DNA of 64,000 bases from the NCBI RefSeq assembly GCF_004114935.1, contig NZ_CP022221.1:2501001-2565000 (forward strand), given 5' to 3'. The DNA is from Bradyrhizobium zhanjiangense (GTDB lineage: Bacteria > Pseudomonadota > Alphaproteobacteria > Rhizobiales > Xanthobacteraceae). The notes beneath the pieces were generated by a model. The model had not been told where the DNA came from. It made no database searches and saw only the letters and a list, made by a program, of their open reading frames with translations. The position numbers were made by a program, and so were the translations under genes. Positions 1 through 64,000 of this stretch are shown here, in pieces (within the stretch, counting starts at the first letter, position 1; each line of letters opens with the position of its first letter).

Positions 1-81
1 TGCTCCAAAAAATGTGTCGACCGTTTCAAGATACGGCGGGAGGTCGACCGGAAATGGCTTTGCTGGCTTCGCGCGGCATAA
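1..81 (+). CDS. C-terminal end of a small Cys/Trp-rich hypothetical protein (partial at window edge)
   Basis: Frame 1 is open from the first base to a TAA at 79-81 and encodes the last 26 residues of a basic protein beginning CSKKCVDRFK and ending in a WLCWLRAA-type tail. The same pattern (CSKRC, then a basic stretch, then a Trp-Leu end) occurs in the minus-strand ORF at 46172-46372, so the window holds two members of one small family. The paired cysteines suggest a metal-binding knuckle, which is inference. No function is known to me. The 5' end lies outside the window. Confidence 0.5.
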   Translation, partial: CSKKCVDRFKIRREVDRKWLCWLRAA

Positions 82-1678
82 TGGACGATGCCCTCCACAC
101 GGACCACCGTCACTGCATAAGACCTTCTTGGCAAGGCAGCGCCCTGCCAAGTCTGTCCCCCGTCCGCGGAAACGAAAGATGTCGCCACAAATGATCATGC
201 CTAGCGTGACTGCTGACCTAGTACCCATCTTCTGTTGTAACCGGTAAGACGGCCTGGTTATGAAATCCATACTTGTGAACCATAGAACGCCCCAGCTTGA
301 CGGGCTCTGCATCGAGTGTTCTGGCTCCTTAGGACCGGGTTACGTCCGAGATATGTTAACGCGGAACGGCTATTGCTCCTGCGATTGCTATCGACGGTCT
401 CATCCGTTGTCCTCCCTTGCTCCGCGTGGCGAGATCCTCGATGCAGCCCATCTTGTTCGTTTTGGCATCTCAAGCGTGCTGATTGCAGCTTCGTGCTGGC
501 TTCAGCTAGGAGCGGTCTCGATGTCATTTATGGACATAACCAAGCATGACGAGCTGCCGTCTCGAGCGGAGCCCCCCTCGTCGGCTTGAGACCCGCGATC
601 CCATCAAGCCGCTCGGTAAGCGAGGCGCGAAACGTTCCGAGCCGGCCACTTATTCAGGAGTTGGACTTAGATCTGCTCGCAAGGCCCATGAATGTCGTAA
701 CCCAGATACCGACACTCTCGCCAATGGGCCACATCGGTCCATTAAGCACCGGGCGAGAACGGACGCACGCCTTCGGAACATCCCCTCAGCTAGGTTGATT
801 TATTCATCTCCGCGCCGCCGTTGGGAGCTTGCTGCGACTCTGCATTTTGTCCCTTCAGAGCACGGCGTTTCATTGTGGCGGTCAGCTTCATCTTTTTCGT
901 ACCTCGGCTCTTTTGCGAGACTACACTCTTAAAGGTGAGCTCCACTCGACCATTCCCCCTTGTTTTGTCCATGGCCCCTCTCCAATCAACCGCCAACTTT
1001 CGCTCCGTGGCATACCACCCCGCGCTCGTTCGATGGATGATGCACGCCGACCGTTCGCACTAACCTTTAGGTGAGAATGGCCGACTTAGACGAATGCATC
1101 GATAAGCTCGACTTTCTGGAGCCGCGCTCCGAAATCGGTACGGCGAACGAACCGCTAAGAGTGCGCACTTCGTTCCTTTCGTAGCTAGCAGCAGCTGGTT
1201 CTTGAGCAGACTGCCAACCTTGTGCGGGCCGACTATAGCGAGCTTTCCCCTCTGAAGACCCCAAACACCAAGAACCAACCAGGCGCGATCACCACGGCAC
1301 CCGTTTCTGAGTATCCCTCAGAACTCGGGCGCTCTACGAGCGCCCCGAGGCCAGACGCGGTGAAGCTGCTGGCCAATTTGGCAAAATACGTCGCATACTC
1401 TACCAACACCAGAGGCGAAATCCGTCAAAAACAAGCTTTCCGCCGCGGCTTTTGGGCGCCAACCCCTTCTGTGTAGCACCACCTTTCCCCGACCAACATC
1501 ATCCAGGGGAGACAGTCCCGTAACGCCGACAGGAGCGGCAGATACCTCGCAGATGATGGCAGCGCGACAAGCCACGACAAAGCAGCTTTGAATTTCACGC
1601 TCACTCAAGCCATTTCAATCCAAGAGTGCGCGGTGTTGTGCTATAAGCCATCCTGGAGCATCGGGGGCACTTCTTCAG
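82..1678. other. Region without a recognisable gene
   Basis: Only short overlapping ORFs occur on both strands, with no recognisable protein motif and no ORF clearly preceded by a ribosome binding site. A 35-codon ORF from ATG 1077 and a longer open stretch at 1222-1476 could be pieces of a decayed gene, but I cannot name one. I see no tRNA, repeat array or insertion-sequence end. Confidence 0.5.
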
Positions 1679-1879
1679 ATGTTAGACGCTGCGACCACGT
1701 CACTATTGCGCGCAATACTCGAGGAGGTCTGCGAGCACATTTCTCAGAGCGAGACCGGCGTTCGCGCGCATATCGCCTCGAAGATGCTAGAAGCCGCCAG
1801 CCGAGGTGAGACAACGCGCGAGCGGCTCACTCAGGTCGCCATCGAGGCGCTTCGTCAAGCACCAAGCATGTGGCGCTAG
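1679..1879 (+). CDS. Small conserved-type hypothetical protein (66 aa)
   Basis: This compact ORF runs from ATG 1679 to TAG 1877-1879. The predicted protein is largely helical and acidic to neutral, with an N-terminal MLDAATTSLLRAILEEVC helix and a C-terminal segment ending in APSMWR. The composition looks genuinely coding, and I recall similar proteins of this size in rhizobial genomes, described only as hypothetical. No domain, signal peptide or membrane segment is visible. It stands alone, with decayed DNA on both sides and no operon partner. Function is unknown. Confidence 0.6.
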   Translation: MLDAATTSLLRAILEEVCEHISQSETGVRAHIASKMLEAASRGETTRERLTQVAIEALRQAPSMWR

Positions 1880-2852
1880 GCATGGACGGGACGTCCAGCT
1901 CACGAGCCGTGAAGGCCTTATCGAGCTCGCCGGGACCGGTCGCAGGAAATATCCCGCTTTAAGGATGGGTGGCGGTACTGAGCCGCCGTGAGCGTACTCG
2001 CAATCGGTTCGTGAAAGACACTTAGCCGATCGATCTTGGCTGATGTCCGAGCTGCGAGCGCGTCGGCCTTCAGCATTCCGATATCAGGGGAGGGGATCGG
2101 GGGAAGCAGCAGCGGCACGACTGGTCCACTCGGCGGCGTCTGCACGCTTTTGGCTTCGTACTTGTCGGCCAATTTCACTATGCCTCTCGTGTATCGATCG
2201 GGCGATATCGATTAGGACTTATAGAGGCTCACTGCGGAATTAGTTATCTCCGTGTTATCGGCCGTACACACATCGATTGAGAGATGTCAAAGCTGCGCAG
2301 GAGCGGCTTTTCTGCGGTCGCCATTTGGTCGATTCGTAAATCCGTCCTTTTACGAGATTCACAATGAATTCCGCGAACAATGCGCATTTGATAGCTGAAA
2401 CGCGGAGCGCTTGCCGTTCTATTCTGGTCTTACGTGAGGGATTTCCAACGTGACTGGTAAAGGCAAGGCGCGACTGCCTGGTGGCAGCTATTGGACCGAG
2501 GCGACATCGGGATGGCGTTCACGGGACCTTTCGTTTTAGCCGGACCAAGACAACGCGAGGGCTTCCTCTCGAAGGAAGACTTCAGTGCCTATCGTTACGC
2601 GAATTGCTTGTGCTCGCGGTGGATCGCTGCGTGCAGCTTGATTGTCCGAAACTTCCCATAATGATCGTGAGCACGTCATGGCCACTACCTGCTGTGCGTT
2701 TTTGCTCCGCTCGTCAGCGTAGTGCTCGTGAGCGCCATCGCAATCTTGCTGTTTCTATCGGGGTCGATCAGATTCTGATGTCTTGATCACACATCAGCAG
2801 CGGCCTTGCGCTCAGCAAAACTTACCGTTCAACTCGACCTTCAGGATCTCGC
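1880..2852. other. Region without a recognisable gene
   Basis: No convincing gene is visible. A minus-strand ORF (1918-2178) has a proline-rich middle and no recognisable domain. Around 2680-2780 one plus-strand frame encodes a hydrophobic, transmembrane-like stretch ending in a stop, which may be the tail of a lost membrane protein. The last 60 bases lead into the glutamate dehydrogenase start at 2853. Confidence 0.45.
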
Positions 2853-4110
2853 ATGACTGCATACCATGGCCCCGTGTTTGATATGGCCTCAAAGCAATTC
2901 GAGGTCATTGCGGATTATTTGGGGATACCCGATGACGCGAGACTCCGCCTGTTGTTACCCAAGCGATCGGTCACGGTATCCTGCCCCATTCACCGGGATA
3001 ATGGTACAACCGCCGTCTTCGAAGGCTACCGAGTACAGCATCATCTCACGCTTGGCCCAACAAAAGGGGGACCCGGTTCGCGCCGAGTGTCGACCTCCGC
3101 GAGGTCGCTGCGCTCGCGATCTGGATGAGCTGGAAATGTGCTCTGGTGGGGCTACCCTATGGTGGCGCCAAGGGTGGAATTAGCGTTGACCCATCAACCT
3201 TGTCGAAGCGCGAGCTCGAGGCGCTGTCACGTCGGTATATGCAGGAGATGATTCCGTTTGTTGGGCCACATACAGACGTGATGGCGCCCGACATGGGCAC
3301 GAACGAGCAGATCATGGCCTGGTTCATGGATACATATTCAATGTATCAGGGCCAAACGGTCACTGAGATCGTGGCAGGAAAGCCTGTCAGTGCCGGCGGA
3401 ACATTGGGGCGCCGTGAAGCGACAGGAAGAGGGTCGCGCATCTGGTTCGCCGCGCCGCGGACGAGCTAAACATTCGTCTCAACGGCGCCACAGCGGTTGT
3501 ACAGGGCTTTGGCAATGTCGGTTCGATCGCCGCACTCGAGCTGCACAACATGGGAGTCAAAGTAATCGCGGTCAGCGATCACACGGGGGCGCTCTATCGA
3601 CCCCGTGGTCTCGATATACCGCAGCTCATCCGGCACGCCGCATTGCAGGGCAGCCTGGAGGGTTATTCCAACGAGGTCGCGCTCGACCCAGCAGAGATCC
3701 TTTCGATACCATGCGACGTGCTTGTCCCAGCTGCGGTGGAACGGGTCATTGACGCTCAAATTGCCGCCAACCTGCGCTGCCGTATACTTGCCGAAGGCGC
3801 AAACGGCCCCACCACGCCGGAAGCCGACCGGATCCTGGAAGGACGCCAGAAGGAGATCTTCGTTATTCCCGACATTCTCTGCAATTCGGGCGGTGTCGTG
3901 GTCAGCTACTTCGAATGGATGCAGGACCTCCAGCGATTGTTCTGGGAGGAGGAGGAAGTCATACGGCGGGAGTACCAAGTTCTAGATCGCGCCTTCGAAC
4001 GCGTTCTGGCCCGCAGCAAGGGCGAAAACTTGTTCAACCGCACCGCAGCCATGGCCATCGGCGTCGAGCGCGTTCGCGGCGCAAAAGAAACACGTGGGCT
4101 ATTCCCATAG
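2853..4110 (+). pseudogene. gdhA: Glu/Leu/Phe/Val-type glutamate dehydrogenase, two frameshifts
   Basis: The three frames together rebuild a roughly 419-residue glutamate dehydrogenase, which would interconvert glutamate and 2-oxoglutarate with NAD(P). Frame 3 gives the N-terminus (MTAYHGPVFDMASKQF) up to TKGG near 3070, where one base is missing. Frame 2 continues with the [11 protein letters not shown] substrate-binding motif, the PDMGT motif and GRREATGRG up to about 3429, where a G is lost from a GGGG run. Frame 1 gives the Rossmann motif VVQGFGNVGS, LAEGANGPTTPEAD, and the C-terminus at 4110. All key motifs survive, so the damage looks recent, or the two single-base losses could be sequencing errors. 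As written the gene cannot make a full enzyme. It is followed by dehydrogenase and peptidase genes in the same direction. Confidence 0.88.
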
Positions 4111-4339
4111 GCTGCTTATTTCTACCCCACAACCCCTGGTTCACTCTCGGCCGCGCGACTGCAAGGTCGCGAGCAGAACCGCCGGTTTTGTGCGCACATC
4201 GGCTAACCTAGCAGAAAAACGATTGCGGTGGTCGGAACTTAGCCTGAAACCTGCAGTAAGTCGCGATTAGCGTCATCTGGTAGGTTTGGCGGCCCTTGTC
4301 GGGCCTCGCTTCCAATCTTTCGAGCACGGCCATGGCGGG

Positions 4340-5359
4340 ATGGAAATGAAAGTTCTTTGCTTATGGTACGCCACCGAGGCCGAACTTTCGCGGCTCAAGG
4401 CGGCATTGCCTGACGAAACGGAGGTCGTTGCGCCCGAAGGGGAATACTTTTCGCGCTTCGAAAGCACGTTTGCCGAACTCAAGAGACACGCCATAGATGC
4501 GGAGGCAATGATTGGCTGGGCAATTCCGAAAGGAATTCTCGAGATCGCGGACAAGCTCAAGCTGCTCTGCTGGCTGCATGCTGGTTTTGACGATCTCGAT
4601 TTCAGGCTCTTGAAGGAACGTCGCGTTACAGTCGCTAACACCCGCGGCGCCAATGCCATTGCGGTCGCTGAGCAGGCCATCATGTTTGTCTTGGCTCTCG
4701 CAAAGAAGACCTTGTTTAAGCATCACGCTGCTCAAGAGGGACGTCGCTTGTTCCCCGTTTATGCGGATGAATATCGTTCGGCGATGCTGTACGGTCGAAC
4801 GATCGCAGTCGTTGGCGCCGGTAACATTGGCGGACATATCGCCAAATGCGCCAAAGGCTTTGGAATGCACGTGCTGGGCGTGCGTCGCAACAAGGACCGT
4901 CCGGCAGCCGGCGTCGATGTTATGTACGATATCGACGAGCTGCGCGACGTCCTCGCCAAGTCAGATTATGTCGTCCTTTCGACGCCAATCACCCCGGACA
5001 CATTTCAGTTCTTTGGAAAAGCGGAATTGGATGTGATGAAGCCGTCAGCATTCTTGGTTAATAGAGCGCAGGGCAACCTGATCCAGGAAAAGCCGCTTTA
5101 CGAAGCACTCACATCGGGCAGGTTGCGAGGCTACGCAGCCGATGTGTGGTGGCGCTATGAATTTGGTCGCGCTTTCCCGATCGGATACATGCCTCGACTC
5201 GAGATTCACAAGCTTCCGAACGTCATCACTTCAATCGATCAGGCATCGAACGCGGATGACGTTTTGGACCGTCACCTGCAGTGGGGCATCCAGAGCCTTG
5301 TCGAGTTCTCTAACGGCGGTGTGCCAACTCGTGCGATTGACCTGGATCTCGGCTATTGA
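4340..5359 (+). CDS. D-2-hydroxyacid dehydrogenase family protein with altered catalytic residues
   Basis: The 339-residue product has the two-domain architecture of NAD-dependent D-2-hydroxyacid dehydrogenases. The Rossmann motif GAGNIGGHIAK is at about 159-169, followed by the typical LSTPITPDT and FLVNRAQGNLI blocks. The catalytic Arg of the usual N-x-A-R-G motif is Gln here (about 244), and the catalytic His of the usual TPHxAG motif is Asp (about 300, in VITSIDQAS). The Glu after the ALDVF-type motif is also out of register. The fold and cofactor site are therefore kept, but normal hydride-transfer chemistry is doubtful. I chose ATG 4340; ATG 4346 is equally possible, and a TTG at 4286 would add 18 residues unlike the family. 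It lies between the glutamate dehydrogenase pseudogene and the M20 dipeptidase, all on +. Confidence 0.8.
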   Translation: MEMKVLCLWYATEAELSRLKAALPDETEVVAPEGEYFSRFESTFAELKRHAIDAEAMIGWAIPKGILEIADKLKLLCWLHAGFDDLDFRLLKERRVTVANTRGANAIAVAEQAIMFVLALAKKTLFKHHAAQEGRRLFPVYADEYRSAMLYGRTIAVVGAGNIGGHIAKCAKGFGMHVLGVRRNKDRPAAGVDVMYDIDELRDVLAKSDYVVLSTPITPDTFQFFGKAELDVMKPSAFLVNRAQGNLIQEKPLYEALTSGRLRGYAADVWWRYEFGRAFPIGYMPRLEIHKLPNVITSIDQASNADDVLDRHLQWGIQSLVEFSNGGVPTRAIDLDLGY

Positions 5360-5535
5360 CTGTGAGCCAATCATGGCTGTGGCCTTTGCGTTGAGATCAT
5401 TCGTATCGCGGAACGCGCCGTAGCTTAGGGTATATGGATGATGCAGCTAGAGTTTTGCCATCCCACTGAGGGCACGCCTTTGAACAATGTTGATGCGGCG
5501 AGCCAAGTGCCGGGAGTTGCAAGTTGGAGATGCCC

Positions 5536-7047
5536 ATGCATGTAGACAACGTTGTCCAGGATCTCTTGGCACGGCAGAACGAGATATTGGACGGCCTCTG
5601 CACGTTTCTGAGGATGCCAAGTGTAAGTACCGATCCTGCATTCACGACTGGCATGCGCGAAGCACAGGGATTTCTTCTGGACCGGCTTAAGCGCATGGGG
5701 CTCGCGAACGTCCAGCTGTTGGATGGCGGCGGACATCCTGCTGTGTATGGTGCGTGGAATGGCGCGCCTGGCAAACCCACCATCCTGATCTACGGACATT
5801 ATGACGTTATGCCGCCGGATCCGATAGAGGCGTGGCATTCTCCTGCTTTCGAACCAGCGATCCGAGACGGCAAGCTATACGCCCGTGGCGCTTCCGACGC
5901 TAAGGGATCCACGGTGATCGCGCTTGAGACGATCGCTGCTTTCCTGCGGCTACGTGGCGGCTGCCCGGTGAACGTCAAGGTCTTCCTGGAGGGCGAGGAG
6001 GAGAGTGGAAGTCAAACTCTTCGGGAAATTGTGCACCGCTTTAGACCGCTCCTCCAGGCTGACGCGATGATTTCGGCTGATGGTGGCCGGGCGAGCGCCA
6101 CAATCCCGACGATTAACGTCGGTTGCCGCGGTTTGGTTGAACTCGAATTTTCAATTCGAACGGCAGACAAGGATCTTCACTCCGGTCGATATGGGGGCGC
6201 CGTACGAAACGCCGCTCATGAAATCGCAAGGTTGATCGCTTCGCTCCATGATGAATCCGGGGCAATTGCCATTCCGGCGTTGATGGCCTGCGTGCCACAG
6301 CCCACGCGCGAGGCTCGAGACCAGACAGCACGATTTCCTTTCGATGGGGTCGAGTTTGTGGAGGAGGTGGGTGCTGCGGCCTGTGGAGAGCCTGGCTTCT
6401 CGGTCCGTGAGCAGCTAACGCTGCGCCCGGCCTTGGATGTAAACGGTGCATGGAGCGGCTACACAGGCGTCGGCAGCAAGACGATCATCCCCAACAGCGC
6501 GCATGCGAAGCTTTCGTTGAGGACCGTGCCAGGCCAAGATACTGATCACGCGCTGAGTGCAATCAAGGCGCATTTGACCGCCATCTGTCCACCCGATGTC
6601 GCGCTTACGATCCAAGCTAACGATGCGGGCGCACCAGCCTTCAGCTTGCCGGAGTCGCATCCCTTGGTGATGGCCGCCAGCAAAGTGCTGCACGAGGCGA
6701 CGGGACAGGTCCCGGTGTTGGTTCGCCTTGGTGCGACCGTTCCCATCACTGTTATTTTCCAGGAAATGCTGGGGCTGCAGACGCTGATGTTTGGCTTTAA
6801 TCTGCCTGACGAAGATGTGCATGCTCCCAATGAGTTCTTCCGCATCGCGTCTCTTGCGGAAGGCCTTTCGACCTGGCCGCGTTTGCTGGAAGAGCTCGGC
6901 AAATTCGAAAGCGCCGATTTCCGGCCGGTCGAGACTTCTGCCAGCGCCACCCAGGACGAAACAGGTCAGCGACCGGGGAGGGACTTCGGAGGTTCACAAC
7001 AAGCGTTGTATACGACCGAACTAGGACAAGTCGGACTGGGCAATTGA
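5536..7047 (+). CDS. M20/ArgE-DapE family dipeptidase or amidohydrolase
   Basis: This 503-residue protein belongs to the M20 metallopeptidases, which use two zinc ions to hydrolyse amide or peptide bonds. Visible motifs are YGHYDVMPPD (about 87-93, metal-binding His and catalytic Asp), ARGASDAKGS (metal-binding Asp) and LEGEEESGS (about 152-157, catalytic and metal-binding Glu pair). A dimerisation-type insert follows (DLHSGRYGG), and the C-terminal half carries NEFFRIASL. The length fits the long dipeptidase branch. No signal peptide is seen, so it should be cytoplasmic. The start is taken at ATG 5536 because GGAG lies six bases upstream; ATG 5530 and TTG 5524 are alternatives. The transporter binding-protein gene follows after 46 bases, so the enzyme may process the imported solute. 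The last 40 residues are low-complexity and atypical. Confidence 0.9.
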   Translation: MHVDNVVQDLLARQNEILDGLCTFLRMPSVSTDPAFTTGMREAQGFLLDRLKRMGLANVQLLDGGGHPAVYGAWNGAPGKPTILIYGHYDVMPPDPIEAWHSPAFEPAIRDGKLYARGASDAKGSTVIALETIAAFLRLRGGCPVNVKVFLEGEEESGSQTLREIVHRFRPLLQADAMISADGGRASATIPTINVGCRGLVELEFSIRTADKDLHSGRYGGAVRNAAHEIARLIASLHDESGAIAIPALMACVPQPTREARDQTARFPFDGVEFVEEVGAAACGEPGFSVREQLTLRPALDVNGAWSGYTGVGSKTIIPNSAHAKLSLRTVPGQDTDHALSAIKAHLTAICPPDVALTIQANDAGAPAFSLPESHPLVMAASKVLHEATGQVPVLVRLGATVPITVIFQEMLGLQTLMFGFNLPDEDVHAPNEFFRIASLAEGLSTWPRLLEELGKFESADFRPVETSASATQDETGQRPGRDFGGSQQALYTTELGQVGLGN

Positions 7048-7093
7048 CGCGATAATCACGCCAACGGCACTTCCACCAGGAGGAACAGGGATC

Positions 7094-7960
7094 ATGTTCA
7101 ACATTCGCGCTTCTTCTCACCCACTGAGTTTCACATTCTTGCGCAGCGCTCCTATGGCAGCCGCCCTATTGGTCGCGATCTTCAGTAACGCTTATGCGCA
7201 GCAGCTCAACACGAACGAGCCGGTCTCAATCGCGATCGCGAATGAGCCGCCATTTACCGAGCTCAAACCCGACGGCACACTGACCGGGTCTGGCCCGGAC
7301 GTCGACATCGCGATACTCAAGGAGGCCGGCTTCACCCAATTCAAGGGCGAAGTGATGAAATACGGAGCAATGATTCCGGCACTGCAAGCCAGTCGCGTCA
7401 AGATGGTCTCTTCCGGTGGGCTTGCCATCCGTCCTGAGCGCTGCGAGCAGGTCATTTTCTCGGAGCCCGTCACCTGCGGTTCGACCGGCCTCCTTGTGCG
7501 GCCGGAGATGGCCGGAAAGTTCGACAGTTACGCCAAAGCAGGCGAACTTGGAGTCAAAGTCGGGGTCATTGCCGGCGGGTTGCAGGAAAAGGATGCGCTT
7601 GCGCGAGGCGTTAAGCGCGAGAACGCAGTCGTATTCCCTGACCAAGCCAGCGCGATCAAGATGCTTGCGGATGGGCGAATTGACGCGATCGCGCTCGCCG
7701 ATTACTCGCTAGAGAAGATGAAACAACTCTCGGGCAACCCGTCGCTCCAGATCGTTGTTCCGTTGAAAGATGTCGAGGTCTTCTGCGCGGCTGCCGCCTT
7801 CAGGAAGGACGATACCGCACTAAGGGACGCCTACAATAGCGGCTTGAAGAAGCTGCGAGAGAGCGGGGAATTCGACAAAATCCTGATCGGCTACGGTATG
7901 GGACCGAGATTGGCCCTCATTAAGAACGCTCCGTCGACGGCAGCGATCTGCGGAAAATGA
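7094..7960 (+). CDS. Periplasmic solute-binding protein, amino-acid/ectoine (EhuB-like) ABC transporter
   Basis: The 288-residue product is a family 3 extracellular solute-binding protein. It starts with a signal peptide (hydrophobic core AAALLVAIF, probable cleavage after AYA, residue 35). The mature domain contains EPPFTELKPDGTLTGSGPDVDIA, followed by segments resembling the ectoine-binding EhuB branch (VIAGGLQEKDALARGV and a QASAIKMLADGRIDAIA stretch). A strong AGGAGGA ribosome binding site precedes ATG 7094. ATPase and two permease genes follow on the same strand, completing a polar amino-acid type importer. Ectoine or a related compatible solute or amino acid is a reasonable ligand guess from family resemblance, but specificity cannot be read from sequence. 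The gene appears intact. Confidence 0.87.
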   Translation: MFNIRASSHPLSFTFLRSAPMAAALLVAIFSNAYAQQLNTNEPVSIAIANEPPFTELKPDGTLTGSGPDVDIAILKEAGFTQFKGEVMKYGAMIPALQASRVKMVSSGGLAIRPERCEQVIFSEPVTCGSTGLLVRPEMAGKFDSYAKAGELGVKVGVIAGGLQEKDALARGVKRENAVVFPDQASAIKMLADGRIDAIALADYSLEKMKQLSGNPSLQIVVPLKDVEVFCAAAAFRKDDTALRDAYNSGLKKLRESGEFDKILIGYGMGPRLALIKNAPSTAAICGK

Positions 7961-8052
7961 GGGTACCCGGCATTGGGGTAGGTCGCTTATGCCCCGCGCC
8001 AATGCCCAACTAGATAGATATCTTGCACCGTAAGCTATGTCGGGAACGTCAT

Positions 8053-8838
8053 TTGCTAAAACCAATCATTGAGTTTCGGAACGTGGACAAACGCTTTGGA
8101 TCCCTCAGGGTTCTGGAGCAGCTATCGTTCTGCGTTACGCCTGGCCAGCACCTGGCCCTCATTGGTCCATCCGGCTCAGGCAAGACGACCATCCTCCGAA
8201 TACTGATGACGCTTGAGAGCATCACCGGCGGCGATGTCCTGATCGATGGGCAGTCCATGATCTATGAGGAGCGAAGTGGGAAATTGCTCCCTGCCTCCGA
8301 GGGCTACGTTCGAAAGATTCGTGCTAACATTGGCATGGTGTTCCAACACTTCAATCTTTTCCCCCATAAGACCGCGCTGGAAAATATTGCGCTAGCACCT
8401 GTGCTGACGCGTCAACTCTCCAAAATAGAAGCATCCGAGCGCGCTTTACAACTGCTGGAGAAAGTCGGGCTATCCAACAAAGCTGATGAGTATCCTGCGC
8501 GACTCTCTGGCGGACAGAAACAGCGTGTGGCAATCGCCAGGGCTTTAGCGCTGCAACCAAAGATTTTGTTGCTGGACGAAATCACCTCGGCGCTTGACCC
8601 GGAGCTCGTTGAGGAAGTGCTCGCCGTTATTTCGGCACTTCGCAACGAGACTGATATGACAATGCTGCTCGTCACGCACGAAATGAGCTTTGCTAAGGAT
8701 TTTGCTGACCGCGTACTGTTCTTTGAACAGGGCAAGATTATTGAGGATGCCCCTCCCGCGACCATTTTTCACAACCCTCATCACGATCGGACCAAGAGCT
8801 TCTTGAAGAAAGCCATTGCTGCCGGCCAACGGGTATGA
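8053..8838 (+). CDS. ABC transporter ATP-binding protein, polar amino-acid type (EhuA-like)
   Basis: This ATPase of about 261 residues powers the importer encoded by the neighbouring genes. The Walker A motif GPSGSGKTT is at about 38-46, followed by a Q-loop (GMVFQHFNLFPHKT), the signature LSGGQKQRVAIARALA, Walker B (ILLLDEITSALDPE) and the switch His in LLVTHEM. The sequence LFPHKTALENI and the length match the glutamine/ectoine class. The start is uncertain: TTG 8053 has a weak GGGA upstream and gives the family-typical N-terminus (KPIIEFRNVDKRFG), while TTG 8023 adds ten residues. The gap from the binding-protein gene is about 90 bases, and the stop lies 28 bases before the next start. The product should sit on the cytoplasmic membrane face. 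Confidence 0.87.
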   Translation: MLKPIIEFRNVDKRFGSLRVLEQLSFCVTPGQHLALIGPSGSGKTTILRILMTLESITGGDVLIDGQSMIYEERSGKLLPASEGYVRKIRANIGMVFQHFNLFPHKTALENIALAPVLTRQLSKIEASERALQLLEKVGLSNKADEYPARLSGGQKQRVAIARALALQPKILLLDEITSALDPELVEEVLAVISALRNETDMTMLLVTHEMSFAKDFADRVLFFEQGKIIEDAPPATIFHNPHHDRTKSFLKKAIAAGQRV

Positions 8839-8866
8839 ACATCGCAAAGATGATGGGGGCAAGGCG

Positions 8867-9517
8867 ATGACGGAGTACTGGTGGTTCATCCTGAAGGGAG
8901 CGGGGTCGACTATTTCGATCACAGTGTTGAGCTGCGCGCTTGCACTGCTTGTCTCATTTGCCTCCGGCATCGCATTGCTATCCAAACGGTTCTTGGTACG
9001 CGCCAGCTCTCGCATCTATGTTGAGGTATTTCGCGGTACATCCGTTTTTGTACAATTGTTCGTCGCTTACTATGTACTCCCTCTTCTTGGCCTAAAACTT
9101 AGCCCTGTCGTCGCGGGCACCCTGGCCCTTGGCTTCAACGGCGGAGCTTATGCCGCCGAAGTCGTCCGGTCAGCCATCTTGGCTGTCGGGCGAGATCAAC
9201 GAGAAGCTTCGATTGCGGTAAATTTAACACGTTGGCAAACGATGCGCTGGATCATCTTGCCGCAAGCCTTTGTGATTATGTTGCCAAGCTTCGGCAACAT
9301 CGCGATAGAGATTATGAAAGGTACGGCGGCAGCCTCGTTAATCTCAGTCCCTGAGCTTACGTTTCAAGCGCAGACCGTGCGAGCTCACACGGGAGAAACC
9401 GCATTCCCCTTCATACTCATTTTGATCAGCTATCTGGCCATTGCCTCGTTGATCATGGCTGTGGTCCGTTGGCTAGAACGCAGGTTCGGCCGCGGAATCA
9501 TCAAAGTGGGCGGATGA
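8867..9517 (+). CDS. Amino-acid ABC transporter permease (EhuC-like)
   Basis: The 216-residue integral membrane protein has the typical HisM/GlnP layout: an N-terminal membrane span (ISITVLSCALALLVSFASGIALL), the conserved EVFRGTSVFVQLF segment, and the ABC-interaction EAA loop around REASIAVNLTRWQTMRWIILPQAF. ATG 8867 is chosen because a G-rich ribosome binding site lies just upstream and the longer upstream frame is unlike the family. The next permease starts only 7 bases after its stop, so the two are surely cotranscribed and form the heterodimeric channel of the importer. The gene is intact. Confidence 0.88.
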   Translation: MTEYWWFILKGAGSTISITVLSCALALLVSFASGIALLSKRFLVRASSRIYVEVFRGTSVFVQLFVAYYVLPLLGLKLSPVVAGTLALGFNGGAYAAEVVRSAILAVGRDQREASIAVNLTRWQTMRWIILPQAFVIMLPSFGNIAIEIMKGTAAASLISVPELTFQAQTVRAHTGETAFPFILILISYLAIASLIMAVVRWLERRFGRGIIKVGG

Positions 9518-9524
9518 GGCAGAC

Positions 9525-10184
9525 ATGAATTGGAGCTGGAAATTCGTCGCTGAAATCGCGCCCAACCTCATCCAGGGATTTAGAGTGACGATTCTCGTCA
9601 CGCTCGTCTCTTACGCCGCTGCTCTCGCGCTCGGACTGATCTTTACCTTGGCCAGGATGTCTTCGGTCAAGCCGGTGGGAAAGACCGTGCAGCTTCTGTC
9701 GGAAGGCATCAGACGCACACCACTGCTCGTTCAGTTGTATTTTTTATTCTACGTGCTGCCTGATCTTGGGATCCTGCTCTCACCATTGACGGCGGGGATT
9801 ATTGGCCTTGCCACGCACAATGCGGCTTACATCTCCGAGGTTTACCGAGCCGGCATCGACAATGTATCCGTTGGCCAGTGGGAAGCAGCAAAAGCATGCA
9901 ACCTCACGCGTGCACAAGCGTGGATACACGTCATACTCCCTCAAGCAATTCCTCCGATGATTGCTCCGCTCGGCAATTACCTGATCGCCATGTTCAAGGA
10001 AAGCGCGCTTCTTTCGGCCATCACGGTCCTTGAATTCATGGGATCCGCTATGGCTGAGGCTGACTATAATTATCGCTACCTCGAGCCGATCACGATCGTG
10101 GCGCTCGGATATCTGGCTGCAAGCCTCACCTCGGCGGCGGGGATCAAGCTGCTTGAAAAGAGATTCAATCGCTATGCAGCATAG
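9525..10184 (+). CDS. Amino-acid ABC transporter permease (EhuD-like)
   Basis: The 219-residue second permease of the importer contains the TPLLVQLYFLFYVLPD segment, a Gly/Ala-rich transmembrane region and an EAA loop (GQWEAAKACNLTRAQAWIHVILPQAI) that docks onto the ATPase. Five or so membrane spans are predicted. It overlaps no gene but follows EhuC-like closely, with TGAGG upstream of ATG 9525. Its stop at 10184 ends the intact transporter operon; the DNA that follows is an IS66 scar. The gene order binding protein, ATPase, permease, permease differs from the classical ehuABCD order. Identity of the transported solute is inferred only from family resemblance. Confidence 0.88.
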   Translation: MNWSWKFVAEIAPNLIQGFRVTILVTLVSYAAALALGLIFTLARMSSVKPVGKTVQLLSEGIRRTPLLVQLYFLFYVLPDLGILLSPLTAGIIGLATHNAAYISEVYRAGIDNVSVGQWEAAKACNLTRAQAWIHVILPQAIPPMIAPLGNYLIAMFKESALLSAITVLEFMGSAMAEADYNYRYLEPITIVALGYLAASLTSAAGIKLLEKRFNRYAA

Positions 10185-10364
10185 ACAGCACTAATCGAGC
10201 TTGGACCTTCAGCTTGTTCTGACTAGGACTCGGCTGGGTAAGATCAGGAGCGTCTTTCGACATTCCGTCGGTTGTGCTGCATTGTAGTAAGCCTTTGGCC
10301 ACCGTTCTGGCGGCGCATAGCATAGGCGAGGTCCACGATCTCCTGAAAGGATCTATGCTTGACC

Positions 10365-10640
10365 ACACGCTTAAGTTGGACGTATCGCCGCGTCGGCTGG
10401 AGATGATGACTGAGATCGGTCGACGTGGTTCTCGAAGGACGATAAGGCTCGGATCGTCGCGGAGACGCTGGTCGTGCTCGATCCCGGTCGAGGGCGCACC
10501 AAGACCGGCCAACTCTGGGCCTATGCCGCCGACGACAGGCCCTAGGCCGGCTTCGATTCGCTAGGCATCGCCTATTATGTCTAGGCAACGGGGGGCGCGG
10601 CTGTTCGGTCATCCCGCCGGCTTCAAGGGCGACGGCCACA
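10365..10640 (+). pseudogene. IS66-family scar: fused remnants of the small ORF and the TnpC transposase
   Basis: Two IS66 pieces are joined. The first (about 10370-10470) gives LDVSPRRLEMMTE followed, after a frame change, by WFSKDDKARIVAETL, which is the start of the small IS66 protein. The second (about 10475-10640) gives VLDPGRGRTKTGQLWAYA followed by DDRP and a TAG where the family has Trp, then a second in-frame TAG, and finally HPAGFKGD, all typical of TnpC. The rest of the element is missing. The open frame simply runs across the internal deletion. It separates the transporter operon from the lactonase gene. Confidence 0.72.
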
Positions 10641-10688
10641 CACGTGGAACTTCGCCGGCGATCGGCATGGTCTTCCCCCTTGGCCGTA

Positions 10689-11603
10689 TCAATAGGTCTT
10701 GGCGCCGTTCACCGCCAAGCGTACCGAATAGAGAGAAGTGGTGCCGCAGATATAGAGGACATTACGCTTGATACCGCCGAACACACAGTTCGCCACCTCC
10801 TCCGGCACTCTGATCTTCCCGATGAGCGTCCCGTCGGGGTCGTAGCAGTGGATGCCGTCGCTCGCGCTGGTCCAGATACGTCCCGCGTCGTCCAGCCGGA
10901 AGCCGTCGAACAATCCAACTGTGCAGTCGGCGAACACGTTACCCCCCCGCAGCTTTTTGCCGTCCACGATGTCGAAGACGCGGATATGCGCCGGGTTTTC
11001 GGGACCATGCGTGCGGCCGGAATCGACGACATAGAGCTTGCTCTCATCTAGCGAGAACGCGAGGCCGTTTGGCCGCACCATGTCGGTCACCACCGCCTCA
11101 ACCGCGCCGCTACCCGCATCGACGCGGTACACGTAGCAGGCGCCGATCTCGCTTTCGGCCTTCTCACCGTCGTAGTCGCTGTCGATGCCGTAGGCCGGAT
11201 CTGTGAACCAGATCGAACCGTCGGATTTCACCAAGACATCGTTGGGCGAATTCAGCCGCTTGCCCTGCCAGCGGTCAGCAATCGTGATGACCCTGCCGTC
11301 GAACTCTGTCCGGCTCACGCGCCGAGCGGAATGCTCGCAGGTGACCAGCCGCCCCTGCCGGTCTACCGTGTTGCCATTTGCATGGCCGCATGGCTGGCGA
11401 AAGACGCTTATCGAGCCGTCGCTCTCATCGTAGCGTAGCAAGCGATCGTTGGGGATGTCGGACCACACGACATAGCGCCCCGCCCCGAACCACGCAGGCC
11501 CTTCCGCCCAGCGACAGCCGGTGAACAACTTATCAACCTGGGCGTTGTCGCTGAACAGGCGATTGAAGCGCGGATCGAGGACCTCGTAGTGTGCAGCCGG
11601 CAT
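10689..11603 (-). CDS. SMP-30/gluconolactonase/LRE-family protein
   Basis: The 304-residue protein is a six-bladed beta-propeller of the SMP-30/gluconolactonase family, which hydrolyses sugar or other lactones with a single divalent metal. Typical blocks are WAEGPAWFGAGRYVVWSDI near the N-terminus (the metal-binding Glu follows WA), RLNSPNDVLVKSDGSIWFTDPAYG in the middle (metal-binding Asn), RPNGLAFSLDESKLYVVD and LFDGFRLDDAGRIWTSASDGIHCY toward the end (catalytic Asp region). No signal peptide is present. The start is placed at the ATG ending at 11603, which has GGGGGA six bases upstream; an earlier ATG (11642) would add 13 residues with a poorly placed site. The C-terminus overlaps the last part of the IS66 scar flank. 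Substrate is unknown. Confidence 0.9.
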   Translation of the reverse strand: MPAAHYEVLDPRFNRLFSDNAQVDKLFTGCRWAEGPAWFGAGRYVVWSDIPNDRLLRYDESDGSISVFRQPCGHANGNTVDRQGRLVTCEHSARRVSRTEFDGRVITIADRWQGKRLNSPNDVLVKSDGSIWFTDPAYGIDSDYDGEKAESEIGACYVYRVDAGSGAVEAVVTDMVRPNGLAFSLDESKLYVVDSGRTHGPENPAHIRVFDIVDGKKLRGGNVFADCTVGLFDGFRLDDAGRIWTSASDGIHCYDPDGTLIGKIRVPEEVANCVFGGIKRNVLYICGTTSLYSVRLAVNGAKTY

Positions 11604-12316
11604 GGGCTTTCCCCCGGAATTGCCATATCCCCTGGCGGACATCTCTCGTTGCTAGCAGCGCGATCAGTTGCCCCCCGAAGCCGAGTGAGGCTGTGAACTC
11701 TGTCTGGTTGGGGTTACTGAATGTAGTTCAAGTCTAGGTAGTGCTTTGCGGCATAGTGCGATCCTTCGACGCAGCTATTGGAGGAAATGCCGTTTTGAAT
11801 GCAGTCTTTCATCTATGGTTCGAACGATACACCTCGATTGAGTGCCGATTGCGATAGGTCAACCCCTCCAATACGATTCGTGTCGGCTGCCAGGATCCTC
11901 TCAGCTGGAGAAGTCACCGGCCAGAGACGATGCGCCCTCGGTCGGCTTGAACTCCGACGAGCCTGGCAAGGTGCGGCAGCCGTCCTCGAACGATGAATGA
12001 GGACGCCATCCTTGATAAGCGCCTGCAGGCTCCCCGACACCCATCCCTAGTGATATGAAAACTTCGCACGGGCTGAATTGGCGCAGGATTTCACCTAGAG
12101 GAGCGCGCTAATTAGCTAAATTGGGCGTTATGACCAGCTAACGTTTACAGACAGGGTCGACTGGCGTCTGAAAATCAAAACGCCGGGGAGGAAACGATGA
12201 GCTCGCTGTGTGCTCAAAGCCGCCTGTTGCGCGATTGTCGCGCGCGCAGTTTCCCAATGCCTCTCGCTGGGGCACTTCAATCTTAGATCTTCATCAAGCA
12301 GATTTGGGCTTGCCGC
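11604..12316. other. Intergenic region with an orphan ribosome binding site
   Basis: No protein family is recognisable. At 12185-12196 a strong GGGGAGGAAACG site precedes ATG 12197, but the ORF stops after 29 codons at 12286. This could be the original 5' end of a gene now destroyed by the 59-bp duplication and frameshifts just downstream. The region upstream of the lactonase start holds no clear promoter motif that I can defend. Confidence 0.4.
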
Positions 12317-12434
12317 AACTCGCGAGCTACCATGTTCGCCTGAGATGCACCAGACGAGCTGTAAGTGACGACCTTAACTCGCGAGCTACCATGTTCGCCT
12401 GAGATGCACCAGACGAGCTGTAAGTGACGACCTT
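12317..12434. repeat. Tandem duplication, two copies of a 59-bp unit
   Basis: The 59 bases at 12317-12375 are repeated exactly at 12376-12434, starting AACTCGCGAGC and ending GACGACCTT in each copy. No spacer lies between the copies. Such a perfect head-to-tail duplication is typical of replication slippage or a recent unequal exchange. It sits just upstream of the broken binding-protein gene, where it may have altered the promoter or leader. Confidence 0.9.
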
Positions 12435-12541
12435 TGCAGCCCTTCAGACGCTGCGTCGAGACCGCGAACGTATGCGCACACCTTCGATGGTATCGGACGA
12501 TGCGCGCAAAGGAGGTAGTTTTACTTTAGGGGAGGGGCCTT

Positions 12542-13711
12542 ATGACGAAACCGCCGCGAGCCATCCACGCTATGCCCTGAGCCGGCGCTCATTAGTTAAG
12601 TCGGCGGCAGGGTTGCTGCGCATACCATTCGCCGCTAAGGCGACCAACGCCTGGGCGCAAGAAAAACTTGCCGGCAGCGGCGAAGGCGTTGTTTTCAGCT
12701 ATGGCGGCTCTTTCACGGAGGGCGTTCGGCGATACGTCTATGAACCGTTCACGAAGGCGACAGGAATACGTTCGATGTGGTGTCAACGCCGACGTCGAGC
12801 CCCAGGTTAAGGCGATGAATCAGGCCGGCCGCATTGATTGGGACATTGCTTGTATCGAGGCACAGAACTATCCAGCAATGCAAGAAGCTGGCATGTTCGT
12901 CCCCGTCGATTATAGCCTCTGGGATCAAGAGTCGTTAGACGGCACGCCGCCGCACACTCGTCTCAAAGAGGCGGTCGTGGTACTCGCGTCGGCGGAAGTG
13001 CTCGCTTATGATCAACGCGCCTTTCCGAAGGGCGGTCCGGAAAACTAGGTGGATTTCTGGGACGTCAAGACATTCCCAGGGCCGCGGGGCCTCTTTGCTG
13101 TCGTTGGTAAGCACGCCCTCCAGTTTGCGCTCCTTGCCGCGGGTGTCGCACACAGGGATATCTGGCGGCTGACCGACGACAAGATTGATCGCGCATTCGA
13201 AAAGCTCAACGAAATCAGGCCGCATGTGACAAAGTGGTGGACGGCCGGGGGCGAAGCGCCTCAACTCCTGATCAACCGTGAATATGCGATGACCGCGCGT
13301 TCGATGGCCGGTTGATCAGCGCGATCGGCCAGGGCGCGCAGATCAAATTTACGTGGGAGGTACGTGAGCCACACCTACGCAACCGTGCTTAAGGGTGGCC
13401 CCAACACAGCGAACGCGCAGAAGCTGATTGCATTCTTAAACCGCGCGGAGATTGCGGCCGGGTGGACACTCGCTACCGGCTACCCAGGTCCAAACACAAA
13501 CCAGCTCAAGCACCTGCCAGCCGACTTGACTCAGCTTCTCGCCGTGAACCCGGAGAACGCTTCGAAGGCTATCGTTGAGGACTCTGCCTGGCTCGTCGCC
13601 AAGCGCACGGATGAAAAGACCAACGCAGACTACCTTGACGATAGCTCTTGGACGATTGTGAGGTCGTTCGCCCGAACACCGGGCGGTCATCGCCTCCCGG
13701 CCGAGACCTAA
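12542..13711 (+). pseudogene. Polyamine-type (PotD-like) ABC solute-binding protein, several frameshifts and stops
   Basis: Pieces in different frames rebuild an extracellular solute-binding protein of the spermidine/putrescine class. A GGGGAGGGG site precedes ATG 12542. After an early frame change comes a twin-arginine-like leader (LSRRSLVKSAAG), then GEGVVFSYGGSFTEGVRRYVYEPF. Further frameshift near 12770 leads to NADVEPQVKAMNQAG and WDIACIEAQNYPAMQEAG. A TAG at 13046-13048 interrupts the frame before VDFWDVKTFPGPRG. A short out-of-frame patch lies between about 13300 and 13360, and the C-terminal part (TYATVLKGGPNTANAQKLIAFLNR) ends at 13711. The gene cannot make a functional protein. It resembles the pseudogene at 17546-18699 in family and in damage type. 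Confidence 0.82.
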
Positions 13712-13821
13712 AAGCTCAACGATGTCGACCCGCTTGCCTATCTCGCCGACGTGTCCGTCACCGATCATCCCAACTGATACGGGCCGCAGCACCATCTACG
13801 GCCGGCATTCTGCCGAGTTGC

Positions 13822-15006
13822 TTATTTGACAAACAGCTTGCGCGGCGTCGATGATAACGGCTCGTGGCCTTTGTCGGTCACTGTGAACGACTGAGTGATT
13901 GTAATGCCAACGTCATCCAGCCAAAGTCCTGGCATCATATGAAAGCACATGCCGGGGCGGAGAATTGTGTCATCTCCCTTCCGCAGACTGGCCGTGCGTT
14001 CCACTGCGCCCGGCGGATAGCCCAGACCGATCGAATAGCCGAGTCTCGCTTCTTTTTCGAGACCATGCCGCGCTAGGGATTTGCGGAACACCTCGGCCAC
14101 GTCTGAGCATTTCCGACCAGGCTCGACATACTCGAGGGCAGCGTTCATCGCTTCGACGGCAATTTCGGACAGGTTCTGGAAGCCGGGTTTCGGTTTGCCG
14201 ACTGAGATCGAGCGGCTGAGATTAACCTGATAGCGCAACCGGTTTCCGAACAACTCAAGATTGAGAGTTGTCGACTCCGGAAGCGGCTTGTCCGTCCACG
14301 CAGCATGGGGCGCGATGGCCCGCTCGGCCACGCAAAGCATCGGCGGGGCGCAGCCGTAGGATCCGCCGAACTCAGGCGTACCAGCCGCCATCTGATAGTA
14401 GACAGCAGCCGCGATGTCGCATTCGCGAACGCTTGGTGCAACCGCGTCAATCGCCTTAGCCATCATGGCGTCAGCGATCTTTCCCGCTTGACGCATGAGC
14501 GCGATTTCCGCCGGGCTCTTTACAACGCGGATCCAGTTGACAAGCAGATCCGCATCGACGAATTGCGCCAAGGGGAGCGCACGTGCAAAATCGGCGTGTG
14601 CACGCGCGGAATAGTAGTATCCGCCCATTTCGACGCCGATACGCCCTTTCTCACCTCCAACTTCCCTGACTGTCTCAGCGATAACGTCGTACGCGGAGAA
14701 GCTGGCGGAATGGACGTACTTGTCCTCATAAGCCCGAATATTATCCTCATCGAGGTAAGTCGTCATAACCGCGGATACGCGGTCCATGAAACGGCCAATC
14801 CAAACTGGCTGCTCTCTCTTCAAAGACACGATGACGAACTGCGGGACATAGTAGGAATACGCATCGTAGCCCGTCAGATAGTTCATGTTTGGCGGTTCAG
14901 AGATAAGCAGAACATCGATACCTCTCTTGCCCATTTCCCGTTTCACCGCATCAAGGCGGGCGGCGAATTCGCTCTTTTCGAAATGCAGTTCCCGTTTCAA
15001 TTCCAT
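13822..15006 (-). CDS. M24-family hydrolase resembling ectoine hydrolase DoeA/EutD
   Basis: The 394-residue protein has the creatinase/aminopeptidase-P fold (M24). The N-terminal domain contains EPPNMNYLTGYDAYSYYVPQFVIVS, and the C-terminal pita-bread domain contains ELFGNRLRYQVNLSRSI, GLGYPPGAVER, LRPGMCFHMMPGLWLDDVGI and a PRKLFVK end. Instead of the classical Asp-Asp-His-Glu-Glu metal ligands it carries Glu/Asn-type residues in the first metal loop, a deviation I associate with the DoeA (ectoine hydrolase) branch rather than true Xaa-Pro peptidases. Together with the Ehu-like transporter upstream, this hints at catabolism of ectoine or a related N-acyl amino acid, as inference. The start is placed at the ATG ending at 15006; a TTG at 15045 would add 13 residues. 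A long palindrome lies 118 bases upstream. Confidence 0.85.
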   Translation of the reverse strand: MELKRELHFEKSEFAARLDAVKREMGKRGIDVLLISEPPNMNYLTGYDAYSYYVPQFVIVSLKREQPVWIGRFMDRVSAVMTTYLDEDNIRAYEDKYVHSASFSAYDVIAETVREVGGEKGRIGVEMGGYYYSARAHADFARALPLAQFVDADLLVNWIRVVKSPAEIALMRQAGKIADAMMAKAIDAVAPSVRECDIAAAVYYQMAAGTPEFGGSYGCAPPMLCVAERAIAPHAAWTDKPLPESTTLNLELFGNRLRYQVNLSRSISVGKPKPGFQNLSEIAVEAMNAALEYVEPGRKCSDVAEVFRKSLARHGLEKEARLGYSIGLGYPPGAVERTASLRKGDDTILRPGMCFHMMPGLWLDDVGITITQSFTVTDKGHEPLSSTPRKLFVK

Positions 15007-15123
15007 CGCCCTCGCTGGTACGGCACCGCCGCCGTGAAGTCCCAAAAACCCAGATATTGGAATTACAGCCTTATCCCGTGTTTTGTATTAATTTCACTCG
15101 AGAATGTGGACTATGCGCATAAA

Positions 15124-15153
15124 TTCTGCAAATATTTGTGAATATTCGCAGAA
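15124..15153. promoter_or_regulatory. Operator-like palindrome upstream of the M24 hydrolase gene
   Basis: Two 13-base arms, TTCTGCAAATATT (15124-15136) and AATATTCGCAGAA (15141-15153), are inverted complements with one mismatch and are separated by TGTG. The site is AT-rich against its surroundings and lies in the gap before the minus-strand hydrolase gene, about 118 bases upstream of its start. Size and symmetry fit binding of a dimeric regulator. Which regulator is unknown. Confidence 0.55.
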
Positions 15154-15315
15154 ATACTGCGGTACGACGTTTCGCCTCGTCGTGAGAACCTGCGGCACGC
15201 GCGCAGCCCACTATCGTACTTATGTAGCACGACGAACGTCGAAAAGAGGGTGCGCTGGGTGCTGTCACCTGCATCGAAGCCCTATCGGTTCGGCGAATGC
15301 TGGTGATCTGGCAGT

Positions 15316-15609
15316 TCAAGTTCGAGCAACGAGGACGATAGCGACCTTTCCATGCCCGTCGAGAGACAGCGAACGCGTAACTCCCCCGCCAAGTGCACCG
15401 TGCAGCACGAAATTCAGTGCTCCGAGAGCGGGCAATTCATATCGCTCAACTTTGCCGGTAACGATGTCGGCAAAATGGCGTTTCACCCTTTCCGCAGTGA
15501 CGTGTCCGACGAGAAAGGCGTAGTCACCCGGTTCAAACGCGATGACCGAGATGTTGGATGTGTTGCCCTTGTCGCCTGCTCTGGCATGGGCGAGTTCTCG
15601 CAACTTCAT
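15316..15609 (-). CDS. AtuA-associated small protein (AtuA C-terminal-like domain)
   Basis: This 97-residue protein starts MKLRELAHARAGDKGNTSN and ends with a GHGKVAIVLVART tail. It corresponds to the separate small subunit or domain usually encoded directly after AtuA-family proteins (acyclic terpene utilisation, DUF1446 type). Its ATG lies one base after the natural TGA of the upstream atuA-like frame, which is typical translational coupling. It is intact although its partner is broken. A longer merged ORF (to 16443) arises only because the frameshift in the partner puts both genes in one frame, so I reject that as the native start. The function is probably tied to acyl-CoA carboxylation or terpenoid and branched-acid catabolism by family association only. 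Confidence 0.72.
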   Translation of the reverse strand: MKLRELAHARAGDKGNTSNISVIAFEPGDYAFLVGHVTAERVKRHFADIVTGKVERYELPALGALNFVLHGALGGGVTRSLSLDGHGKVAIVLVART

Positions 15610-15610
15610 C

Positions 15611-16925
15611 TCACACAACCTCATAAGAGATGCTCGGCTGCACCAGGGTACGCGGCACAAGGATTGACGCGGCCGCAATAACCTCCTTGGCGAATTTCGT
15701 AGCACCGCCACCGCCGGCGGGTCACTGAGCCACAACGATTCCACTTCGTTTCCGATACGGATCGCCTCGTCCATGGACTGCGTCCGTCCCGCGACCCGGA
15801 TGCGCACGTCCTGTGCCTCCGCATGCGGCCCGCCACGGAAAGCGCCTCGATGGACGGCATTGACACCGATCATATCCAATCGAAGCTCGTCGACGTGCAC
15901 GCCGATGATCTTCAGCCGCTCTTCGACGATCTCCAGCGCGAGCTCTGCGCGCGCCCTTGCACCCGGTCCAGCGTAGGAGATTTGCCCCTCACCAATGAAG
16001 CCGTCCCGGTACCCTATTGTCACTTTCAGGGTGTCCGTCTTTGGATGGCCCTTACCTCCGGTGACGGCAACGCGATCGCGCCCGACTTCCTCCAAGTTCA
16101 CCCCGCTGAAGTCTGCAACAACATCAGGCTGAAAATAGCGCGCTGGATCGTGCACTTCATAAAGCAAATGCTCCTTGCAGGTCCTCAGATTGACCTCGCC
16201 ACCACTACCCTCGACCTTCGTGATAATCGCGGTGCCGTCCTCGCGGGATTCCGCGAGAGGAAAGCCTATGCGTGCAAGGTTACGTACGTCCTTATATCCA
16301 GGATCGGCAAAACAGCCTCCGGTCACTTGACCGGCGCACTCGAGTAGATGCCCTATCAAAAGTCGCCTGTCCAAGGCGATCCCAATCATCCATGCCCCAA
16401 CCAAATTCGTGTAGCAACGGGCCCGCAAAAAGAGACGTATCACTGGTGCGGCCGGTAATCACGACGTTCGCGCCACTCGCCAGCGCCTCGACGATCGGCG
16501 TCGCCCCAAGATATGCTTTGGCCGATACGACACGATCTGAGATATTAGAAAGATGGCCCTGGCGATCGATCAACGGAAACTGCTCGCCTATGATGCTCTT
16601 AAGGACATCATCTCCCTCAACGGCCGCAATCTTGAGGTCGGCTAGACCCAAGTGCTTCGCAAGCGCCGCAACCTTTCGTGCTGCGCTTGGATTGGCCGCT
16701 CCCATGTTGGTTATGATCTTCGTGCCCTGCCTGACGGCTGCAGGCAACACCGCCTTGAAGCGTGCCTGCAGCAGCGGATCGTAACCGCCGACGGATCCTT
16801 CAGGCGTGCCTGCTGGGCCAGCGCTATGGTTCGCTCGGCAGCTTGCCTTTCTCTGCGAGTTCAATGGCCGGCTCGATTCGGTTCCCCGAAAAGCCGGCTC
16901 CACAGCCCAGGCGAATAGTCTTCAT
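15611..16925 (-). pseudogene. AtuA-family (acyclic terpene utilisation, DUF1446) protein, multiple frameshifts
   Basis: The gene starts at the ATG ending at 16925 with MKTIRLGCGAGFSGNRIEPA, then breaks near 16820 through a small deletion. It continues in a second frame with YDPLLQARFKAVLP, KIITNMGAANPSAARK and VVITGRTSDTSLF, shifts frame again near 16340, and runs on with GHLLECAGQVTGGCFADPGYKDV and a long intact stretch. A last frameshift near 15720 moves the natural C-terminus (PAGGGGATKFAKEVIAAAS, ending ISYEVV) into another frame that stops at 15611-15613. The rebuilt protein would be about 440 residues. Family members take part in acyclic terpenoid or related branched-acid catabolism; the exact reaction is not established to my knowledge. 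The small partner gene downstream is intact. Confidence 0.8.
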
Positions 16926-17545
16926 GGCGGCCCTTTCGGCGTAGCTTTGATACGTGCCGGTTTCGCATAGATCTTCGACCATGGCGTCCGGCACCGTTCA
17001 TTCGGTTGCTGATCCCGCTGTCGTGCACTCGATTTTGCAAGTTCGACACGTCGTGCGTGACGACTGTGTCGACTTGTTAGGTGAGCGCAACCCATTCTTC
17101 CCAAGAGACTTGACCACCTTGTTTATCAAGCCCGCCTGGAGATAGCGCGACGAAAGCGCTACCCGCGATTTTTCGGCGCCTTCTTGCTGGCCCTCCCGCG
17201 GCTTCCCGGACGGGGATACATCGTTGCTCAAGAGCTCGCAGAGAACAAGCTTCTCTCCAGTTTGCGTCGTTGCAGTTGCCCGCAGCGGACAAGGCTTGTT
17301 TGCTGCTTCGCTCCCCGTTTGATACCGCGCCGCGCTGCGCCTCCGCGACCTTCCTGTTTTTGAGGGCTTCCTGCTCGTCGCGCCTCCAGCAGGACCAGTT
17401 GAGGGTGATCGCCTGTGTGCAAATCAGACAAGGGATAACCGCCGATAACGTGCGCCTGAAAGCTCCGCAATCGTGCAGGACTCGCAGGATTTCGGCGAAT
17501 GTGAGCGATAGATCGGAGGAATTCGAGTTGAGGACCCGCTAGCGT
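16926..17545. other. Region without a recognisable gene
   Basis: Several short minus-strand ORFs precede the AtuA pseudogene. Just upstream of its ATG one frame reads AMVEDLCETGTYQSYAERAA, which looks like the tail of a coding region and may be the 3' end of a lost upstream gene. I cannot assign it. Nothing else is recognisable. Confidence 0.4.
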
Positions 17546-18699
17546 TTGCCTGAGGGAACAAGCAGCTTCGGTTGCATCGGAGTCAAGACCCACGTGAAGC
17601 GCTGGGTGAACCGCAGGCGTTTTGTGCAAGCGACAACGTCCGCTATCGCGGCCGGTGTCCTGTCTTCCCCAGCCAGCCGGTTGTCGGCCGCGTCACCGGG
17701 CGATCTAAGGCTGAATATGCCGGCCGGCAATTTCGGCGATGCCGTTATGAACGCCTTTATGAAGCCGTTCGCAGCTGAGACCGCAATCAACGTGACGCCT
17801 CTTTATCAGGATATTAGAGCGGCGCAAGTCGGACTGATGGTGAAAACGAACACCGTCACGATCGATACCATTCTCATAAGCCAGTCCAGCGCGCTCAGTC
17901 TGGTTGCGGACGCTTATCTCGAGAAGATCGACTACTCGATTCACAATCCGCGAGAGCTCGAGGGACTCGCGGGCTACTGCAAGCACCCCTTCGGCTTCGG
18001 CAGCTACATCTACTCTCTGAACATGGTTTACAACACCAGGAAATTCCCAGCCGATAAGCCTCGTCCCGCCAATTGGGCTGAGTTCTGGGATATTGCCAAG
18101 TTTCCCGGTACCCGCGCGCTTCCGAGTGGGCAATATGGATTCCCGACGCCTTGGGAGGAAGCTCTTATGGCAGACGGTGTCGCAAAGGCGCGCTCTATCC
18201 GATAGACATCGACCGCGTCTTTGCAAGCCTCGACAAGATCAAGCCGCACGTTCGCAAATGGTGAACCAGCGGGGCCGAGATCCTGCAGATGATGCGCGAT
18301 GGAGTTGCTGATATTGCGCTGCCTTATGACGGGCGGGCACTTTCCCTGATTGATCAAGGCGAGCCGATCGAAATCAATCGGAACCAGGCGAAGTTGACCT
18401 GGGACTATTGGATCATTCCAAAAGGTAGCCCGAACGCGCACAACGCCCAAAAGTTCATTGAATTTACCGGCCGCGCCGACCGACAGGCGGCCTTCGCCCA
18501 GCTGTTTGCGCAAGCTCCGAGCAACCGCAACGCTTATGCGATGATACCGGAGACGGTCGCACGCAAACTCGCTACAGACCCGGACTACATTTCGAGCAGC
18601 TTCCCTCTGAATGGGGGCTGGTACGCTGAAAGGGGATCGGACGGTTCGTCGAACTACCAGCAGCTTATCCAGCGCTGGAACGGCTGGATTGTCCGCTGA
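17546..18699 (+). pseudogene. Polyamine-type ABC solute-binding protein, frameshift and stop codon
   Basis: This is a second PotD-class binding protein. The N-terminus has a twin-arginine-like leader (NRRRFVQATTSAIAAG), then PGDLRLNMPAGNFGDAVMNAF, PFGFGSYIYSLNMVYNTRKF and PANWAEFWDIAKFPGTRA. One missing base near 18186 shifts the frame, and the continuation (ALYPIDIDRVFASLDKIKPHVRKW) is cut by a TGA at 18262-18264 where the family has Trp. The rest (ADIALPYDGRALSLIDQGEP to WNGWIVR) is open to 18699. The start is uncertain; TTG 17546 opens the frame and GTG 17594 lies closer to the leader. Two independent lesions mean this is a real pseudogene unless the sequence is faulty. The ATPase and permease genes follow on the same strand. 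Confidence 0.84.
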
Positions 18700-18815
18700 T
18701 CTCGCTGCCTTTTACATCGGTTCATTGCGAAAGATGAGCCCGACAGCTCGCCGGGGCCGCAATAGCAGTGCACGGCACTCCCGTTCGTCGCAATCTAGCT
18801 CCTGGAGTGTCAACT

Positions 18816-19883
18816 TTGACTATACGTGTGACAAGCACAACGCCAGTTGCGCAGCCCGCCACGCTGGATGAACGCTCTGCTTCCTCGGAAATTGAATTCC
18901 GTCACGTCACCAAGACGTACGGGAGCGTCACAGCGGTCAATGACTTGTCGCTCACCGTTCGTCGTGGCGAATTCCTGACCATTCTCGGTCCAAGTGGTTC
19001 AGGCAAGACCACAGCCCTGATGCTTCTTGCCGGATTTGTGTCACCTAGTAAGGGAGACACCCTCATCTCCGGGAAGTCCATCGCTGCGGTCCCTTCTTAC
19101 CGGCGCGACCAAGGTATCGTCTTTCAAAACTACGCACCATTTCCCCATTTCACCGTGCGCCGAAACCTGGAATTTCCACTCGAAATGCGCGGCATGAAAG
19201 GCTCCGAAAGGATCGCATTGGTCGACCGTATGCTCGAGCGGGTCTACCTCAAGGAGCTCGGCGACCGAATGCCGGCGCAATTGAGCGGCGGGCAGCAGCA
19301 GCGCGTGGCGCTTGCCCGGGCGCTGATCGCCGATCCGCCGATCCTTTTGCTCGATGAGCCGCTCGGCGCGCTCGATCGTAACCTCCGCGAGCAAATGCAG
19401 GTCGAAATCAAAAGTCTGCACAGGGAATTCGGAAAGACAACCATTTGCGTAACGCACGATCAGGAGGAGGCGCTCACCCTATCGGATCGCATCGTCGTTA
19501 TGCGTGCCGGACGGATCGAGCAGACCGGTACACCCGAAGCTCTCTATGACCGGCCGACGACGCGCTTCGTGGCGACGTTTTTGGGCGAGGCCAACATCCT
19601 CACGCGTTCCGATTTCGAGACTGCCTCCGATTCCGCTCAGCCCCTTGGCACCGTTGCCACGATCCGGCCCGAGCGTATCCGCATCGGCGCCCCTGCAGAT
19701 CCTCATCCTGCCGATGCGGACCAGCGCCAGTCCGTGATCGGACAAGTGGACGACATGATATTCGCCCGCCCTCTACGGAAGTACCAAGTGCGCGTCGGTA
19801 GCAGCCTGGTCATCGCGCGCGAGCATGTTGCGCAGGACAGCGAACTTTCCCGCCCGGCGAAGAGGTACGGCTCGACTGGCTAA
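18816..19883 (+). CDS. ABC transporter ATP-binding protein, PotA-like, C-terminal end frameshifted
   Basis: The ATPase has Walker A (GPSGSGKTTA), Q-loop (QNYAPFPHFTV), signature (LSGGQQQRVALARAL), Walker B (ILLLDEPLGALD) and switch His (CVTHDQEEAL), followed by a TOBE-type regulatory domain. TTG 18816 is preceded by GGAG at 18804-18807; GTG 18768 would add 16 residues. Near 19845 a single-base loss replaces the natural end: the original frame reads PPGEEVRLDWLRSDV and stops at 19925-19927, just 6 bases before the permease ATG, whereas the present frame ends at 19883 with a 13-residue wrong tail. The nucleotide-binding domain is complete, so a partly functional protein is possible. It would energise the fused permease that follows. 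Confidence 0.82.
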   Translation: MTIRVTSTTPVAQPATLDERSASSEIEFRHVTKTYGSVTAVNDLSLTVRRGEFLTILGPSGSGKTTALMLLAGFVSPSKGDTLISGKSIAAVPSYRRDQGIVFQNYAPFPHFTVRRNLEFPLEMRGMKGSERIALVDRMLERVYLKELGDRMPAQLSGGQQQRVALARALIADPPILLLDEPLGALDRNLREQMQVEIKSLHREFGKTTICVTHDQEEALTLSDRIVVMRAGRIEQTGTPEALYDRPTTRFVATFLGEANILTRSDFETASDSAQPLGTVATIRPERIRIGAPADPHPADADQRQSVIGQVDDMIFARPLRKYQVRVGSSLVIAREHVAQDSELSRPAKRYGSTG

Positions 19884-19933
19884 GATCGGACGTCCGCTTT
19901 GTCGCGGACTGCGACAGCGAGCAGTAAACAGCG

Positions 19934-21712
19934 ATGGATGCACTTCAGAGACACTTGCGGATGCCGGTTGGGCTCACGGCCCCCGCCATGGCTATTCTGC
20001 TCGTCGTCTTCGGCATACCCCTCCTTCAGCTGTTGCTGACCAGCCTCAACGCGCCGTTCCTATCGCTTGCCAACTATCAAGCTTTTTTCAAACAGCAGGG
20101 AAATGTCTTCGTTCTCTACCAGACCATCAAGATGGGCGTGGTGGCCACGGTGATATGCCTCATCATCGGTTATCCGACAGCTTATCTGATTGTGATGGCC
20201 TCGAAGCCTGTGCGCATAGCGCTTACCGTGCTTGTCTTCATTCCCTGGCTCACCAGCGGTCTGGTGCGCACATACGCATGGACCGTGATCCTGGGCGACC
20301 ACGGCCTTATCAATAATCTACTGCTTGATCTGGGGCTGATCTCACATCCGCTCCCGCTTCTCTATAACCGCCTGGCTGTCTATATCGGGATGGTGCACAT
20401 CATGTTGCCCATCATGATTTTGCCGCTGCTCAGCGTCATGCAAGGCATCGACAAATCATTGCTGGCGGCAGCTCGCAGCATGGGGGCACGCCCCTTTGCC
20501 GCCTTCTGGCGAGTCTTCGTTTCGCTCAGCCTGCCCGGTGTTCGCAGTGGGATGCTGCTGGTCTTTGTGGTGTGCCTCGGCTTCTACATCACGCCGCAAG
20601 CCCTCGGCGAGCTGCCGGACGCTATGCTTTCGAACTTCATCGCCTCTCAGATCGCAAGCTCGCTCAATTTGGCGCCCATAGCAGCCGCCGCGTTTATTCT
20701 CCTGGCCATCGCCCTCGTCCTGCTATCCATTTTCGGGCTTGACGTTTCCGGTACGCAGGACCGCACGAAGCGGTCATTGCTTAGGTCTCGGGTGAGCCGA
20801 CCGTCAGCCGTGGGCGCGCTTTGGCGACAGCTCAATGAGCTCGCTATGTCTTATCTCGCAAAACGCTGGGCGGCGCAGCTGTACCTGACTGCTGGCGATA
20901 GCCGCTTGCCGCCAATCGGCGGCTCAATCTTTGTTCTCCTGGTGATGACCTTCCTGCTGTTTCCGGGCCTGGTCGTGATCATCATGTCATTCAGTGCAGG
21001 GGCATTTCTACAATTCCCACCGCCCGGCTTTTCCCTGCAGTGGTATCACGCTTTCTTTGGCGATCCGTCGTGGACCGGCGCATTCTGGAACAGCATTCAG
21101 ATCGGAGTGGCCGTTACCATCCTCTCCACGGTCATTGGAACGCTTGCGGCCTATGGCCTGAGCCGTTGCTCTGCGTGGCTGCGAAGCTTCCTGACCATGC
21201 TTCTCCTTGCGCCCATCATTGTTCCGGTCATCGTCGTTGGTGTTGCGGCCTATCTCGGGCTGATCAATCATGGGCTAATCGGTTCGAAACTCGGCATCGT
21301 GCTTGCTCATAGCATCAGCGCCATCGCCTATGCTGTCGTGATCGTCACGGCAACTCTGGCAACCTTCGATCGGCGGCTCGAACAGGCGGCAAAAAGTATG
21401 CGGGCAGGGCCAGTACGGACCTTCCTGAGAGTTACGCTTCCTTTGATCCGACCGGGCATCATCGCCGGCGCCGTGTTCGCCTTCTTTGCTTCGTTCGATG
21501 AGGTGGTTGTTACATCTTTCGTCAGTGGCTTTTCCATCCGTACACTTCCGCTGAAAATGTGGGAGAATATCAACCAGCAGATCGATCCAACGATCGCCGC
21601 AGTGGGAGCACTGTTGACGCTCCTGCCCATCCTTTGGTTGGTCGCCCTGTACGTCACCTGGTGGCGGTCACGACTTAAACTCCACGGAGCGCCTGTTAAC
21701 CCGATTGCGTGA
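19934..21712 (+). CDS. Fused PotB-PotC-type ABC transporter permease
   Basis: The 592-residue protein joins two polyamine/iron-type permeases in one chain. The N-terminal half (about 1-280) has six membrane spans and an EAA loop around AARSMGARPFAAFWRVFV. A basic linker of about 50 residues (TQDRTKRSLLRSRVSRPSAVG) leads to the second half (about 330-592), with its own spans and EAA loop AAKSMRAGPVRTFLRVTLP. Both ABC-docking loops are intact, so one chain could form the whole channel with an ATPase dimer. Fused permeases of this kind are known in rhizobia. The gene itself is intact, but both PotD-like binding proteins in the window are broken, so uptake would need a binding protein from elsewhere. 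Confidence 0.88.
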   Translation: MDALQRHLRMPVGLTAPAMAILLVVFGIPLLQLLLTSLNAPFLSLANYQAFFKQQGNVFVLYQTIKMGVVATVICLIIGYPTAYLIVMASKPVRIALTVLVFIPWLTSGLVRTYAWTVILGDHGLINNLLLDLGLISHPLPLLYNRLAVYIGMVHIMLPIMILPLLSVMQGIDKSLLAAARSMGARPFAAFWRVFVSLSLPGVRSGMLLVFVVCLGFYITPQALGELPDAMLSNFIASQIASSLNLAPIAAAAFILLAIALVLLSIFGLDVSGTQDRTKRSLLRSRVSRPSAVGALWRQLNELAMSYLAKRWAAQLYLTAGDSRLPPIGGSIFVLLVMTFLLFPGLVVIIMSFSAGAFLQFPPPGFSLQWYHAFFGDPSWTGAFWNSIQIGVAVTILSTVIGTLAAYGLSRCSAWLRSFLTMLLLAPIIVPVIVVGVAAYLGLINHGLIGSKLGIVLAHSISAIAYAVVIVTATLATFDRRLEQAAKSMRAGPVRTFLRVTLPLIRPGIIAGAVFAFFASFDEVVVTSFVSGFSIRTLPLKMWENINQQIDPTIAAVGALLTLLPILWLVALYVTWWRSRLKLHGAPVNPIA

Positions 21713-22613
21713 AGCGCCAAGCAAGCAGCATCATCCGGACCGCACCAGCAGTGCTCGAATACTCACGCTCCTTGAGCGCACGAAGCCCTGTTCGACAGCA
21801 AGAGAGAGCTTTGCAGTACCGGATCTACCCACATCCATTCGCGTGCGCGCCGGACAATCCGCAGCGCAGCTCCTGTCGAAATCGCGCGGTGCGATTGCGA
21901 ATAGAACGACCCAAACGTGGCCCGTTGTCATCTACGTGCCCGCAACGCGGCGCGCTCGGCCTTGTCAATCGGACGCTCTGCCGCTGCGCGCGCGACCAAA
22001 CCCTGCTAAGTGCTTCTATTCGCAGATCGCGACCGGTTTCGAGCCCCGCCATTGTGTGCCCGTGATGAGCCGATACCCTGAGGTGCTTTTGCGGGAGTCT
22101 ACGACAGACACTCCGAATCGCCTTGCCTGCCCACCCATACCCAGTCTTCTTCGAATAATGAACGTCGGAGGCACATACAGAAAAATGGCCGCGTGAAGTT
22201 CACGCGGCCAAGTCAGGGAGGAAACGCCCCAAGGGACCAGCGGATCAGCGTCAAGATCGAATGACGATCGCTCTACACCTGCGAGAGCGCCCAAGGTCGG
22301 GAGTGCTCTCTCGGATCGCCCGTGAGCATCTCCTCACGTAGCCCGGTTCAGGCAATGGAGGGCTGCGATCTTCAGGCGTGATACGCCTTTTTTGTGCGCA
22401 CAAGCATCGATTTATGCGCGTTGTCACTGTCGGTGCTCACTCCATACTCTGACGACGCCAATGGGTGACGGTTATGTGTCAAACGTGAACGAGATTGAGT
22501 TGCTAGCCGACAGCTACGCGTGAAGACATGCTCTAGACGGCCACCTACAACAGAGAGTGCGAGTTCAGATTTTCGCAATCAATCTGGACTAGCTAACCCG
22601 CGCGCTCATTTCG
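21713..22613. other. Intergenic region with a minus-strand terminator
   Basis: No gene is recognisable between the fused permease and the chemotaxis-receptor pseudogene. The ORFs present are mutually overlapping and lack domain signals. The only clear element is the hairpin at 22186-22210, annotated separately. Confidence 0.45.
22186..22210 (-). terminator. Rho-independent terminator (minus-strand reading)
   Basis: A perfect 12-base stem (TGGCCGCGTGAA with TTCACGCGGCCA) around a single-base loop is followed on the minus strand by five T residues (the AAAAA at 22181-22185). This is the classical intrinsic terminator layout for transcripts coming from the right. No minus-strand gene is recognisable upstream of it, so its gene may have been lost. 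The real loop would open a few base pairs. Confidence 0.6.
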
Positions 22614-24615
22614 ATGATCGCTCCATTGCAGATGACCAGCATGGCGCCTGAGCGCCGACCGAGACGCGCAAAGCGATCGGTACTTGGTCGAGGCTTCCGC
22701 ATTGGATTGCGCAACCAAATGGCGCTGCTCGGGACCTGCGGAATTCCCATCACGGGTGGAATCTGTGTTGCCGCGGTGCACTATGCGAATCTGGTCCAGG
22801 ACGACTGGAACAACAGCAATCAGTTCAAAGCCCACGTCGCCTCGCTGTCTGAGAGCTTACTGGAGTCACGCCAGATTACGAGCGACTTCCTTCACAAGCC
22901 AAGTGAGATGTTCCTGGCTCGGTACGCACAGAACCAGAGCGCCAGCTCGCTGAGCTCAGTCAAATCGAAAAGTTTGTGACGTCATTGCAGAACGATGACT
23001 TGCTAAAGCAAGCCACCTCGCTGCGTTCTGTGATCAATCTCTATGCAACGCGCTTTCAGAACGTGATCTCGGCGCAGCGCAACCTCGGTTTTAGTGAAAA
23101 CGAGGGCTTTCAAGGCAAGCTGCGAACAGCCGTGCACAATGTCGAGCAACGGCTTTTTGAGCAGAACCAGCAACGCCTCACCGTTTTGCTGCTGCTGATG
23201 CGCCGACACGAAAAGGACTTCATCTTGCGAGACGACGACAAATATGCCGACCAGCTGACAGACCGTGAGGCTGAATTCGAGACCGCCCTCGAGCAGTCCC
23301 GCCTGCCGGCCGACGCAATTTCGCAGATCCTCGAACTGATCCGCTCCTATAAAGCGAATTTTGTGGCGTTCTCGGTCACGAAGCAGACGCTGAGTGACCA
23401 GGTGGAGGATCTCGGTCAGATCTACGACAGAGTTCGCCCGGCCCTTGCGAACCTCATGGCTGGCGCTGACGCACGTTCAGAAGCCGCTAAAATACGCGCG
23501 GAGGACATTCGGCAAAAACTCGTATGGATGATCGGCCTTACAACGCTGCTCACCGGTTTTCTCGCTTTGCTGTTCGGCCAGCGCATCACCAAGACAATCG
23601 CTTCCATGACGGCGGCAATGCGTCAGCTTGGGGAAGGTCAGTTGGATGTTGTTCTGCCGGGAGTTGGCCGCGAAGATGAGCTCGGCGAGATGGCCGAAGC
23701 TGTCGAACTCATCAAGCTGAAAGCCAGCGAGGAGGCCCGCATCCAACTCGAACGCAAGGCTGAGCAGGGACCGCACTGCCGCCAGGCAGCGCAGGGCTGC
23801 AATCGAGCAACTTGCAAACGAGTTCGAGATGGCTGTCGGGAAAGTCATCGACAGCGTCTCGTCCGCATCATCGGAACTGGAAGGCTCTGCTCGCAGCCTC
23901 ACCAGTACCGCCGACAACGGTCGTCAGCTATCGATTGAGGTCGCCTCGTCATCGGAGGAAGCCTCAACCAACGTTCAACGGATCGCGGCAGCGACAGGCG
24001 AAATGGCAGGAACTATCGCCATATTGGTCCGCAGGTCGAAAAGTCCGCGAATATGGCATACGAGGCCGTGCGTAAGGTCGAACTTAGCGATGAACGCATG
24101 GCTAGTTTGGCTATGGCAGCCGACCGTGTCGATAACGTTGTCGAGCTGATCGTCGCGATCACACGGCAGATTAATCTGCTCGCGCTCAACGCGACGATCG
24201 AAGCTGCCCGCGCTGGCGAGTTCGGCAAAGGCTTTGCGATTGTAACTCAAGAAGTGAAAGCTCTAGCGACACAAACTGCGCAGGCCACAGTGGAGATCAG
24301 GCCAGGCAGCAACAAGTGACTCACTGACCGCCGTTAATGAAATAGGTGTGATCATCGGGCACATCTCGGCTATTGCCAAGACCGTGGCTGAGTCGGTCGA
24401 AGAGCAGGAAGCAACGAGCAAGAGCGTTGCAATTAATGTGCAGAGTGCCGCTACAAAGACCAGCGCTGTGGCCTCGAGGGTTCGCGAAGTCACCAATGGC
24501 GCGAATGAAACCGGTGATGCCTCCGTTACTGATGTCTGCCGAACGCCTGTCGGACGAAAGCTCTCGGCTAAAGCAACAGTTGGACAACTTCTTGAGCAGG
24601 GTGCAAGCGGCTTAG
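22614..24615 (+). pseudogene. Methyl-accepting chemotaxis protein, at least four frameshifts
   Basis: The pieces rebuild a membrane receptor for chemotaxis. The first frame (22614-22979) gives a basic N-terminus and first membrane span (LLGTCGIPITGGICVAAV), then shifts. The second (22976-23750) gives the periplasmic sensor region, with MRRHEKDFILRDDDKYADQL resembling HBM-type sensor helices, a second span (MIGLTTLLTGFLALLFG) and a HAMP domain (MAEAVELIKLKASEEAR). Later fragments carry the signalling helix (AVGKVIDSVSSASSELEGSA), the conserved hairpin tip ([23 protein letters not shown] at about 24150-24230), and the tail (RLKQQLDNFLSRVQAA) ending at 24615. Frame changes fall near 22960, 23765, 24030, 24290 and 24520. 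No functional receptor can be made. Confidence 0.85.
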
Positions 24616-25384
24616 GCCGGCCACGCAGTTGGACAACAAACGACCTGTTGATTGCAACTCTAAGAAAGCCGATTTTCCAATAGCAGGGAAAAATAGTGCT
24701 TCATCGACTGGTGTAAACAGGCGTTTTTTGAGAGACTCGGTGCAATCGATCTGCTGCCGAGAGATGATCGTAAATGAACTGGGATTGCATCATCGAAAAG
24801 CGCTGATCGCTACAGGGCTCCGCGTCGCACGATGGCGTCATCATGCTGTTGACCGAATTCATTTCTAAGGGGGCGGGCTACTATACGCGCCGCGGCGAGC
24901 ACGCAACTCGGGATTCGTCAGTCTTGGCCTGAACGAATGCGCGAGTTGAGTCGATGAGTGCGCGGTTGACAGGCTGCTGAAGAGCGTGGTCTTCCAACCG
25001 CTGCGCGAGTATGGGATGTCGTCCGGTCAACGCAAGCTGTTGATGGTGCGCGCTAAGATCGGCTTTGGCGAACGAATCAGGTGTTGCTTCTCGGCCCAGC
25101 GCGGTCGCGTCAGTCGGACTTCGCTCGGCTCCTTGGTCTACCGCGCTCGCTGCTCTAGGTACGGGGACGGTTGGCTGGCCGATGCGATTGGCAAGCTTTG
25201 CCCGGATCACCTGACAGACTTCAATAGGGACCACACGATTGCGTTACTGCCCGAGCGGAAGGAACTGGGGCGTCATCTAAGCTTCAACGTGGGGACATAT
25301 CCGTTGAGTCAGATACTGCGGTAACCTAACTGCCGCTCCTGGGACACTGGGACTGGTAGTATGTTGAAAATGGAGAGGTGCGAC
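24616..25384. other. Region without a recognisable gene
   Basis: Overlapping ORFs occur on both strands between about 24881 and 25324, but neither shows a domain I can name. The plus-strand frame ending LSFNVGTYPLSQILR at 25322 looks protein-like and may be the tail of a decayed gene. Immediately before 25385 a GGAGAGG ribosome binding site serves the acetyltransferase. Confidence 0.4.
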
Positions 25385-25927
25385 ATGGTGATCACGCGTA
25401 AAGTCTCTATCGATGACGCCACAATGGTGACTCACATGGTAGAAAGTCTGTTTGCCGAGCTTGGTGCCGGCCAATCGCAGGCGGGAGTGAAGACCGAGCT
25501 GGTTGCCGACCTTCTCGCCATGAATGAGTGCGTCTACGGGTATCTCGCCTTCCTTGACGAAAGGCCCGTCGGCATCCTTATGGTGTCGGGAAGCGCTTCC
25601 CTTTCTGCGCGAGGAACTTACGGCATCATCACCGAGCTTTACGTCGTACCGGATCAGCGATCGTCTGGAGTCGCTATGCGCCTTATCGAGGGTGCCGTGA
25701 GCCTGGGCGTGGAAAAAGGCTGGGTCCAGCTTGAAGTGGGAACACCCAAGCAACCGATGTGGAATCGTAGCCCCAACTCAGCCTTATATTTGAAGGCGGG
25801 CTTTGCAGAGATCGGTCCGCGCCTCATGTTTACCTTGCGCCGTCTAGTCGGTCCAAGAGAGCACACCACTGCTAGGGCCCGTTCGCGATTAGGTTCTGAG
25901 TTGGCATCGTTGGGCCACGGTTGTTGA
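25385..25927 (+). CDS. GNAT-family N-acetyltransferase
   Basis: The 180-residue protein has the GNAT acetyl-CoA-binding fold. The N-terminus (VITRKVSIDDATMVTHMVESLFAEL) is typical for strand 1 and helix 1. The central ELYVVPDQRSSGVAMRLIEGAV contains the V-P-x-x-R-x-x-G-V pyrophosphate loop of motif A, and SPNSALYLKAGFAEIGPR is the C-terminal motif B. The substrate cannot be told from sequence; amines, antibiotics or protein N-termini are all possible. ATG 25385 is preferred over ATG 25361 because GGAGAGG lies at the right distance. The last 30 residues after LVGPRE are low in conservation-like features and may be an altered tail. It stands alone between decayed regions. Confidence 0.82.
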   Translation: MVITRKVSIDDATMVTHMVESLFAELGAGQSQAGVKTELVADLLAMNECVYGYLAFLDERPVGILMVSGSASLSARGTYGIITELYVVPDQRSSGVAMRLIEGAVSLGVEKGWVQLEVGTPKQPMWNRSPNSALYLKAGFAEIGPRLMFTLRRLVGPREHTTARARSRLGSELASLGHGC

Positions 25928-26202
25928 TGGCTCTACTATTCTCAGAACAAACGTGTTGATCCAACTCCGCGCCCGAAGCATTGCCTCTACGACCAGTGCC
26001 GCTGGTGGCTACACAGTCCTTGCACGTGTGCGGTGTCAGTTGCTATTTTCATCGTCCGTGAAGAATGCGGAGCGGCTTGCAAGCAGAAGTTATCGGATTT
26101 TGCAGGAAAGCGGTGTGTTGGATCACGCTTTCCTGGGTTTTGAGGTTTGCTTTTGGGCAATTCGTGATTCCCTGACCTCGGGGTCATCGGCATTGGGGAA
26201 CG

Positions 26203-26560
26203 CGATGAGCAAACTGCGCGATGTTCTCCAGAAAGGCCTGCTGCTTCCGGCCCTCGATCAAATCATCGGCATGGGTCACCGCAGGCGCAGTTGGCGCCGC
26301 TGATCGACTGGAACATCCTAGATGACCGATTTCGTCGTGCTGGTCCAGGAAAGTGTGTCGGTGGCGCAGAAGACTGGCGCGATCGGCCCAAGGACCTGGA
26401 GCGGTAGTCGTTGATGGCACAGTGCAGCCGAAGGTAGTCGCGCATCCGACTGATGCGCGGGTGATGCATCGGGCCATCATCAAACTCGTCGGGCTCGTCA
26501 AACGCGTGTGCCGCTGCGCCAGAGCTACCTGCGCCTGGCCATAACTGGCTCGGCGCATGT
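26203..26560 (+). pseudogene. IS5-type transposase scar with internal deletion
   Basis: The N-terminal piece reads MSKLRDVLQKGLLLPALDQIIGMGH, followed after a frame change by IDWNILDDRF, which matches the start of IS5-type transposases. After an internal deletion a second piece (about 26400-26510) reads VVVDGTVQPKVVAHPTDARVMHRAIIKL, the segment around the second half of that family, and then decays (frame change into RQSYLRLA). The central catalytic region is missing, so the element is dead. No clear terminal repeats were found. Confidence 0.6.
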
Positions 26561-26726
26561 CCGATGAAAATGGCTCTGACCATTCGCCCGCTTAGTGGTG
26601 CGCCCCTGACATTTGGGAGCAATCGTGACCATTTATTTCACTCTGGAAGCGGAGTTGCTCGAGGCGCGCGTGCTCCGACCCGGGCGACGGTCTTTATGTT
26701 TGTCCACCTTGAAGCAATCGCGCTCC

Positions 26727-26960
26727 GGCGACGTACGCCGTCATGATGGCAGGCGAAAGCGACGCGATTGAGGGCAAGAGCGCGATTTCGGCAGGAGTGA
26801 CTTAGATCGGCCGGTCGGTGAGGGCGATCGGCCATCAGTCGATTCAGTTCCATGGCGCAATCGGAATTACCATACAGCATAGCATCGGTCACTTTCAAGC
26901 ATGTGATCATGGTCAATGCGCTGTTCGGCCACTCAGGCGGGCCCCGGCACTCGGAGAGCT
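26727..26960 (+). pseudogene. C-terminal scar of an acyl-CoA dehydrogenase
   Basis: Around 26740-26890 one frame gives YAVMMAGESDAIEGKSAISAG, then a TAG, then IGRSVRAIGHQSIQFHGAIGIT and SIGHF. This matches the C-terminal helices of acyl-CoA dehydrogenases, where the family has a VGQQAIQLHGGIG-type motif that contacts FAD. After another frame change KHVIMVNALFG follows. The N-terminal two thirds are absent. The minus-strand 191-residue ORF over the same DNA is therefore considered a shadow. Confidence 0.55.
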
Positions 26961-27398
26961 CGGCAGCGAGCGACGGGAATGACCGCACGTGGTAGGAGCG
27001 TTGCGACGACGTCGTCACCACCGGATTAAACCCTGAGGCGGCGGCGAATTTTTCCTCCACGCCGACGACCTCGAAGCGTGGCGCTTGCGACGGCTTTGCC
27101 CTCACATTTTCCTTCTCGCCCCAACCGGTCGAAAGATTCGTCGAAAAGGTCGTGCCGATACGCGATCGCTTCATCTGTTTGGCTGTGGCGCTCAAAAAGC
27201 GAGAGTGAGCCATGATTCAGGACGGCTGAGAAGACTGGTAGCCGCAGCTGATAAGCTATGCCTCCAAGTCCTCAGCCGGCCATCAAGTCTATGCAGCTTC
27301 GTTGAGTCCAGCAAATCAACGCACCTTCGCGTGCTCTGACGAATGCCGACACCTATCGAACAACAGTCTCGCACTTGACGGCTCCCAGCAAGCTGCCG
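26961..27398. other. Region without a recognisable gene
   Basis: Nothing recognisable is found between the acyl-CoA dehydrogenase scar and the stop of the minus-strand MFS gene. The ORFs here are short and share no obvious family motif. No terminator hairpin with a T-run was seen after the MFS stop. Confidence 0.4.
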
Positions 27399-29099
27399 CT
27401 ATCGGCTCCTGTCGGGGCTACTCTCATGCAGCAAGACATCGTTCTCCGAGCGATCCGGAATCTCTTCCTGCCAGCGCACTGATCCGAACGGTCGCTCCAG
27501 CATGCGACGTACCCGCACAGGATTGGGACCGACGTGAAAAGCTGCCGCCTCGCTCTCCAGCGCACGTTCCGATCTCGTCGCGCGGTTTCGCTGGCGCAGG
27601 TAGTCGAACCAGGTGGGGCAGTGATAGCGCTCCGTCCAGGAGTCCGGATCGGCGATGTCGCGCGCGATCGACCACCCATACGCACCATTACGCTGTCGGA
27701 ACAGCTGGACTGCCTGCATGGCGTTGTGGAACGCCCTCGCATTCTCCTGCGCAACTCGATATTCGATCTCGACTACCAGAGGGCCGCTCCTCCCGGTCAG
27801 CGCCAACTTCACGTCGGGATCCTCGAGCAGTTCGGGCTCTTCACCCCGCGCACCAACGCGCGGCATGGGTAGCCAAAGCCCTAGCAAAGGAGAGAGCAGC
27901 ATCAAGACGGCGGAGATCAGGAGCGCCGCTTCCACACCGGCGACATCAGCCAGGCTGCCCCAGCCCCAGCTACCGATCGCAACCCCTCCTGATCCGGCCG
28001 CCTGATAGGCTGCCAGGGATCGACCGGCAACCCAGCGTGGCGCCGATAGCTGCACACCGACGTTGAACAGCACCCAAGCCATCGTCCACACGGCCCCCGC
28101 CAGGAGCAGCGCAACAGCGGTCAAGATCGACTCCCGGCTCAGCGCCACAGCCAGGAGAGCGCAACCCATCGACACCGAGCAGGTCCGGATGGCCGCCTCC
28201 CCACTTAGCCGCTTGCGCATTTCGGGAATGTAGAGTGCACCGATTACCGAACCGAAGCCGAAAGCGCTCAGCAGAAGGCCATAGGTCTGCGCGCCGCCAT
28301 GCAGGAGATCTCGCGCCACAATGGGCATCAACGCGATGATCGAGCCGCCGATTAGTCCGGTCACCATGGAGCGGACCAAGACGATCTTGATGGCCGGGGA
28401 ATTGTTGATGTAACGCACCCCAGAGATAATGGCACGATTGAATTTTTCGCGAGGCAGCCGTGAAGGCTGCGCCACGCGGTTCCATACAAACAGTGCCCCC
28501 ATTAGCGGAAGATATAACAGCGCGTTCAGTGCAAATGACGCTACAGCGCCAGCGGTCGCAACGACGATGCCGCCGAGCGCAGGTCCTACGCTGCGCGCGA
28601 TATTGTAACTCATACCGTTCAATGCGACGGCAGCAGGCAGCGCATCGGGTGGCACCTGCTCACTTATCGACGATTGCCACGTTGGATCCATTAGCGCCAC
28701 GCCGCTCCCGACCACGAAGCACAAGGCCAGCAATAGCATCGGCGTAACCATGTCGAGCCAAGCAAATGCGGTCAGTGCAGTAGCGCCGGCGAATGCAATT
28801 CCCAGAGAAATAAGGGACACGATTCGGCGATCATGCATATCGGCGATCGCGCCCGCAGGCATTGCCATCAACATAACCGGAAGCGTAACTGCAGTCTGAA
28901 CTAGCGCGACCATGTCGGCCGACGACGTCATCTGCGTCATCGCCCATGCGGCGCCGACGCTCCGAATCAGAGCGCCCATATTTGAGAGAAGACCCGCGAG
29001 CCAGACGCGGCGAAAAGTAGCATGGCGGAGCGGCGCTGTGATGCCATCGCCGCCAAGCGTCTCGAGCTTTTGTACGTCGGTCATGTCAGCCGCTGCCAT
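27399..29099 (-). CDS. MFS transporter (EntS-like family) with extra C-terminal domain
   Basis: The 566-residue protein has about twelve membrane spans over residues 25-415, with the family-typical start FRRVWLAGLLSNMGALIRSVGAAWAM, the loop motif GAIADMHDRRIV between spans 2 and 3 and ADVAGVEAALLISAVLML near the last spans. This is the branch of drug or siderophore exporters. After the membrane part, residues of about 435-566 form a soluble cytoplasmic domain (VVEIEYRVAQENARAFHNAMQAVQLFRQRNGAYGWSIARDI and following). It resembles the monooxygenase-like ferredoxin fold attached to a subset of these exporters. ATG ending at 29099 is chosen since GAGGG lies four bases upstream. The gene is intact and stands alone. 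The exported substrate is unknown. Confidence 0.88.
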   Translation of the reverse strand: MAAADMTDVQKLETLGGDGITAPLRHATFRRVWLAGLLSNMGALIRSVGAAWAMTQMTSSADMVALVQTAVTLPVMLMAMPAGAIADMHDRRIVSLISLGIAFAGATALTAFAWLDMVTPMLLLALCFVVGSGVALMDPTWQSSISEQVPPDALPAAVALNGMSYNIARSVGPALGGIVVATAGAVASFALNALLYLPLMGALFVWNRVAQPSRLPREKFNRAIISGVRYINNSPAIKIVLVRSMVTGLIGGSIIALMPIVARDLLHGGAQTYGLLLSAFGFGSVIGALYIPEMRKRLSGEAAIRTCSVSMGCALLAVALSRESILTAVALLLAGAVWTMAWVLFNVGVQLSAPRWVAGRSLAAYQAAGSGGVAIGSWGWGSLADVAGVEAALLISAVLMLLSPLLGLWLPMPRVGARGEEPELLEDPDVKLALTGRSGPLVVEIEYRVAQENARAFHNAMQAVQLFRQRNGAYGWSIARDIADPDSWTERYHCPTWFDYLRQRNRATRSERALESEAAAFHVGPNPVRVRRMLERPFGSVRWQEEIPDRSENDVLLHESSPDRSR

Positions 29100-30108
29100 G
29101 CCTCCCTCGACGGAGCAGCCCATTCGCCAGAACGAAGTCTACGACGCTCCGCTTCCGGGCAGGCATCCGCAAGTCAAGCCCGGTCATGCGGATCAATTTA
29201 AAGATAAAGGCTCTCGCCCAACTATGAAACATTTTAAGCAACAAACGCCTTAGGCGGGCCCTGCAATTTCGCGTGCAGCTATCCCCGCCTTCTCGCAATT
29301 GCAGAACCTACGGAGCTCGACAATCACGCACTCGATGTCATTCGCATTCTTCGCTGAGGTGCGCTGAGCGCTTCAAGAACAATCAGACTACGGCATCACA
29401 ACGCAGATTTTTTGCGTTGTGGTACAGTCATGCGCTGAAAAAGCGCATGCCGAGGCGCGCCTTGGTGAGATACCGCATTCTGGATGAATCCAGAAAACGT
29501 GGCTGAACGAACGAGAGCGGTGACATCGACCCAGGGATCGACCATCTCCGCTCTGTCACTTTCGACCCCAACCACGTTTCAGACAAACCAGTGGTCTCTG
29601 GCAACCGCTCCGACCTTGATCCGGGAAGCTCCCATCGCGACAGCGCTTGACCCGGATCCGTCGAGCGCTCACATGTACACAAATCGTACCATGTGATCTT
29701 CTTCGCGACTCGAGTTGGAAGGTGTTGGTCTCGATATCCAGGCCTCCGATCAGGCGGCGCTGACCCTGGCATGAATAGCACACGGTCGGAGATCGTCCTC
29801 GTCGGCCGCCAGACAACTTAGCGGTTGTTTGATGCGCTATTGCCTACGGGGGCGCACCTGGGGATATCCGGGCAATTGCCAATTCTCGACCTACACCCAA
29901 TGCTTGATGATGGTATCGGGCACAGACGTCTATTGTAAAATGAACCCAACCTACGCGTTCCAACGACATGGATGGGGACCTCGCTGAAGGGACAAGATTG
30001 GCGGCCCGCGATCTAAACCGTCTGCCTCGGTCCATCAAACTGACAGAAAGCCCTTATTTCGTTTGCCCCAGCGAGGCTGCTGCGTGCGCGACACGGTCTT
30101 CCCCACGA
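29100..30108. other. Region without a recognisable gene
   Basis: About 1 kb holds no recognisable gene. Around 29519-29690 a plus-strand frame (GDIDPGIDHLRSVTFDPN and onward to a stop near 29650) looks faintly protein-like, but no family is evident. No repeat, tRNA or insertion-sequence end is visible. The region upstream of the MFS start (29100-29260) must hold its promoter, which I cannot pinpoint. Confidence 0.4.
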
Positions 30109-30687
30109 TCAGGAAGTCTCTGCGAGCTGCAAGAAATTCATAAGCAGCACGTGCCCTTGTTGCGTTAGAATCGATTCCGGGTGAAATTGCACGCCATGGG
30201 TTGGGTGATAACGATGTGCGAGAGCCATAATCTCGCCTTCATCAGAACGTGCTGTGACCCTGAGATGCGGCGAGCGTGCATCGTTGAGCTCAACAACAAG
30301 AGAATGATAGCGTCCAACGGAAAGAGGGGAGGGGAGTTCATTGAACAGCCCTCGCCCATCATGCGTTATCGACGAGGACCGTCCGTGCATAGGGCGACGT
30401 GCACGTGCCACGCGCCCACCGAAAACGTGCCCAATGCATTGGTGTCCGAGACAAATTCCGAGAATTGGAATGCGACCGGACAGCTCGCGGACAACGGCAC
30501 TGGATATTCCGGCTTCCGTTGGGGTGCATGGACCCGGAGAGATGACAATTGCGCGCGGCTTCAAATTAACCACATCGCTGACGCTCACTGCGTCGTTCCG
30601 GATCACTTGGGTTCCTTCGCCGAGTTTATGCAAATAGCGTGCAATGTTGAAGACGAACGAGTCGTAGTTGTCGATGATGACGATCAA
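30109..30687 (-). CDS. trpG: Anthranilate/aminodeoxychorismate synthase glutamine amidotransferase subunit
   Basis: The 192-residue protein is a class I glutamine amidotransferase of the TrpG/PabA family, which releases ammonia from glutamine for chorismate-based synthesis of anthranilate or 4-aminobenzoate precursors. The start MIVIIDNYDSFVFN is diagnostic, ISPGPCTPTEAG forms the oxyanion region, the nucleophile Cys79 is in GICLGHQ, and the other triad residues are His169 and Glu171 in GVQFHPES. The gene overlaps the upstream trpE/pabB-type stub by ATGA, as in fused or coupled operons. Since the synthase partner is truncated, the amidotransferase is probably orphaned, unless it pairs with a synthase elsewhere. 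TrpG and PabA cannot be separated from this sequence alone. Confidence 0.9.
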   Translation of the reverse strand: MIVIIDNYDSFVFNIARYLHKLGEGTQVIRNDAVSVSDVVNLKPRAIVISPGPCTPTEAGISSAVVRELSGRIPILGICLGHQCIGHVFGGRVARARRPMHGRSSSITHDGRGLFNELPSPLSVGRYHSLVVELNDARSPHLRVTARSDEGEIMALAHRYHPTHGVQFHPESILTQQGHVLLMNFLQLAETS

Positions 30688-30793
30688 AACGCACCCGATT
30701 TATCGGCACAAAAAGCGTCAAAGATCCGCCGCGCCTTGGCAAGCGTTTCCTCGTATTCCGCCTCGGACTTCGACATCGCAGTTATGCCGCTAC
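30684..30793 (-). pseudogene. 3' stub of an anthranilate/aminodeoxychorismate synthase component I gene
   Basis: The last 36 residues (SSGITAMSKSEAEYEETLAKARRIFDAF and a short tail) match the C-terminal helix of TrpE/PabB chorismate-binding enzymes, where the family reads like GGGI-x-x-S-D-P-x-x-EYEET. The stop overlaps the start of the amidotransferase gene by four bases. Everything upstream has been replaced by an IS3-family element that begins at 30794. The remainder of the gene is not on the far side of that element, so a deletion accompanied or followed the insertion. Confidence 0.75.
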
Positions 30794-30856
30794 TGACCTG
30801 CCACTGCGAATTTCCTCCAGAAGGAGTTAGAGTCCGGCCCGAAGAAGGACGGACAG

Positions 30857-31123
30857 ATGAAGCGAGCAAGGTTCACGGAAGAGCAGATTATCGCGGTATT
30901 GAAGGAGCATGAGGCTGGGGCGAAGACAGCCGACCTGGCTCGCAAGCACGGTGTTTCCGAGGCGACGATCTACAATTGGAAGGCCAAATTCGGCGGCATG
31001 GACGTTTCCGAAGCGAAGCGGCTGAGGGCCTTGGAAGAGGAGAACGCGAAGCTGAAGAAGCTTCTGGCCGAGCAGATGCTCGATGCGGCCGCACTTCGCG
31101 AGCTCCTTTCAAAAAAATGGTAG
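30857..31123 (+). CDS. IS3-family transposase OrfA
   Basis: The 88-residue protein has a helix-turn-helix ([17 protein letters not shown], then [24 protein letters not shown]) that binds the IS ends, followed by a leucine-zipper helix ([19 protein letters not shown]) for oligomerisation. It ends KKW with the stop at 31121-31123. The run of seven A residues at 31111-31117 just before the end is a typical slippery site for -1 frameshifting, which would yield the OrfAB transposase. Confidence 0.9.
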
Positions 31124-32043
31124 GGCCCGCCGCCAAGCGCGCTGCGGTCGCGCATCTGCAGGCCGTCATGAGCCTGTCGGAACGGCGGGCCTGCTCGATT
31201 GTGGGGGCGGATCGGAAGATGATCCGCTATCGCTTCAGCCGCCCGCCGAACGCAGTTCTGCGTGGCCGATTGCGCGATCTCGCCAACGAGCGGCGGCGTT
31301 TCGGCTATCGCCGGTTGTTCGTCCTGCTGCGGCGGGAGGGCGAGCCCTCGGGGATCAACCGGATCTACCGGCTTTACCGCGAGGAAGGGCTCACCGTCCG
31401 CAAGCGGCGGGCTCGCCGCAAGGCCGTGGGGACCCGCGCCCCGATCCTGGTCGAGGCGAGGCCCAACGCGCGCTGGTCGCTGGACTTCGTCCACGACCAG
31501 TTCGCCAATGGCCGACGCTTCCGCATCCTCAACATCGTCGACGACGTCACCAAGGAATGCCTGGGCGCCATTCCGGAGACGTCGATCTCGGGGCGGCGCG
31601 TGGCCCGCGAACTGACGGCAATCGTCGAGCGACGCGGCAAGCCAGGAATGATCGTGTCCGACCATGGCACCGAATTCACCTGCAACGCCATGCTCGCTTG
31701 GTGCAAGGACGCAGCCATCGATTGGCACTTCATTGCGCCGGGAAAGCCGATGCAGAACGGCTTCGTCGAGAGTTTCAATGGCCGGATGCGCGATGAGCTA
31801 CTCAACGAGACCCTGTTCTTCGATCTCGTTGACGCCCGCGCCAAGATCGCCAACTGGGTCGCCGACTACAATCTCCAGCGTCCCCACTCGTCGCTGAAAT
31901 ACCTGACCCCCGCGGCCTACGCCGCCCACCTCACCGCAACGGACGATCGGCTGCGCAACCCCGATCAGCTCCGCCGATCGTCCGTTGCTCCATCCGCGCC
32001 ACTTGGCGTACAAACCCCCGAGACTCTAACTGCCGCTGGATGA
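31117..32043 (+). CDS. IS3-family transposase OrfB (DDE integrase domain)
   Basis: OrfB lies in the -1 frame relative to OrfA and is shown from the ATG at 31117 that overlaps its end, although expression is expected mainly as an OrfAB fusion. An HTH_21-type N-terminal helix region ([16 protein letters not shown]) precedes the rve integrase core. The catalytic residues are visible: Asp in [10 protein letters not shown], Asp in VSDHGTEF and Glu in [13 protein letters not shown], together with the downstream [15 protein letters not shown] box. The frame is complete, so the element could be transposition-competent. It ends at 32043, 18 bases before the end of the element. Confidence 0.9.
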
Positions 32044-32061
32044 AAATGCAGTGGCAGGTCA

Positions 32062-32117
32062 TCGGAGAAAACCAAGAAAAACTGAGCGATCAACAAAAAT
32101 CCCAGAAGTCTCTTCAT
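32062..32117 (-). pseudogene. Truncated 5' end of a secreted-protein gene
   Basis: An ATG ending at 32117 begins a classical signal-peptide start (MKRLLGFLLIAQFFLVFS), which after 18 codons runs into the end of the IS3 element. The upstream GGGG at about 7 bases could serve as ribosome binding site. The rest of the gene is absent from the other side of the element, so only the signal peptide remains. The protein cannot be identified. Confidence 0.45.
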
Positions 32118-32594
32118 ATTGAAGCCCCAAGAGAGTTGGCTAAAAAAGTAACTTAGATCAGCAGTTTGGTATAACTCGAGGCGACGTTCGCTGCTCTTAT
32201 CTCGCATTCGGCAACGGAATGCGGCGCATATGCGCGAAATCAGGTTGGATCGCGGCGGAGTCAGCGTCCCTCGAGCCACAGCGGCCCTGCTTGCCCCTGG
32301 GGGGCGAGCTCCGAGCCGATGCTCGATTATTTTGGGTGAGGCGGACTTCTCATGACCTCATCCGTTAAAGCCCCGTTTTCACGATGCTCTCACCGAAATC
32401 GTCGATCGATGGTGCCGAATGTAGAAGGGCGCTTCACCTGCAGCTGCGCGACAAAGGTGCTGATCTCCACTCGCTACATCGCAATGCCATTGCTGACGCG
32501 GCGATAGCGAGATTGCCGGCGAGATTGCGGTCAGCACCCGTGCCTCACCGCAGCTCTTGACGGTTGCCCGTTATCACGTCAACGAGAAAGGCCG
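32118..32594. other. Intergenic region
   Basis: No gene or insertion-sequence end is recognisable between the truncated secreted-protein start and the small membrane protein. GAGAAAGG just before 32595 is the ribosome binding site of the following gene. Nothing else can be supported. Confidence 0.4.
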
Positions 32595-33140
32595 ATGAAT
32601 GGGAATGGCAAGCTGAGGATGATGGATGTGATTGATCAAGCGAACGCCTCGGAGTTACCATCCGTCTTGCACAAATCCCCGCGACGTTTTTCCTGGGTTC
32701 TCGCGATCGTGGTCATCTCCTTTGGTCTGTGTGCCGGGGCAACCTACTATTGGACTAGCATCGAGACAGTTTTCGCGACATCGTCGGTGCGTGAACCTGC
32801 CTCAATGCCCGGCTTGCCACCTGAAGACAGGGAAGGTCTCTCGGAGATTCGATCAGGGCAACAAAAGGCGAGAGATGAAATTGCAGAGCTCAATCGCAAT
32901 ATCGGTGCGCAGCAAGCCGATCTGAAACGGATGGCGGACCAGATCGCGGCGCTCACCGCGAAGATCGAATCGTTGCAGAATATACCCGTGCCTGCCTCTG
33001 TGCTGCCGGCTCCTTCTCCGCCGGCCGCCCATCCCGCTTTGAGGCCAGCGAAGAGAGTGGTCCAACCATCTAAACCAGAAGGGCCAATCTCGATCGGGGG
33101 CGCGCCGCTGATTCCTGAGCCCGGCTCCGACCAGCGTTGA
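32595..33140 (+). CDS. Single-span membrane protein with coiled coil, function unknown
   Basis: The 181-residue protein has a cytoplasmic N-terminus of about 30 residues, one membrane span (WVLAIVVISFGLCAGATYYW, about residues 33-52), and a predicted periplasmic part. The part after the span contains a heptad-rich coiled coil (GQQKARDEIAELNRNIGAQQADLKRMADQIAALTAKIESL, written here only as positions about 88-127) and a Pro-rich tail. Similar small anchored coiled-coil proteins occur widely in rhizobia as hypothetical proteins. ATG 32595 has GAGAAAGG upstream. It stands alone between mobile elements and appears intact. No function can be assigned. Confidence 0.72.
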   Translation: MNGNGKLRMMDVIDQANASELPSVLHKSPRRFSWVLAIVVISFGLCAGATYYWTSIETVFATSSVREPASMPGLPPEDREGLSEIRSGQQKARDEIAELNRNIGAQQADLKRMADQIAALTAKIESLQNIPVPASVLPAPSPPAAHPALRPAKRVVQPSKPEGPISIGGAPLIPEPGSDQR

Positions 33141-33255
33141 TCCAGAAGACGGCTCTACTGGCCGTGCGAGCCCTTGACCATGGCTCCATTGATGGCTCTG
33201 TGCGTCTAAAAAGAGTGCCAGCGCACAATCAACATCGCTAGTGATGCGCTATCCT

Positions 33256-34370
33256 TCAGGCTTTCTCTGTAATTCGCAGCAGATGAGAGGCGCGGGTCTC
33301 AATGACGGCCCGGATCGCCTTGAGAATAGCGTGGGTCGCGCCTGCCTCTTCCCGCTCCATCAGGAGGTTGTCGGCCGCGCTTCTGATCCTGTCTGCCGAT
33401 TCCTTGATGTCCTTGATGAGCAGACGTTGCGCGCCGCGTGTTGCGGGAACGAGTGTCAGCCAGTGCTGCAACTGAATCGTATCCGGAACTGAGCGCCCGC
33501 CAATGGCCATGGCGAGCTTTTTCGCCAGCCGCGGGTAAGCGGCCGTGCAGAGGACGTCATAAAGCGGGGCGAGGTCCTGCACTTCGCTCGATAAAGCAGA
33601 GCATAGTTCTTCCCATGCGCATCGGCATTGCCGACCAGATAGTGGAAAATAAGCATGCGGATGAAATTCAACCGGTCGGCTGCCGGACGTGCTGTGGCGC
33701 GATCGATAAGGTCGAGTGAACGCTCGGTCCCTGGTCCTCCTTCCTCCTCGTACTTGAGCTCCGGAGGAACGCTCAATGCCTGGCAGAAATCCTCCTGATG
33801 CAGGCGTGAGATGGTGCCGTCGTCGTGTCTTGAACGGTCGTACCGTTCGATCAGAAGAAATGAAATAGCCCCCTGCCGGCGCATCTCGACGTCAGGCACA
33901 GGCAGCTTTAGGCGTGCAGCGAGGCGCAGACAAAAGAGTTCATTCTCGACGCTGCCCTCCAGCGCCTGATGAAGGGCTTTAGAATGTGCGTGGTCGGCCG
34001 CCCCCCTTGGCAAGTCCAATTGTCTCTCCCTCAAGGCAAACAGCGAGCTTGTCCTGCACTCCGGCGAGCGACAGCCGCACGCCCTCCTCGCCGCCGAGGA
34101 GAGGGCGCTCACGGAGTTTGCCCAAAATTTCTTCGAGCCGGGCAGGCGTCAGCGCTTCGACCCCATCGTCTTCGGAGGAGGCGGGGGCATGACCGGCTGG
34201 ATAGAGAGACAAAGCGCTGGCGCATTCCCCGCCGATCACTTCAAGGAGGCCGAAGGCATTTCCCGCGGAGATCCCAAGCGCGCCGGCGAGACGCTGCCGG
34301 GCGCCTTCATCGGGCAAAAGGCCTGAAAAGAAGGGGCGGATGCGGATTCCGCTCGATGTCGCCTGCTATT
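33256..34370 (-). pseudogene. hipA: HipA-family kinase (toxin), frameshifted and 5'-truncated
   Basis: The fragments rebuild a HipA-type serine/threonine kinase, the toxin of HipBA systems. From the right, RIRPFFSGLLPDEGARQRLAGALG and GVRLSLAGVQDKLAV belong to the N-terminal part. After a frameshift near 34010 follow HQALEGSVENELFCLRLAARLKL, ISFLLIERYDR and FHYLVGNADAHGKNYALLY, the catalytic loop with the conserved NADAHGKN. After another frameshift near 33590, LAPLYDVLCTAAYPRLAKKLAMAIGG continues to the C-terminus at 33256. The first about 60 residues and the antitoxin gene hipB are missing; an IS21-end fragment abuts the truncation at about 34371. The kinase cannot be made as it stands. Confidence 0.82.
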
Positions 34371-34372
34371 CC

Positions 34373-34393
34373 GAGATGATCTCGCCCACCATT
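34373..34393. repeat. Isolated IS21-end sequence, left copy of a 21-bp direct repeat
   Basis: These 21 bases (starting GAGATGATCTCGCCCACC) recur exactly at 36921-36941, where they form the first of four terminal repeats of the IS21-family element. The two copies flank the IS91-type element between them. The left copy abuts the truncated hipA gene. Confidence 0.8.
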
Positions 34394-34498
34394 GAACGAA
34401 CCCGCTACGCGGGAGTGGGGGCAAGCCTGGTGAACTGAGGTGTCCTGTCTGAGAGGATGTTGGTCTTCGCACCACCCCTCTCAAGACAGGAGACCCAG

Positions 34499-35358
34499 AT
34501 GGCTACCATGAGCCCTCTTCGGCAGCGCATGATCGAGGACATGACGGTCCGCAATCTGTCGCCGTCGACTCAACAATCCTATATCTATGCGATCGCAAAG
34601 TTTAGCCGCCATTTCGGCTACGCCCCGGACCGGTTGAGTTTCGAGCAGGTCCGCGCCTATCAACTGCATCTCATCGGCCAAAAGCGTTCGTGGTCCCACA
34701 TCAATCAGGTGGCCTGCGCGCTGCGGTTCTTCTACGGCGTCACACTCGGGCAGACGGAGGCATTCGAGCGGATCATCGGTGGCCAGAAGCCTGACAAGCT
34801 CCCGCTCGTGCTTAGTGCCGAAGAGATCGAGCGCTTCCTGGACGCGGTTACAGGGGTGCGCAATCGCGTCGTGCTGGCGACGGCTTATGCGGCTGGCTTA
34901 CGGGCTAGTGAAGTCGTCCGCCTGAAGGTGAGCTCGATCGACAGCAAACGAATGTTGATCCACATCGAGAACGGCAAGGGCGGCAGGGATCGTTACGCGA
35001 TGCTTTCTCCGCGACTGCTGGAGATTCTGCGCACGTACTGGATGCGAGCCCGACCGGGCTATGGCTATTTCCAGGCCAAGACCCCAGTGAACATGTCAGC
35101 GTCCGCTGCGTCCAGGCGGCCTGCCGCGCCGCCCGCCGCCGCGCTCGGCTTGCCAAGCCGATTACTGTCCATACGCTCCGGCACTCGTTTGCGACCCATC
35201 TCCTGGAAAGCGGGATCGACATTCGCATCATTCAAGTTCTGCTCGGACATGCCGAGCTGGGATCGACCGCGCGCTACGCTCAGGTCGCGACCAATCTGCT
35301 CGCCCGCACGACCAGCCCATTCGATGGACTCTCCGTCAGGGTGATCCCACCCGACTGA
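34499..35358 (+). pseudogene. Tyrosine recombinase of the IS91-type element, one frameshift
   Basis: The first 190 residues (MATMSPLRQRMIEDMTVRNL, SAM-like core-binding domain, then [19 protein letters not shown] with the first catalytic Arg, and [16 protein letters not shown]) are in one frame. One base is lost near 35058, after which the true frame reads [30 protein letters not shown] (second catalytic Arg and His), [17 protein letters not shown] (nucleophile Tyr) and stops at 35356-35358. In the present frame the tail is Pro/Ala/Ser-rich nonsense ending at 35344. ATG 34499 has AGGAG upstream. The transposase gene follows within 10 bases. Confidence 0.85.
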
Positions 35359-35367
35359 GCTGCGCAT

Positions 35368-36561
35368 ATGCGCCCCGTGCTCGAGGTGGCGGACATCCTC
35401 CGCCGCCACGGCGGCGCGTTCCGTGCCGCGCAGGGTCCTCGGCTGTCCTCCGATCAGCGCCGTGCGATGGCGGCCATCGAGGCGTGTCGCACAGCGACGC
35501 TCGGCGGCCACGTCGAGCGGTGCGACGACTGCGGCCTGGTCCGCGTCGCCTATAACAGCTGTCGCGATCGGCACTGTCCAAAGTGCCAAGCGCTCGCGCG
35601 CGCCCAATGGCTCGTCGAGCGCCAGGCCGACCTGCTGCCGGTCCCCTATTTCCATGTCGTCTTCACCGTGCCGGCGCCCGTGGCCGCCATCGCGCTGCAG
35701 AACAAGGCGGTGGTCTACGACATCCTGCTCAAGGCAGCAGCCGAGACGATCCGTCTCATCAGCGCCGACCCGAAGCATCTCGGTGCCGAGACCGGGATGA
35801 TCGCCATTCTCCATACCTGGGGCCAGACCCTGACGCATCATCCACATGCCCATTGCCTCGTGCCAGGCGGCGGGATCGCCCCTGATGGAAGCTGGGTTCA
35901 TTGTCGCCCCGGCTTCTTCCTTCCCGTTCGCGTCCTGTCACGATTGTATCGTCGGCTATTCCTGGAGCGCCTGCAGGCGGCGTTCGATGGCACCAAGCTC
36001 CAATTCTTCGGCCATCTCGCGCACCTCGTCGAGCCAGCGGCATTCGCCAGCCATCTAAACGCCCTCCGCAAGGTCGAGTGGGTCGTCTACGCCAAGCGTC
36101 CCTTCGGCGGACCAGAACAGGTTCTGGCCTATCTTGGGCGCTACACCCATCGCGTTGCGATCGCCAACGGCCGGCTCCTTAGCTGTGACCAGGGCCACGT
36201 CCGCTTCCGGTGGAAGGATTATCGCGCTGGCAACAAATCCAAAGTGATGACACTCGACACTGAGGAGTTCCTTCGTCGCTTTCTGCTCCACATATTGCCG
36301 AAGGGGTTCCGCCGCATCCGTCATTTTGGTTTCCTGGCGAACGCCTGCCGCGCCGCCAAACTCGCGCGCATCCGAGCGGCGCTTGACGCGCCGCAGCCAC
36401 CTCCGCCTGCCGAAGCTGTCAACTATCGTGAGCGCTGCGCCATCCTCCTTGGTCACCGCCTCGACTTGTGCCCCATCTGCGGAGGCCGCATGGTCGAGAT
36501 TGGACCTGTGCCGCGTGCGCCAGCGCAGCGACGCGCAGCACCTCGCTGCGATACATCATGA
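35368..36561 (+). CDS. IS91-family transposase (HUH nuclease)
   Basis: The 397-residue protein starts with a zinc-finger region (CDDCGLVRVAYNSCRDRHCPKCQ, about residues 52-75), followed by the HUH motif HPHAH in LTHHPHAHCLVPGG and the region YLGRYTHRVAIAN with the active Tyr. Together these form the single-strand nuclease of IS91-type rolling-circle transposition. A C-terminal Cys pair (LCPICGG) adds another metal knuckle. The length matches the family and no interruption is seen. It is translationally close to the recombinase gene. The protein should nick and join at the ends of the element. Confidence 0.9.
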   Translation: MRPVLEVADILRRHGGAFRAAQGPRLSSDQRRAMAAIEACRTATLGGHVERCDDCGLVRVAYNSCRDRHCPKCQALARAQWLVERQADLLPVPYFHVVFTVPAPVAAIALQNKAVVYDILLKAAAETIRLISADPKHLGAETGMIAILHTWGQTLTHHPHAHCLVPGGGIAPDGSWVHCRPGFFLPVRVLSRLYRRLFLERLQAAFDGTKLQFFGHLAHLVEPAAFASHLNALRKVEWVVYAKRPFGGPEQVLAYLGRYTHRVAIANGRLLSCDQGHVRFRWKDYRAGNKSKVMTLDTEEFLRRFLLHILPKGFRRIRHFGFLANACRAAKLARIRAALDAPQPPPPAEAVNYRERCAILLGHRLDLCPICGGRMVEIGPVPRAPAQRRAAPRCDTS

Positions 36562-36850
36562 CCGACGACCTCGACTTGTCCGCTCCCACTGCACGCGCTG
36601 CCCTGCCGACGTTCTCCGTCGGAACGATCAAGCACGCTCACAACGCCCGCCGAACGGGCGATAGTCAGCCGCCTGGGCTTGACGCGCCGTTCGACGCTAT
36701 CGACGGCGGCATCCTTTGCTGCCAACATCAGCGACAATCTGCGGCCACACTCGCTCGCGGGCCCGACATCGGGTCAATCGCGCCTACCGGCGCCTAGATC
36801 GAACCCCCATAGGTCCGCGCTCACAAGACGCGGCTTCGTTCAATCCAGCT

Positions 36851-36906
36851 TCAAATAGGTCCCGCGCTGGACTTGCGGCGAGATCTGTGACGCGGGACCT
36901 ATTTGA
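36851..36906. repeat. Perfect 16-bp inverted repeat near the IS91-type right end
   Basis: TCAAATAGGTCCCGCG (36851-36866) is the exact inverted complement of 36891-36906, with a 24-base spacer. Position after the transposase gene and the size suggest a terminus or replication-termination hairpin of the IS91-type element, or the end of a small unrecognised inserted element. This is inference. Confidence 0.75.
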
Positions 36907-36916
36907 ACCCTCCAGT

Positions 36917-37010
36917 ATTCGAGATGATCTCGCCCACCATTCCGATTTGAAGTCGCCCACCCATTCCGAGATGAAGTCGCCCATGCTTCCGGGATGATGT
37001 CGCCCGGGTG
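36917..37010. repeat. IS21-family left terminus with four tandem binding-site-like repeats
   Basis: Four adjacent units of about 22-24 bases share the pattern ATTCCGAGATGAAGTCGCCCA with variation, beginning at about 36917, 36939, 36963 and 36987. Multiple terminal repeats of this size that bind the transposase are characteristic of IS21-family ends. The istA start follows at 37071. The lack of unique spacers excludes a CRISPR array. Confidence 0.72.
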
Positions 37011-37070
37011 ACGAGGCCTCTTCTGGCTCCCATAGGTCGTCCCTTTCGGCTTTGCGAAGGGGGACCCTGG

Positions 37071-37427
37071 ATGCCGACGGAGAGGCTTGCGATGCGCCGT
37101 GTGCGCGATGTGATCAGGATGAAGGCGGCTGGACTGCCGAGCCGCGAGATTGCGCGGCGGATGGGCGCGGCGCCCTCGACAGTGCGGTTGACCATCCGGC
37201 GGTTCGAGGCCGCAGGCCTGAGCTGGCCGTTGCCCGACGAACTCACGGACGCGGCCCTGGAGGCCCGCCTGTTCGCCAAGACCGGCAACGGCAACCGGCA
37301 GGGTCACCGCCGCATCGCCGAGCCGACTGGCGGCGGTGCACCGCGAGCTCAAGCGCAAGCACGTGACGCTGTCGATCCTGTGGGAGGAGTACATTGCCGC
37401 CGAGCCCGGCGGATACCGGTACTCGCG
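37071..37427 (+). pseudogene. istA: IS21-family transposase IstA, 5' part
   Basis: The start MPTERLAMRRVRDVIRMKAAGLPSREIARR and the following helix-turn-helix (MGAAPSTVRLTIRRFEAAG) are typical of IstA. A one-base frameshift near 37310 moves the continuation (HRELKRKHVTLSILWEEYIA) into another frame, and the gene is then cut after codons for YSR by a recombinase-in-trio element at 37428. The gene resumes exactly at 40834. The gene is dead for two reasons: the frameshift and the insertion. Confidence 0.82.
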
Positions 37428-37554
37428 TTATGTTGCGGCCAGATTTATGTTGTGCGAGGAGCGATAATTGCGGGAGCCTGAGCTCTGCGGGCATTGTTCA
37501 CGCAACATAATTCGACGTCTGGGTAGCGAACCTTTTGTCCAATGGAGGCTCGCT

Positions 37555-38777
37555 ATGGATCAGACGATATATTCCATTCCCTTGACCGTACCCCACCGTG
37601 ATGACGCGCCATTCACCGACGAGCGGTACCGGTACCTTCGCCACTGTGCAGAAGCCGGTGCGACCGCAGCTTCTCTCAAGATCAAGCGCAACGAGCTGTT
37701 GCGGATTGCCGCACGTCTCGGTCCAGATGCTTCGCAGGGCATCGATATCGAGGCACTCCAACGGATCGCGACCGAGCGTCTGCGCCTGACGGGGGCTGCC
37801 ACCGCAGCACGAAGAGTGGTCGACATCGGACGGCCTTGGCTTCGATTTCTCGGTTGGTGGCGTGAACCAACCGTCGTGTTTCAGTACCAGAGCCAACTCG
37901 ACCAGTATGTGACATGGATGCGCAATGAGCGCGGATTCTCGCCATCGACGGTGGAGCAATGGAGCCGGATAATCGGCAGGTTCCTGCGCTGGTGCGACAA
38001 AACCAACCGGCAACTCAGGGACCTTCAGCCTGAAGACGTTGACGCCTATTTTGTCGCCCAGGCGACGGGACGATGGTCCCGCGTTTCGGTGGCCAACACA
38101 GCCTCTGCCTTGCGGGGATTTCTGCGCTACGCGGCAAAGCGGGGAATGTGTACGGACCGCTTAGCGGCCTCGATTTGCCGGCCTCGGCTTTATCGTCAGG
38201 AGTCGCTGCCGTATGCCCCAGAGTGGTTCGACGTGCAGCGCATGTTGGCCGACGCCGAGACTGACAACCCCGGGACATCCGCGATCGTGCGATCCTGCTG
38301 TTGCTCGCGGTCTACGGGATGCGCAGCGGCGAAGCGGCGGCATTGCGCCTTGATCAGATTGACTGGGCCGGTAGGACGCTACGGCTTTTCCGCCTGAAGC
38401 GCCGGCAGCCGCAGATCTATCCCCTGGTTCCCTCTGCGGCTGAGGCGCTCGCCCGCTACATCGACACGGTGCGGCCGCTATCATCGTGCCCGGAAGTGTT
38501 CCTCTGCATGCACGCGCCCCGTCGACCGTTGAAGGCAGGGAGCATTTATGATGTCGCCAACCGCAGATTTGTTGCACTTGGAATCGACGCTGCCCACCGC
38601 GGTGGCCATGCGTTGCGCCACGCCTGCGCCTCCCGGCTTCTCGCCGAAGGTCTGTCGATAAAGGAGATCGGGGACCATTTGGGACATCGCAGCGCGGCGT
38701 CAACCAGCATCTACGCCAAGGTGAACATGCAGGCGCTTCGCGAGGTCGGAGCGTTCGACCTGGGAGGCCTCCAATGA
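37555..38777 (+). pseudogene. RIT element recombinase A, one frameshift
   Basis: The first tyrosine recombinase of the trio would have about 407 residues. MDQTIYSIPLTVPHRDD begins at ATG 37555 with GGAGG seven bases upstream. The core-binding domain (WMRNERGFSPSTVEQWSRIIGRFL) is in the first frame. A single-base lesion near 38283 separates it from the catalytic domain, which shows YGMRSGEAAALRLDQID (first Arg), HALRHACASRLLAEG (His and second Arg) and LGHRSAASTSIYAKV (Tyr nucleophile). The stop at 38775-38777 overlaps the ATG of the next recombinase by four bases. Without the lesion the gene would be complete. Confidence 0.84.
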
Positions 38778-39716
38778 GGCTGACCCATGTTGTCGACGCC
38801 TATCTGGCCAAGCAGCGCTCACTGGGGGCGCGTTTCGAGTCGGCTGAGGTTCTGCTCCGTAGGTTCTGCCGAGCGATGGGCAATCGAGATATCGGCGAAG
38901 TCACCCCAGAGGCGGTAGCCGAGTTCCTCCAAGGCAAAGGATCGCTCAGTGCCACCTGGATGCTGCGATATAGGGTTTTGAGCGGCCTTTATCGATTCGC
39001 CATCAGTCGCGGGTACGCAGCATCCTCCCACTGCCGACATCGTTTCCAAAGCTGCTGCCGCAACAAACGCCCTATGTTTATTCCACGGAAGAACTGCGCC
39101 GCCTGTTGGACGCGACCTCGATCCTGGAGGTTGGGCATCGCCCTCATGTGCCAGCTATGTACCGTACGCTCCTCTTATTGCTGTACGGAAGCGGCATGCG
39201 CATTGGCGAGGCGCTTCGTTTGGTCCTGCAAGACGTGGATCTGACTGATCAGGTCATCACCGTCCGTGACACGAAGTTCTTCAAAACGCGCCTCGTGCCT
39301 ATCGGACCAAAGCTCAACCAGGAATTGGTCGAGTACGTCGAGCGCCGTCGCCGGCTCCCTCTGCCGCGCGGGCAAGAATCTCCATTATTCACTACGCGCG
39401 GCAGTCGACCGTGGCACTATGTGCGGGTCATCTCCTGGTTCAGCATGTCCGCCGGGCCGCCGGAATCAGTTGCCCTGTCGGCGAGCCTCGACCTCCACGG
39501 CTGCACGATATTCGCCACACAGCCGCGGTGCACCGGGTAATTGCATGGTATCGCTCCGGCCAGGAGGTGCAGCGACTGCTTCCGCAACTCGCCACCTACC
39601 TTGGCCACATCGATATCCGTTCAACCCAGCGCTATTTGCAGATGACGCCAGATCTCCTCCAGGCGGCCAGCGAGCGCTTTGCCCTGTACGCGATGGAGGC
39701 CGACCATGAAGGATAA
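38774..39716 (+). pseudogene. RIT element recombinase B, two frameshifts
   Basis: The second recombinase (about 312 residues when rebuilt) starts MRLTHVVDAYLAKQRSLGARF at the ATG overlapping the first gene. Its frame is lost near 39025, resumes in a second frame with YVYSTEELRRLLDATS and GSGMRIGEALRLVLQDVDL (first catalytic Arg), and shifts again near 39435. The last piece holds HDIRHTAAVHRVIAWY (His, Arg) and LGHIDIRSTQRYLQM (Tyr). It ends in CATGAAGGATAA at 39716, overlapping the start of recombinase C by 11 bases. Both lesions are single-base changes. Confidence 0.84.
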
Positions 39717-40701
39717 GAGCCTGCTTGGTCCGTGGATCCGGCGGTTCTTGCTGGAACATCTGGTCGCCGAGCGCAATCTTTCCCGCAACACCCAAGCCAG
39801 CTACCGCGACACGCTGACATTGTTGCTGCCGTTCGCCAGCAAGCAGGGAGGCTGCGCCATCGATCGCATGACCGTGGAAGAGCTGACGCCGGAAGTCGTC
39901 CGCAAGTTCCTGGACCACCTGGAGCGCGATCGCCGGTGCAGCGAGGTTACCCGCAACCAACGGCTGGCGACCATCCATTCACTGGCGCGCTTTATCGGGA
40001 CGCGTTCGCCGATCCACCTGGCCTGGTGTTCCGAGATACGGGCAGTGCCGTTCAAGAAGACGGCCAAGACCGCGATCGGATACCTCGAAAAGGCCGAGAT
40101 GGACGCGTTGCTAAATCAACCTGACAGACGCACGAGTCTTGGGGTGCGGGACCATGTTCTGCTGCTTTTCCTATACAACAGCGGTGCTCGCGCCGATGAG
40201 GCAGCAAAATTGACGGTCGGCAATCTCCAACTGGGTGCGTCTCCGTCAGTGCGACTTCACGGTAAGGGCAACAAGGTTAGAATCTGTCCATTGTGGTCAA
40301 CGACCGCAACCTCGTTGACTCGTCTTGTGGCCGACCGGAACAAAAGTGAAGCGGTCTTTCTCGGGCGGACGAACCAGCCTTTGACGCGCTTCGGAATACA
40401 CCGTCTCGTGACGCAATATGCCGCCATGGCGGGCGAAACGGTGCCGACGTTGGCGACGAAGCGCGTAAGCCCACATACGGTTCGGCACACAACGGCGGTG
40501 CACCTGCTGCGCGCCGGCGTCGACATCAACACGATCCGTGCTTGGCTGGGCCACGTGTCATTAGACACCACGCACATCTATGCTGAAGTCGACCTGGAAA
40601 TGAAAGCAGAGGCGTTAGCCAGGGTCGACATCAGCAGTCTGAGGCCGCCGCCTCGGCAACCCTCTCTCCCGTCGTTGATGGCATTCCTGAAGGCCCTGTA
40701 G
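39706..40701 (+). CDS. RIT element recombinase C (tyrosine recombinase)
   Basis: The third recombinase (331 residues) is intact. The N-terminal core-binding domain (FLLEHLVAERNLSRNTQASYRDTLTLLLPF) is followed by the catalytic domain with YNSGARADEAAKLTVGNL (Arg), a Lys-bearing beta-hairpin (LHGKGNKVRICPLW), HTVRHTTAVHLLRAG (His and Arg) and LGHVSLDTTHIYAEVD (Tyr nucleophile). ATG 39706 lies inside the end of recombinase B, so translation is coupled. The protein is a phage-integrase-type enzyme that would cut and join DNA at the ends of the element, probably together with A and B, whose individual roles are not established. Confidence 0.92.
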   Translation: MKDKSLLGPWIRRFLLEHLVAERNLSRNTQASYRDTLTLLLPFASKQGGCAIDRMTVEELTPEVVRKFLDHLERDRRCSEVTRNQRLATIHSLARFIGTRSPIHLAWCSEIRAVPFKKTAKTAIGYLEKAEMDALLNQPDRRTSLGVRDHVLLLFLYNSGARADEAAKLTVGNLQLGASPSVRLHGKGNKVRICPLWSTTATSLTRLVADRNKSEAVFLGRTNQPLTRFGIHRLVTQYAAMAGETVPTLATKRVSPHTVRHTTAVHLLRAGVDINTIRAWLGHVSLDTTHIYAEVDLEMKAEALARVDISSLRPPPRQPSLPSLMAFLKAL

Positions 40702-40801
40702 GTCGAAAGGTCACACTCTTATGTTGCGGAGCGAGCCGAGGAAATTGGCGCAATCCTTGGCTCGCTCCAGCAGCGACAACATAAATCTGGCGGCAACATA
40801 A

Positions 40802-40833
40802 CGCGAGATATGTTCACGATCACATATCTCGCG
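40802..40833. repeat. Palindrome between the RIT right end and the resumed istA
   Basis: CGCGAGATATGT (40802-40813) and ACATATCTCGCG (40822-40833) are perfect inverted complements around TCACGATC. Its outer CGCGAG is also the inverted complement of the CTCGCG that precedes the left RIT end, so the inverted repeats of the element effectively extend by 6 bases. The segment is not part of istA, as its removal restores the frame. Confidence 0.85.
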
Positions 40834-41754
40834 CTTCTGCGAGCTTTACCGCGCCTGGGAGGGCCGCCTGTCGGTGACGATGCGCCAGTCGCATGCGGCC
40901 GGCGACAAATTGTTCGTCGACTACGCGGGCGACGGCGTGCCGGTGGTGGTCGACCGCCTCACCGGCGAGCGGAGGACGGCGCAGGTCTTCGTCGCCGTGC
41001 TCGGCGCCTCGAACTTCACCTATGCGCAGGCGACGTGGACCCAGGGGCTTGCCGACTGGATCAGCGCCCACGTCGGCACCTTGGCGGCGATCGACGGCGT
41101 GCCGGCGCTGCTGGTGCCCGACAACACCAAGGTCGCGGTCATCAAGGCGAGCCTCTACGACCCGCAGATCAATCGCACCTATGCGGAGATGGCCGCGCAT
41201 TACGGCACGGCCGTCTTGCCGGCGCGACCACGCAAGCCGCGCGACAAGGCCAAGGTCGAGCAAGCCGTCCTCATCATCGAGCGCTGGCTGCTCGGCCGCC
41301 TGCGCCACCGCGTCTTCTACAGCCTCGCCGAGGTCAACGCAGCGATCGGCGAGTTGCTGACCAGGCTCAACGAGGAGCGGCTCGGCGTGACGCGCCGTCG
41401 GCTGCTCGAGGAGGTCGACCGGCCGGCGCTCAAGCCGTTGCCGGCGAGCCCCTACGTGCTCGCCGAGTGGCGTATCCGCCGGTCAGCCTCGACTACCACG
41501 TCGAGGTGGAGAAGCACTACTACAGCGTTCCGCATCGCTTCGCGCGTGCCGAGGTCGAGGTCCGGTTCACCGCCCGCACCGTCGAGATCTTCCACAAGGG
41601 CGAGCGGATTGCCGCGCATCAGCGCATGAGCGGCAATCACAAGCATACCACCGTGCCGGAGCACATGGCCTCCAGCCATCGCCGCTACGCCGGCTGGACC
41701 ATCGCGCGCATCCGCCAGGACGCCGCTGCGATCGGCCCGGCGACCAGCGCGTAG
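40834..41754 (+). pseudogene. istA: IS21-family transposase IstA, 3' part, frameshifted and truncated
   Basis: The gene resumes with [20 protein letters not shown] and the catalytic core: [14 protein letters not shown] (first Asp), [14 protein letters not shown] (second Asp) and [20 protein letters not shown] (Glu region). A frameshift near 41460 moves the C-terminal part ([36 protein letters not shown] and RRYAGWTIARIRQDA) into another frame, ending at 41754. The last about 60 residues and the whole istB ATPase gene are missing, so this IS21-family element is a 5'-end remnant. Confidence 0.84.
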
Positions 41755-42025
41755 GGCTCTAGCGTGGGACCTGGCGAACGGTCTCATACTAGAGCTGCCT
41801 GGCAGAACTTACTGCAGATCGGCGAAGACCTCCGGGTCGTCGCCAGGAGTGTGAACGAAGTATGTCCATGAGATGGATACTTGATCTATAGACGATGCCG
41901 AGCGTATGGCAGAATGAGCAGGCCTTGGTTCGCCTAGTATACTTGCGGACCATTAAGGCACTCCACCATGGCATTTGGCGACCGTCTCGGCGTCCGGAAA
42001 CGAAACGCCGCACGCTCAAGAGTCA

Positions 42026-43455
42026 TCAAAATCTCGGATCAATTGGCGTTTCCATGGGACAGCCGGCCTCGATGACGGCTGCTGCTTCCAGCAAAATATC
42101 CTCCCTAAACCGAGGCCCGACAATTTGCACGCCGGTCGGCAGGCCACCAGATAGGCCGGTCGGCACTGAAATGGCGGGCAACCCGAGAACGGCGAGTGTG
42201 TAACACGGGACCATGATGCGACGCATCCAGTTCAGGCTTTCGGCATCGTCGCGATCGTGTGAGTGTTCTAGTGGTAGCTCAGACGAAACAGGATGAAGCA
42301 GTAATGGAAAGTCGCGCATGAAAATGTTGTAGCGCCTGATCCACCCCGTTCGCCGCGCAAGAGCCTCCATATATTGATACGTGTCGGTCGCCGGAGCATC
42401 CTTCATATCGTTCGCGTGCAGCTTCCGCAGGCGATCGTCTCCATATTGCTGTATCAAGGGAGTGGAGTAATACGGGGCTTCGGCCCTGATGATTTTGAAC
42501 CAGTCCTCAAAGATTGCGAAAAAGTCTGGAGGATCGACCGCCTCCACGGTGTAACCCGCTTCCTCCAGCAGCCTTCCAGCACGTTGCACCGCCTCTGCAA
42601 CCACCGGATTGACGCCGGTTTGCGTAGGGTCGACCGACACAGCGACTCGCTTCGGCAGCGGCGGCCCTTGCAACGGTGCCGGCACCCACCACGGATCTCG
42701 TGGATCCCCTTTGCCATGACCTCCAGCGCCAGACTGATGTCGCGGATGTGCCGCGCGAGCGGTCCTTGCACCGAGAAAAGCTGCCCAGATAGTGGACGTT
42801 CACGCTTCGCGGACGGCTGAAACGCTGGCACGCGCCCAAAGCTTGGACGCAGTCCAGCTACGCCTGTGCAATAGGCTGGATACCGGATCGACCCCGAAAT
42901 GTCGTTGCCGTGACCGATCGGGGCAATGCCTACCGCAACCGAAGTCGCTGCTCCGCCGCTCGATCCGCCTGGTGTGTGAGCTTCGGACCACGGGTTCATC
43001 GTGTGCCCATGCAACTCATTGTGGGTGAACGCACGAAAGGAAAAGGTAGGCGTATTGGTCCGGCCAATTATTACAGCGCCAGCCGACTTCAGATTTGCAA
43101 CGACGGGGCTGTCTTCGGTAGCAATATTGTTCCGGAATGCGACGACTCCGTCGCTCGATGCCTCGCCCACCTGATCGACATTGATCTTGATGGTGACGGG
43201 GACGCCATGCAAAGCGCCGAAAGTATCACCGCGCGCGACGGCGGCATCCGCAGCTTCAGCTGCCTTGAGCGCCGCCTCTGGGGTGGGAACGACGACGGAA
43301 TTCACCTTCGGATCGACCCGATCCAAACGGTCCAGACAGGATTTTACAACCTCTGTGCTGGATACCGCACCGCGCCGGATCTCGCACGCGAGATCAACTG
43401 CGTCCCACTTCCACAACTCTGTCGGCAAACTCGACCCCACGCTCAACTTCGTCAT
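42026..43455 (-). pseudogene. Amidase-signature-family hydrolase, one frameshift
   Basis: The rebuilt protein of about 476 residues belongs to the amidase signature family, using a Ser-cis-Ser-Lys triad. The first frame contains GVPVTIKINVDQ (Lys), PGGSSGGAATSVAVG (first Ser region) and GNDISGSIRYPAYC (nucleophile region). A one-base loss in a GGGG run near 42708 breaks it. The second frame continues DPRDPWWVPAPLQGP, then AQRAGRLLEEAGY-like helices, and ends LPTGVQIVGPRFREDILLEAA to 42026. The ATG ending at 43455 has GGAG upstream. The natural substrate (an amide or carbamoyl compound) cannot be told. No operon partner is seen on the minus strand. Confidence 0.85.
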
Positions 43456-43640
43456 CACGATCTCCTGCGTTTTTGCGTTCGCGCTCGGCTGCTGCTAACG
43501 CGCACCAATGCTCCGACCTGGAGCATTGGCTCATGTTCGACAGATAAAGCCTCGTCCCACAGCCTTGGTTACCGTATAAAATCGGGATGGCTCAATTTCG
43601 CTGGAGGAAAGCGACGGTCCAGCGTGTGGGGCAGGCTGTT

Positions 43641-44204
43641 TCAGGTTGCCTTGCTTTTCGCGACGTGGGTGGCGATCGCGTCCATCAGCGGCGGCGACAG
43701 GCAGTCATAGGGCTCAAGCCCAAGCTCCTTCAGCCGTGACCTGATCCCGGCCATGTCGGCCGGCTTGACGCCGGACTCGATCACCGACGACACGAAGGCG
43801 GCAAATCCCGGGGCCGCCGAGCCGGACTCCCGGAACAGCTCGGGATGGACGAAGTCGAGGCCATAGAACGGATGGTTCTTGTTCTCGATCCGTCCGTACA
43901 TATGGGTGCCGCAGCCCGTGCAGGCCTGGCGCTGGATCGCCGCCGCGGCGTCGACGATTTTCAGCTTGTCGCCATTCTCCAGCACGGTGAGGTTCTCGCG
44001 CGGCACCACCGCGACCACCGAGAAGGTGGCGCCCGCAGGCTTCCAGCACTTGGTGCAGCCGCAGGCGTGGTTATGGGCAACATCGCCCTTGATGCCGACC
44101 TTGACCTGCTTGTCCGCGCATTTGCAGACCAGCGTACCACCGGCAAAACTGACGGTGCCTTGTTTGACGCCATTGTCGACCGACGGGTGGATATGGACAG
44201 TCAT
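43641..44204 (-). CDS. gfa: S-(hydroxymethyl)glutathione synthase (glutathione-dependent formaldehyde-activating enzyme)
   Basis: The 187-residue protein belongs to the Gfa family, which promotes the reaction of formaldehyde with glutathione to S-hydroxymethylglutathione, the substrate of the neighbouring dehydrogenase. Zinc-binding cysteines of the beta-tent fold are present in [21 protein letters not shown] and [13 protein letters not shown]. The C-terminus ([29 protein letters not shown]) is typical. It is cytoplasmic with no signal peptide. Composition is high-GC and core-like, unlike most of the window. It follows the class III alcohol dehydrogenase gene after 32 bases on the same strand, so the two form a short operon for formaldehyde detoxification or methanol-related C1 oxidation. 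Confidence 0.95.
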
Positions 44205-44236
44205 TGACCTATCCTCTTAGTGCTTGGTGTTTGATT

Positions 44237-45346
44237 TCAGAATACGACGACCGAACGGATTGACTTGCCCTCGTGCATCAGGTCAAAGCCCTTGTTGATC
44301 TCGTCGAGCTTCAGCACGTGGGTGATCATCGGATCGATGTGGATCTTTCCGTTCATGTACCAGTCGACGATCTTCGGCACGTCGGTGCGGCCGCGCGCGC
44401 CGCCGAAGGCGGTGCCCTTCCAGACCCGCCCGGTGACGAGCTGGAACGGCCGGGTCGCGATCTCCTTGCCGGATTCCGCAACGCCGATCACCACCGAGAC
44501 GCCCCAGCCGCGATGGCAGGCTTCCAGCGCCTGGCGCATCACGTTGGTGTTGCCGGTGCAGTCGAAGGTGTAGTCGGCGCCGCCGTCGGTCAGCGTGACG
44601 AGGTGCGCGACGATGTCGCCGGTGACCTTCTTCGGATTGACGAAATGCGTCATGCCGAACTTGCGGCCCCATTCTTCCTTGCCGTCGTTGAAGTCGACGC
44701 CGATGATCTTGTCGGCGCCGACCATCTTGGCGCCCTGGATCACGTTGAGCCCGATGCCGCCGAGGCCGAACACGACGACGTTGGAGCCGGGCGTCACCTT
44801 TGCGGTATTGACCACCGCGCCGACGCCGGTCGTGACGCCGCAGCCGATGTAGCAGCTCTTGTCGAAGGGGGCGTCCTCGCGGATCTTTGCGACCGCGATT
44901 TCCGGCAGCACGGTGAAGTTCGAGAAGGTCGAGCAGCCCATGTAGTGGTAGATCGGCTTGCCCTTGTAGGAGAAGCGGCTGGTGCCGTCGGGCATCACGC
45001 CCTTGCCCTGCGTGGCGCGGATCGCGGTGCAGAGATTGGTCTTCTGGCTCAGGCAGCTTTTGCACTGCCGGCATTCCGGCGTGTAGAGCGGAATCACGTG
45101 GTCGCCCACCTTGACCGAGCTCACGTCGACGCCGACCTCGCGAACGATGCCGGCGCCTTCGTGGCCGAGGATCGAGGGGAAGATGCCCTCGCTGTCGAAA
45201 CCGTCGAGCGTATAGGCATCGGTGTGGCAGATGCCCGTCGCCTTGATCTCGACAAGGACCTCGCCCGCCTTGGGGCCTTCCAGGTCGAGCTCGACGATCT
45301 CAAGCGGCTTCTTTGCTTCAAATGCGACTGCGGCACGGGTCTTCAT
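44237..45346 (-). CDS. frmA: S-(hydroxymethyl)glutathione dehydrogenase / class III alcohol dehydrogenase
   Basis: The 369-residue zinc enzyme oxidises S-hydroxymethylglutathione to S-formylglutathione with NAD; it can also reduce S-nitrosoglutathione. Catalytic zinc ligands are in [12 protein letters not shown] (Cys) and LGHEGAGIV (His, Glu), structural zinc ligands in [15 protein letters not shown], and the NAD-binding motif is [15 protein letters not shown]. The sequence is complete from [14 protein letters not shown] to IRSVVVF. A GAAGGA ribosome binding site lies 8 bases before the ATG ending at 45346. The gfa gene follows. The pair is intact and probably maintained by selection, in contrast to the broken surroundings. 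The name adhC or flhA is also used for such genes. Confidence 0.95.
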
Positions 45347-46171
45347 TCTATATCCTTCGGCATTCTAGTGACGCCAAGCCGCCATCCAACAAACATCATA
45401 CACGTTGACCGTGCGTGATTTGGAACCGGCTGATTTGAGAGAGGTCGAGGCAGGATAAACTATGGAAGCTATGAGACTTGTGATTATGCAGTCCACGTCA
45501 GTTTGATGGCGGCATCGACGCAGTGACAATCACCGAGCTTAAAAATATTTGGGTCTCGATTGATGCAAATTTGGGGGCACTCACGCTCAAATGCCTCTCC
45601 GAATGTTACTATTCGAAGGATTTCGTACGCGCCCCAAGCACAAAGTACCGAGTTCGCTGGCAGCCGCATCCTTGACAAGCCACTGAGGCAGCCCTTTGAG
45701 AGGTAGACAAAGAGACCCCTCATTGACCTAAGCGATCGTAGCCAGATAGCTTTCAAGCGAAAGACCAATACACGACGGCAGGCCAGCCGCGCGCCCTGGA
45801 ACAATCAAGCGGGACTTGCATAGCCCACTTGAGCAATTCAATGCGGAGTAAAACGCATCAAAATCGTTCTCGTCTTGGCTAGCACTTCCGCCTACTGATC
45901 CTACCTCGGCTCGGAGGAATTGAGGATATTATAATGACACGAGCATATCCAGCCAAGTTACCTGTACACGGGCAAGAATTTGCCAATGATGTAGAAGGGC
46001 ATGAGCGCCTCATCGAAGACGGTCGAGCAGCATTCGACACCCGAGCGCTCAGCCCCAGCACGCTTCTTCGTCCTGTAAGCATTCAAACCAATGATAGTTG
46101 CTGATGCCTCTCGCACCTATTCCTCCATTCTACGCGTCGGCTTGCAAAACCGAGCGCCATGACGGCCTCGG
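45347..46171. other. Intergenic region holding one small ORF
   Basis: No established gene family is visible. The only ORF with a good translation signal is the 56-codon one at 45934-46104, annotated separately. The first part (45347-45900) is rich in short overlapping ORFs and contains the promoter region of the alcohol dehydrogenase, which I cannot locate precisely. Confidence 0.4.
45934..46104 (+). CDS. Possible small protein (56 aa), function unknown
   Basis: The ORF is shorter than usual length cut-offs. It starts at ATG 45934, preceded by GGAGGAATTGAGGATATTATA-type sequence (GGAGG at 45913-45917 and GAGG at 45922-45925, the latter 8 bases from the ATG). It encodes a hydrophilic protein beginning MTRAYPAKLPVHGQEFANDV, with HERLIEDGRAAFDTRALS in the middle. 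The regular amino-acid composition and the ribosome binding site favour a real gene, but no family is recognised. It may also be a remnant. Confidence 0.35.
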   Translation: MTRAYPAKLPVHGQEFANDVEGHERLIEDGRAAFDTRALSPSTLLRPVSIQTNDSC

Positions 46172-46372
46172 TTAGCGGTTGCGTTCGACTTGTGCGGCGC
46201 CCCGGCAAATTGGCGTAAGGATTTGCGCGGCCAGGATCTGACGAAGCCATTTGTGATCGGCTTCCCGGCGGGCCTTGAAGTGATCCAGACATCTTTTCGA
46301 GCAAAGGGCCGTACGCCAAAAGTAGTGGCGAATTAGGCCAAGCTTCCCACCGCATCGCACTTTGTCGGCCAC
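46172..46372 (-). CDS. Small Cys/Trp-containing hypothetical protein, paralogue of the one at 1-81
   Basis: The 66-residue minus-strand ORF contains CGGKLGLIRHYFWRTALCSKRC, continuing DHFKARREADHKWLRQILAAQ. The CSKRC motif, the basic spacer and the Lys/Arg-Trp-Leu stretch match the partial protein at 1-81, and the preceding Cys and the HYFWR block complete a likely metal-binding knuckle. The true start may lie further upstream in another frame, since the region before ATG 46372 (VADKVR) also looks coding. Other rhizobial proteins of this type are known only as hypothetical. It could be a decayed copy. Confidence 0.45.
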   Translation of the reverse strand: MADKVRCGGKLGLIRHYFWRTALCSKRCLDHFKARREADHKWLRQILAAQILTPICRGAAQVERNR

Positions 46373-47175
46373 CGCGGGACATATGGGAATGATTTGCGCA
46401 TGCTCGCCTCCTGTCGGCGCCTATGGATAACCCCTCTTGCGCGTAGCGTCGCAACAGCGCGGGCGGCACTCAAGCGGCACCGGGACTGCCAAACTCTTGC
46501 GACGTGTGTGGGTACCAAGCGCAACTGCTCGACTAGGATGCCCCTCTTCGGTGACGAAGCGCACTCCGTCGGAGCACATCACCAAGCCTTCCTAATGCAG
46601 TGCGCAATCGAGCCTTTTTGGTGCAATAGACGATCGCAATCGATTTAATTCTGCGTCCGGCTAGTTTACTTTGAAGTATTTCAACGGACGGTCGATTTTT
46701 CCCTACTCGCCTCATCGGCTGTCAAACAGTCGCCTACGAAGTTGTGCAACCTGCCAGTTTAATGATCATCGCCGGCTTTGGACCGCCCCGTCCTCGGACT
46801 TGTCAAGCTGAGAGGCGATTTTGGCCAAACAACCTAATATACAAACAGCTGCTCCAGTTATCGAAAAGAATAGTGACGTATCCTCGGACTTGAAGGAACG
46901 CCTTTGCCAGGTCGTCTCAGATTGAGAGTCTGCGTCCGAACACCATAGTCGAAGCGAGCATCCTGGTTATTCCGCCGAACGGGGGACTTTCTAATAAAGC
47001 GTTTTGCGCAGTTTCCTTCGAGATAGCTTCGACGGTAATGACATGATGCGCGTCAAATTGCGTCAGCCTCATCCGTCTCGCCTCCGATTCGCCTTCAGAA
47101 GGCTCCAGGCTACACTTGGTGCCGCTCGCACTACATGCGACAGGTATGGTCCTTAGGGCACCCACGTATTCATCC
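46373..47175. other. Region without a recognisable gene
   Basis: Short ORFs on both strands show no family signal. A minus-strand ORF ending at 46917 (with MRLTQFDAHHVITVEAISKE from about 47073) looks mildly protein-like and lies divergent from the LuxR-type gene, but I cannot identify it. The promoter of the LuxR-type gene should lie at 47080-47170. Confidence 0.4.
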
Positions 47176-47832
47176 ATGATGGATCGCGCAGTTCAAGAAT
47201 TTACCGATCGGCTAACCGAGAGCACGGATCGCGATAGCCTGCAGCAGAGCATGACGATCATCACGGCCGAGCTCAACCTTGCGTGTTTCGCATATGTCGC
47301 TTTGCCGGACATTCTGGGCGGCTGTCCGCGGCTCATCTCGACGTATCCTTCCTCTTGGACGGCGCGATATCTGGAACGCCGCTATGAACACTTTGATCCC
47401 GTCGTCAGTCAAGCGATGCGCCGCAATCGACCGTTTCGATGGGGTCTCGGGTTTGGTCCACAACTTCGTTCGGAGAAGGAGCGCGAGTTGTTCGAAGAGG
47501 CAGCCATGTTGGCGTTCGATGTGGCTTCACGGTTCCAATACATGACTGCAGTGGCGCGGCCGCGCGCCGTAACTTTCGCGAGCGACAAGCGGCAGCTCGA
47601 CTTTGAGAGATTGACAAAAAAACACACTCCGATTTTGCGCCTCATGTCGATGTACTTTCATGCACATGCCAAGGCAAGGCCGATCGAGCGGTGGGCGGAG
47701 TATTGTTGTCTCCTTCGGGAGTTCGAATTCCTCGAATGGGCTGCTCTGGGTAAGTCTGCTGCGGACATCGGGAGAGCTATCGCCAAATTTTGGTTACGGC
47801 CTGGCCGGTCAGGCGGCGGCGGTTATGGCTGA
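47176..47832 (+). pseudogene. LuxR-family regulator with autoinducer-binding domain, DNA-binding end lost
   Basis: The first about 165 residues form an autoinducer-binding-type domain (FTDRLTESTDRDSLQQSMTIITAELNLACFAYVAL, RYLERRYEHFDPVVSQAMRRNRPFRWG and EEAAMLAFDVASRFQYMTAVARP). The LuxR-type helix-turn-helix begins normally (LLREFEFLEWAALGKSAADIGRA), but the following recognition helix is gone. A deletion or rearrangement replaces it by an unrelated AKFWLRPGRSGGGGYG tail. The protein could still bind ligand but not DNA. No luxI-type synthase is in the window. ATG 47176 and 47179 are both possible starts. A decayed IS256 element lies directly downstream and may have caused the deletion; its stop overlaps this gene by 10 bases. 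Confidence 0.72.
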
Positions 47833-49082
47833 CGGTCAGTCGGTTTGGCGATGACCTCGATCCCCTCGTTGAATGTCACCCCGAGAACGAGTTTTGACAA
47901 CTGGTTGTGGCCATCGAGACGACGCCAGCTTTTCTGCGCGGCCTCAAGCAGTTTGAAGACCATCGCGAGCGCCGTCCTGTTGGACAGGCAACCCTTCGAT
48001 CGGATCGTGCGGTGGCGCACGGTAGCGGAGTGCTTTCAATGGGATTGGTTCCGCAGGTATTTCCAGTGCTCGGCCGGGAAGTCGTAGAACGCCAGTAGGG
48101 TGTTCCGATCCTTGCTCAGGCAGTCGGCCGCCTTCGTATTTGGGCGTGTAGCTCTCGATGAAGGGGTCGAATGCCAGCTCGGCGGCGGCCTTGGTTTCGG
48201 CCATCCAGATCTCGTGCAACGCGCGTTTGGCCTTCGGCTGCTGGCTTCGGCAACTTGGCGAGCACATTCGCGGTCTGTGCACCCAGCAGCGCTGCTCGCG
48301 CGTTTTCGGCCAGACCTCGCCGGCGGCCTTCCAGAACCCGAGCGCGCCGTCTGCGATGGCGAGCCGCGGCGGCACCTCGAGCCCGCGCCGCTTCAGGTCG
48401 AGCAGCAGATCGCGCCAGTCCTGCGCGCTCTCGCGGGCGCCATCGGTGAAGCCGACCAGTTCCTTGCGGCCTTCCGGCGTCGCGCCGATCAGCACAAGAA
48501 TGCACTGCTTTTCGTCTTCGAGGCGCGCTTGGAGATGGTTGCCATCCGCCCAGATGTAGACGTAGCGCTTCGCCGACTGATAGCGCCTCTGCCACGCGGC
48601 GTGTTCGTCGAGCCAACCGTCCTTCAGACGCCGATGGCCGATGCAGACAACCCGGCAGCATCCTTGCCGAGCAGCGCCGCCAGAGCCTCGGAAAAGTCGC
48701 CGGTCGAGATCCCCTTCAGGTAAAGGATAGGCAGCAGCGTCTCGATCGATTTCGAGCGGCGCATGTAGGGCGGCAGAATCGACGGAGAGAAACGGATGCG
48801 GTCGGGGTCGGTAGCGTCCACCTCGCGATCGCGTACACGCGGCTGGCGGACGGCGACCTGACCGATACCGGTCATCACCTCGCGTTCCGGCTGGTGACCG
48901 TGGCGCACGACGCGCTGGTGGCCGTCCCCGGTCTTCAAATCGGCATGCTTGCCGAGAAAGTCCGCAACCTCGGCCTCGACCGCCTGGGCCAACAGAGCAC
49001 GCCCCCCATTGCGCAAGATTTCGGTGAGTTGATCGTCGACGTTTCCTGGTTGAATCAGCTTGATGATGTTATCTTTGGACAC
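47823..49082 (-). pseudogene. IS256-family transposase, multiple frameshifts
   Basis: Minus-strand pieces rebuild a Mutator/IS256 transposase of about 420 residues. They read VSKDNIIKLIQPGNVDDQLTEI from a GTG start near 49082 (GGAG upstream), EVMTGIGQVAVRQPRVRDRE, ILPPYMRRSKSIETLLPILYLKGIST and FSEALAALLGKDAAGLSAS. Then, in other frames, come YVYIWADGNHLQARLEDEKQC (first Asp), ELVGFTDGARESAQDWRDLLLDLKRRGL, ADGALGFWKA (second Asp) and KAKRALHEIWMAETK. The end is RHRTIRSKGCLSNRTALAMVFKLL, followed by LSKLVLGVTFNEGIEV to 47823. Frameshifts fall near 48640, 48255, 48130 and 48020. The element borders the LuxR gene on one side and the aspartase fragment on the other. Confidence 0.85.
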
Positions 49083-49139
49083 GGCATATCGCTCCTTCGG
49101 TGGAGAAGTGGAGGCGTCAAGCACCCCCACGATATGCCG

Positions 49140-50475
49140 CCTTTCCGATTCCCGCCGTCACCAACTTTCAGCGATAGCTCGAAGCGCTTTCGTTGCATCG
49201 CTCAATAGAGCAATTGATTGGAGCAGACAGTAGGCGATCACCGGCTCCATTACATTGAGTTGCAGTTGGCCTGCCTCAGGAGCAAGCGTCATCGTTAAAT
49301 CCGCGCCAATAACCTGAAAGGCGACTCGATTTACCACCTCCGGGATCATCGGGTTGACCTTGCCCGGCATTATAGTCGAGCCCGCCTGGAGAGCCGGTAA
49401 GTGATTTCTGCCAAGCCCCGCGAGGTCCGCTTGAGAGCAGCGTAAGGTCATTCGAGGTCTTGGACAGCTTTGTCGCCGTACGCTTCAACATTCCGGAAAT
49501 CAAGACAAACAGACCCGTGTCCCAGCATGCCTCGATCAAGTTAGCGGCTGAGCGGAATGGCACCTCAGTAAGCCGTGAGAGTTCCTCAACGACAAGGCCA
49601 GCATATTACGGCTTTGTATTGCTGCCGGTTCCGATGGCGGTGTCACCGAGATTTACCTCCCTGAATAAAGCGACGAGTTCTTCCAGCCGTCCAACGTCTT
49701 CCCTCATCGTCGCGGCAAAGGCAGAAAATTCCTGGCCGAGGGTCATTGGCACAGCGTCCTGCAATAGCGTGCGGCCGAGTTTTACAATGCTGGTAAACTC
49801 AAGCCCTAACCGACGCAACTCCCGATCCAGACGCTGATGGGTTAATATGACGGCGAGCCGGATCGCAGTCGGATACACGTCATTGGTTGATTGCAACCGA
49901 TTGACGTGATCGTTCGGATGGATGATGTCGTAGCGACCGCGAGAAAATCCCAAGCGTTCAAACGCTCTATTTGCGATCACCTCGTTCATATTCATGTTGG
50001 TAGACGTCCCGGCGCCGCCTTGGAAAACATCAACGGGAAATTCCGTCATCGAGCCACCCGCAATAATATCGTCGCACGCTGCTGCGATTGCGGTCGCCTT
50101 AGTAGTTGGAATATCGCCGAGCCTGGCGTTTGCCAGCGCGGCTGCTTTCTTCACAACAAAATCAGAATCGCCTGTAACGTAATAACCGTTGACGAGTTCA
50201 TCAGACGAGTTGATGGCGCTCTTGAAGCGATCAATGGTATCCTCACGCTCGCGCTCCAGAGTTACTAGGACCAGCATTTGAATGGCCCGGCCTACCGCGT
50301 TCGCCGATACCAGCGAGACGTCTGCCGCAATGATACCTTCCGAACGAAGCCGCTTTAGCCGGCGTTGACACGCGGTAGCAGACAGTCCGATCAGTTCGCC
50401 GATTGCCTCTGAGGTCAAGCGGTTGTTCTTTTGCACGATCTCGAGGATCCGAGCATCTATTCGATCGTATCGCAT
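49140..50475 (-). pseudogene. Lrp/AsnC regulator fused to a truncated aspartate ammonia-lyase
   Basis: One open frame from 50475 begins with an Lrp/AsnC-type regulator: the helix-turn-helix MRYDRIDARILEIVQKNNRL, LSATACQRRLKRLRSEGI and the start of the RAM domain (RAIQMLVLVTLER, VNGYYVTGDSDFV). At about 50160 it passes in frame into aspartase lacking its first about 50 residues (VKKAAALANARLGDI, GGAGTSTNMNMNEVIANRA, NDHVNRLQSTNDVYPT, LLQDAVPMTLGQEFSAF). A TAA at 49603-49608 interrupts it where the family has Glu. Frameshifts near 49435 and 49410 separate the [11 protein letters not shown] signature (family GSxxMPxKxN) and [13 protein letters not shown]. The end is cut near 49140 next to the IS256 remnant. 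Neither half is complete. Confidence 0.85.
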
Positions 50476-51131
50476 AAGGTGGTCCTTATGTCCGTCGCAA
50501 AGTGAACCCGGGCGATGCAGGAAGTCGTCCGAGCAGATTTCAACGCGCAGAAAACTGGTTCTGCAACCCTAGTATCTTGAGCTACGAACGAGTTTCAACA
50601 AATGACGGCCGCACTGTGATGAACTCTCAGATAGCTACACGGTAGCTCGCCCGAGCTGTCCGCATGAATCGGTGCTCCGCATCGACGCGATTTCGTCTGG
50701 GCCGGGGAGCGCTCATAGAGTGGTGTTCTTATGCGCGTACGGGCAGGAGAGTTGCCGAGTCTTTGGTTGTGACTTTAGGAGTGCGACCGCCACCACAGCT
50801 GCAGCGGCTGACTGAGCATGCACGATACGGAGTGATCGGGGCCCCGGGTGAGGCCGTTGTGGAGTCGCCGTGCTCGAACACACCCACCGTACTTGGTCGA
50901 TCGTCAGTACGATCCTGGCGCCCGCCTCTCGACCTGATCACAAAAGCAAACAAGGACTGCGCTCAGCCGACCTGCTTTTGCGATGCAACGCAGGTCGAAC
51001 ACCTGCGAAATGATGAGGAATGTTGCAGGAATCCGGAGGTGTTTCCGTGGATTGCGCTGCATCATCCTGCAGATACAGGTCTAATCTCTCAACTCGCCCA
51101 ACAATCCTTGGGATGTTGAGAGGTCAGAATA
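50476..51131. other. Intergenic region
   Basis: A 151-residue plus-strand ORF (50664-51119) and shorter minus-strand ORFs show no recognisable domain, and their compositions look non-coding (Arg/Ser/Cys-rich). GAGAGG at about 51119-51124 serves as ribosome binding site of the aminotransferase gene. Nothing else is recognisable. Confidence 0.4.
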
Positions 51132-52550
51132 GTGCCCCCCCATATGACGTCGCCCCGAATTGGTCAGATCAGCGAGATGGACCGTCGCACGGTCCTGCAT
51201 CCTTTCACCCAGCTAAAAGATTTCGCCACAGGCAAGCTCGGCGATCCGGTAATTGTCGAAACCGGGAAGGGCATCCGCATCAAGGATGCCCGCGGCGTCG
51301 AGCTAATTGACGGTTTTGCCGGCCTTTATTGCGTCAATATTGGGTACGGGCGCACCGAAGTCGCCGAAGCTATCTCGCGACAAGCTTACCGTCTGGCCTA
51401 TTATCATTCGTACGCCGCGCATACGACTGACGAGCTGGCGATTCTATCCGATCGTCTTGTGAAGATGGCGCCTGGCAGCATGAGCAAAGTGTTTTATGGC
51501 ATGTCCGGATCGGACGCCAACGAGACACAGGCCAAGCTCGTCTGGTACTACAACAACCTGCGCGGTAAACCCGAGAAGAAGAAGATCATATCGCGTCAGC
51601 GCGGTTATCACGGTTGCAGTGTCGTCTCGGGCTCCATGACCGGAATGAGCTTCTACCATGATCATATGGATCTTCCGGTGCCTGGGATCGTTCACACGGG
51701 TGTGCCGCACCATTACTGGGGCGGCAAAATCGGTGAGACCGAGATCGAATTCTCGCGACGGCGTGCCGCCGAACTCAATGAGCTGATCGAGCGCGAGGGG
51801 CCTGAGTCGGTTGGCGGTTTCATTGGCGAGCCCGTTCTTGGTACGGGCGGAATTACACCCCCGCCCGAAGAATACTGGGAGGCGATCCAGGCCGTGCTTC
51901 GGAAGCACGACGTGCTACTGATTGCCGACGAGGTCATTACCGGGTTCGGCCGTACGGGGTCCATGTTCGGTTGCGGGCATTACGGGATCGAGCCTGATCT
52001 TGTCACCATTGCCAAGGGGCTGACCTCTGGCTACTTCCCGTTGTCAGCCGCTATCGTCGGCGAGAAGGTCTATCGAGTTTTGGAGGACGGCGCCGATCGC
52101 GTCGGCGCGTTCTCGCACGGCTATACCTATTCGGGGCATCCGATCGGTGCTGCCGCGGCCAATGCGGTGCTCGATCTGGTCGAGCGCGAGGACCTTCCCG
52201 GTAACGCTGCCACGGTCGGAGCTTACTTTCAGAAGCAGCTAAAGGCTAAGTTCGCCCAGCTGCCGATCGTGGGCGAGGTTCGCGGCGTTGGGTTGATGGG
52301 GGCCATCGAGTTCGTGGCGGATCGCGAGAAGAAAGTCCCGTTCGATGCTGCGTTCAAAGTCGGCGCGCGCGTTTCCAAGGCTGCGCGGGATCGCGGCCTT
52401 ATCGCCCGGGCAATGCCGCATGGCGATATTCTTGGCTTTGCTCCGCCGCTCGTCATCACGAAGGCTGAGATTGACGAGATGCTCTCAATCACAGAATCGG
52501 CCATCCGCTCAGTCATGGACGAACTAGTCCAGAGCGGCCAGAAGATTTAA
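51132..52550 (+). CDS. Class III (omega-type) pyridoxal-phosphate aminotransferase
   Basis: The 472-residue enzyme belongs to class III aminotransferases, which move amino groups from omega-amino acids, diamines or amines to 2-oxo acids. Landmarks are IDGFAGLYCVNIGYGR near residue 60, YGMSGSDANETQAKLVWYY (cofactor phosphate site), RQRGYHGCSVVSGSMTG, the Asp that holds the pyridine ring in LLIADEVITGFGRTG (about 266), and the Schiff-base Lys in TIAKGLTSGYFPLSA (about 295). GTG 51132 has GAGAGG 8 bases upstream; ATG 51144 is the alternative. The gene is intact and begins a + strand series of catabolic genes, although 250 bases separate it from the CoA transferase. The amine donor cannot be read from sequence. 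Confidence 0.93.
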   Translation: MPPHMTSPRIGQISEMDRRTVLHPFTQLKDFATGKLGDPVIVETGKGIRIKDARGVELIDGFAGLYCVNIGYGRTEVAEAISRQAYRLAYYHSYAAHTTDELAILSDRLVKMAPGSMSKVFYGMSGSDANETQAKLVWYYNNLRGKPEKKKIISRQRGYHGCSVVSGSMTGMSFYHDHMDLPVPGIVHTGVPHHYWGGKIGETEIEFSRRRAAELNELIEREGPESVGGFIGEPVLGTGGITPPPEEYWEAIQAVLRKHDVLLIADEVITGFGRTGSMFGCGHYGIEPDLVTIAKGLTSGYFPLSAAIVGEKVYRVLEDGADRVGAFSHGYTYSGHPIGAAAANAVLDLVEREDLPGNAATVGAYFQKQLKAKFAQLPIVGEVRGVGLMGAIEFVADREKKVPFDAAFKVGARVSKAARDRGLIARAMPHGDILGFAPPLVITKAEIDEMLSITESAIRSVMDELVQSGQKI

Positions 52551-52804
52551 AACTCTTCGGTTTTCACGTGCGTCGCAGCCTCGAATACGTTCGAGTCAGG
52601 CCCCCCATGGCACGCAAAATTCGGCTCCATACTAGGTAACACCAGCATGGAGCAGCGGAAGTGGCAGGTCGCACTCGGCTCGTTGAGCCCGTGAAGTCAC
52701 CTGTCTTAAGGGCCATGCTCCGCTAAGCGGGGAGCATAGACTTACCATAAATCGCCAGCAGCCTCGGAGGCGAGTGCGGCGACAAACCTTTGTTGATAGG
52801 AGCC
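52551..52804. other. Intergenic region with a hairpin
   Basis: A hairpin ATGCTCCGC...GCGGGGAGCAT lies at 52715-52737, with two extra G residues in one arm and no T-run after it. It could be an attenuator or part of an untranslated leader of the CoA transferase gene. AGGAG just before ATG 52805 is its ribosome binding site. No gene is present. Confidence 0.4.
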
Positions 52805-54022
52805 ATGGGACCGCTAGCGGGCATCAAGATCGTCGATATGACCTCCGTGTTGATGGGGCCATTTGCGACGCAAACTCTCGGCGACTATGGAGCCGACGTC
52901 ATCAAAGTCGAGGCTATCGAAGGCGACATTACCCGCCAGATCGGGCCGATGCGTCATCCTGGCATGGGCCCGTTGTTCCTCAATGCCAATCGTAGCAAGC
53001 GTTCGATCTCGCTCAATCTGAAGAGCGATGCCGGCCGCGACGTGCTGCTGCGTTTAGCGGAAAAGGCAGACGTGCTGATTTACAACGTACGATCGCAGGC
53101 GATGGCGCGGCTTCGTCTCGCCTACGAAGATGTCGCGGCGATCAACCCTCGTATCGTGTATGCTGGGCTGTTCGGCTTCGGTCAAGACGGCCCGTACGCG
53201 GCTAAGCCGGCGTATGACGATCTGTTGCAAGGCTCATCGGGTTTGTCTCATCTGCTGGCCTGCGTCGGCGACGGCAAGCCGCGCTACGTGCCGACGGCAC
53301 TTGCCGATCGCGTGGTCGGACTGTCTGCAGTCGGCGCGATTCTCGCCAGCCTGTTGCATAGCGGCCGCACGGGGCGCGGCCAGCGTCTCGATGTGCCGAT
53401 GTTCGAGACAATGGCGGGGTTTGTCCTGAGTGATCATCTCGGTGGTCTGACTTACGAGCCGCCGCTCGATAAGGGAGGCTATGCCCGGCAGATGTCGCCC
53501 GACAGGCGGCCGTACCAGACGAAGGACGGCTTCATCAGCGTGATCGTCTATAATGACAAGCAATGGAACAGCTTCTTTGAAGCGACTGGTCGCGACGATC
53601 TGCGTGCCAATCCGAAGTTCGCAACCTTCGCCGCGCGTCTTACGCACGTTGATGAGCTGTACGCCGAACTCGGGCGCATCTTTCTAACGCGCACAACGGC
53701 GCAGTGGCTGCGGCTGCTGGTCGACGCCGACATTCCGGTGATGATGGTGCACGATTTCGAAAGCATACTGGAGGATGAGCATCTCGCGCATACGAATTTC
53801 TTTGCCCTGAAGGAGCACCCGAGCGAGGGCACAATTCGCAGTATGCGTGTGGCGGCGCAATGGACGGACACAGTTGCCGAAACGGAGCGCCTAGCGCCCC
53901 GTTTGAGTGAGCATGCCAGCGAGATATTGCGGGAAGCCGGTTACTCCTCCGCTGAAATCGCGGCGCTCTTCGAAACGAACGCGGTCGGGCGCCCGACTGA
54001 CCTCGTTGCAAATGAAAGATAA
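52805..54022 (+). CDS. Family III CoA transferase (CaiB/BaiF type)
   Basis: The 405-residue enzyme transfers CoA between acids by way of an aspartyl-CoA thioester. The start GPLAGIKIVDMTSVLMGPFATQTLGDYGADVIKVE is diagnostic, NRSKRSISLNLKSDAGRDVLLRL is the next block, and the probable catalytic Asp is in KPAYDDLLQGSSGL (about residue 138). Toward the end, DDLRANPKFATFAARLTHVDELYAEL and DIPVMMVHDFESILEDEHLAHTNFF are typical. AGGAG precedes ATG 52805; TTG 52790 would add five residues. The acyl-CoA dehydrogenase starts only 5 bases after its stop. In context it should activate an organic acid to its CoA ester for the following dehydrogenase and hydratase. The acid is unknown; itaconate, mesaconate or methylsuccinate-like dicarboxylates are candidates from pathway analogy. 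Confidence 0.93.
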   Translation: MGPLAGIKIVDMTSVLMGPFATQTLGDYGADVIKVEAIEGDITRQIGPMRHPGMGPLFLNANRSKRSISLNLKSDAGRDVLLRLAEKADVLIYNVRSQAMARLRLAYEDVAAINPRIVYAGLFGFGQDGPYAAKPAYDDLLQGSSGLSHLLACVGDGKPRYVPTALADRVVGLSAVGAILASLLHSGRTGRGQRLDVPMFETMAGFVLSDHLGGLTYEPPLDKGGYARQMSPDRRPYQTKDGFISVIVYNDKQWNSFFEATGRDDLRANPKFATFAARLTHVDELYAELGRIFLTRTTAQWLRLLVDADIPVMMVHDFESILEDEHLAHTNFFALKEHPSEGTIRSMRVAAQWTDTVAETERLAPRLSEHASEILREAGYSSAEIAALFETNAVGRPTDLVANER

Positions 54023-54027
54023 GCGAG

Positions 54028-55194
54028 ATGGATTTTAACCTGAGCGAGAACCAGCAGTCGATCCGCGACGCCGTGGCGAAAGTGTGCTCGCCGTTCGACG
54101 ATGCGTATTGGTTAAAGAAAGACCGGGAGGGAGGTTTTCCGATCGAGTTTCATCGCGCGATGGCAGATGGCGGCTGGCTCGGGATCTGCGTGCCAGAAAA
54201 ATTTGGAGGAGCCGGTCTCGGTATCACAGAAGCCGCGATCATTCTGCGCACGGTGTCGGAATCTGGCGCCGGCATGACGGGCGCCTCGGCGATCCACATG
54301 AATATCTTCGGACTCAACCCCGTCATTGTATTTGGTAGCGAAGCGCAGTGTACCCGCATGCTCCCGCCTATGGTTGAAGGGAGGGAGAAAGCCTGCTTTG
54401 CAGTGACCGAGCCAAACACCGGCCTCAACACCACGCAGCTCAAGCTTCGCGCAGAACGACGGGGTGACCGCTACATCGTCAATGGCCAGAAAGTATGGAT
54501 TTCGACCGCCCAGGTCGCAGACAAGGTACTCTTGCTAGCGCGTACGACTCCGCTCGAAGAGGTGAAGAAGCCGACAGGGGGCTTGAGTCTGTTCTATACA
54601 AGCTTTGATCGAAAACGCGTTAAGGTCCGCGAGATCGAGAAGATGGGTCGTAAGTCAATCGACTCCAACGAGCTGTTCTTCGAAGATTTCGAAATACCCA
54701 TCGAGGACCGCATCGGCGAGGAAGGCCGCGGCTTCGAATACATCCTGCACGGCATGAATCCGGAACGTATCCTGATCGCGTCGGAAGCCATCGGTCTCGG
54801 CAAGGTGTCGCTCGATCGAGCTACTGCCTATGCCAAGACTCGCATCGTGTTCAATCGACCGATTGGAAAGAACCAGGCGATTCAGCACCCGCTGGCTAAG
54901 AATTGGATGGACTTGGAAGCCGCTTGGCTGATGACGCTGTCGGCGGCGTGGCAATACGACCAAGGCCTCCCGTGCGGCGCGGCGGCCAATTCAGCGAAGT
55001 ATCTCGCGGCCGAAGCCGGATTCGAGGCCTGCCAGCAAGCGGTGATGACCCACGGCGGCTTCGGCTATGCCAAAGAGTATCACGTCGAGCGGTACTTGCG
55101 CGAGATTATGATTCCGCGGATTGCGCCGATCTCGCCACAGCTCATTCTCAGCTTCGTCGCCGAGAAAGTGCTGGGTCTGCCGAAGTCGTATTGA
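54028..55194 (+). CDS. Acyl-CoA dehydrogenase
   Basis: The 388-residue flavoenzyme introduces a 2,3-double bond into an acyl-CoA. The three-domain layout is visible: the N-terminal helical part MDFNLSENQQSIRDAVAKVCSPFDD with WLGICVPEKFGGAGLGITEAAIIL, the middle beta-domain with CFAVTEPNTGLNTTQLKL and YIVNGQKVWISTAQVAD, and the C-terminal helices with GRGFEYILHGMNPERILIASEAIGL and VMTHGGFGYAKEYHVERYLREIMIPRIAPISPQL. The canonical catalytic Glu near the end of medium-chain enzymes (YEG position) is not seen; the end reads IAPISPQL, so the base must be elsewhere, as in other subfamilies. The gene is intact and tightly linked to the CoA transferase (5 bases) and followed after about 115 bases by the MaoC gene. 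Confidence 0.93.
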   Translation: MDFNLSENQQSIRDAVAKVCSPFDDAYWLKKDREGGFPIEFHRAMADGGWLGICVPEKFGGAGLGITEAAIILRTVSESGAGMTGASAIHMNIFGLNPVIVFGSEAQCTRMLPPMVEGREKACFAVTEPNTGLNTTQLKLRAERRGDRYIVNGQKVWISTAQVADKVLLLARTTPLEEVKKPTGGLSLFYTSFDRKRVKVREIEKMGRKSIDSNELFFEDFEIPIEDRIGEEGRGFEYILHGMNPERILIASEAIGLGKVSLDRATAYAKTRIVFNRPIGKNQAIQHPLAKNWMDLEAAWLMTLSAAWQYDQGLPCGAAANSAKYLAAEAGFEACQQAVMTHGGFGYAKEYHVERYLREIMIPRIAPISPQLILSFVAEKVLGLPKSY

Positions 55195-55309
55195 TTCTTG
55201 CTAGCTGCGGCTCGCGGATCTATTGCGCGCGTCCAGCAAGAGCAAGTCTCATCTAGATGATGGAGAGCCGGCTCACGCCCGGAAATTATGGTAGATAGGA
55301 GTTTTGAGG

Positions 55310-55765
55310 ATGGCCGGTCTTTATTTTGAAGACTTTTGGGAAGGCCGGGAATTCCATCACGAGTTCAGCCGCACCGTCACCGAGATGGACAATACTATCT
55401 TCAGCTTGCTGACGATGAATCCGCAACCACTGCATCTCGACGCGCATTTCGCCGAAAAGACAGAATTTGGTCAGCGCCTCTTCAATTCACTCTACACGCT
55501 GGGCATTATGATCGGCATGAGTGTGTATGATACTACGCTAGGCACCACCATCGGAAATCTCGGCATGACCGACGTAAAGTTTCCTAAGCCGGTGTTCCAA
55601 GGTGACACCTTGAGGGGGCACACCAAAATCATCTCGAATCGGCGACGCAAGTCGCGCCCAACGCAAGGTGTCGTGGAGTTTGAGCATAGCGCGACTAACC
55701 AGCGCGGCGAGATCGTCGCCAGCTGTCGCCGCACCGGCCTCATGATGTGCAAACCGACGGTTTAA
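55310..55765 (+). CDS. MaoC-family enoyl-CoA hydratase/dehydratase
   Basis: The 151-residue hot-dog-fold protein resembles the MaoC-like hydratases that act on mesaconyl-CoA, itaconyl-CoA and related short dicarboxylic esters. The start AGLYFEDFWEGREFHHEFSRTVTEMDN is typical of that branch. The catalytic region, normally D-x(4)-H, is represented by MNPQPLHLDAHFAEKTEFGQRLFNS, where His and Asp are close together. GNLGMTDVKFPKPVFQGDTL follows. ATG 55310 has TAGGAG 8 bases upstream. The next gene, citE-like, begins only three bases after the TAA, so the two are coupled. The hydratase should add water to the product of the acyl-CoA dehydrogenase. Confidence 0.9.
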   Translation: MAGLYFEDFWEGREFHHEFSRTVTEMDNTIFSLLTMNPQPLHLDAHFAEKTEFGQRLFNSLYTLGIMIGMSVYDTTLGTTIGNLGMTDVKFPKPVFQGDTLRGHTKIISNRRRKSRPTQGVVEFEHSATNQRGEIVASCRRTGLMMCKPTV

Positions 55766-55768
55766 AGC

Positions 55769-56645
55769 ATGCGTTCGATGCTGTTTGTGCCTGGCGATAG
55801 CGTCAGAAAATTCGAAAGTACCCGTAAAACCGCGGCAGACTGCCTGATCCTCGATCTGGAAGACTCCGTCGCGCCCGATCAGAAGATCAGCTCGCGCACT
55901 GTCGTACACGAATGCTAAGCCAGAACCGTGGTCAGCAGAAGTGTTATGTCCGTGTCAACGCGCTAGATACCGGACTAGCGCTTGGAGACCTCGCTGCCGT
56001 CGTGCCGGCGAAGCCCGACGGCATTGTTCTGCCGAAATGCGAGGGTGGCGCTGACATCGACAGGCTCTCGCTATATCTTGATGCGTTTGAAGTTGCCGCT
56101 GGGATCGAGCCCGGTCACATCCGCATCGTGCCGGTCGCGACCGAGACGGCTCGGGCCGTGTTCAAGCTCGATAGCTTTTCCGGCAGCAGCAAACGATTGT
56201 GGGGACTCATGTGGGGTGGCGAAGATTTGAGAGCAGCGATTGGTGCGCTGCGCAATCGCACGGACGGTAGGTTCCACAGCCCCTATTTGCTGGCGCGCGA
56301 CCTCTGTCTGATTGGCGCGGGTGCGGCCGGCGTAGTCGCGATGACACCATCTATACCGATATTGACGATCTGGACGGATTAAAAACAGAAGCGCTAGCGG
56401 CGCGACGCGATGGCTTCGTGTCGAAGGCAGTGATCCATCCGAAGCATGCCGACATAGTCAACACGGCCTTCACCCCATCGGAGCAGGAGCTGGCCGACGC
56501 GCACAAAATAGTTGAAGCGTTCACACCGAACCCAACGGCCGGCGTGGTGCGGGTCGACGGCAGGATGGTCGACAAGCCGCATTTGCGTGCCGCACAGAAG
56601 ACGCTGGAGCTTGCGGAACGAAGGACTGACGCTACCCTTCTTTAG
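55769..56645 (+). pseudogene. HpcH/HpaI or CitE-type lyase, two frameshifts
   Basis: The start MRSMLFVPGDSVRKFESTRK with DCLILDLEDSVAPDQK shows the CitE-like TIM-barrel aldolase, which cleaves citramalyl-, malyl- or methylmalyl-type CoA esters. A frameshift near 55905 leads to the second frame with KCYVRVNALDTGLALGDL, DGIVLPKCEGGADI, VPVATETARAVF (conserved Glu), KRLWGLMWGGEDLRAAIG (metal-binding Glu/Asp pair). A second frameshift near 56340 moves the end (DIDDLDGLKTEALAARRDGFVSKAVIHPKHADIVN, given here by position 56360-56450) into frame 3, ending at 56645. Rebuilt length is about 290 residues. With this gene broken, the pathway should stop at the hydrated CoA ester, unless another lyase substitutes. 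Confidence 0.87.
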
Positions 56646-56763
56646 CGCATGAACTCGATGCCTGTATCATCACGAACGACGCGTCCAGTGCCAGGTGAAA
56701 ACACGTTGAACATGCCATCATACCGGCCGACCAAGTCAGTCCTGTTCGAGACGGTCCAGAGAC

Positions 56764-57732
56764 ATGAAGATCGCTGCTAAAAGTCCCGCAATTACGATTG
56801 TCCTCCACCATCCGCTCGCAGACTCCTATGCGCAACTTATAGGGGAGCGTTTCCCAAGCGTCCGCGCAATAGTGGCGACCGACCCCGATCAGCTCGACCG
56901 ATGCATCGGTGAGGCGGACGCCCTGCTCGCCTCTCACTTTCCCGTTCATGTGCTCGACAAGGCAAAGAAACTACGCTGGTTCCAATCTACCGCCGCCGGA
57001 ATCGATTCTTTGCTACCGATCCGCGATAAGGTCGGTCACATCACGGTAACCAATACTCGCGGCATTCACGGCCAGATCATCGCAGATTTCGTAATGGCCG
57101 GCCTAACGATGTTGCAATGGGATTTCCGCCGGTTTTTGCGCGCGCAGGCGGAACGGAAGTGGATTCCGCGCTATATAGCGCCCCTTGCTGAGAAGACGCT
57201 TGGTGTGGTTGGGTTGGGTTCAATCGGGAAGACCATCGCCCTCCGCGCGAAGAGTGCAGGCATGACTGTCATCGGTTCGAAGCGGGACATTTCCGTCCCG
57301 GTCGAAGGTGTAGACCGCCTCTTTGGCTCGGATGCCCTTGAAGAAATGCTTCCGCGCTGCGATTTCGTTGTCTTGGCTCTACCCTCCACCCAAGACACCC
57401 AGGGTCTCATCGGAGCTGCCGAGCTCGCGCGTATGCAACCCCATGCATTTCTCATCAACATTGCACGGGGTAACGTCGTGGTCGAGGCCGAATTGATTAA
57501 GGCACTGCAGACAGGCGCGATAGCCGGTGCCATGCTGGACGTCTTTGAGCAAGAGCCACTGCCAGATGACAGCTTACTGTGGGACATGCCGAATGTCATT
57601 ACCACACCGCATGTGGCCGGAAGTCCAAGCGACTTTTCGGAACGAATGTTCTCAATCCTTGGAGGCAACATTGAACGCTTCCTAGACGGCCGGCCGCTCA
57701 ACAATATCGTCGATGTTCGACGCGGCTACTGA
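56764..57732 (+). CDS. D-2-hydroxyacid dehydrogenase, NAD(P)-dependent
   Basis: The 322-residue enzyme reduces 2-oxo acids to D-2-hydroxy acids or the reverse. The NAD-binding motif VVGLGSIGKTIALRAKSAG starts at about residue 149. The catalytic Arg235 lies in INIARGNVVVEAEL, Glu264 in DVFEQEPLP and His283 in TPHVAGSP, so the active-site set is complete. This contrasts with the homologue at 4340-5359, which has lost Arg and His. The N-terminal substrate domain shows LRWFQSTAAGIDSLLP. ATG 56764 is used; the next upstream region holds the end of the citE-like gene. It may reduce glyoxylate, pyruvate or a similar product of the lyase step, which is inference from context. Confidence 0.92.
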   Translation: MKIAAKSPAITIVLHHPLADSYAQLIGERFPSVRAIVATDPDQLDRCIGEADALLASHFPVHVLDKAKKLRWFQSTAAGIDSLLPIRDKVGHITVTNTRGIHGQIIADFVMAGLTMLQWDFRRFLRAQAERKWIPRYIAPLAEKTLGVVGLGSIGKTIALRAKSAGMTVIGSKRDISVPVEGVDRLFGSDALEEMLPRCDFVVLALPSTQDTQGLIGAAELARMQPHAFLINIARGNVVVEAELIKALQTGAIAGAMLDVFEQEPLPDDSLLWDMPNVITTPHVAGSPSDFSERMFSILGGNIERFLDGRPLNNIVDVRRGY

Positions 57733-58511
57733 GCAATTACCCGGTACATCGGATTGCCTTCGATCGACATTTTCCTCTTTCCTCCTGATGCGGGAAAGAA
57801 GGCAGTCCCCGAGGCCTAAATCGTCTTGCGCTGGGGCAGACCAGTACGCTGTGTGGCGAAGCAGTCTGGCTTCCTATTCCAGAAAAATAAAGCGTCGACT
57901 GAAGGCTTACACGTACCAATCGACCGGTTCATCAACGATGCGGGCTGATGCCGAGGCCGCAGTTCTGAACAGCATGAGCCATCATCGCGACATCGGCGGG
58001 CAACGCGATTGCAGACCGCAAGTATGATCATTCAAGCCGCGGCAGCTCCGACGAGACGATCGCTACCAGCCGAGCCGCTCCGAACCTGCCGGGATATCGG
58101 CAGAGGCCGGACTTTGGATGCACCACGCGCATCGACACGGTCCTGGCTCGCGCCGTCTAGCGTATCATCTGTGTGCAGTACCGTGGAGGCTAGAAGAGCT
58201 GCAATGCGTCGAATTGGCCGCGTTTCAGGCGCGATTTCGGCGCATACGGTTTAAAGATCGGAGAATTTAGCTTCGATCTAAGCTATGATCACGGCCATGA
58301 GTTCGCAAAACCCTTATTTGGGTAGGCATTTCCCGTCTCGAATGCTGCTTGCGGTTCGGGACCCCGCCACCCGTCTTGCTGTTCCGATGTCGATTTGGAG
58401 GCCTTCCAATTCGGTTATCTCGGATGGCGCGCAGTGGCGCGGCGGTGTCGCGTCATGTGCGGGTCGGGGCGGGCAACGTCAGTCTGAGATGGAAATGAAG
58501 GTTTGAGCCCA
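57733..58511. other. Intergenic region
   Basis: No recognisable gene is found. A 73-residue plus-strand ORF (58285-58506) has no domain. At 58268-58285 TAGCTT and AAGCTA form a short inverted repeat that could be a regulator site, but this is weak. AAGG at 58496-58499 may be the ribosome binding site for ATG 58512. Confidence 0.4.
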
Positions 58512-59693
58512 ATGAGCACACGCACCAATAGTTTTCTCTCGGATGTCGAGCGCGACGCGATGATCGAGTTGCGCCACGCTATGCATCGCTACCCCGAGCT
58601 CTCGAACGCAGAATGGAAGACGCAAGAGCGGATACGTGCCATCCTGCAACGCTTCGGCCTCAACGGCGCTACGGCCTTCCACAATACCGGTCTTTATGTC
58701 GACGTCGAAGGGACGGCGTCCGGCCCGCAGCGGTCGATCGCGGTACGCGGTGATATTGACGCTCTGCCGATTCAAGAGACCCGCGACGATTTGCCTTATC
58801 ACTCGCAGATCAACGGTGTCATGCATGCTTGCGGTCACGATGTGCACGCGTCTATCGCGCTCGGGACCGCGCTTGCATTCCACCGCATGCGTGACAATTT
58901 TGCGGGTAAAGTGCGAGTATTTTTCCAGCCAGCTGAGGAGGCCGAGCCGCTTGGCGGTCGTACGGTGAAAGAGGAGAAATTGCTGGAGGGCTTTGACGGA
59001 GCCGTTGGCTTCCACGTTAGTCCAGACATTCCCGCCGGCATAATCGATGCGTGTGAAGGGTCGATAACAAAGTCCGCCGACCAGTTCAAGCTTACCATCA
59101 CGGGCAAGATGGCTCATGGCGCGTCGCCCCATAACGGCATCGACGCGATCACTATTGCAGCCGCCTTCGTTAATGAGGTGCAGAAGGTGATCTCCCGCGA
59201 GATGCCGGTTGACGATGGTGCAGTCGTCACGATCGGCACCATCCATGGTGGCGAGGCGACCAACATCATCTGCCCCTCGGTGGTCATGGAAGGAACGATC
59301 AGGACCCGCAGCCCAGAACGTCGAGGCTTGCTATCCCAGCGCATCCGCGAAGTGGCTGAAGGTGTCGCTGCAATGCATCGTGGCCACGCCGAATGCAGCA
59401 TCCGCACAGGCGAACCGCCCGTCGTCAACGATGGCGAAATGGTGAGGCGCTTCCGGCAAGTCGTTAGTGACACGATCGGCCGCGACAAATTGATTGCAAA
59501 AAAACGAGCAGCAGGTAGTGACGATTTCGGCTTCTACGCCGCATCTGTACCGTCAATCTATTTCTGGTTCGGTACCCGCGAAGCCGGCAACGACTCACTG
59601 GTGCACACTCCGACATTTGGAGCCTCCGACGATCTCCTTCTTCCCACGACGGAGCTCACCGTCAAATACGTCCTCGATCTGCTAAATCCCTGA
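58512..59693 (+). CDS. M20-family amidohydrolase (hippurate hydrolase/N-acyl-amino-acid hydrolase type)
   Basis: The 393-residue protein belongs to the M20D amidohydrolases (HipO, IAA-amino-acid hydrolase and N-acyl-amino-acid hydrolases). Landmarks are ELRHAMHRYPELSNAEWKTQERI at the N-terminus, AVRGDIDALPIQETRDDLPYHSQ, MHACGHDVHASIALGTAL (metal-binding His-Asp-His), FFQPAEEAEPLGG (catalytic and metal Glu pair), the dimerisation domain with AHGASPHNGIDAI, and VHTPTFGASDD-type C-terminal metal His. ATG 58512 is preferred over TTG 58503. No signal peptide is present. It could release a free acid or amino acid from an N-acyl conjugate for the nearby CoA-dependent enzymes and aminotransferase. 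The gene is intact. Confidence 0.92.
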   Translation: MSTRTNSFLSDVERDAMIELRHAMHRYPELSNAEWKTQERIRAILQRFGLNGATAFHNTGLYVDVEGTASGPQRSIAVRGDIDALPIQETRDDLPYHSQINGVMHACGHDVHASIALGTALAFHRMRDNFAGKVRVFFQPAEEAEPLGGRTVKEEKLLEGFDGAVGFHVSPDIPAGIIDACEGSITKSADQFKLTITGKMAHGASPHNGIDAITIAAAFVNEVQKVISREMPVDDGAVVTIGTIHGGEATNIICPSVVMEGTIRTRSPERRGLLSQRIREVAEGVAAMHRGHAECSIRTGEPPVVNDGEMVRRFRQVVSDTIGRDKLIAKKRAAGSDDFGFYAASVPSIYFWFGTREAGNDSLVHTPTFGASDDLLLPTTELTVKYVLDLLNP

Positions 59694-59994
59694 GCAGATC
59701 CATACGTCAAAGGTTTTCAGTAAAGTCCCAGCCGGTGCTCTTCACCAATATGGTTGAGAGCGCCGGCTAGCGATCTGCCATTCGGATCTCAATGAGCCGC
59801 TACTCTACGCCGCGCAAGATGATGGCGACCTCATTCGTTCAGAACCCTAGTGATGGAACACATCAAGAAAACTCGTCGTGCGGGAGGTCTTCGTTTTCGG
59901 TCGCAACTATTCCAGTTCCTTGCGACCTCACTTGGTAGGCCTAGCTAGGTTGCAGAAACGATCGGTGCTTCCGAGGAAAAGTACCACGCGAAGG
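59694..59994. other. Intergenic region
   Basis: About 300 bases after the M20 gene show no recognisable gene, hairpin terminator or insertion-sequence end. The following region carries a monooxygenase scar. Confidence 0.35.
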
Positions 59995-60499
59995 CATGTG
60001 TATCGGCTATATGTCGTGGGCAGCCACCCGAGCGGGTGGCGTATCCCGAGCGCCAACTTCCAGGCGAGAAGTTTGAGCTGGTAGCGCGCAATGCCTTGAC
60101 CGCGGAGCGCGGCAAGCTGGACTTAGTTGTTTGGCGGATGCCGTGTACAGCGGTGCGGATCGCGAACCGGAAGCCGTGATACGCCTCGAGCTGCTCACCG
60201 GAGTCGGCGCTCTATCGACGGTGACTGAGCGGATCGGTCTGGTAGCCACCACCTCCACGACCTACTCGGAGCCTACAACTTGGCGCGATCCTTGGCGTCG
60301 CTGGATCATATCGGCCAGGGACGAATCGGCTGGAATGTCGTCACCAGCGGATTGCAGCCGGAGGCTGCGGCGACTGCGTTCCACCGGGGCTACCAACGAT
60401 AGTCTTCCGAACATTTCGAGCGGAAACTGGTGCACGAACGCAGGACTTCGGTTGGCGAAGTCCCTGAATCAGCTCATTTCAACCCCAAACTTCCTCTGA
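59995..60499 (+). pseudogene. Scar of an LLM-class flavin-dependent monooxygenase (NtaA/SnaA type)
   Basis: Pieces in three frames match the N-terminal third of luciferase-like flavin monooxygenases. They read ALTAERGKLDLV, then LADAVYSGADREPEAVIRLE, then LLTGVGALSTVTERIGLVATTSTTYSEP. After a frame change the sequence goes on with YNLARSLASLDHIGQGRIGWNVVTSG (here by position about 60280-60350), GLQPEAAATAFHRGYQR and SEHFERKLVH. The N-terminal start is also frame-shifted and most of the C-terminal domain is missing. The IS5 element begins 20 bases later. The original enzyme probably oxidised a chelate, sulfur or terpenoid compound with FMNH2, but the substrate cannot be told. Confidence 0.7.
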
Positions 60500-60519
60500 T
60501 CTTACAGGCAGGCGATCTA

Positions 60520-61355
60520 GGGCTCGGACTCAATTGATCCAATAGGCAACGATGGCGGCGAGATGGACGGCAGCCAAGAAGTTCCTGGCTAGTTTGTCGT
60601 AGCGAGTTGCGACACGCCTGAAATCCTTGAGGCGGCAGAAACAGCGCTCGATGACGTTGCGCCCCTTGTAGGCGCGTTTGCTGAAGCTGTGGAGAGTGAC
60701 CCTGTTGGATTTGTTTGGAATGACGGGCTTGGCACCACGATCGACGATTTCGGCTCGAAAGCCGTCGCCGTCGTACCCTTTGTTGCCAATGAGGGCAGAC
60801 ATGGGTGGCGCGAGTTCCAAAAGGGTTGGCGCTGCGGCAATATCAGCGTCCTGGCCTGGAGTGAGATGAAATGCGCAAGGTCTGCAGTCAGGGTCGCTCA
60901 GCGCGTGAATTTTCGTGGTCCGCCCGCCGCGCGAGCGGCCGATCGCTTGTTCATGCTCCCCCTTTTCCGCCGCTCGCCGAGCGATGCGCTTTGATCGTGG
61001 TGGAGTCGATGGACAAAGTCACGCCGTCTTTGCCGCAGCGGGCGAGCGCTTCAAAGATCGCCCGCCAATGTCCGCGCTTGGCCCAGCGATTGAAACGATT
61101 GTAGATCGTCGTGTACGGACCATAGTCGGGCGGGCAATCGCGACAGCGTGCGCCGCACTGAAGCATGTGAATGAGACCGCTGATGACGCGTCGATCGTCG
61201 TCGCGCACCGGTCCGGTCTGGTTCGTTGGCAGATGCGGCTCTATCAGAGCCCATTGCTTGTCGTTGAGCCAGAACAGTCCTTTGCGCATCGAAGTTCCCC
61301 GCGTGGAATCAACCAGCTGCGAGGGAATCAGAGTTCGCTAATTAGGTACAGACCC
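60520..61355 (-). mobile_element. IS5-family (IS427-like group) insertion sequence
   Basis: The 836-bp element starts GGGCTCGGACTC at 60520 and ends with the complement of GGGTCTGTACCTAATTAG at 61355, giving imperfect inverted ends. The dinucleotide TA flanks both sides (60518-60519 and 61356-61357), the usual target duplication for this group. It contains one transposase in two overlapping frames on the minus strand. Apart from the frame change it looks complete. Confidence 0.75.
60530..61289 (-). CDS. IS5-family transposase, two overlapping frames
   Basis: The first frame (61289 down to about 60951) gives MRKGLFWLNDKQWALIEPHLP, VISGLIHMLQCGARCRDCPPDYGP (Gly-x-Arg-Trp-like helix), NRWAKRGHWRAIFEALA and LSIDSTTIKAHRSASGGKGGA, with the first catalytic Asp in the IDST block. 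The second frame (60820 down to 60530, extending upstream to EQAIGRSRGGRTTKIH) gives ALIGNKGYDGDGFRAEI (second Asp), then GRNVIERCFCRLKDFRRVATRYDKLARNF with the catalytic Glu. The frames meet at an AAAAGGGGG run near 60960, a likely programmed frameshift site as in other elements of this group, so it may still make a full transposase. Confidence 0.85.
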
Positions 61356-61421
61356 TAGTCATCTGGAACGCAAATTCGTCGCATTAGTTGATTGTTCGAA
61401 TCTCTAGAGAGGAGGGCGATA

Positions 61422-62529
61422 GTGGCGGATGCAGGTGTGCGAGGCCGGCCGATCGCGCCGTTGGTGCTTAGTCCGCAGGAGCGGACGTACTTGGAAAGGC
61501 AAGTTCGTCGTCATCATGTTGCCCGGTCGCTATCTGAGCGGTGCCGCGCGATCCTGCGATGCGCGGATGGATTGCCAAGCAAGTCTGTGGCTGCCGAACT
61601 CGGCCTTCACGAACACACCGTTGGCAAGTGGCGCCGCCGATTCTTGAAGATCACTGTGATGGCCTGCTTGACGAAGCCCGCCCTGGCTGCCCTCGAACCA
61701 TCGACGACGACCAGGTTGCTGAGGTAATCGAGCGGACATTGCGTACGACGCCGCGCGACGCGACGCACTGGTCGATCCGCTCGATGGCTGCGGAAACTGG
61801 CTTTTCTGACACCACGATCCGCCGAATGTGGACGGCGTTCGGCTTGCAGCCGCACCGCAGCCAGACATTTAAACTGTCGAGCGATCCGCTATTTGTCGAT
61901 AAGGTGCGCGATATTGTCGGGCTTTACCTGTCCCCACCGAACCGAGCCGTTGTCCTCAGCGTCGATGAGAAAAGCCAGATCCAGGCACTCGCTCGCGAGC
62001 AGCCGGTCTTGCCGATGATGCCTGGGGTGCCGGAACGTCGCACGCACAGCTATGTGCGGCATGGTACGACCACGCTGTTTGCCGCGCTCGATATCGCTTC
62101 CGGCTTTGTCATTGGCAAATGCTACAAGCGCCATCGGGCGGTCGAGTTCTTGAAGTTCCTCAAAGAGATCGACGCTCAAATCCCTGAGGAGCTCGCTGTC
62201 CATATTGTCATGGACAACTACGCCACCCACAAGACACCCAAGCTCAAAGCGTGGCTCGCTCGCCGGCCGCACTATCATGTCCACTTCACGCCGACTTCCG
62301 CGTCATGATCAATCAGGTCGAGCGTTGGTTCGCTGAACTCACCAGAAAGCAGATCCAGCGAGGTGTTCATACCTCCGTCAGGCAGCTCGAGGCCGACATC
62401 CGTACCTTCATCGACTTGCACAACAACAACCCGAATCCCTTCAAATGGACCAAGTCCGCTGAACAGATTGTGGCTTCCGTCAAACGCTTCTGCCATAAAG
62501 TCCAGCAGACTTTATGTGGCGAACTTTAG
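61422..62529 (+). pseudogene. IS630-family transposase, two frame changes
   Basis: GTG 61422, with GAGGAGGG eight bases before it, starts ADAGVRGRPIAPLVLSPQERTYLE and a helix-turn-helix (SKSVAAELGLHEHTVGKWRRRFL). Near 61645 the frame changes and continues DEARPGCPRTIDDDQVAEVIER, then TTIRRMWTAFGLQPHRSQTFKLS. The DDE core shows VVLSVDEKSQIQALAREQP (Asp), AVHIVMDNYATHKTPKLKAWL (Asp) and, after a second frame change near 62290, INQVERWFAELTRKQIQRGVH (Glu region) and the C-terminus at 62529. Both breaks are single-base type. The ends of the element were not identified. It lies directly next to the IS5 element. Confidence 0.85.
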
Positions 62530-62613
62530 ATTCACCTGACTAGCAGCAGAGCGCGTTGAAAGTGTTGCGACGTTTCTGTTCTCGAAACCTAACCAAATCA
62601 CCGCGAGCGGATA

Positions 62614-62708
62614 ATGAGCGCGCTCACAAAGATCATTCTCTTTACCGAAGCCGATGGCCATATGCGTTTTCGAGAAGAGACGATAGATCTGACCGAAGGC
62701 TTAACCGA
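62614..62708 (+). pseudogene. 5' end of a cupin-like small protein, cut by an IS3 element
   Basis: ATG 62614 begins MSALTKIILFTEADGHMRFR followed by EETIDLTEGLT. From memory this resembles the start of a small rhizobial cupin-type protein. The gene is interrupted after 31 codons by the IS3-family element at 62709. On the far side of the element (from 63976), after removal of the 4-bp duplication, the frame continues DVRKSPPFP to the window edge, so the gene was split cleanly rather than deleted. Confidence 0.6.
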
Positions 62709-62726
62709 TGACCTTGCCCCCAAGTT

Positions 62727-63612
62727 TTATCCAGTTTTGAGTTCGCCCCGGTGTTTGGATTTGCCCGGTTGGGCGGTGGGAGCGACGGGAGCTGGCGCGG
62801 AGCCTTCGGCATAGCGCAGCGCCAGATCCCGGCGCGGATGACAGGTGAAGGCGAACTCCGACAGGGTCTTCCATCCGAGCTGCGAGTGTGGTCGTGCGTT
62901 GTTGTAATCGACCCGCCAGAATCCACGCGTGACGCGGGCCTGGGCCAGCGACGTGAACAGCGTCTCGTTCAACAATTCATCCCGCAGCCGGCCGTTGAAG
63001 CTCTATGAAGGCGTTCTGCATGGGCTTGCCCGGCGCGATGTAGTGCCATGCGACGCGGCTCTGGTCGGCCCAGGTCAGGGTGGCATTGCTGGTGAACTCG
63101 CTACCGTTGTCGCTAACCACCATTTTGGGCTTGCTCCGTTCCATCACCAGCCGGTCCAGTTCCCGCGCGACCCGGGCGCCCGAGAGCGAGGTGTCGGCCA
63201 CAAGCGCCAGGCACTCGCGGGTGCAATCATCGACCACGGTCAGGATGCGGAAGCGGCGGCCGTCGGTGAGCTGATCCGAGACGAAGTCGAGCGACCAGCG
63301 GTCGTTCGGCGCCATCGGCACTGTCATCGGCGCTCGGGTCCCGATCGCCCGCTTGCGGCCGCCACGGCGACAAACCGCGAGCCTCTCTTCCCGGTAGAGC
63401 CGGAAGAGTTTCTTGTGGTTAATCCGATAGCCCTCCCGCTTGAGCAGAACATGCAGGCGCCGATAGCCGAAGCGACGGCGCTCCTGGGCGAGCGCCCTCA
63501 TGCGTTGGCGCAGGGCGGCATCATCCGCCCGGGACGTCTGGTATCTGATGGTCATGCGGCAACAGCCGATGGCTTTACACGCCCGCCGTTCGCTCATCCC
63601 GTGGGCATCCAC
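62727..63612 (-). pseudogene. IS3-family transposase OrfB, one frameshift
   Basis: The DDE transposase begins around GTG 63612 (DAHGMSERRACKAIGCCRM) or in the overlap with OrfA. It contains [34 protein letters not shown] (Asp) and MVVSDNGSEFTSNA (Asp). At 62998-63005 two bases are missing, so that the expected FIESFNGRLRDE block becomes FIELQRPAAG and stops at 62977. The rest (LLNETLFTSLAQAR, VDYNNARPHSQLGWKTLSEF) is in the next frame and ends at 62727. The catalytic Glu survives but the C-terminal end is lost, so the element is probably not autonomous. Confidence 0.87.
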
Positions 63613-63646
63613 GAGATGCGCGACAGCTTTCCGCTTCCCGCGGGCG

Positions 63647-63943
63647 TCACCACTTCTTTCCCAACAAGTCCTTCAGCGCTGCATTGTCCAGCATGGCATC
63701 AGCCAGCAACCGCTTCAGCCGCGTGTTCTCGTCCTCCAGCGTCTTCAGCCGCTTGGCCTCCGAGATCCCGCCAAACCTGGCTTTCCATTTGTAGATACTG
63801 GCATCACTGACGCCGTGCTTCCGGCACAGATCGGCAACCGAAACGCCAGCCTCGTGCTCCTTCAAAATCCCGATGATCTGCTCTTCCGAAAAGCGGCTGC
63901 GCTTGATGCTCTGGTCCTTGTCTTGGGCCAGAGCGAACTTCAA
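63647..63943 (-). CDS. IS3-family transposase OrfA
   Basis: The 98-residue protein has the helix-turn-helix RFSEEQIIGILKEHEAGVSV, ADLCRKHGVSDASIYKWKARFGG and the coiled-coil helix SEAKRLKTLEDENTRLKRLLAD, ending DLLGKKW. It is intact. Compared with the OrfA at 30857-31123 it lacks two residues after KARFGG (GGISEAKR against [10 protein letters not shown]). The annotated ATG at 63943 may be preceded or replaced by an internal start before IKRSRFSE. Confidence 0.88.
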   Translation of the reverse strand: MKFALAQDKDQSIKRSRFSEEQIIGILKEHEAGVSVADLCRKHGVSDASIYKWKARFGGISEAKRLKTLEDENTRLKRLLADAMLDNAALKDLLGKKW

Positions 63944-63975
63944 CCTGGATTAAGCCTGAGGGGCAAGGTCACCGA

Positions 63976-64000
63976 TGTTCGGAAGTCGCCACCATTCCCG
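63976..64000 (+). pseudogene. Continuation of the interrupted cupin-like gene (partial at window edge)
   Basis: Right after the CCGA target duplication the sequence continues TGTTCGGAAGTCGCC and so on to the window edge. Joined to 62614-62708 it stays in frame (EGLTDVRKSPPFP), supporting a single interrupted gene. Only 25 bases are visible. Confidence 0.45.

Follow-up and report, generated by a model that had tools for sequence, protein, structure and literature searches.

The window analyzed, a stretch of 64,000 nt from the forward strand of Bradyrhizobium zhanjiangense (GCF_004114935.1, NZ_CP022221.1, positions 2,501,001 to 2,565,000; all positions below are window-based), harbors an IS21-family istA gene that is interrupted by a RIT (recombinase in trio) element whose mobile unit extends beyond its terminal repeats (Table 1). 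As the first-pass annotation had recognized, three tyrosine recombinase genes lie between inverted repeats, and the RIT identity, the istA target, and the insertion unit (37428 to 40833) which it had assigned were all correct. The genes are adjacent and run ritA-ritB-ritC. All three genes are open in loci L010, L012, and L014, and in intact copies they occupy the whole interval between the repeats (open reading frames [ORFs] of at least 140 amino acids in the RIT direction). The proteins of L012, a copy from the same genome, and those of pHG1 gave A, B, and C, in that order, as best profile matches, while the Pfam domain Phage_integrase is present in all three proteins of the relative L045. 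Like the RIT elements already described (Van Houdt et al. 2009, 2012; Ricker et al. 2013), this one carries its tyrosine recombinase genes side by side and overlapping as A, B, C, is bounded by terminal inverted repeats, is present several times in a genome, and inserts into transposase genes; for RIT elements, a RitA with two core-binding domains and a RitC with an extra C-terminal helix have been given as traits (PMC8138268).

Table 1. Features of the RIT-interrupted istA locus (window positions)
Feature	Position	Strand	Remark
istA (IS21 family, target), 5' part	37071..37427	+	Own frame breaks; uninterrupted homologues compared
6-mer T' (CTCGCG), RIT side	37422..37427	+	Equals native 6-mer of those uninterrupted istA copies whose left arm is taccggta
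TIR-L, 26 bp	37428..37453	+	Two direct TTATGTTG copies, 37428-37435 and 37445-37452
ritA	37468..38777	+	Frame broken in window copy; open in L010, L012, L014
ritB	38774..39716	+	Frame broken in window copy; open in the other six own-genome copies
ritC, 331 aa	39706..40701	+	Open
TIR-R, 26 bp	40776..40801	+
6-mer X (CGCGAG), interval between TIR-R and linker	40802..40807	+
20-bp palindromic linker core ATATGTTCACGATCACATAT	40808..40827	+	Part of the element
6-mer Y' (CTCGCG), outside linker	40828..40833	+	Equals T' in window copy
istA, 3' part	40834..41754	+

The inverted repeats, compared from 37422 to 37453 and from 40776 to 40807, are identical at 31/32 bases (97%). The split of istA between the codons for YSR and FCELYR and the duplication of CTCGCG on either side of the insertion, both of which had been reported previously, are borne out by the window sequence. 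Removal of the insertion unit had been said to restore the gene; reading does continue across the join, but this repair is local only, as istA is frame-broken elsewhere. The 32-base palindrome described at the right end is not perfect, since its two 12-nt arms (40802 to 40813 and 40822 to 40833) flank an unpaired 8-nt loop, and it is composed of one 6-mer, a constant 20-bp core, and a second 6-mer.

Seven near-identical RIT copies are present in the genome, and each of them splits istA at identical codons (YSR^FC). The core ATATGTTCACGATCACATAT is identical across the seven, which occupy three istA types, and it is located on the istA 3' side in each; relative to the element, four copies have it outside ritC and three outside ritA, and it reads in the RIT direction on whichever side it is found (7/7). 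Because the side varies while the direction relative to the RIT is constant, the linker is regarded as element DNA, which would bridge the two ends of a circular form. A search of the 9.34-Mb genome for the core, allowing up to three mismatches, returned exactly seven matches, each adjoining one RIT copy, and therefore no linker without an adjoining RIT, while a control pattern returned none. Two uninterrupted istA genes, L050 and L056, are present in the same genome. Alignment with uninterrupted istA copies, which the first-pass annotation had proposed as a check, revealed that the site reads through without a palindrome in 29 of 31 loci examined (L056 included), these 29 being the istA copies that could be parsed. 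The palindrome is, thus, a recurrent feature of the element and not a one-off scar.

The junctions of other RIT elements were compared in a sample in which 89 RitC loci yielded 51 trios, 38 of these with a short terminal repeat pair and 34 with room to test. Distant RITs carry the one-sided palindrome as well: at least 9/10 pairs were scored in 21 of the 34 testable loci (one spurious call removed), against 37/3,800 controls. The automatic palindrome matches in L101 and L104 were wrong and were not counted as support, while L066 and L071, in which a linker is visible by eye, were scored as misses since their terminal repeat pair was undetected. Linker equivalents were present in RITs at unrelated targets, and RIT subfamilies were found to occupy conserved motifs of mobile genes, including those of IS21, IS66, integrase, and ArdC-like genes. 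Further istA-site RITs were found in other genomes and plasmids, and the pHG1 copy, which we take to be PHG140/141, has an identical layout. A family-level search with a terminal repeat pattern added few copies, with a match in 5 of 391 genomes.

For the linker-bearing loci, a junction table of 32 rows was reduced to 28 through the removal of four spurious second rows (L067, L101, L102, and L104); four of the retained rows (L081, L083, L101, and L104) were placed by hand. Across these 28 rows, sequence resembling the terminal repeat begins exactly six bases from the linker: the better linker arm matched the start of the terminal repeat at a mean of 5.57/7 positions at a gap of 6, compared with 1.25 to 2.25 at all remaining gaps between 0 and 12. 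Taken singly, the linker arms scored 5.3 and 5.6 of 7 (controls, 1.67), while a comparison of target arms with terminal repeat arms revealed no shared motif (1.2 and 2.2 of 7 against 1.67 for controls). The linker was located on one side or the other in a ratio of 14:14.

The native 6-mer of the target could be inferred in 7 of the 10 loci tried, and in all seven it adjoins the terminal repeat. Six of these (L067, L069, L092, L097, L110, and L120) were judged against uninterrupted relatives spanning the site, and the seventh, L015, by the 6-mer which accompanies its left arm in 14/14 copies, a call that depends on the left arm alone because the right arm occurs with both 6-mers. The suggestion that the palindrome resembles the target applies to its 6-mers only, and in the seven resolvable loci the outer 6-mer differs from that native to the target. 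In the window copy, Y' equals T'; by the rule seen in relatives, Y' would have been brought from a previous site. The remaining loci tried were L112, with remote relatives only, L081, whose closest match is itself RIT occupied, and L013, whose relatives are approximately 82 to 85% alike and carry CTCGCG or TTCGCG. The terminal repeat-side CAGCCG of L013 never occurs in the relatives found and its linker-side 6-mer is CTCGCG, so that this locus could speak against the rule. L109 and L112, both outside the seven, fit the rule by hand reading, the LRH codons being kept by the terminal repeat-side 6-mer only. Other loci with differing 6-mers (L076, L095, L100, L103, L109, L122, and L021) lie outside the 10 tried. 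X, Y', and T' are all different in 9/28 rows; in 3/28 (L069, L097, and L112) and also in L015, the complement of X is T' and not Y', a relationship which is not a requirement of the simple model.

On the basis of these sequence comparisons, we propose, with a probability of roughly 0.75, that the element integrates in a strand-biased manner from a circle whose two crossover sites, inverted and placed back to back, may each be used, and that the donor 6-mer marks the previous target. The circle joint would consist of TIR-R, a 6-mer X, the 20-bp palindromic linker, a 6-mer Y, and TIR-L, each crossover site being a 6-bp spacer with a terminal repeat arm on one side and a linker arm of similar sequence on the other. 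Integration via either Y or X would explain why the linker lies beyond ritC or ritA about equally often. Within this subfamily, insertion is always at one 6-bp position of a conserved codon stretch. Through strand-biased exchange, the target's own 6-mer would stay at the terminal repeat and the opposite side would receive the linker together with the donor 6-mer, such that the linker-side 6-mer would mark a previous target. The presence of the linker in the element, the fixed target, the use of both sides, the six-base spacing, and the 6-mer rule in the resolved loci can be read directly from sequence; the circle, the place of action of each recombinase, the strand-biased chemistry, the derivation of the foreign 6-mer from the previous site, and the origin of linker-less copies are presumed.

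An unlikely alternative is recombination of the joint in a single-stranded, folded form, in the manner of an integron attC site, with X and Y pairing, the linker forming the hairpin tip, and one strand being exchanged and then copied. The joint would indeed form one long inverted repeat centered on the linker, and the 6-mer rule suggests a single-strand bias, but X and Y' differ in many loci. Integron attC sites, too, are palindromic and are recombined by a tyrosine recombinase; the RIT differs in having two equivalent crossover 6-mers and targets within protein-coding motifs. It is quite improbable that a circle with the linker integrates by ordinary reciprocal exchange of both strands, followed by random resolution of a 6-bp heteroduplex: this reading predicts the same anatomy and is compatible with the integrase catalytic domain of all three L045 proteins, and L013 may be a case with the native 6-mer on the other side, but random resolution would leave the native 6-mer on either side, whereas it was observed on the terminal repeat side in 7/7 loci (two-sided sign test, 0.016). 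A hairpin scar made by inverted copying of target sequence during insertion is very improbable. The outer 6-mers of the window copy do correspond to the SR codons of the target, but the core is constant across three istA types, is absent from the 29 parsed istA copies, and has equivalents at unrelated targets, which refutes such an origin for the core; where the first-pass annotation had a target-like hairpin either generated or carried by the insertion, only carriage survives. That the palindrome was part of the target gene, or a miniature element of its own that marks the target, is scarcely credible, for although it occupies the istA 3' side in 7/7 own-genome copies regardless of RIT direction, its loop tracks the RIT and not istA in all seven, and it was never seen without a RIT in this genome or in the uninterrupted targets looked at.

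Returning to strand-biased integration from a two-site circle, the 6-mer rule is the one published for SEs (strand-biased circularizing integrative elements) and Tn554, in which one end bears 6 bp of the target and the opposite end 6 bp of the donor (PMC10214605). This shared rule supports the view that the RIT works like an SE, not that it is one: SEs encode IntA, Tfp, IntB, and Srap, a gene set not seen among the ORFs of at least 140 amino acids in intact RIT copies, Tn554 encodes TnpA, TnpB, and TnpC, and no palindromic linker able to sit at either end is described for them in the available text of PMC10214605. GInts also possess three integrases in one operon, circular forms, and variable attachment sequences, but have four genes and a large cargo (PMC5385486), while the present RIT has three genes and no cargo. 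A 2012 description of RIT elements (PMC3414803) mentions a palindrome at their ends, explains neither it nor the variation of the ends, and reports that these ends could not be fitted to known recombinase sites; its available portions say nothing of a one-sided 20-bp linker, of the use of such a linker from either side, or of the 6-mer rule. In 2023, RIT transposition had not been reproduced to the knowledge of the authors of PMC10214605, Table 1 of which marks RIT movement, target specificity, and empty sites as untested. The layout described here defines where the RIT ends lie, which unit is inserted, and which 6-mers form the crossover, and it provides a directly testable strand-bias rule; the 6-mers offer a way of tracing past jumps. 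A tentative extension, which we consider somewhat doubtful, is that RITs in general use a two-armed joint, in which a 20-bp palindrome is common to both inverted crossover sites and a single exchanged strand is copied in from either side; if so, the 6-mers would form a readable record of the last targets, and exchange at the second crossover site would rearrange replicons and leave linker-less copies.

Of the two results which the first-pass annotation had counted against its reading, an empty istA with the palindrome was not encountered, while RIT insertions lacking a flanking palindrome do exist. In L020, L022, L045, and L047, istA-site arrangements without a linker, both terminal repeats abut istA 5' halves, which the two-site model can explain, such copies presumably arising by exchange at X with a second target. 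L086 and L090, which have terminal repeats and no linker, lie outside what that model explains. A search with one pattern for the reciprocal product, in which the linker would stand between two istA 3' halves, found none in the plasmids of L045, L046, and L047; two of these three plasmids yielded normal insertions only and the third nothing. An apparent RIT flip between pTi932 and pTiK1/93 was rejected, as the two records give opposite strands of an identical arrangement. In L018 and L019, the linker loop is reversed relative to the RIT.

The recombinase in trio (RIT) element of the window interrupts an IS21-family istA gene, as the first-pass annotation had described: it follows the codons for YSR and precedes those for FCELYR. 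Its three tyrosine recombinase genes (ritA, ritB and ritC) are enclosed by inverted repeats identical at 31 of 32 bases. The supposedly perfect palindrome past the right end proved instead to consist of two 12-nt arms around an unpaired 8-nt loop, and comprises a 20-bp core (the linker) with a 6-mer at either side. Both ritA and ritB are frame-broken in this copy, and istA has frame breaks of its own, away from the RIT junction; all three rit genes are open in the own-genome copies L010, L012 and L014 (449, 314 and 340 amino acids, longest reading). In the left terminal inverted repeat (TIR), TTATGTTG occurs twice in direct orientation at a distance of 17 bases, and similar tandem motifs occur in TIRs of other surveyed loci; these perhaps represent two putative recombinase binding sites. 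Nearby, a gene for a tyrosine recombinase and, after it, one for an IS91-like transposase, both named from the reading of open reading frames, apparently constitute an IS91-type element.

Features of the RIT copy in the window and of its surroundings
Feature	Positions	Description
Tyrosine recombinase and IS91-like transposase genes	34457-36561	apparently an IS91-type element
RIT element	37422-40833	recombinase trio bounded by inverted repeats, inside IS21-family istA
Left TIR	37428-37453	26 bp; two direct copies of TTATGTTG
Right TIR	40776-40801	26 bp
First 6-mer of palindrome	40802-40807	
Palindrome core (linker)	40808-40827	20 bp
Second 6-mer of palindrome	40828-40833	

Seven RIT copies, differing by three substitutions and single-base indels, are present in the same genome (9.34 Mb, one contig); they were numbered twice, L001 to L007 corresponding in place and order to L009 to L015, with L001 and L009 both denoting the window copy. 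The insertion position within istA is identical in all seven, the RIT being read in the direction of istA in four and against it in three. The palindrome lies invariably on the istA 3′ side, and thus after ritC in four copies and before ritA in three, and its loop is TTCACGATCA in every copy when read in the RIT direction. In a circular form, both placements would amount to a single arrangement: right TIR, 6-mer X, linker, 6-mer Y, left TIR. The linker core has exactly seven matches in this genome at up to three mismatches, none of them without a RIT. Copies L003, L004, L006 and L007 share an IS21 flank for approximately 550 bases and diverge beyond it, which identifies them as separate loci; L001 and L002, in agreement over the 1.5 kb compared, may represent a single duplicated segment. 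The IS21 of L013 is approximately 80% alike to that of L009 (first 500 bases), with the same outer flank. Three copies (L009, L010 and L013) lie within approximately 110 kb (G000:C1:2431358-2541833, on the single contig), all with this outer flank in common. L012 (G000:C1:2166-5574), whose linker-side 6-mer is apparently three bases short, is the sole own copy with a damaged junction.

The target site was borne out by uninterrupted istA copies aligned against the window. Two such copies, L050 and L056, belong to the genome of the window and can be aligned over the RIT junction; the palindrome is absent from both. Together with 29 loci from related genomes, the listed best of 257 genomes searched, they form a set of 31, in 29 of which YSRFC is read through uninterrupted; the other two are L050 (frame break, unparsed) and L201, which starts inside the gene. 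The 6-mer native to the parsed genes is CTCGCG in 14, TTCGCG in 14 and TAGCCG in one, and the left arm tatcgcta accompanies TTCGCG in all 14 instances.

The most economical reading of these sequences is a circle with two inverted, back-to-back crossover sites, each of which would consist of a 6-bp spacer with a TIR arm on one side and a linker arm on the other. The choice of crossover site would yield the two RIT orientations, and crossover would take place effectively at the edge between 6-mer and TIR, making the inserted unit exactly 37428-40833; this agrees with the first-pass annotation, in which deletion of that interval restored istA. A strand bias would generate the 6-mer rule described below, and copies without a linker would arise if the inner site underwent exchange with a second target.

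The 6-mer beside the TIR (T′) differs from that beyond the linker (Y′) in 14 of 28 tabulated survey loci, in own copies L013 and L015 and in the istA-site copy L021; an uninterrupted relative can show which of the two is native, and ten such loci were tried. The native 6-mer was T′ in L069 (L220 and L221, empty copies of IS66 with identical flanks), L067 (L222, identical flanks; the 6-mer of another relative, L223, is neither of the two), L110 (L215 and L216, with L214 off by one base), L097 (L218 and L219), L120 (L224, 79% alike) and L092 (L225, 83% alike). In L015, T′ is TTCGCG, matching the 6-mer of its left arm in empty istA, the right arm occurring with both 6-mers. Thus, in all seven resolved cases among the ten tried, the native 6-mer adjoins the TIR and a foreign one lies beyond the linker. 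For L112 the relatives found were remote integron integrases only, for L081 the relative was itself RIT-occupied, and for L013 (T′ CAGCCG, Y′ CTCGCG) the best relatives, approximately 82% (5′ part) and 85% (3′ part) alike, carry CTCGCG or TTCGCG; one of these three could be an exception. SEs and Tn554 are described as obeying this rule as well (PMC10214605). The own-genome 6-mers are also consistent with a chain, in which, we infer, L013 could have arisen from the circular form of either L009 or L010, L015 from that of L012 and L014 from that of L011. The 6-mer between the other TIR and the linker (X) is complementary to T′, not Y′, in L069, L097, L112 and L015, a pairing for which the simple two-site model gives no reason.

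A search of the genus found a RIT match in 30 of 265 genomes, own genome included, copy numbers being lower bounds as at most two candidates were scored per genome; 11 plasmid records also had a match. Copies with readable ends sit at the YSR codons of istA except L023 and L025, each of which has a single readable end, flanked by unrecognised sequence. The linker is at the istA 3′ side in L016 to L019, L021 and L046, with its loop in the opposite direction relative to the RIT in L018 and L019, and half a linker is left in L024. Four istA-site copies (L020, L022, L045 and L047) are linker-less, both TIRs adjoining istA 5′ halves. Plasmids pTi932 and pTiK1/93 each carry one normal and one linker-less RIT, the latter flanked on both sides by IS21 5′ halves 98 to 99% alike. 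Linker-less copies with both ends on istA 5′ halves, namely L045 (S. fredii plasmid), L182 (pTi932), L183 (pTiK1/93), L020 and L022, look like two IS21 elements joined head to head, and hint that RIT exchange may rearrange replicons.

For more distant RITs, public genomes were scanned with a RitC alignment; at least 574 relatives were confirmed, of which the best 80 were taken, and nine plasmid loci were added by hand, chosen among 60 listed of 2,674 records. The profiles were derived from L045 together with eight of these nine. The loci span Pseudomonadota, Acidobacteriota, Bacillota and other groups (by record title), and 51 of the 89 contain the trio (50 by script, L097 by hand). No inverted repeat was recovered for 11 trios; two yielded an overlong one (L064 and L083) and 38 a short pair, a few of these being chance pairs. 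In 34 of these 38, sequence extended 32 bases or more past a TIR, which made them testable for the palindrome; for 22 of them the best 20-bp palindrome adjoining a TIR had 9 or all 10 of its pairs, or for 21 once the misplaced frame of L104 is discounted. Random positions in the same loci reached at least 9 pairs in 37 of 3,800 trials and at least 7 in 1,007, so lower scores weigh little. By eye, a linker was recognised in L066, L071, L081 and L101, which the script had missed or underscored. The expectation that other RITs carry the palindrome is upheld at those 21 loci, but not at L086 and L090, which are clear misses, nor at the four linker-less istA-site copies.

In the 28 usable rows of the flank table (four hand-placed), the two sides are equally represented: 14 have the linker next to ritC and 14 have it next to ritA. 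The TIR start was preset in this table at six bases from the linker, and spacing was tested separately over gaps of 0 to 12: sequence resembling a linker arm begins at six bases (mean match, 5.57 of 7; 21 of the 28 rows score 5 or more), the means at all other gaps being 1.25 to 2.25. Target arms, with mean matches of 1.2 and 2.2 of 7 against 1.67 in the control, showed no resemblance to the TIR start.

Targets, from annotations of relatives or the reading of flanks, comprise IS21 istA, IS66 transposase genes, ArdC-like zincin genes and one integron-integrase-like gene, the labels of L068, L095, L099, L101, L102, L104 and L109 resting on hand reading. Insertions in transposase and radC genes (PMC3414803), and in IS66 and radC genes (PMC2864759), appear in earlier reports, the former also mentioning a palindromic sequence that overlaps an inverted repeat, and ends that vary. 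The one-sided linker and the RIT 6-mer rule are not described in the available parts of PMC3414803, PMC10214605, PMC5385486, PMC8138268 and PMC2864759; Ricker et al. (2013) and Van Houdt et al. (2009) may say more on the palindrome. Proteins of pHG1 at the positions of the RIT genes named in the literature as PHG129-131, PHG134-136 and PHG140/141 (numbers assigned here by gene order and PMC2864759, the pHG1 record using other tags) have their best matches to the same A, B and C profiles as those of own copy L012. The copy taken as PHG140/141, whose annotation covers ritA and ritB only, is adjoined by CATAA, CGCGGT, TCATGCCGCTAGCGGCATGA and ACCGCG, as read by eye. In L101, L102 and L109 by hand reading, and in L112 from its integron integrase relatives as well, the RIT sits at LRH codons, within the catalytic motif of another recombinase; the interrupted genes are of the tyrosine recombinase or integron-integrase-like kind.
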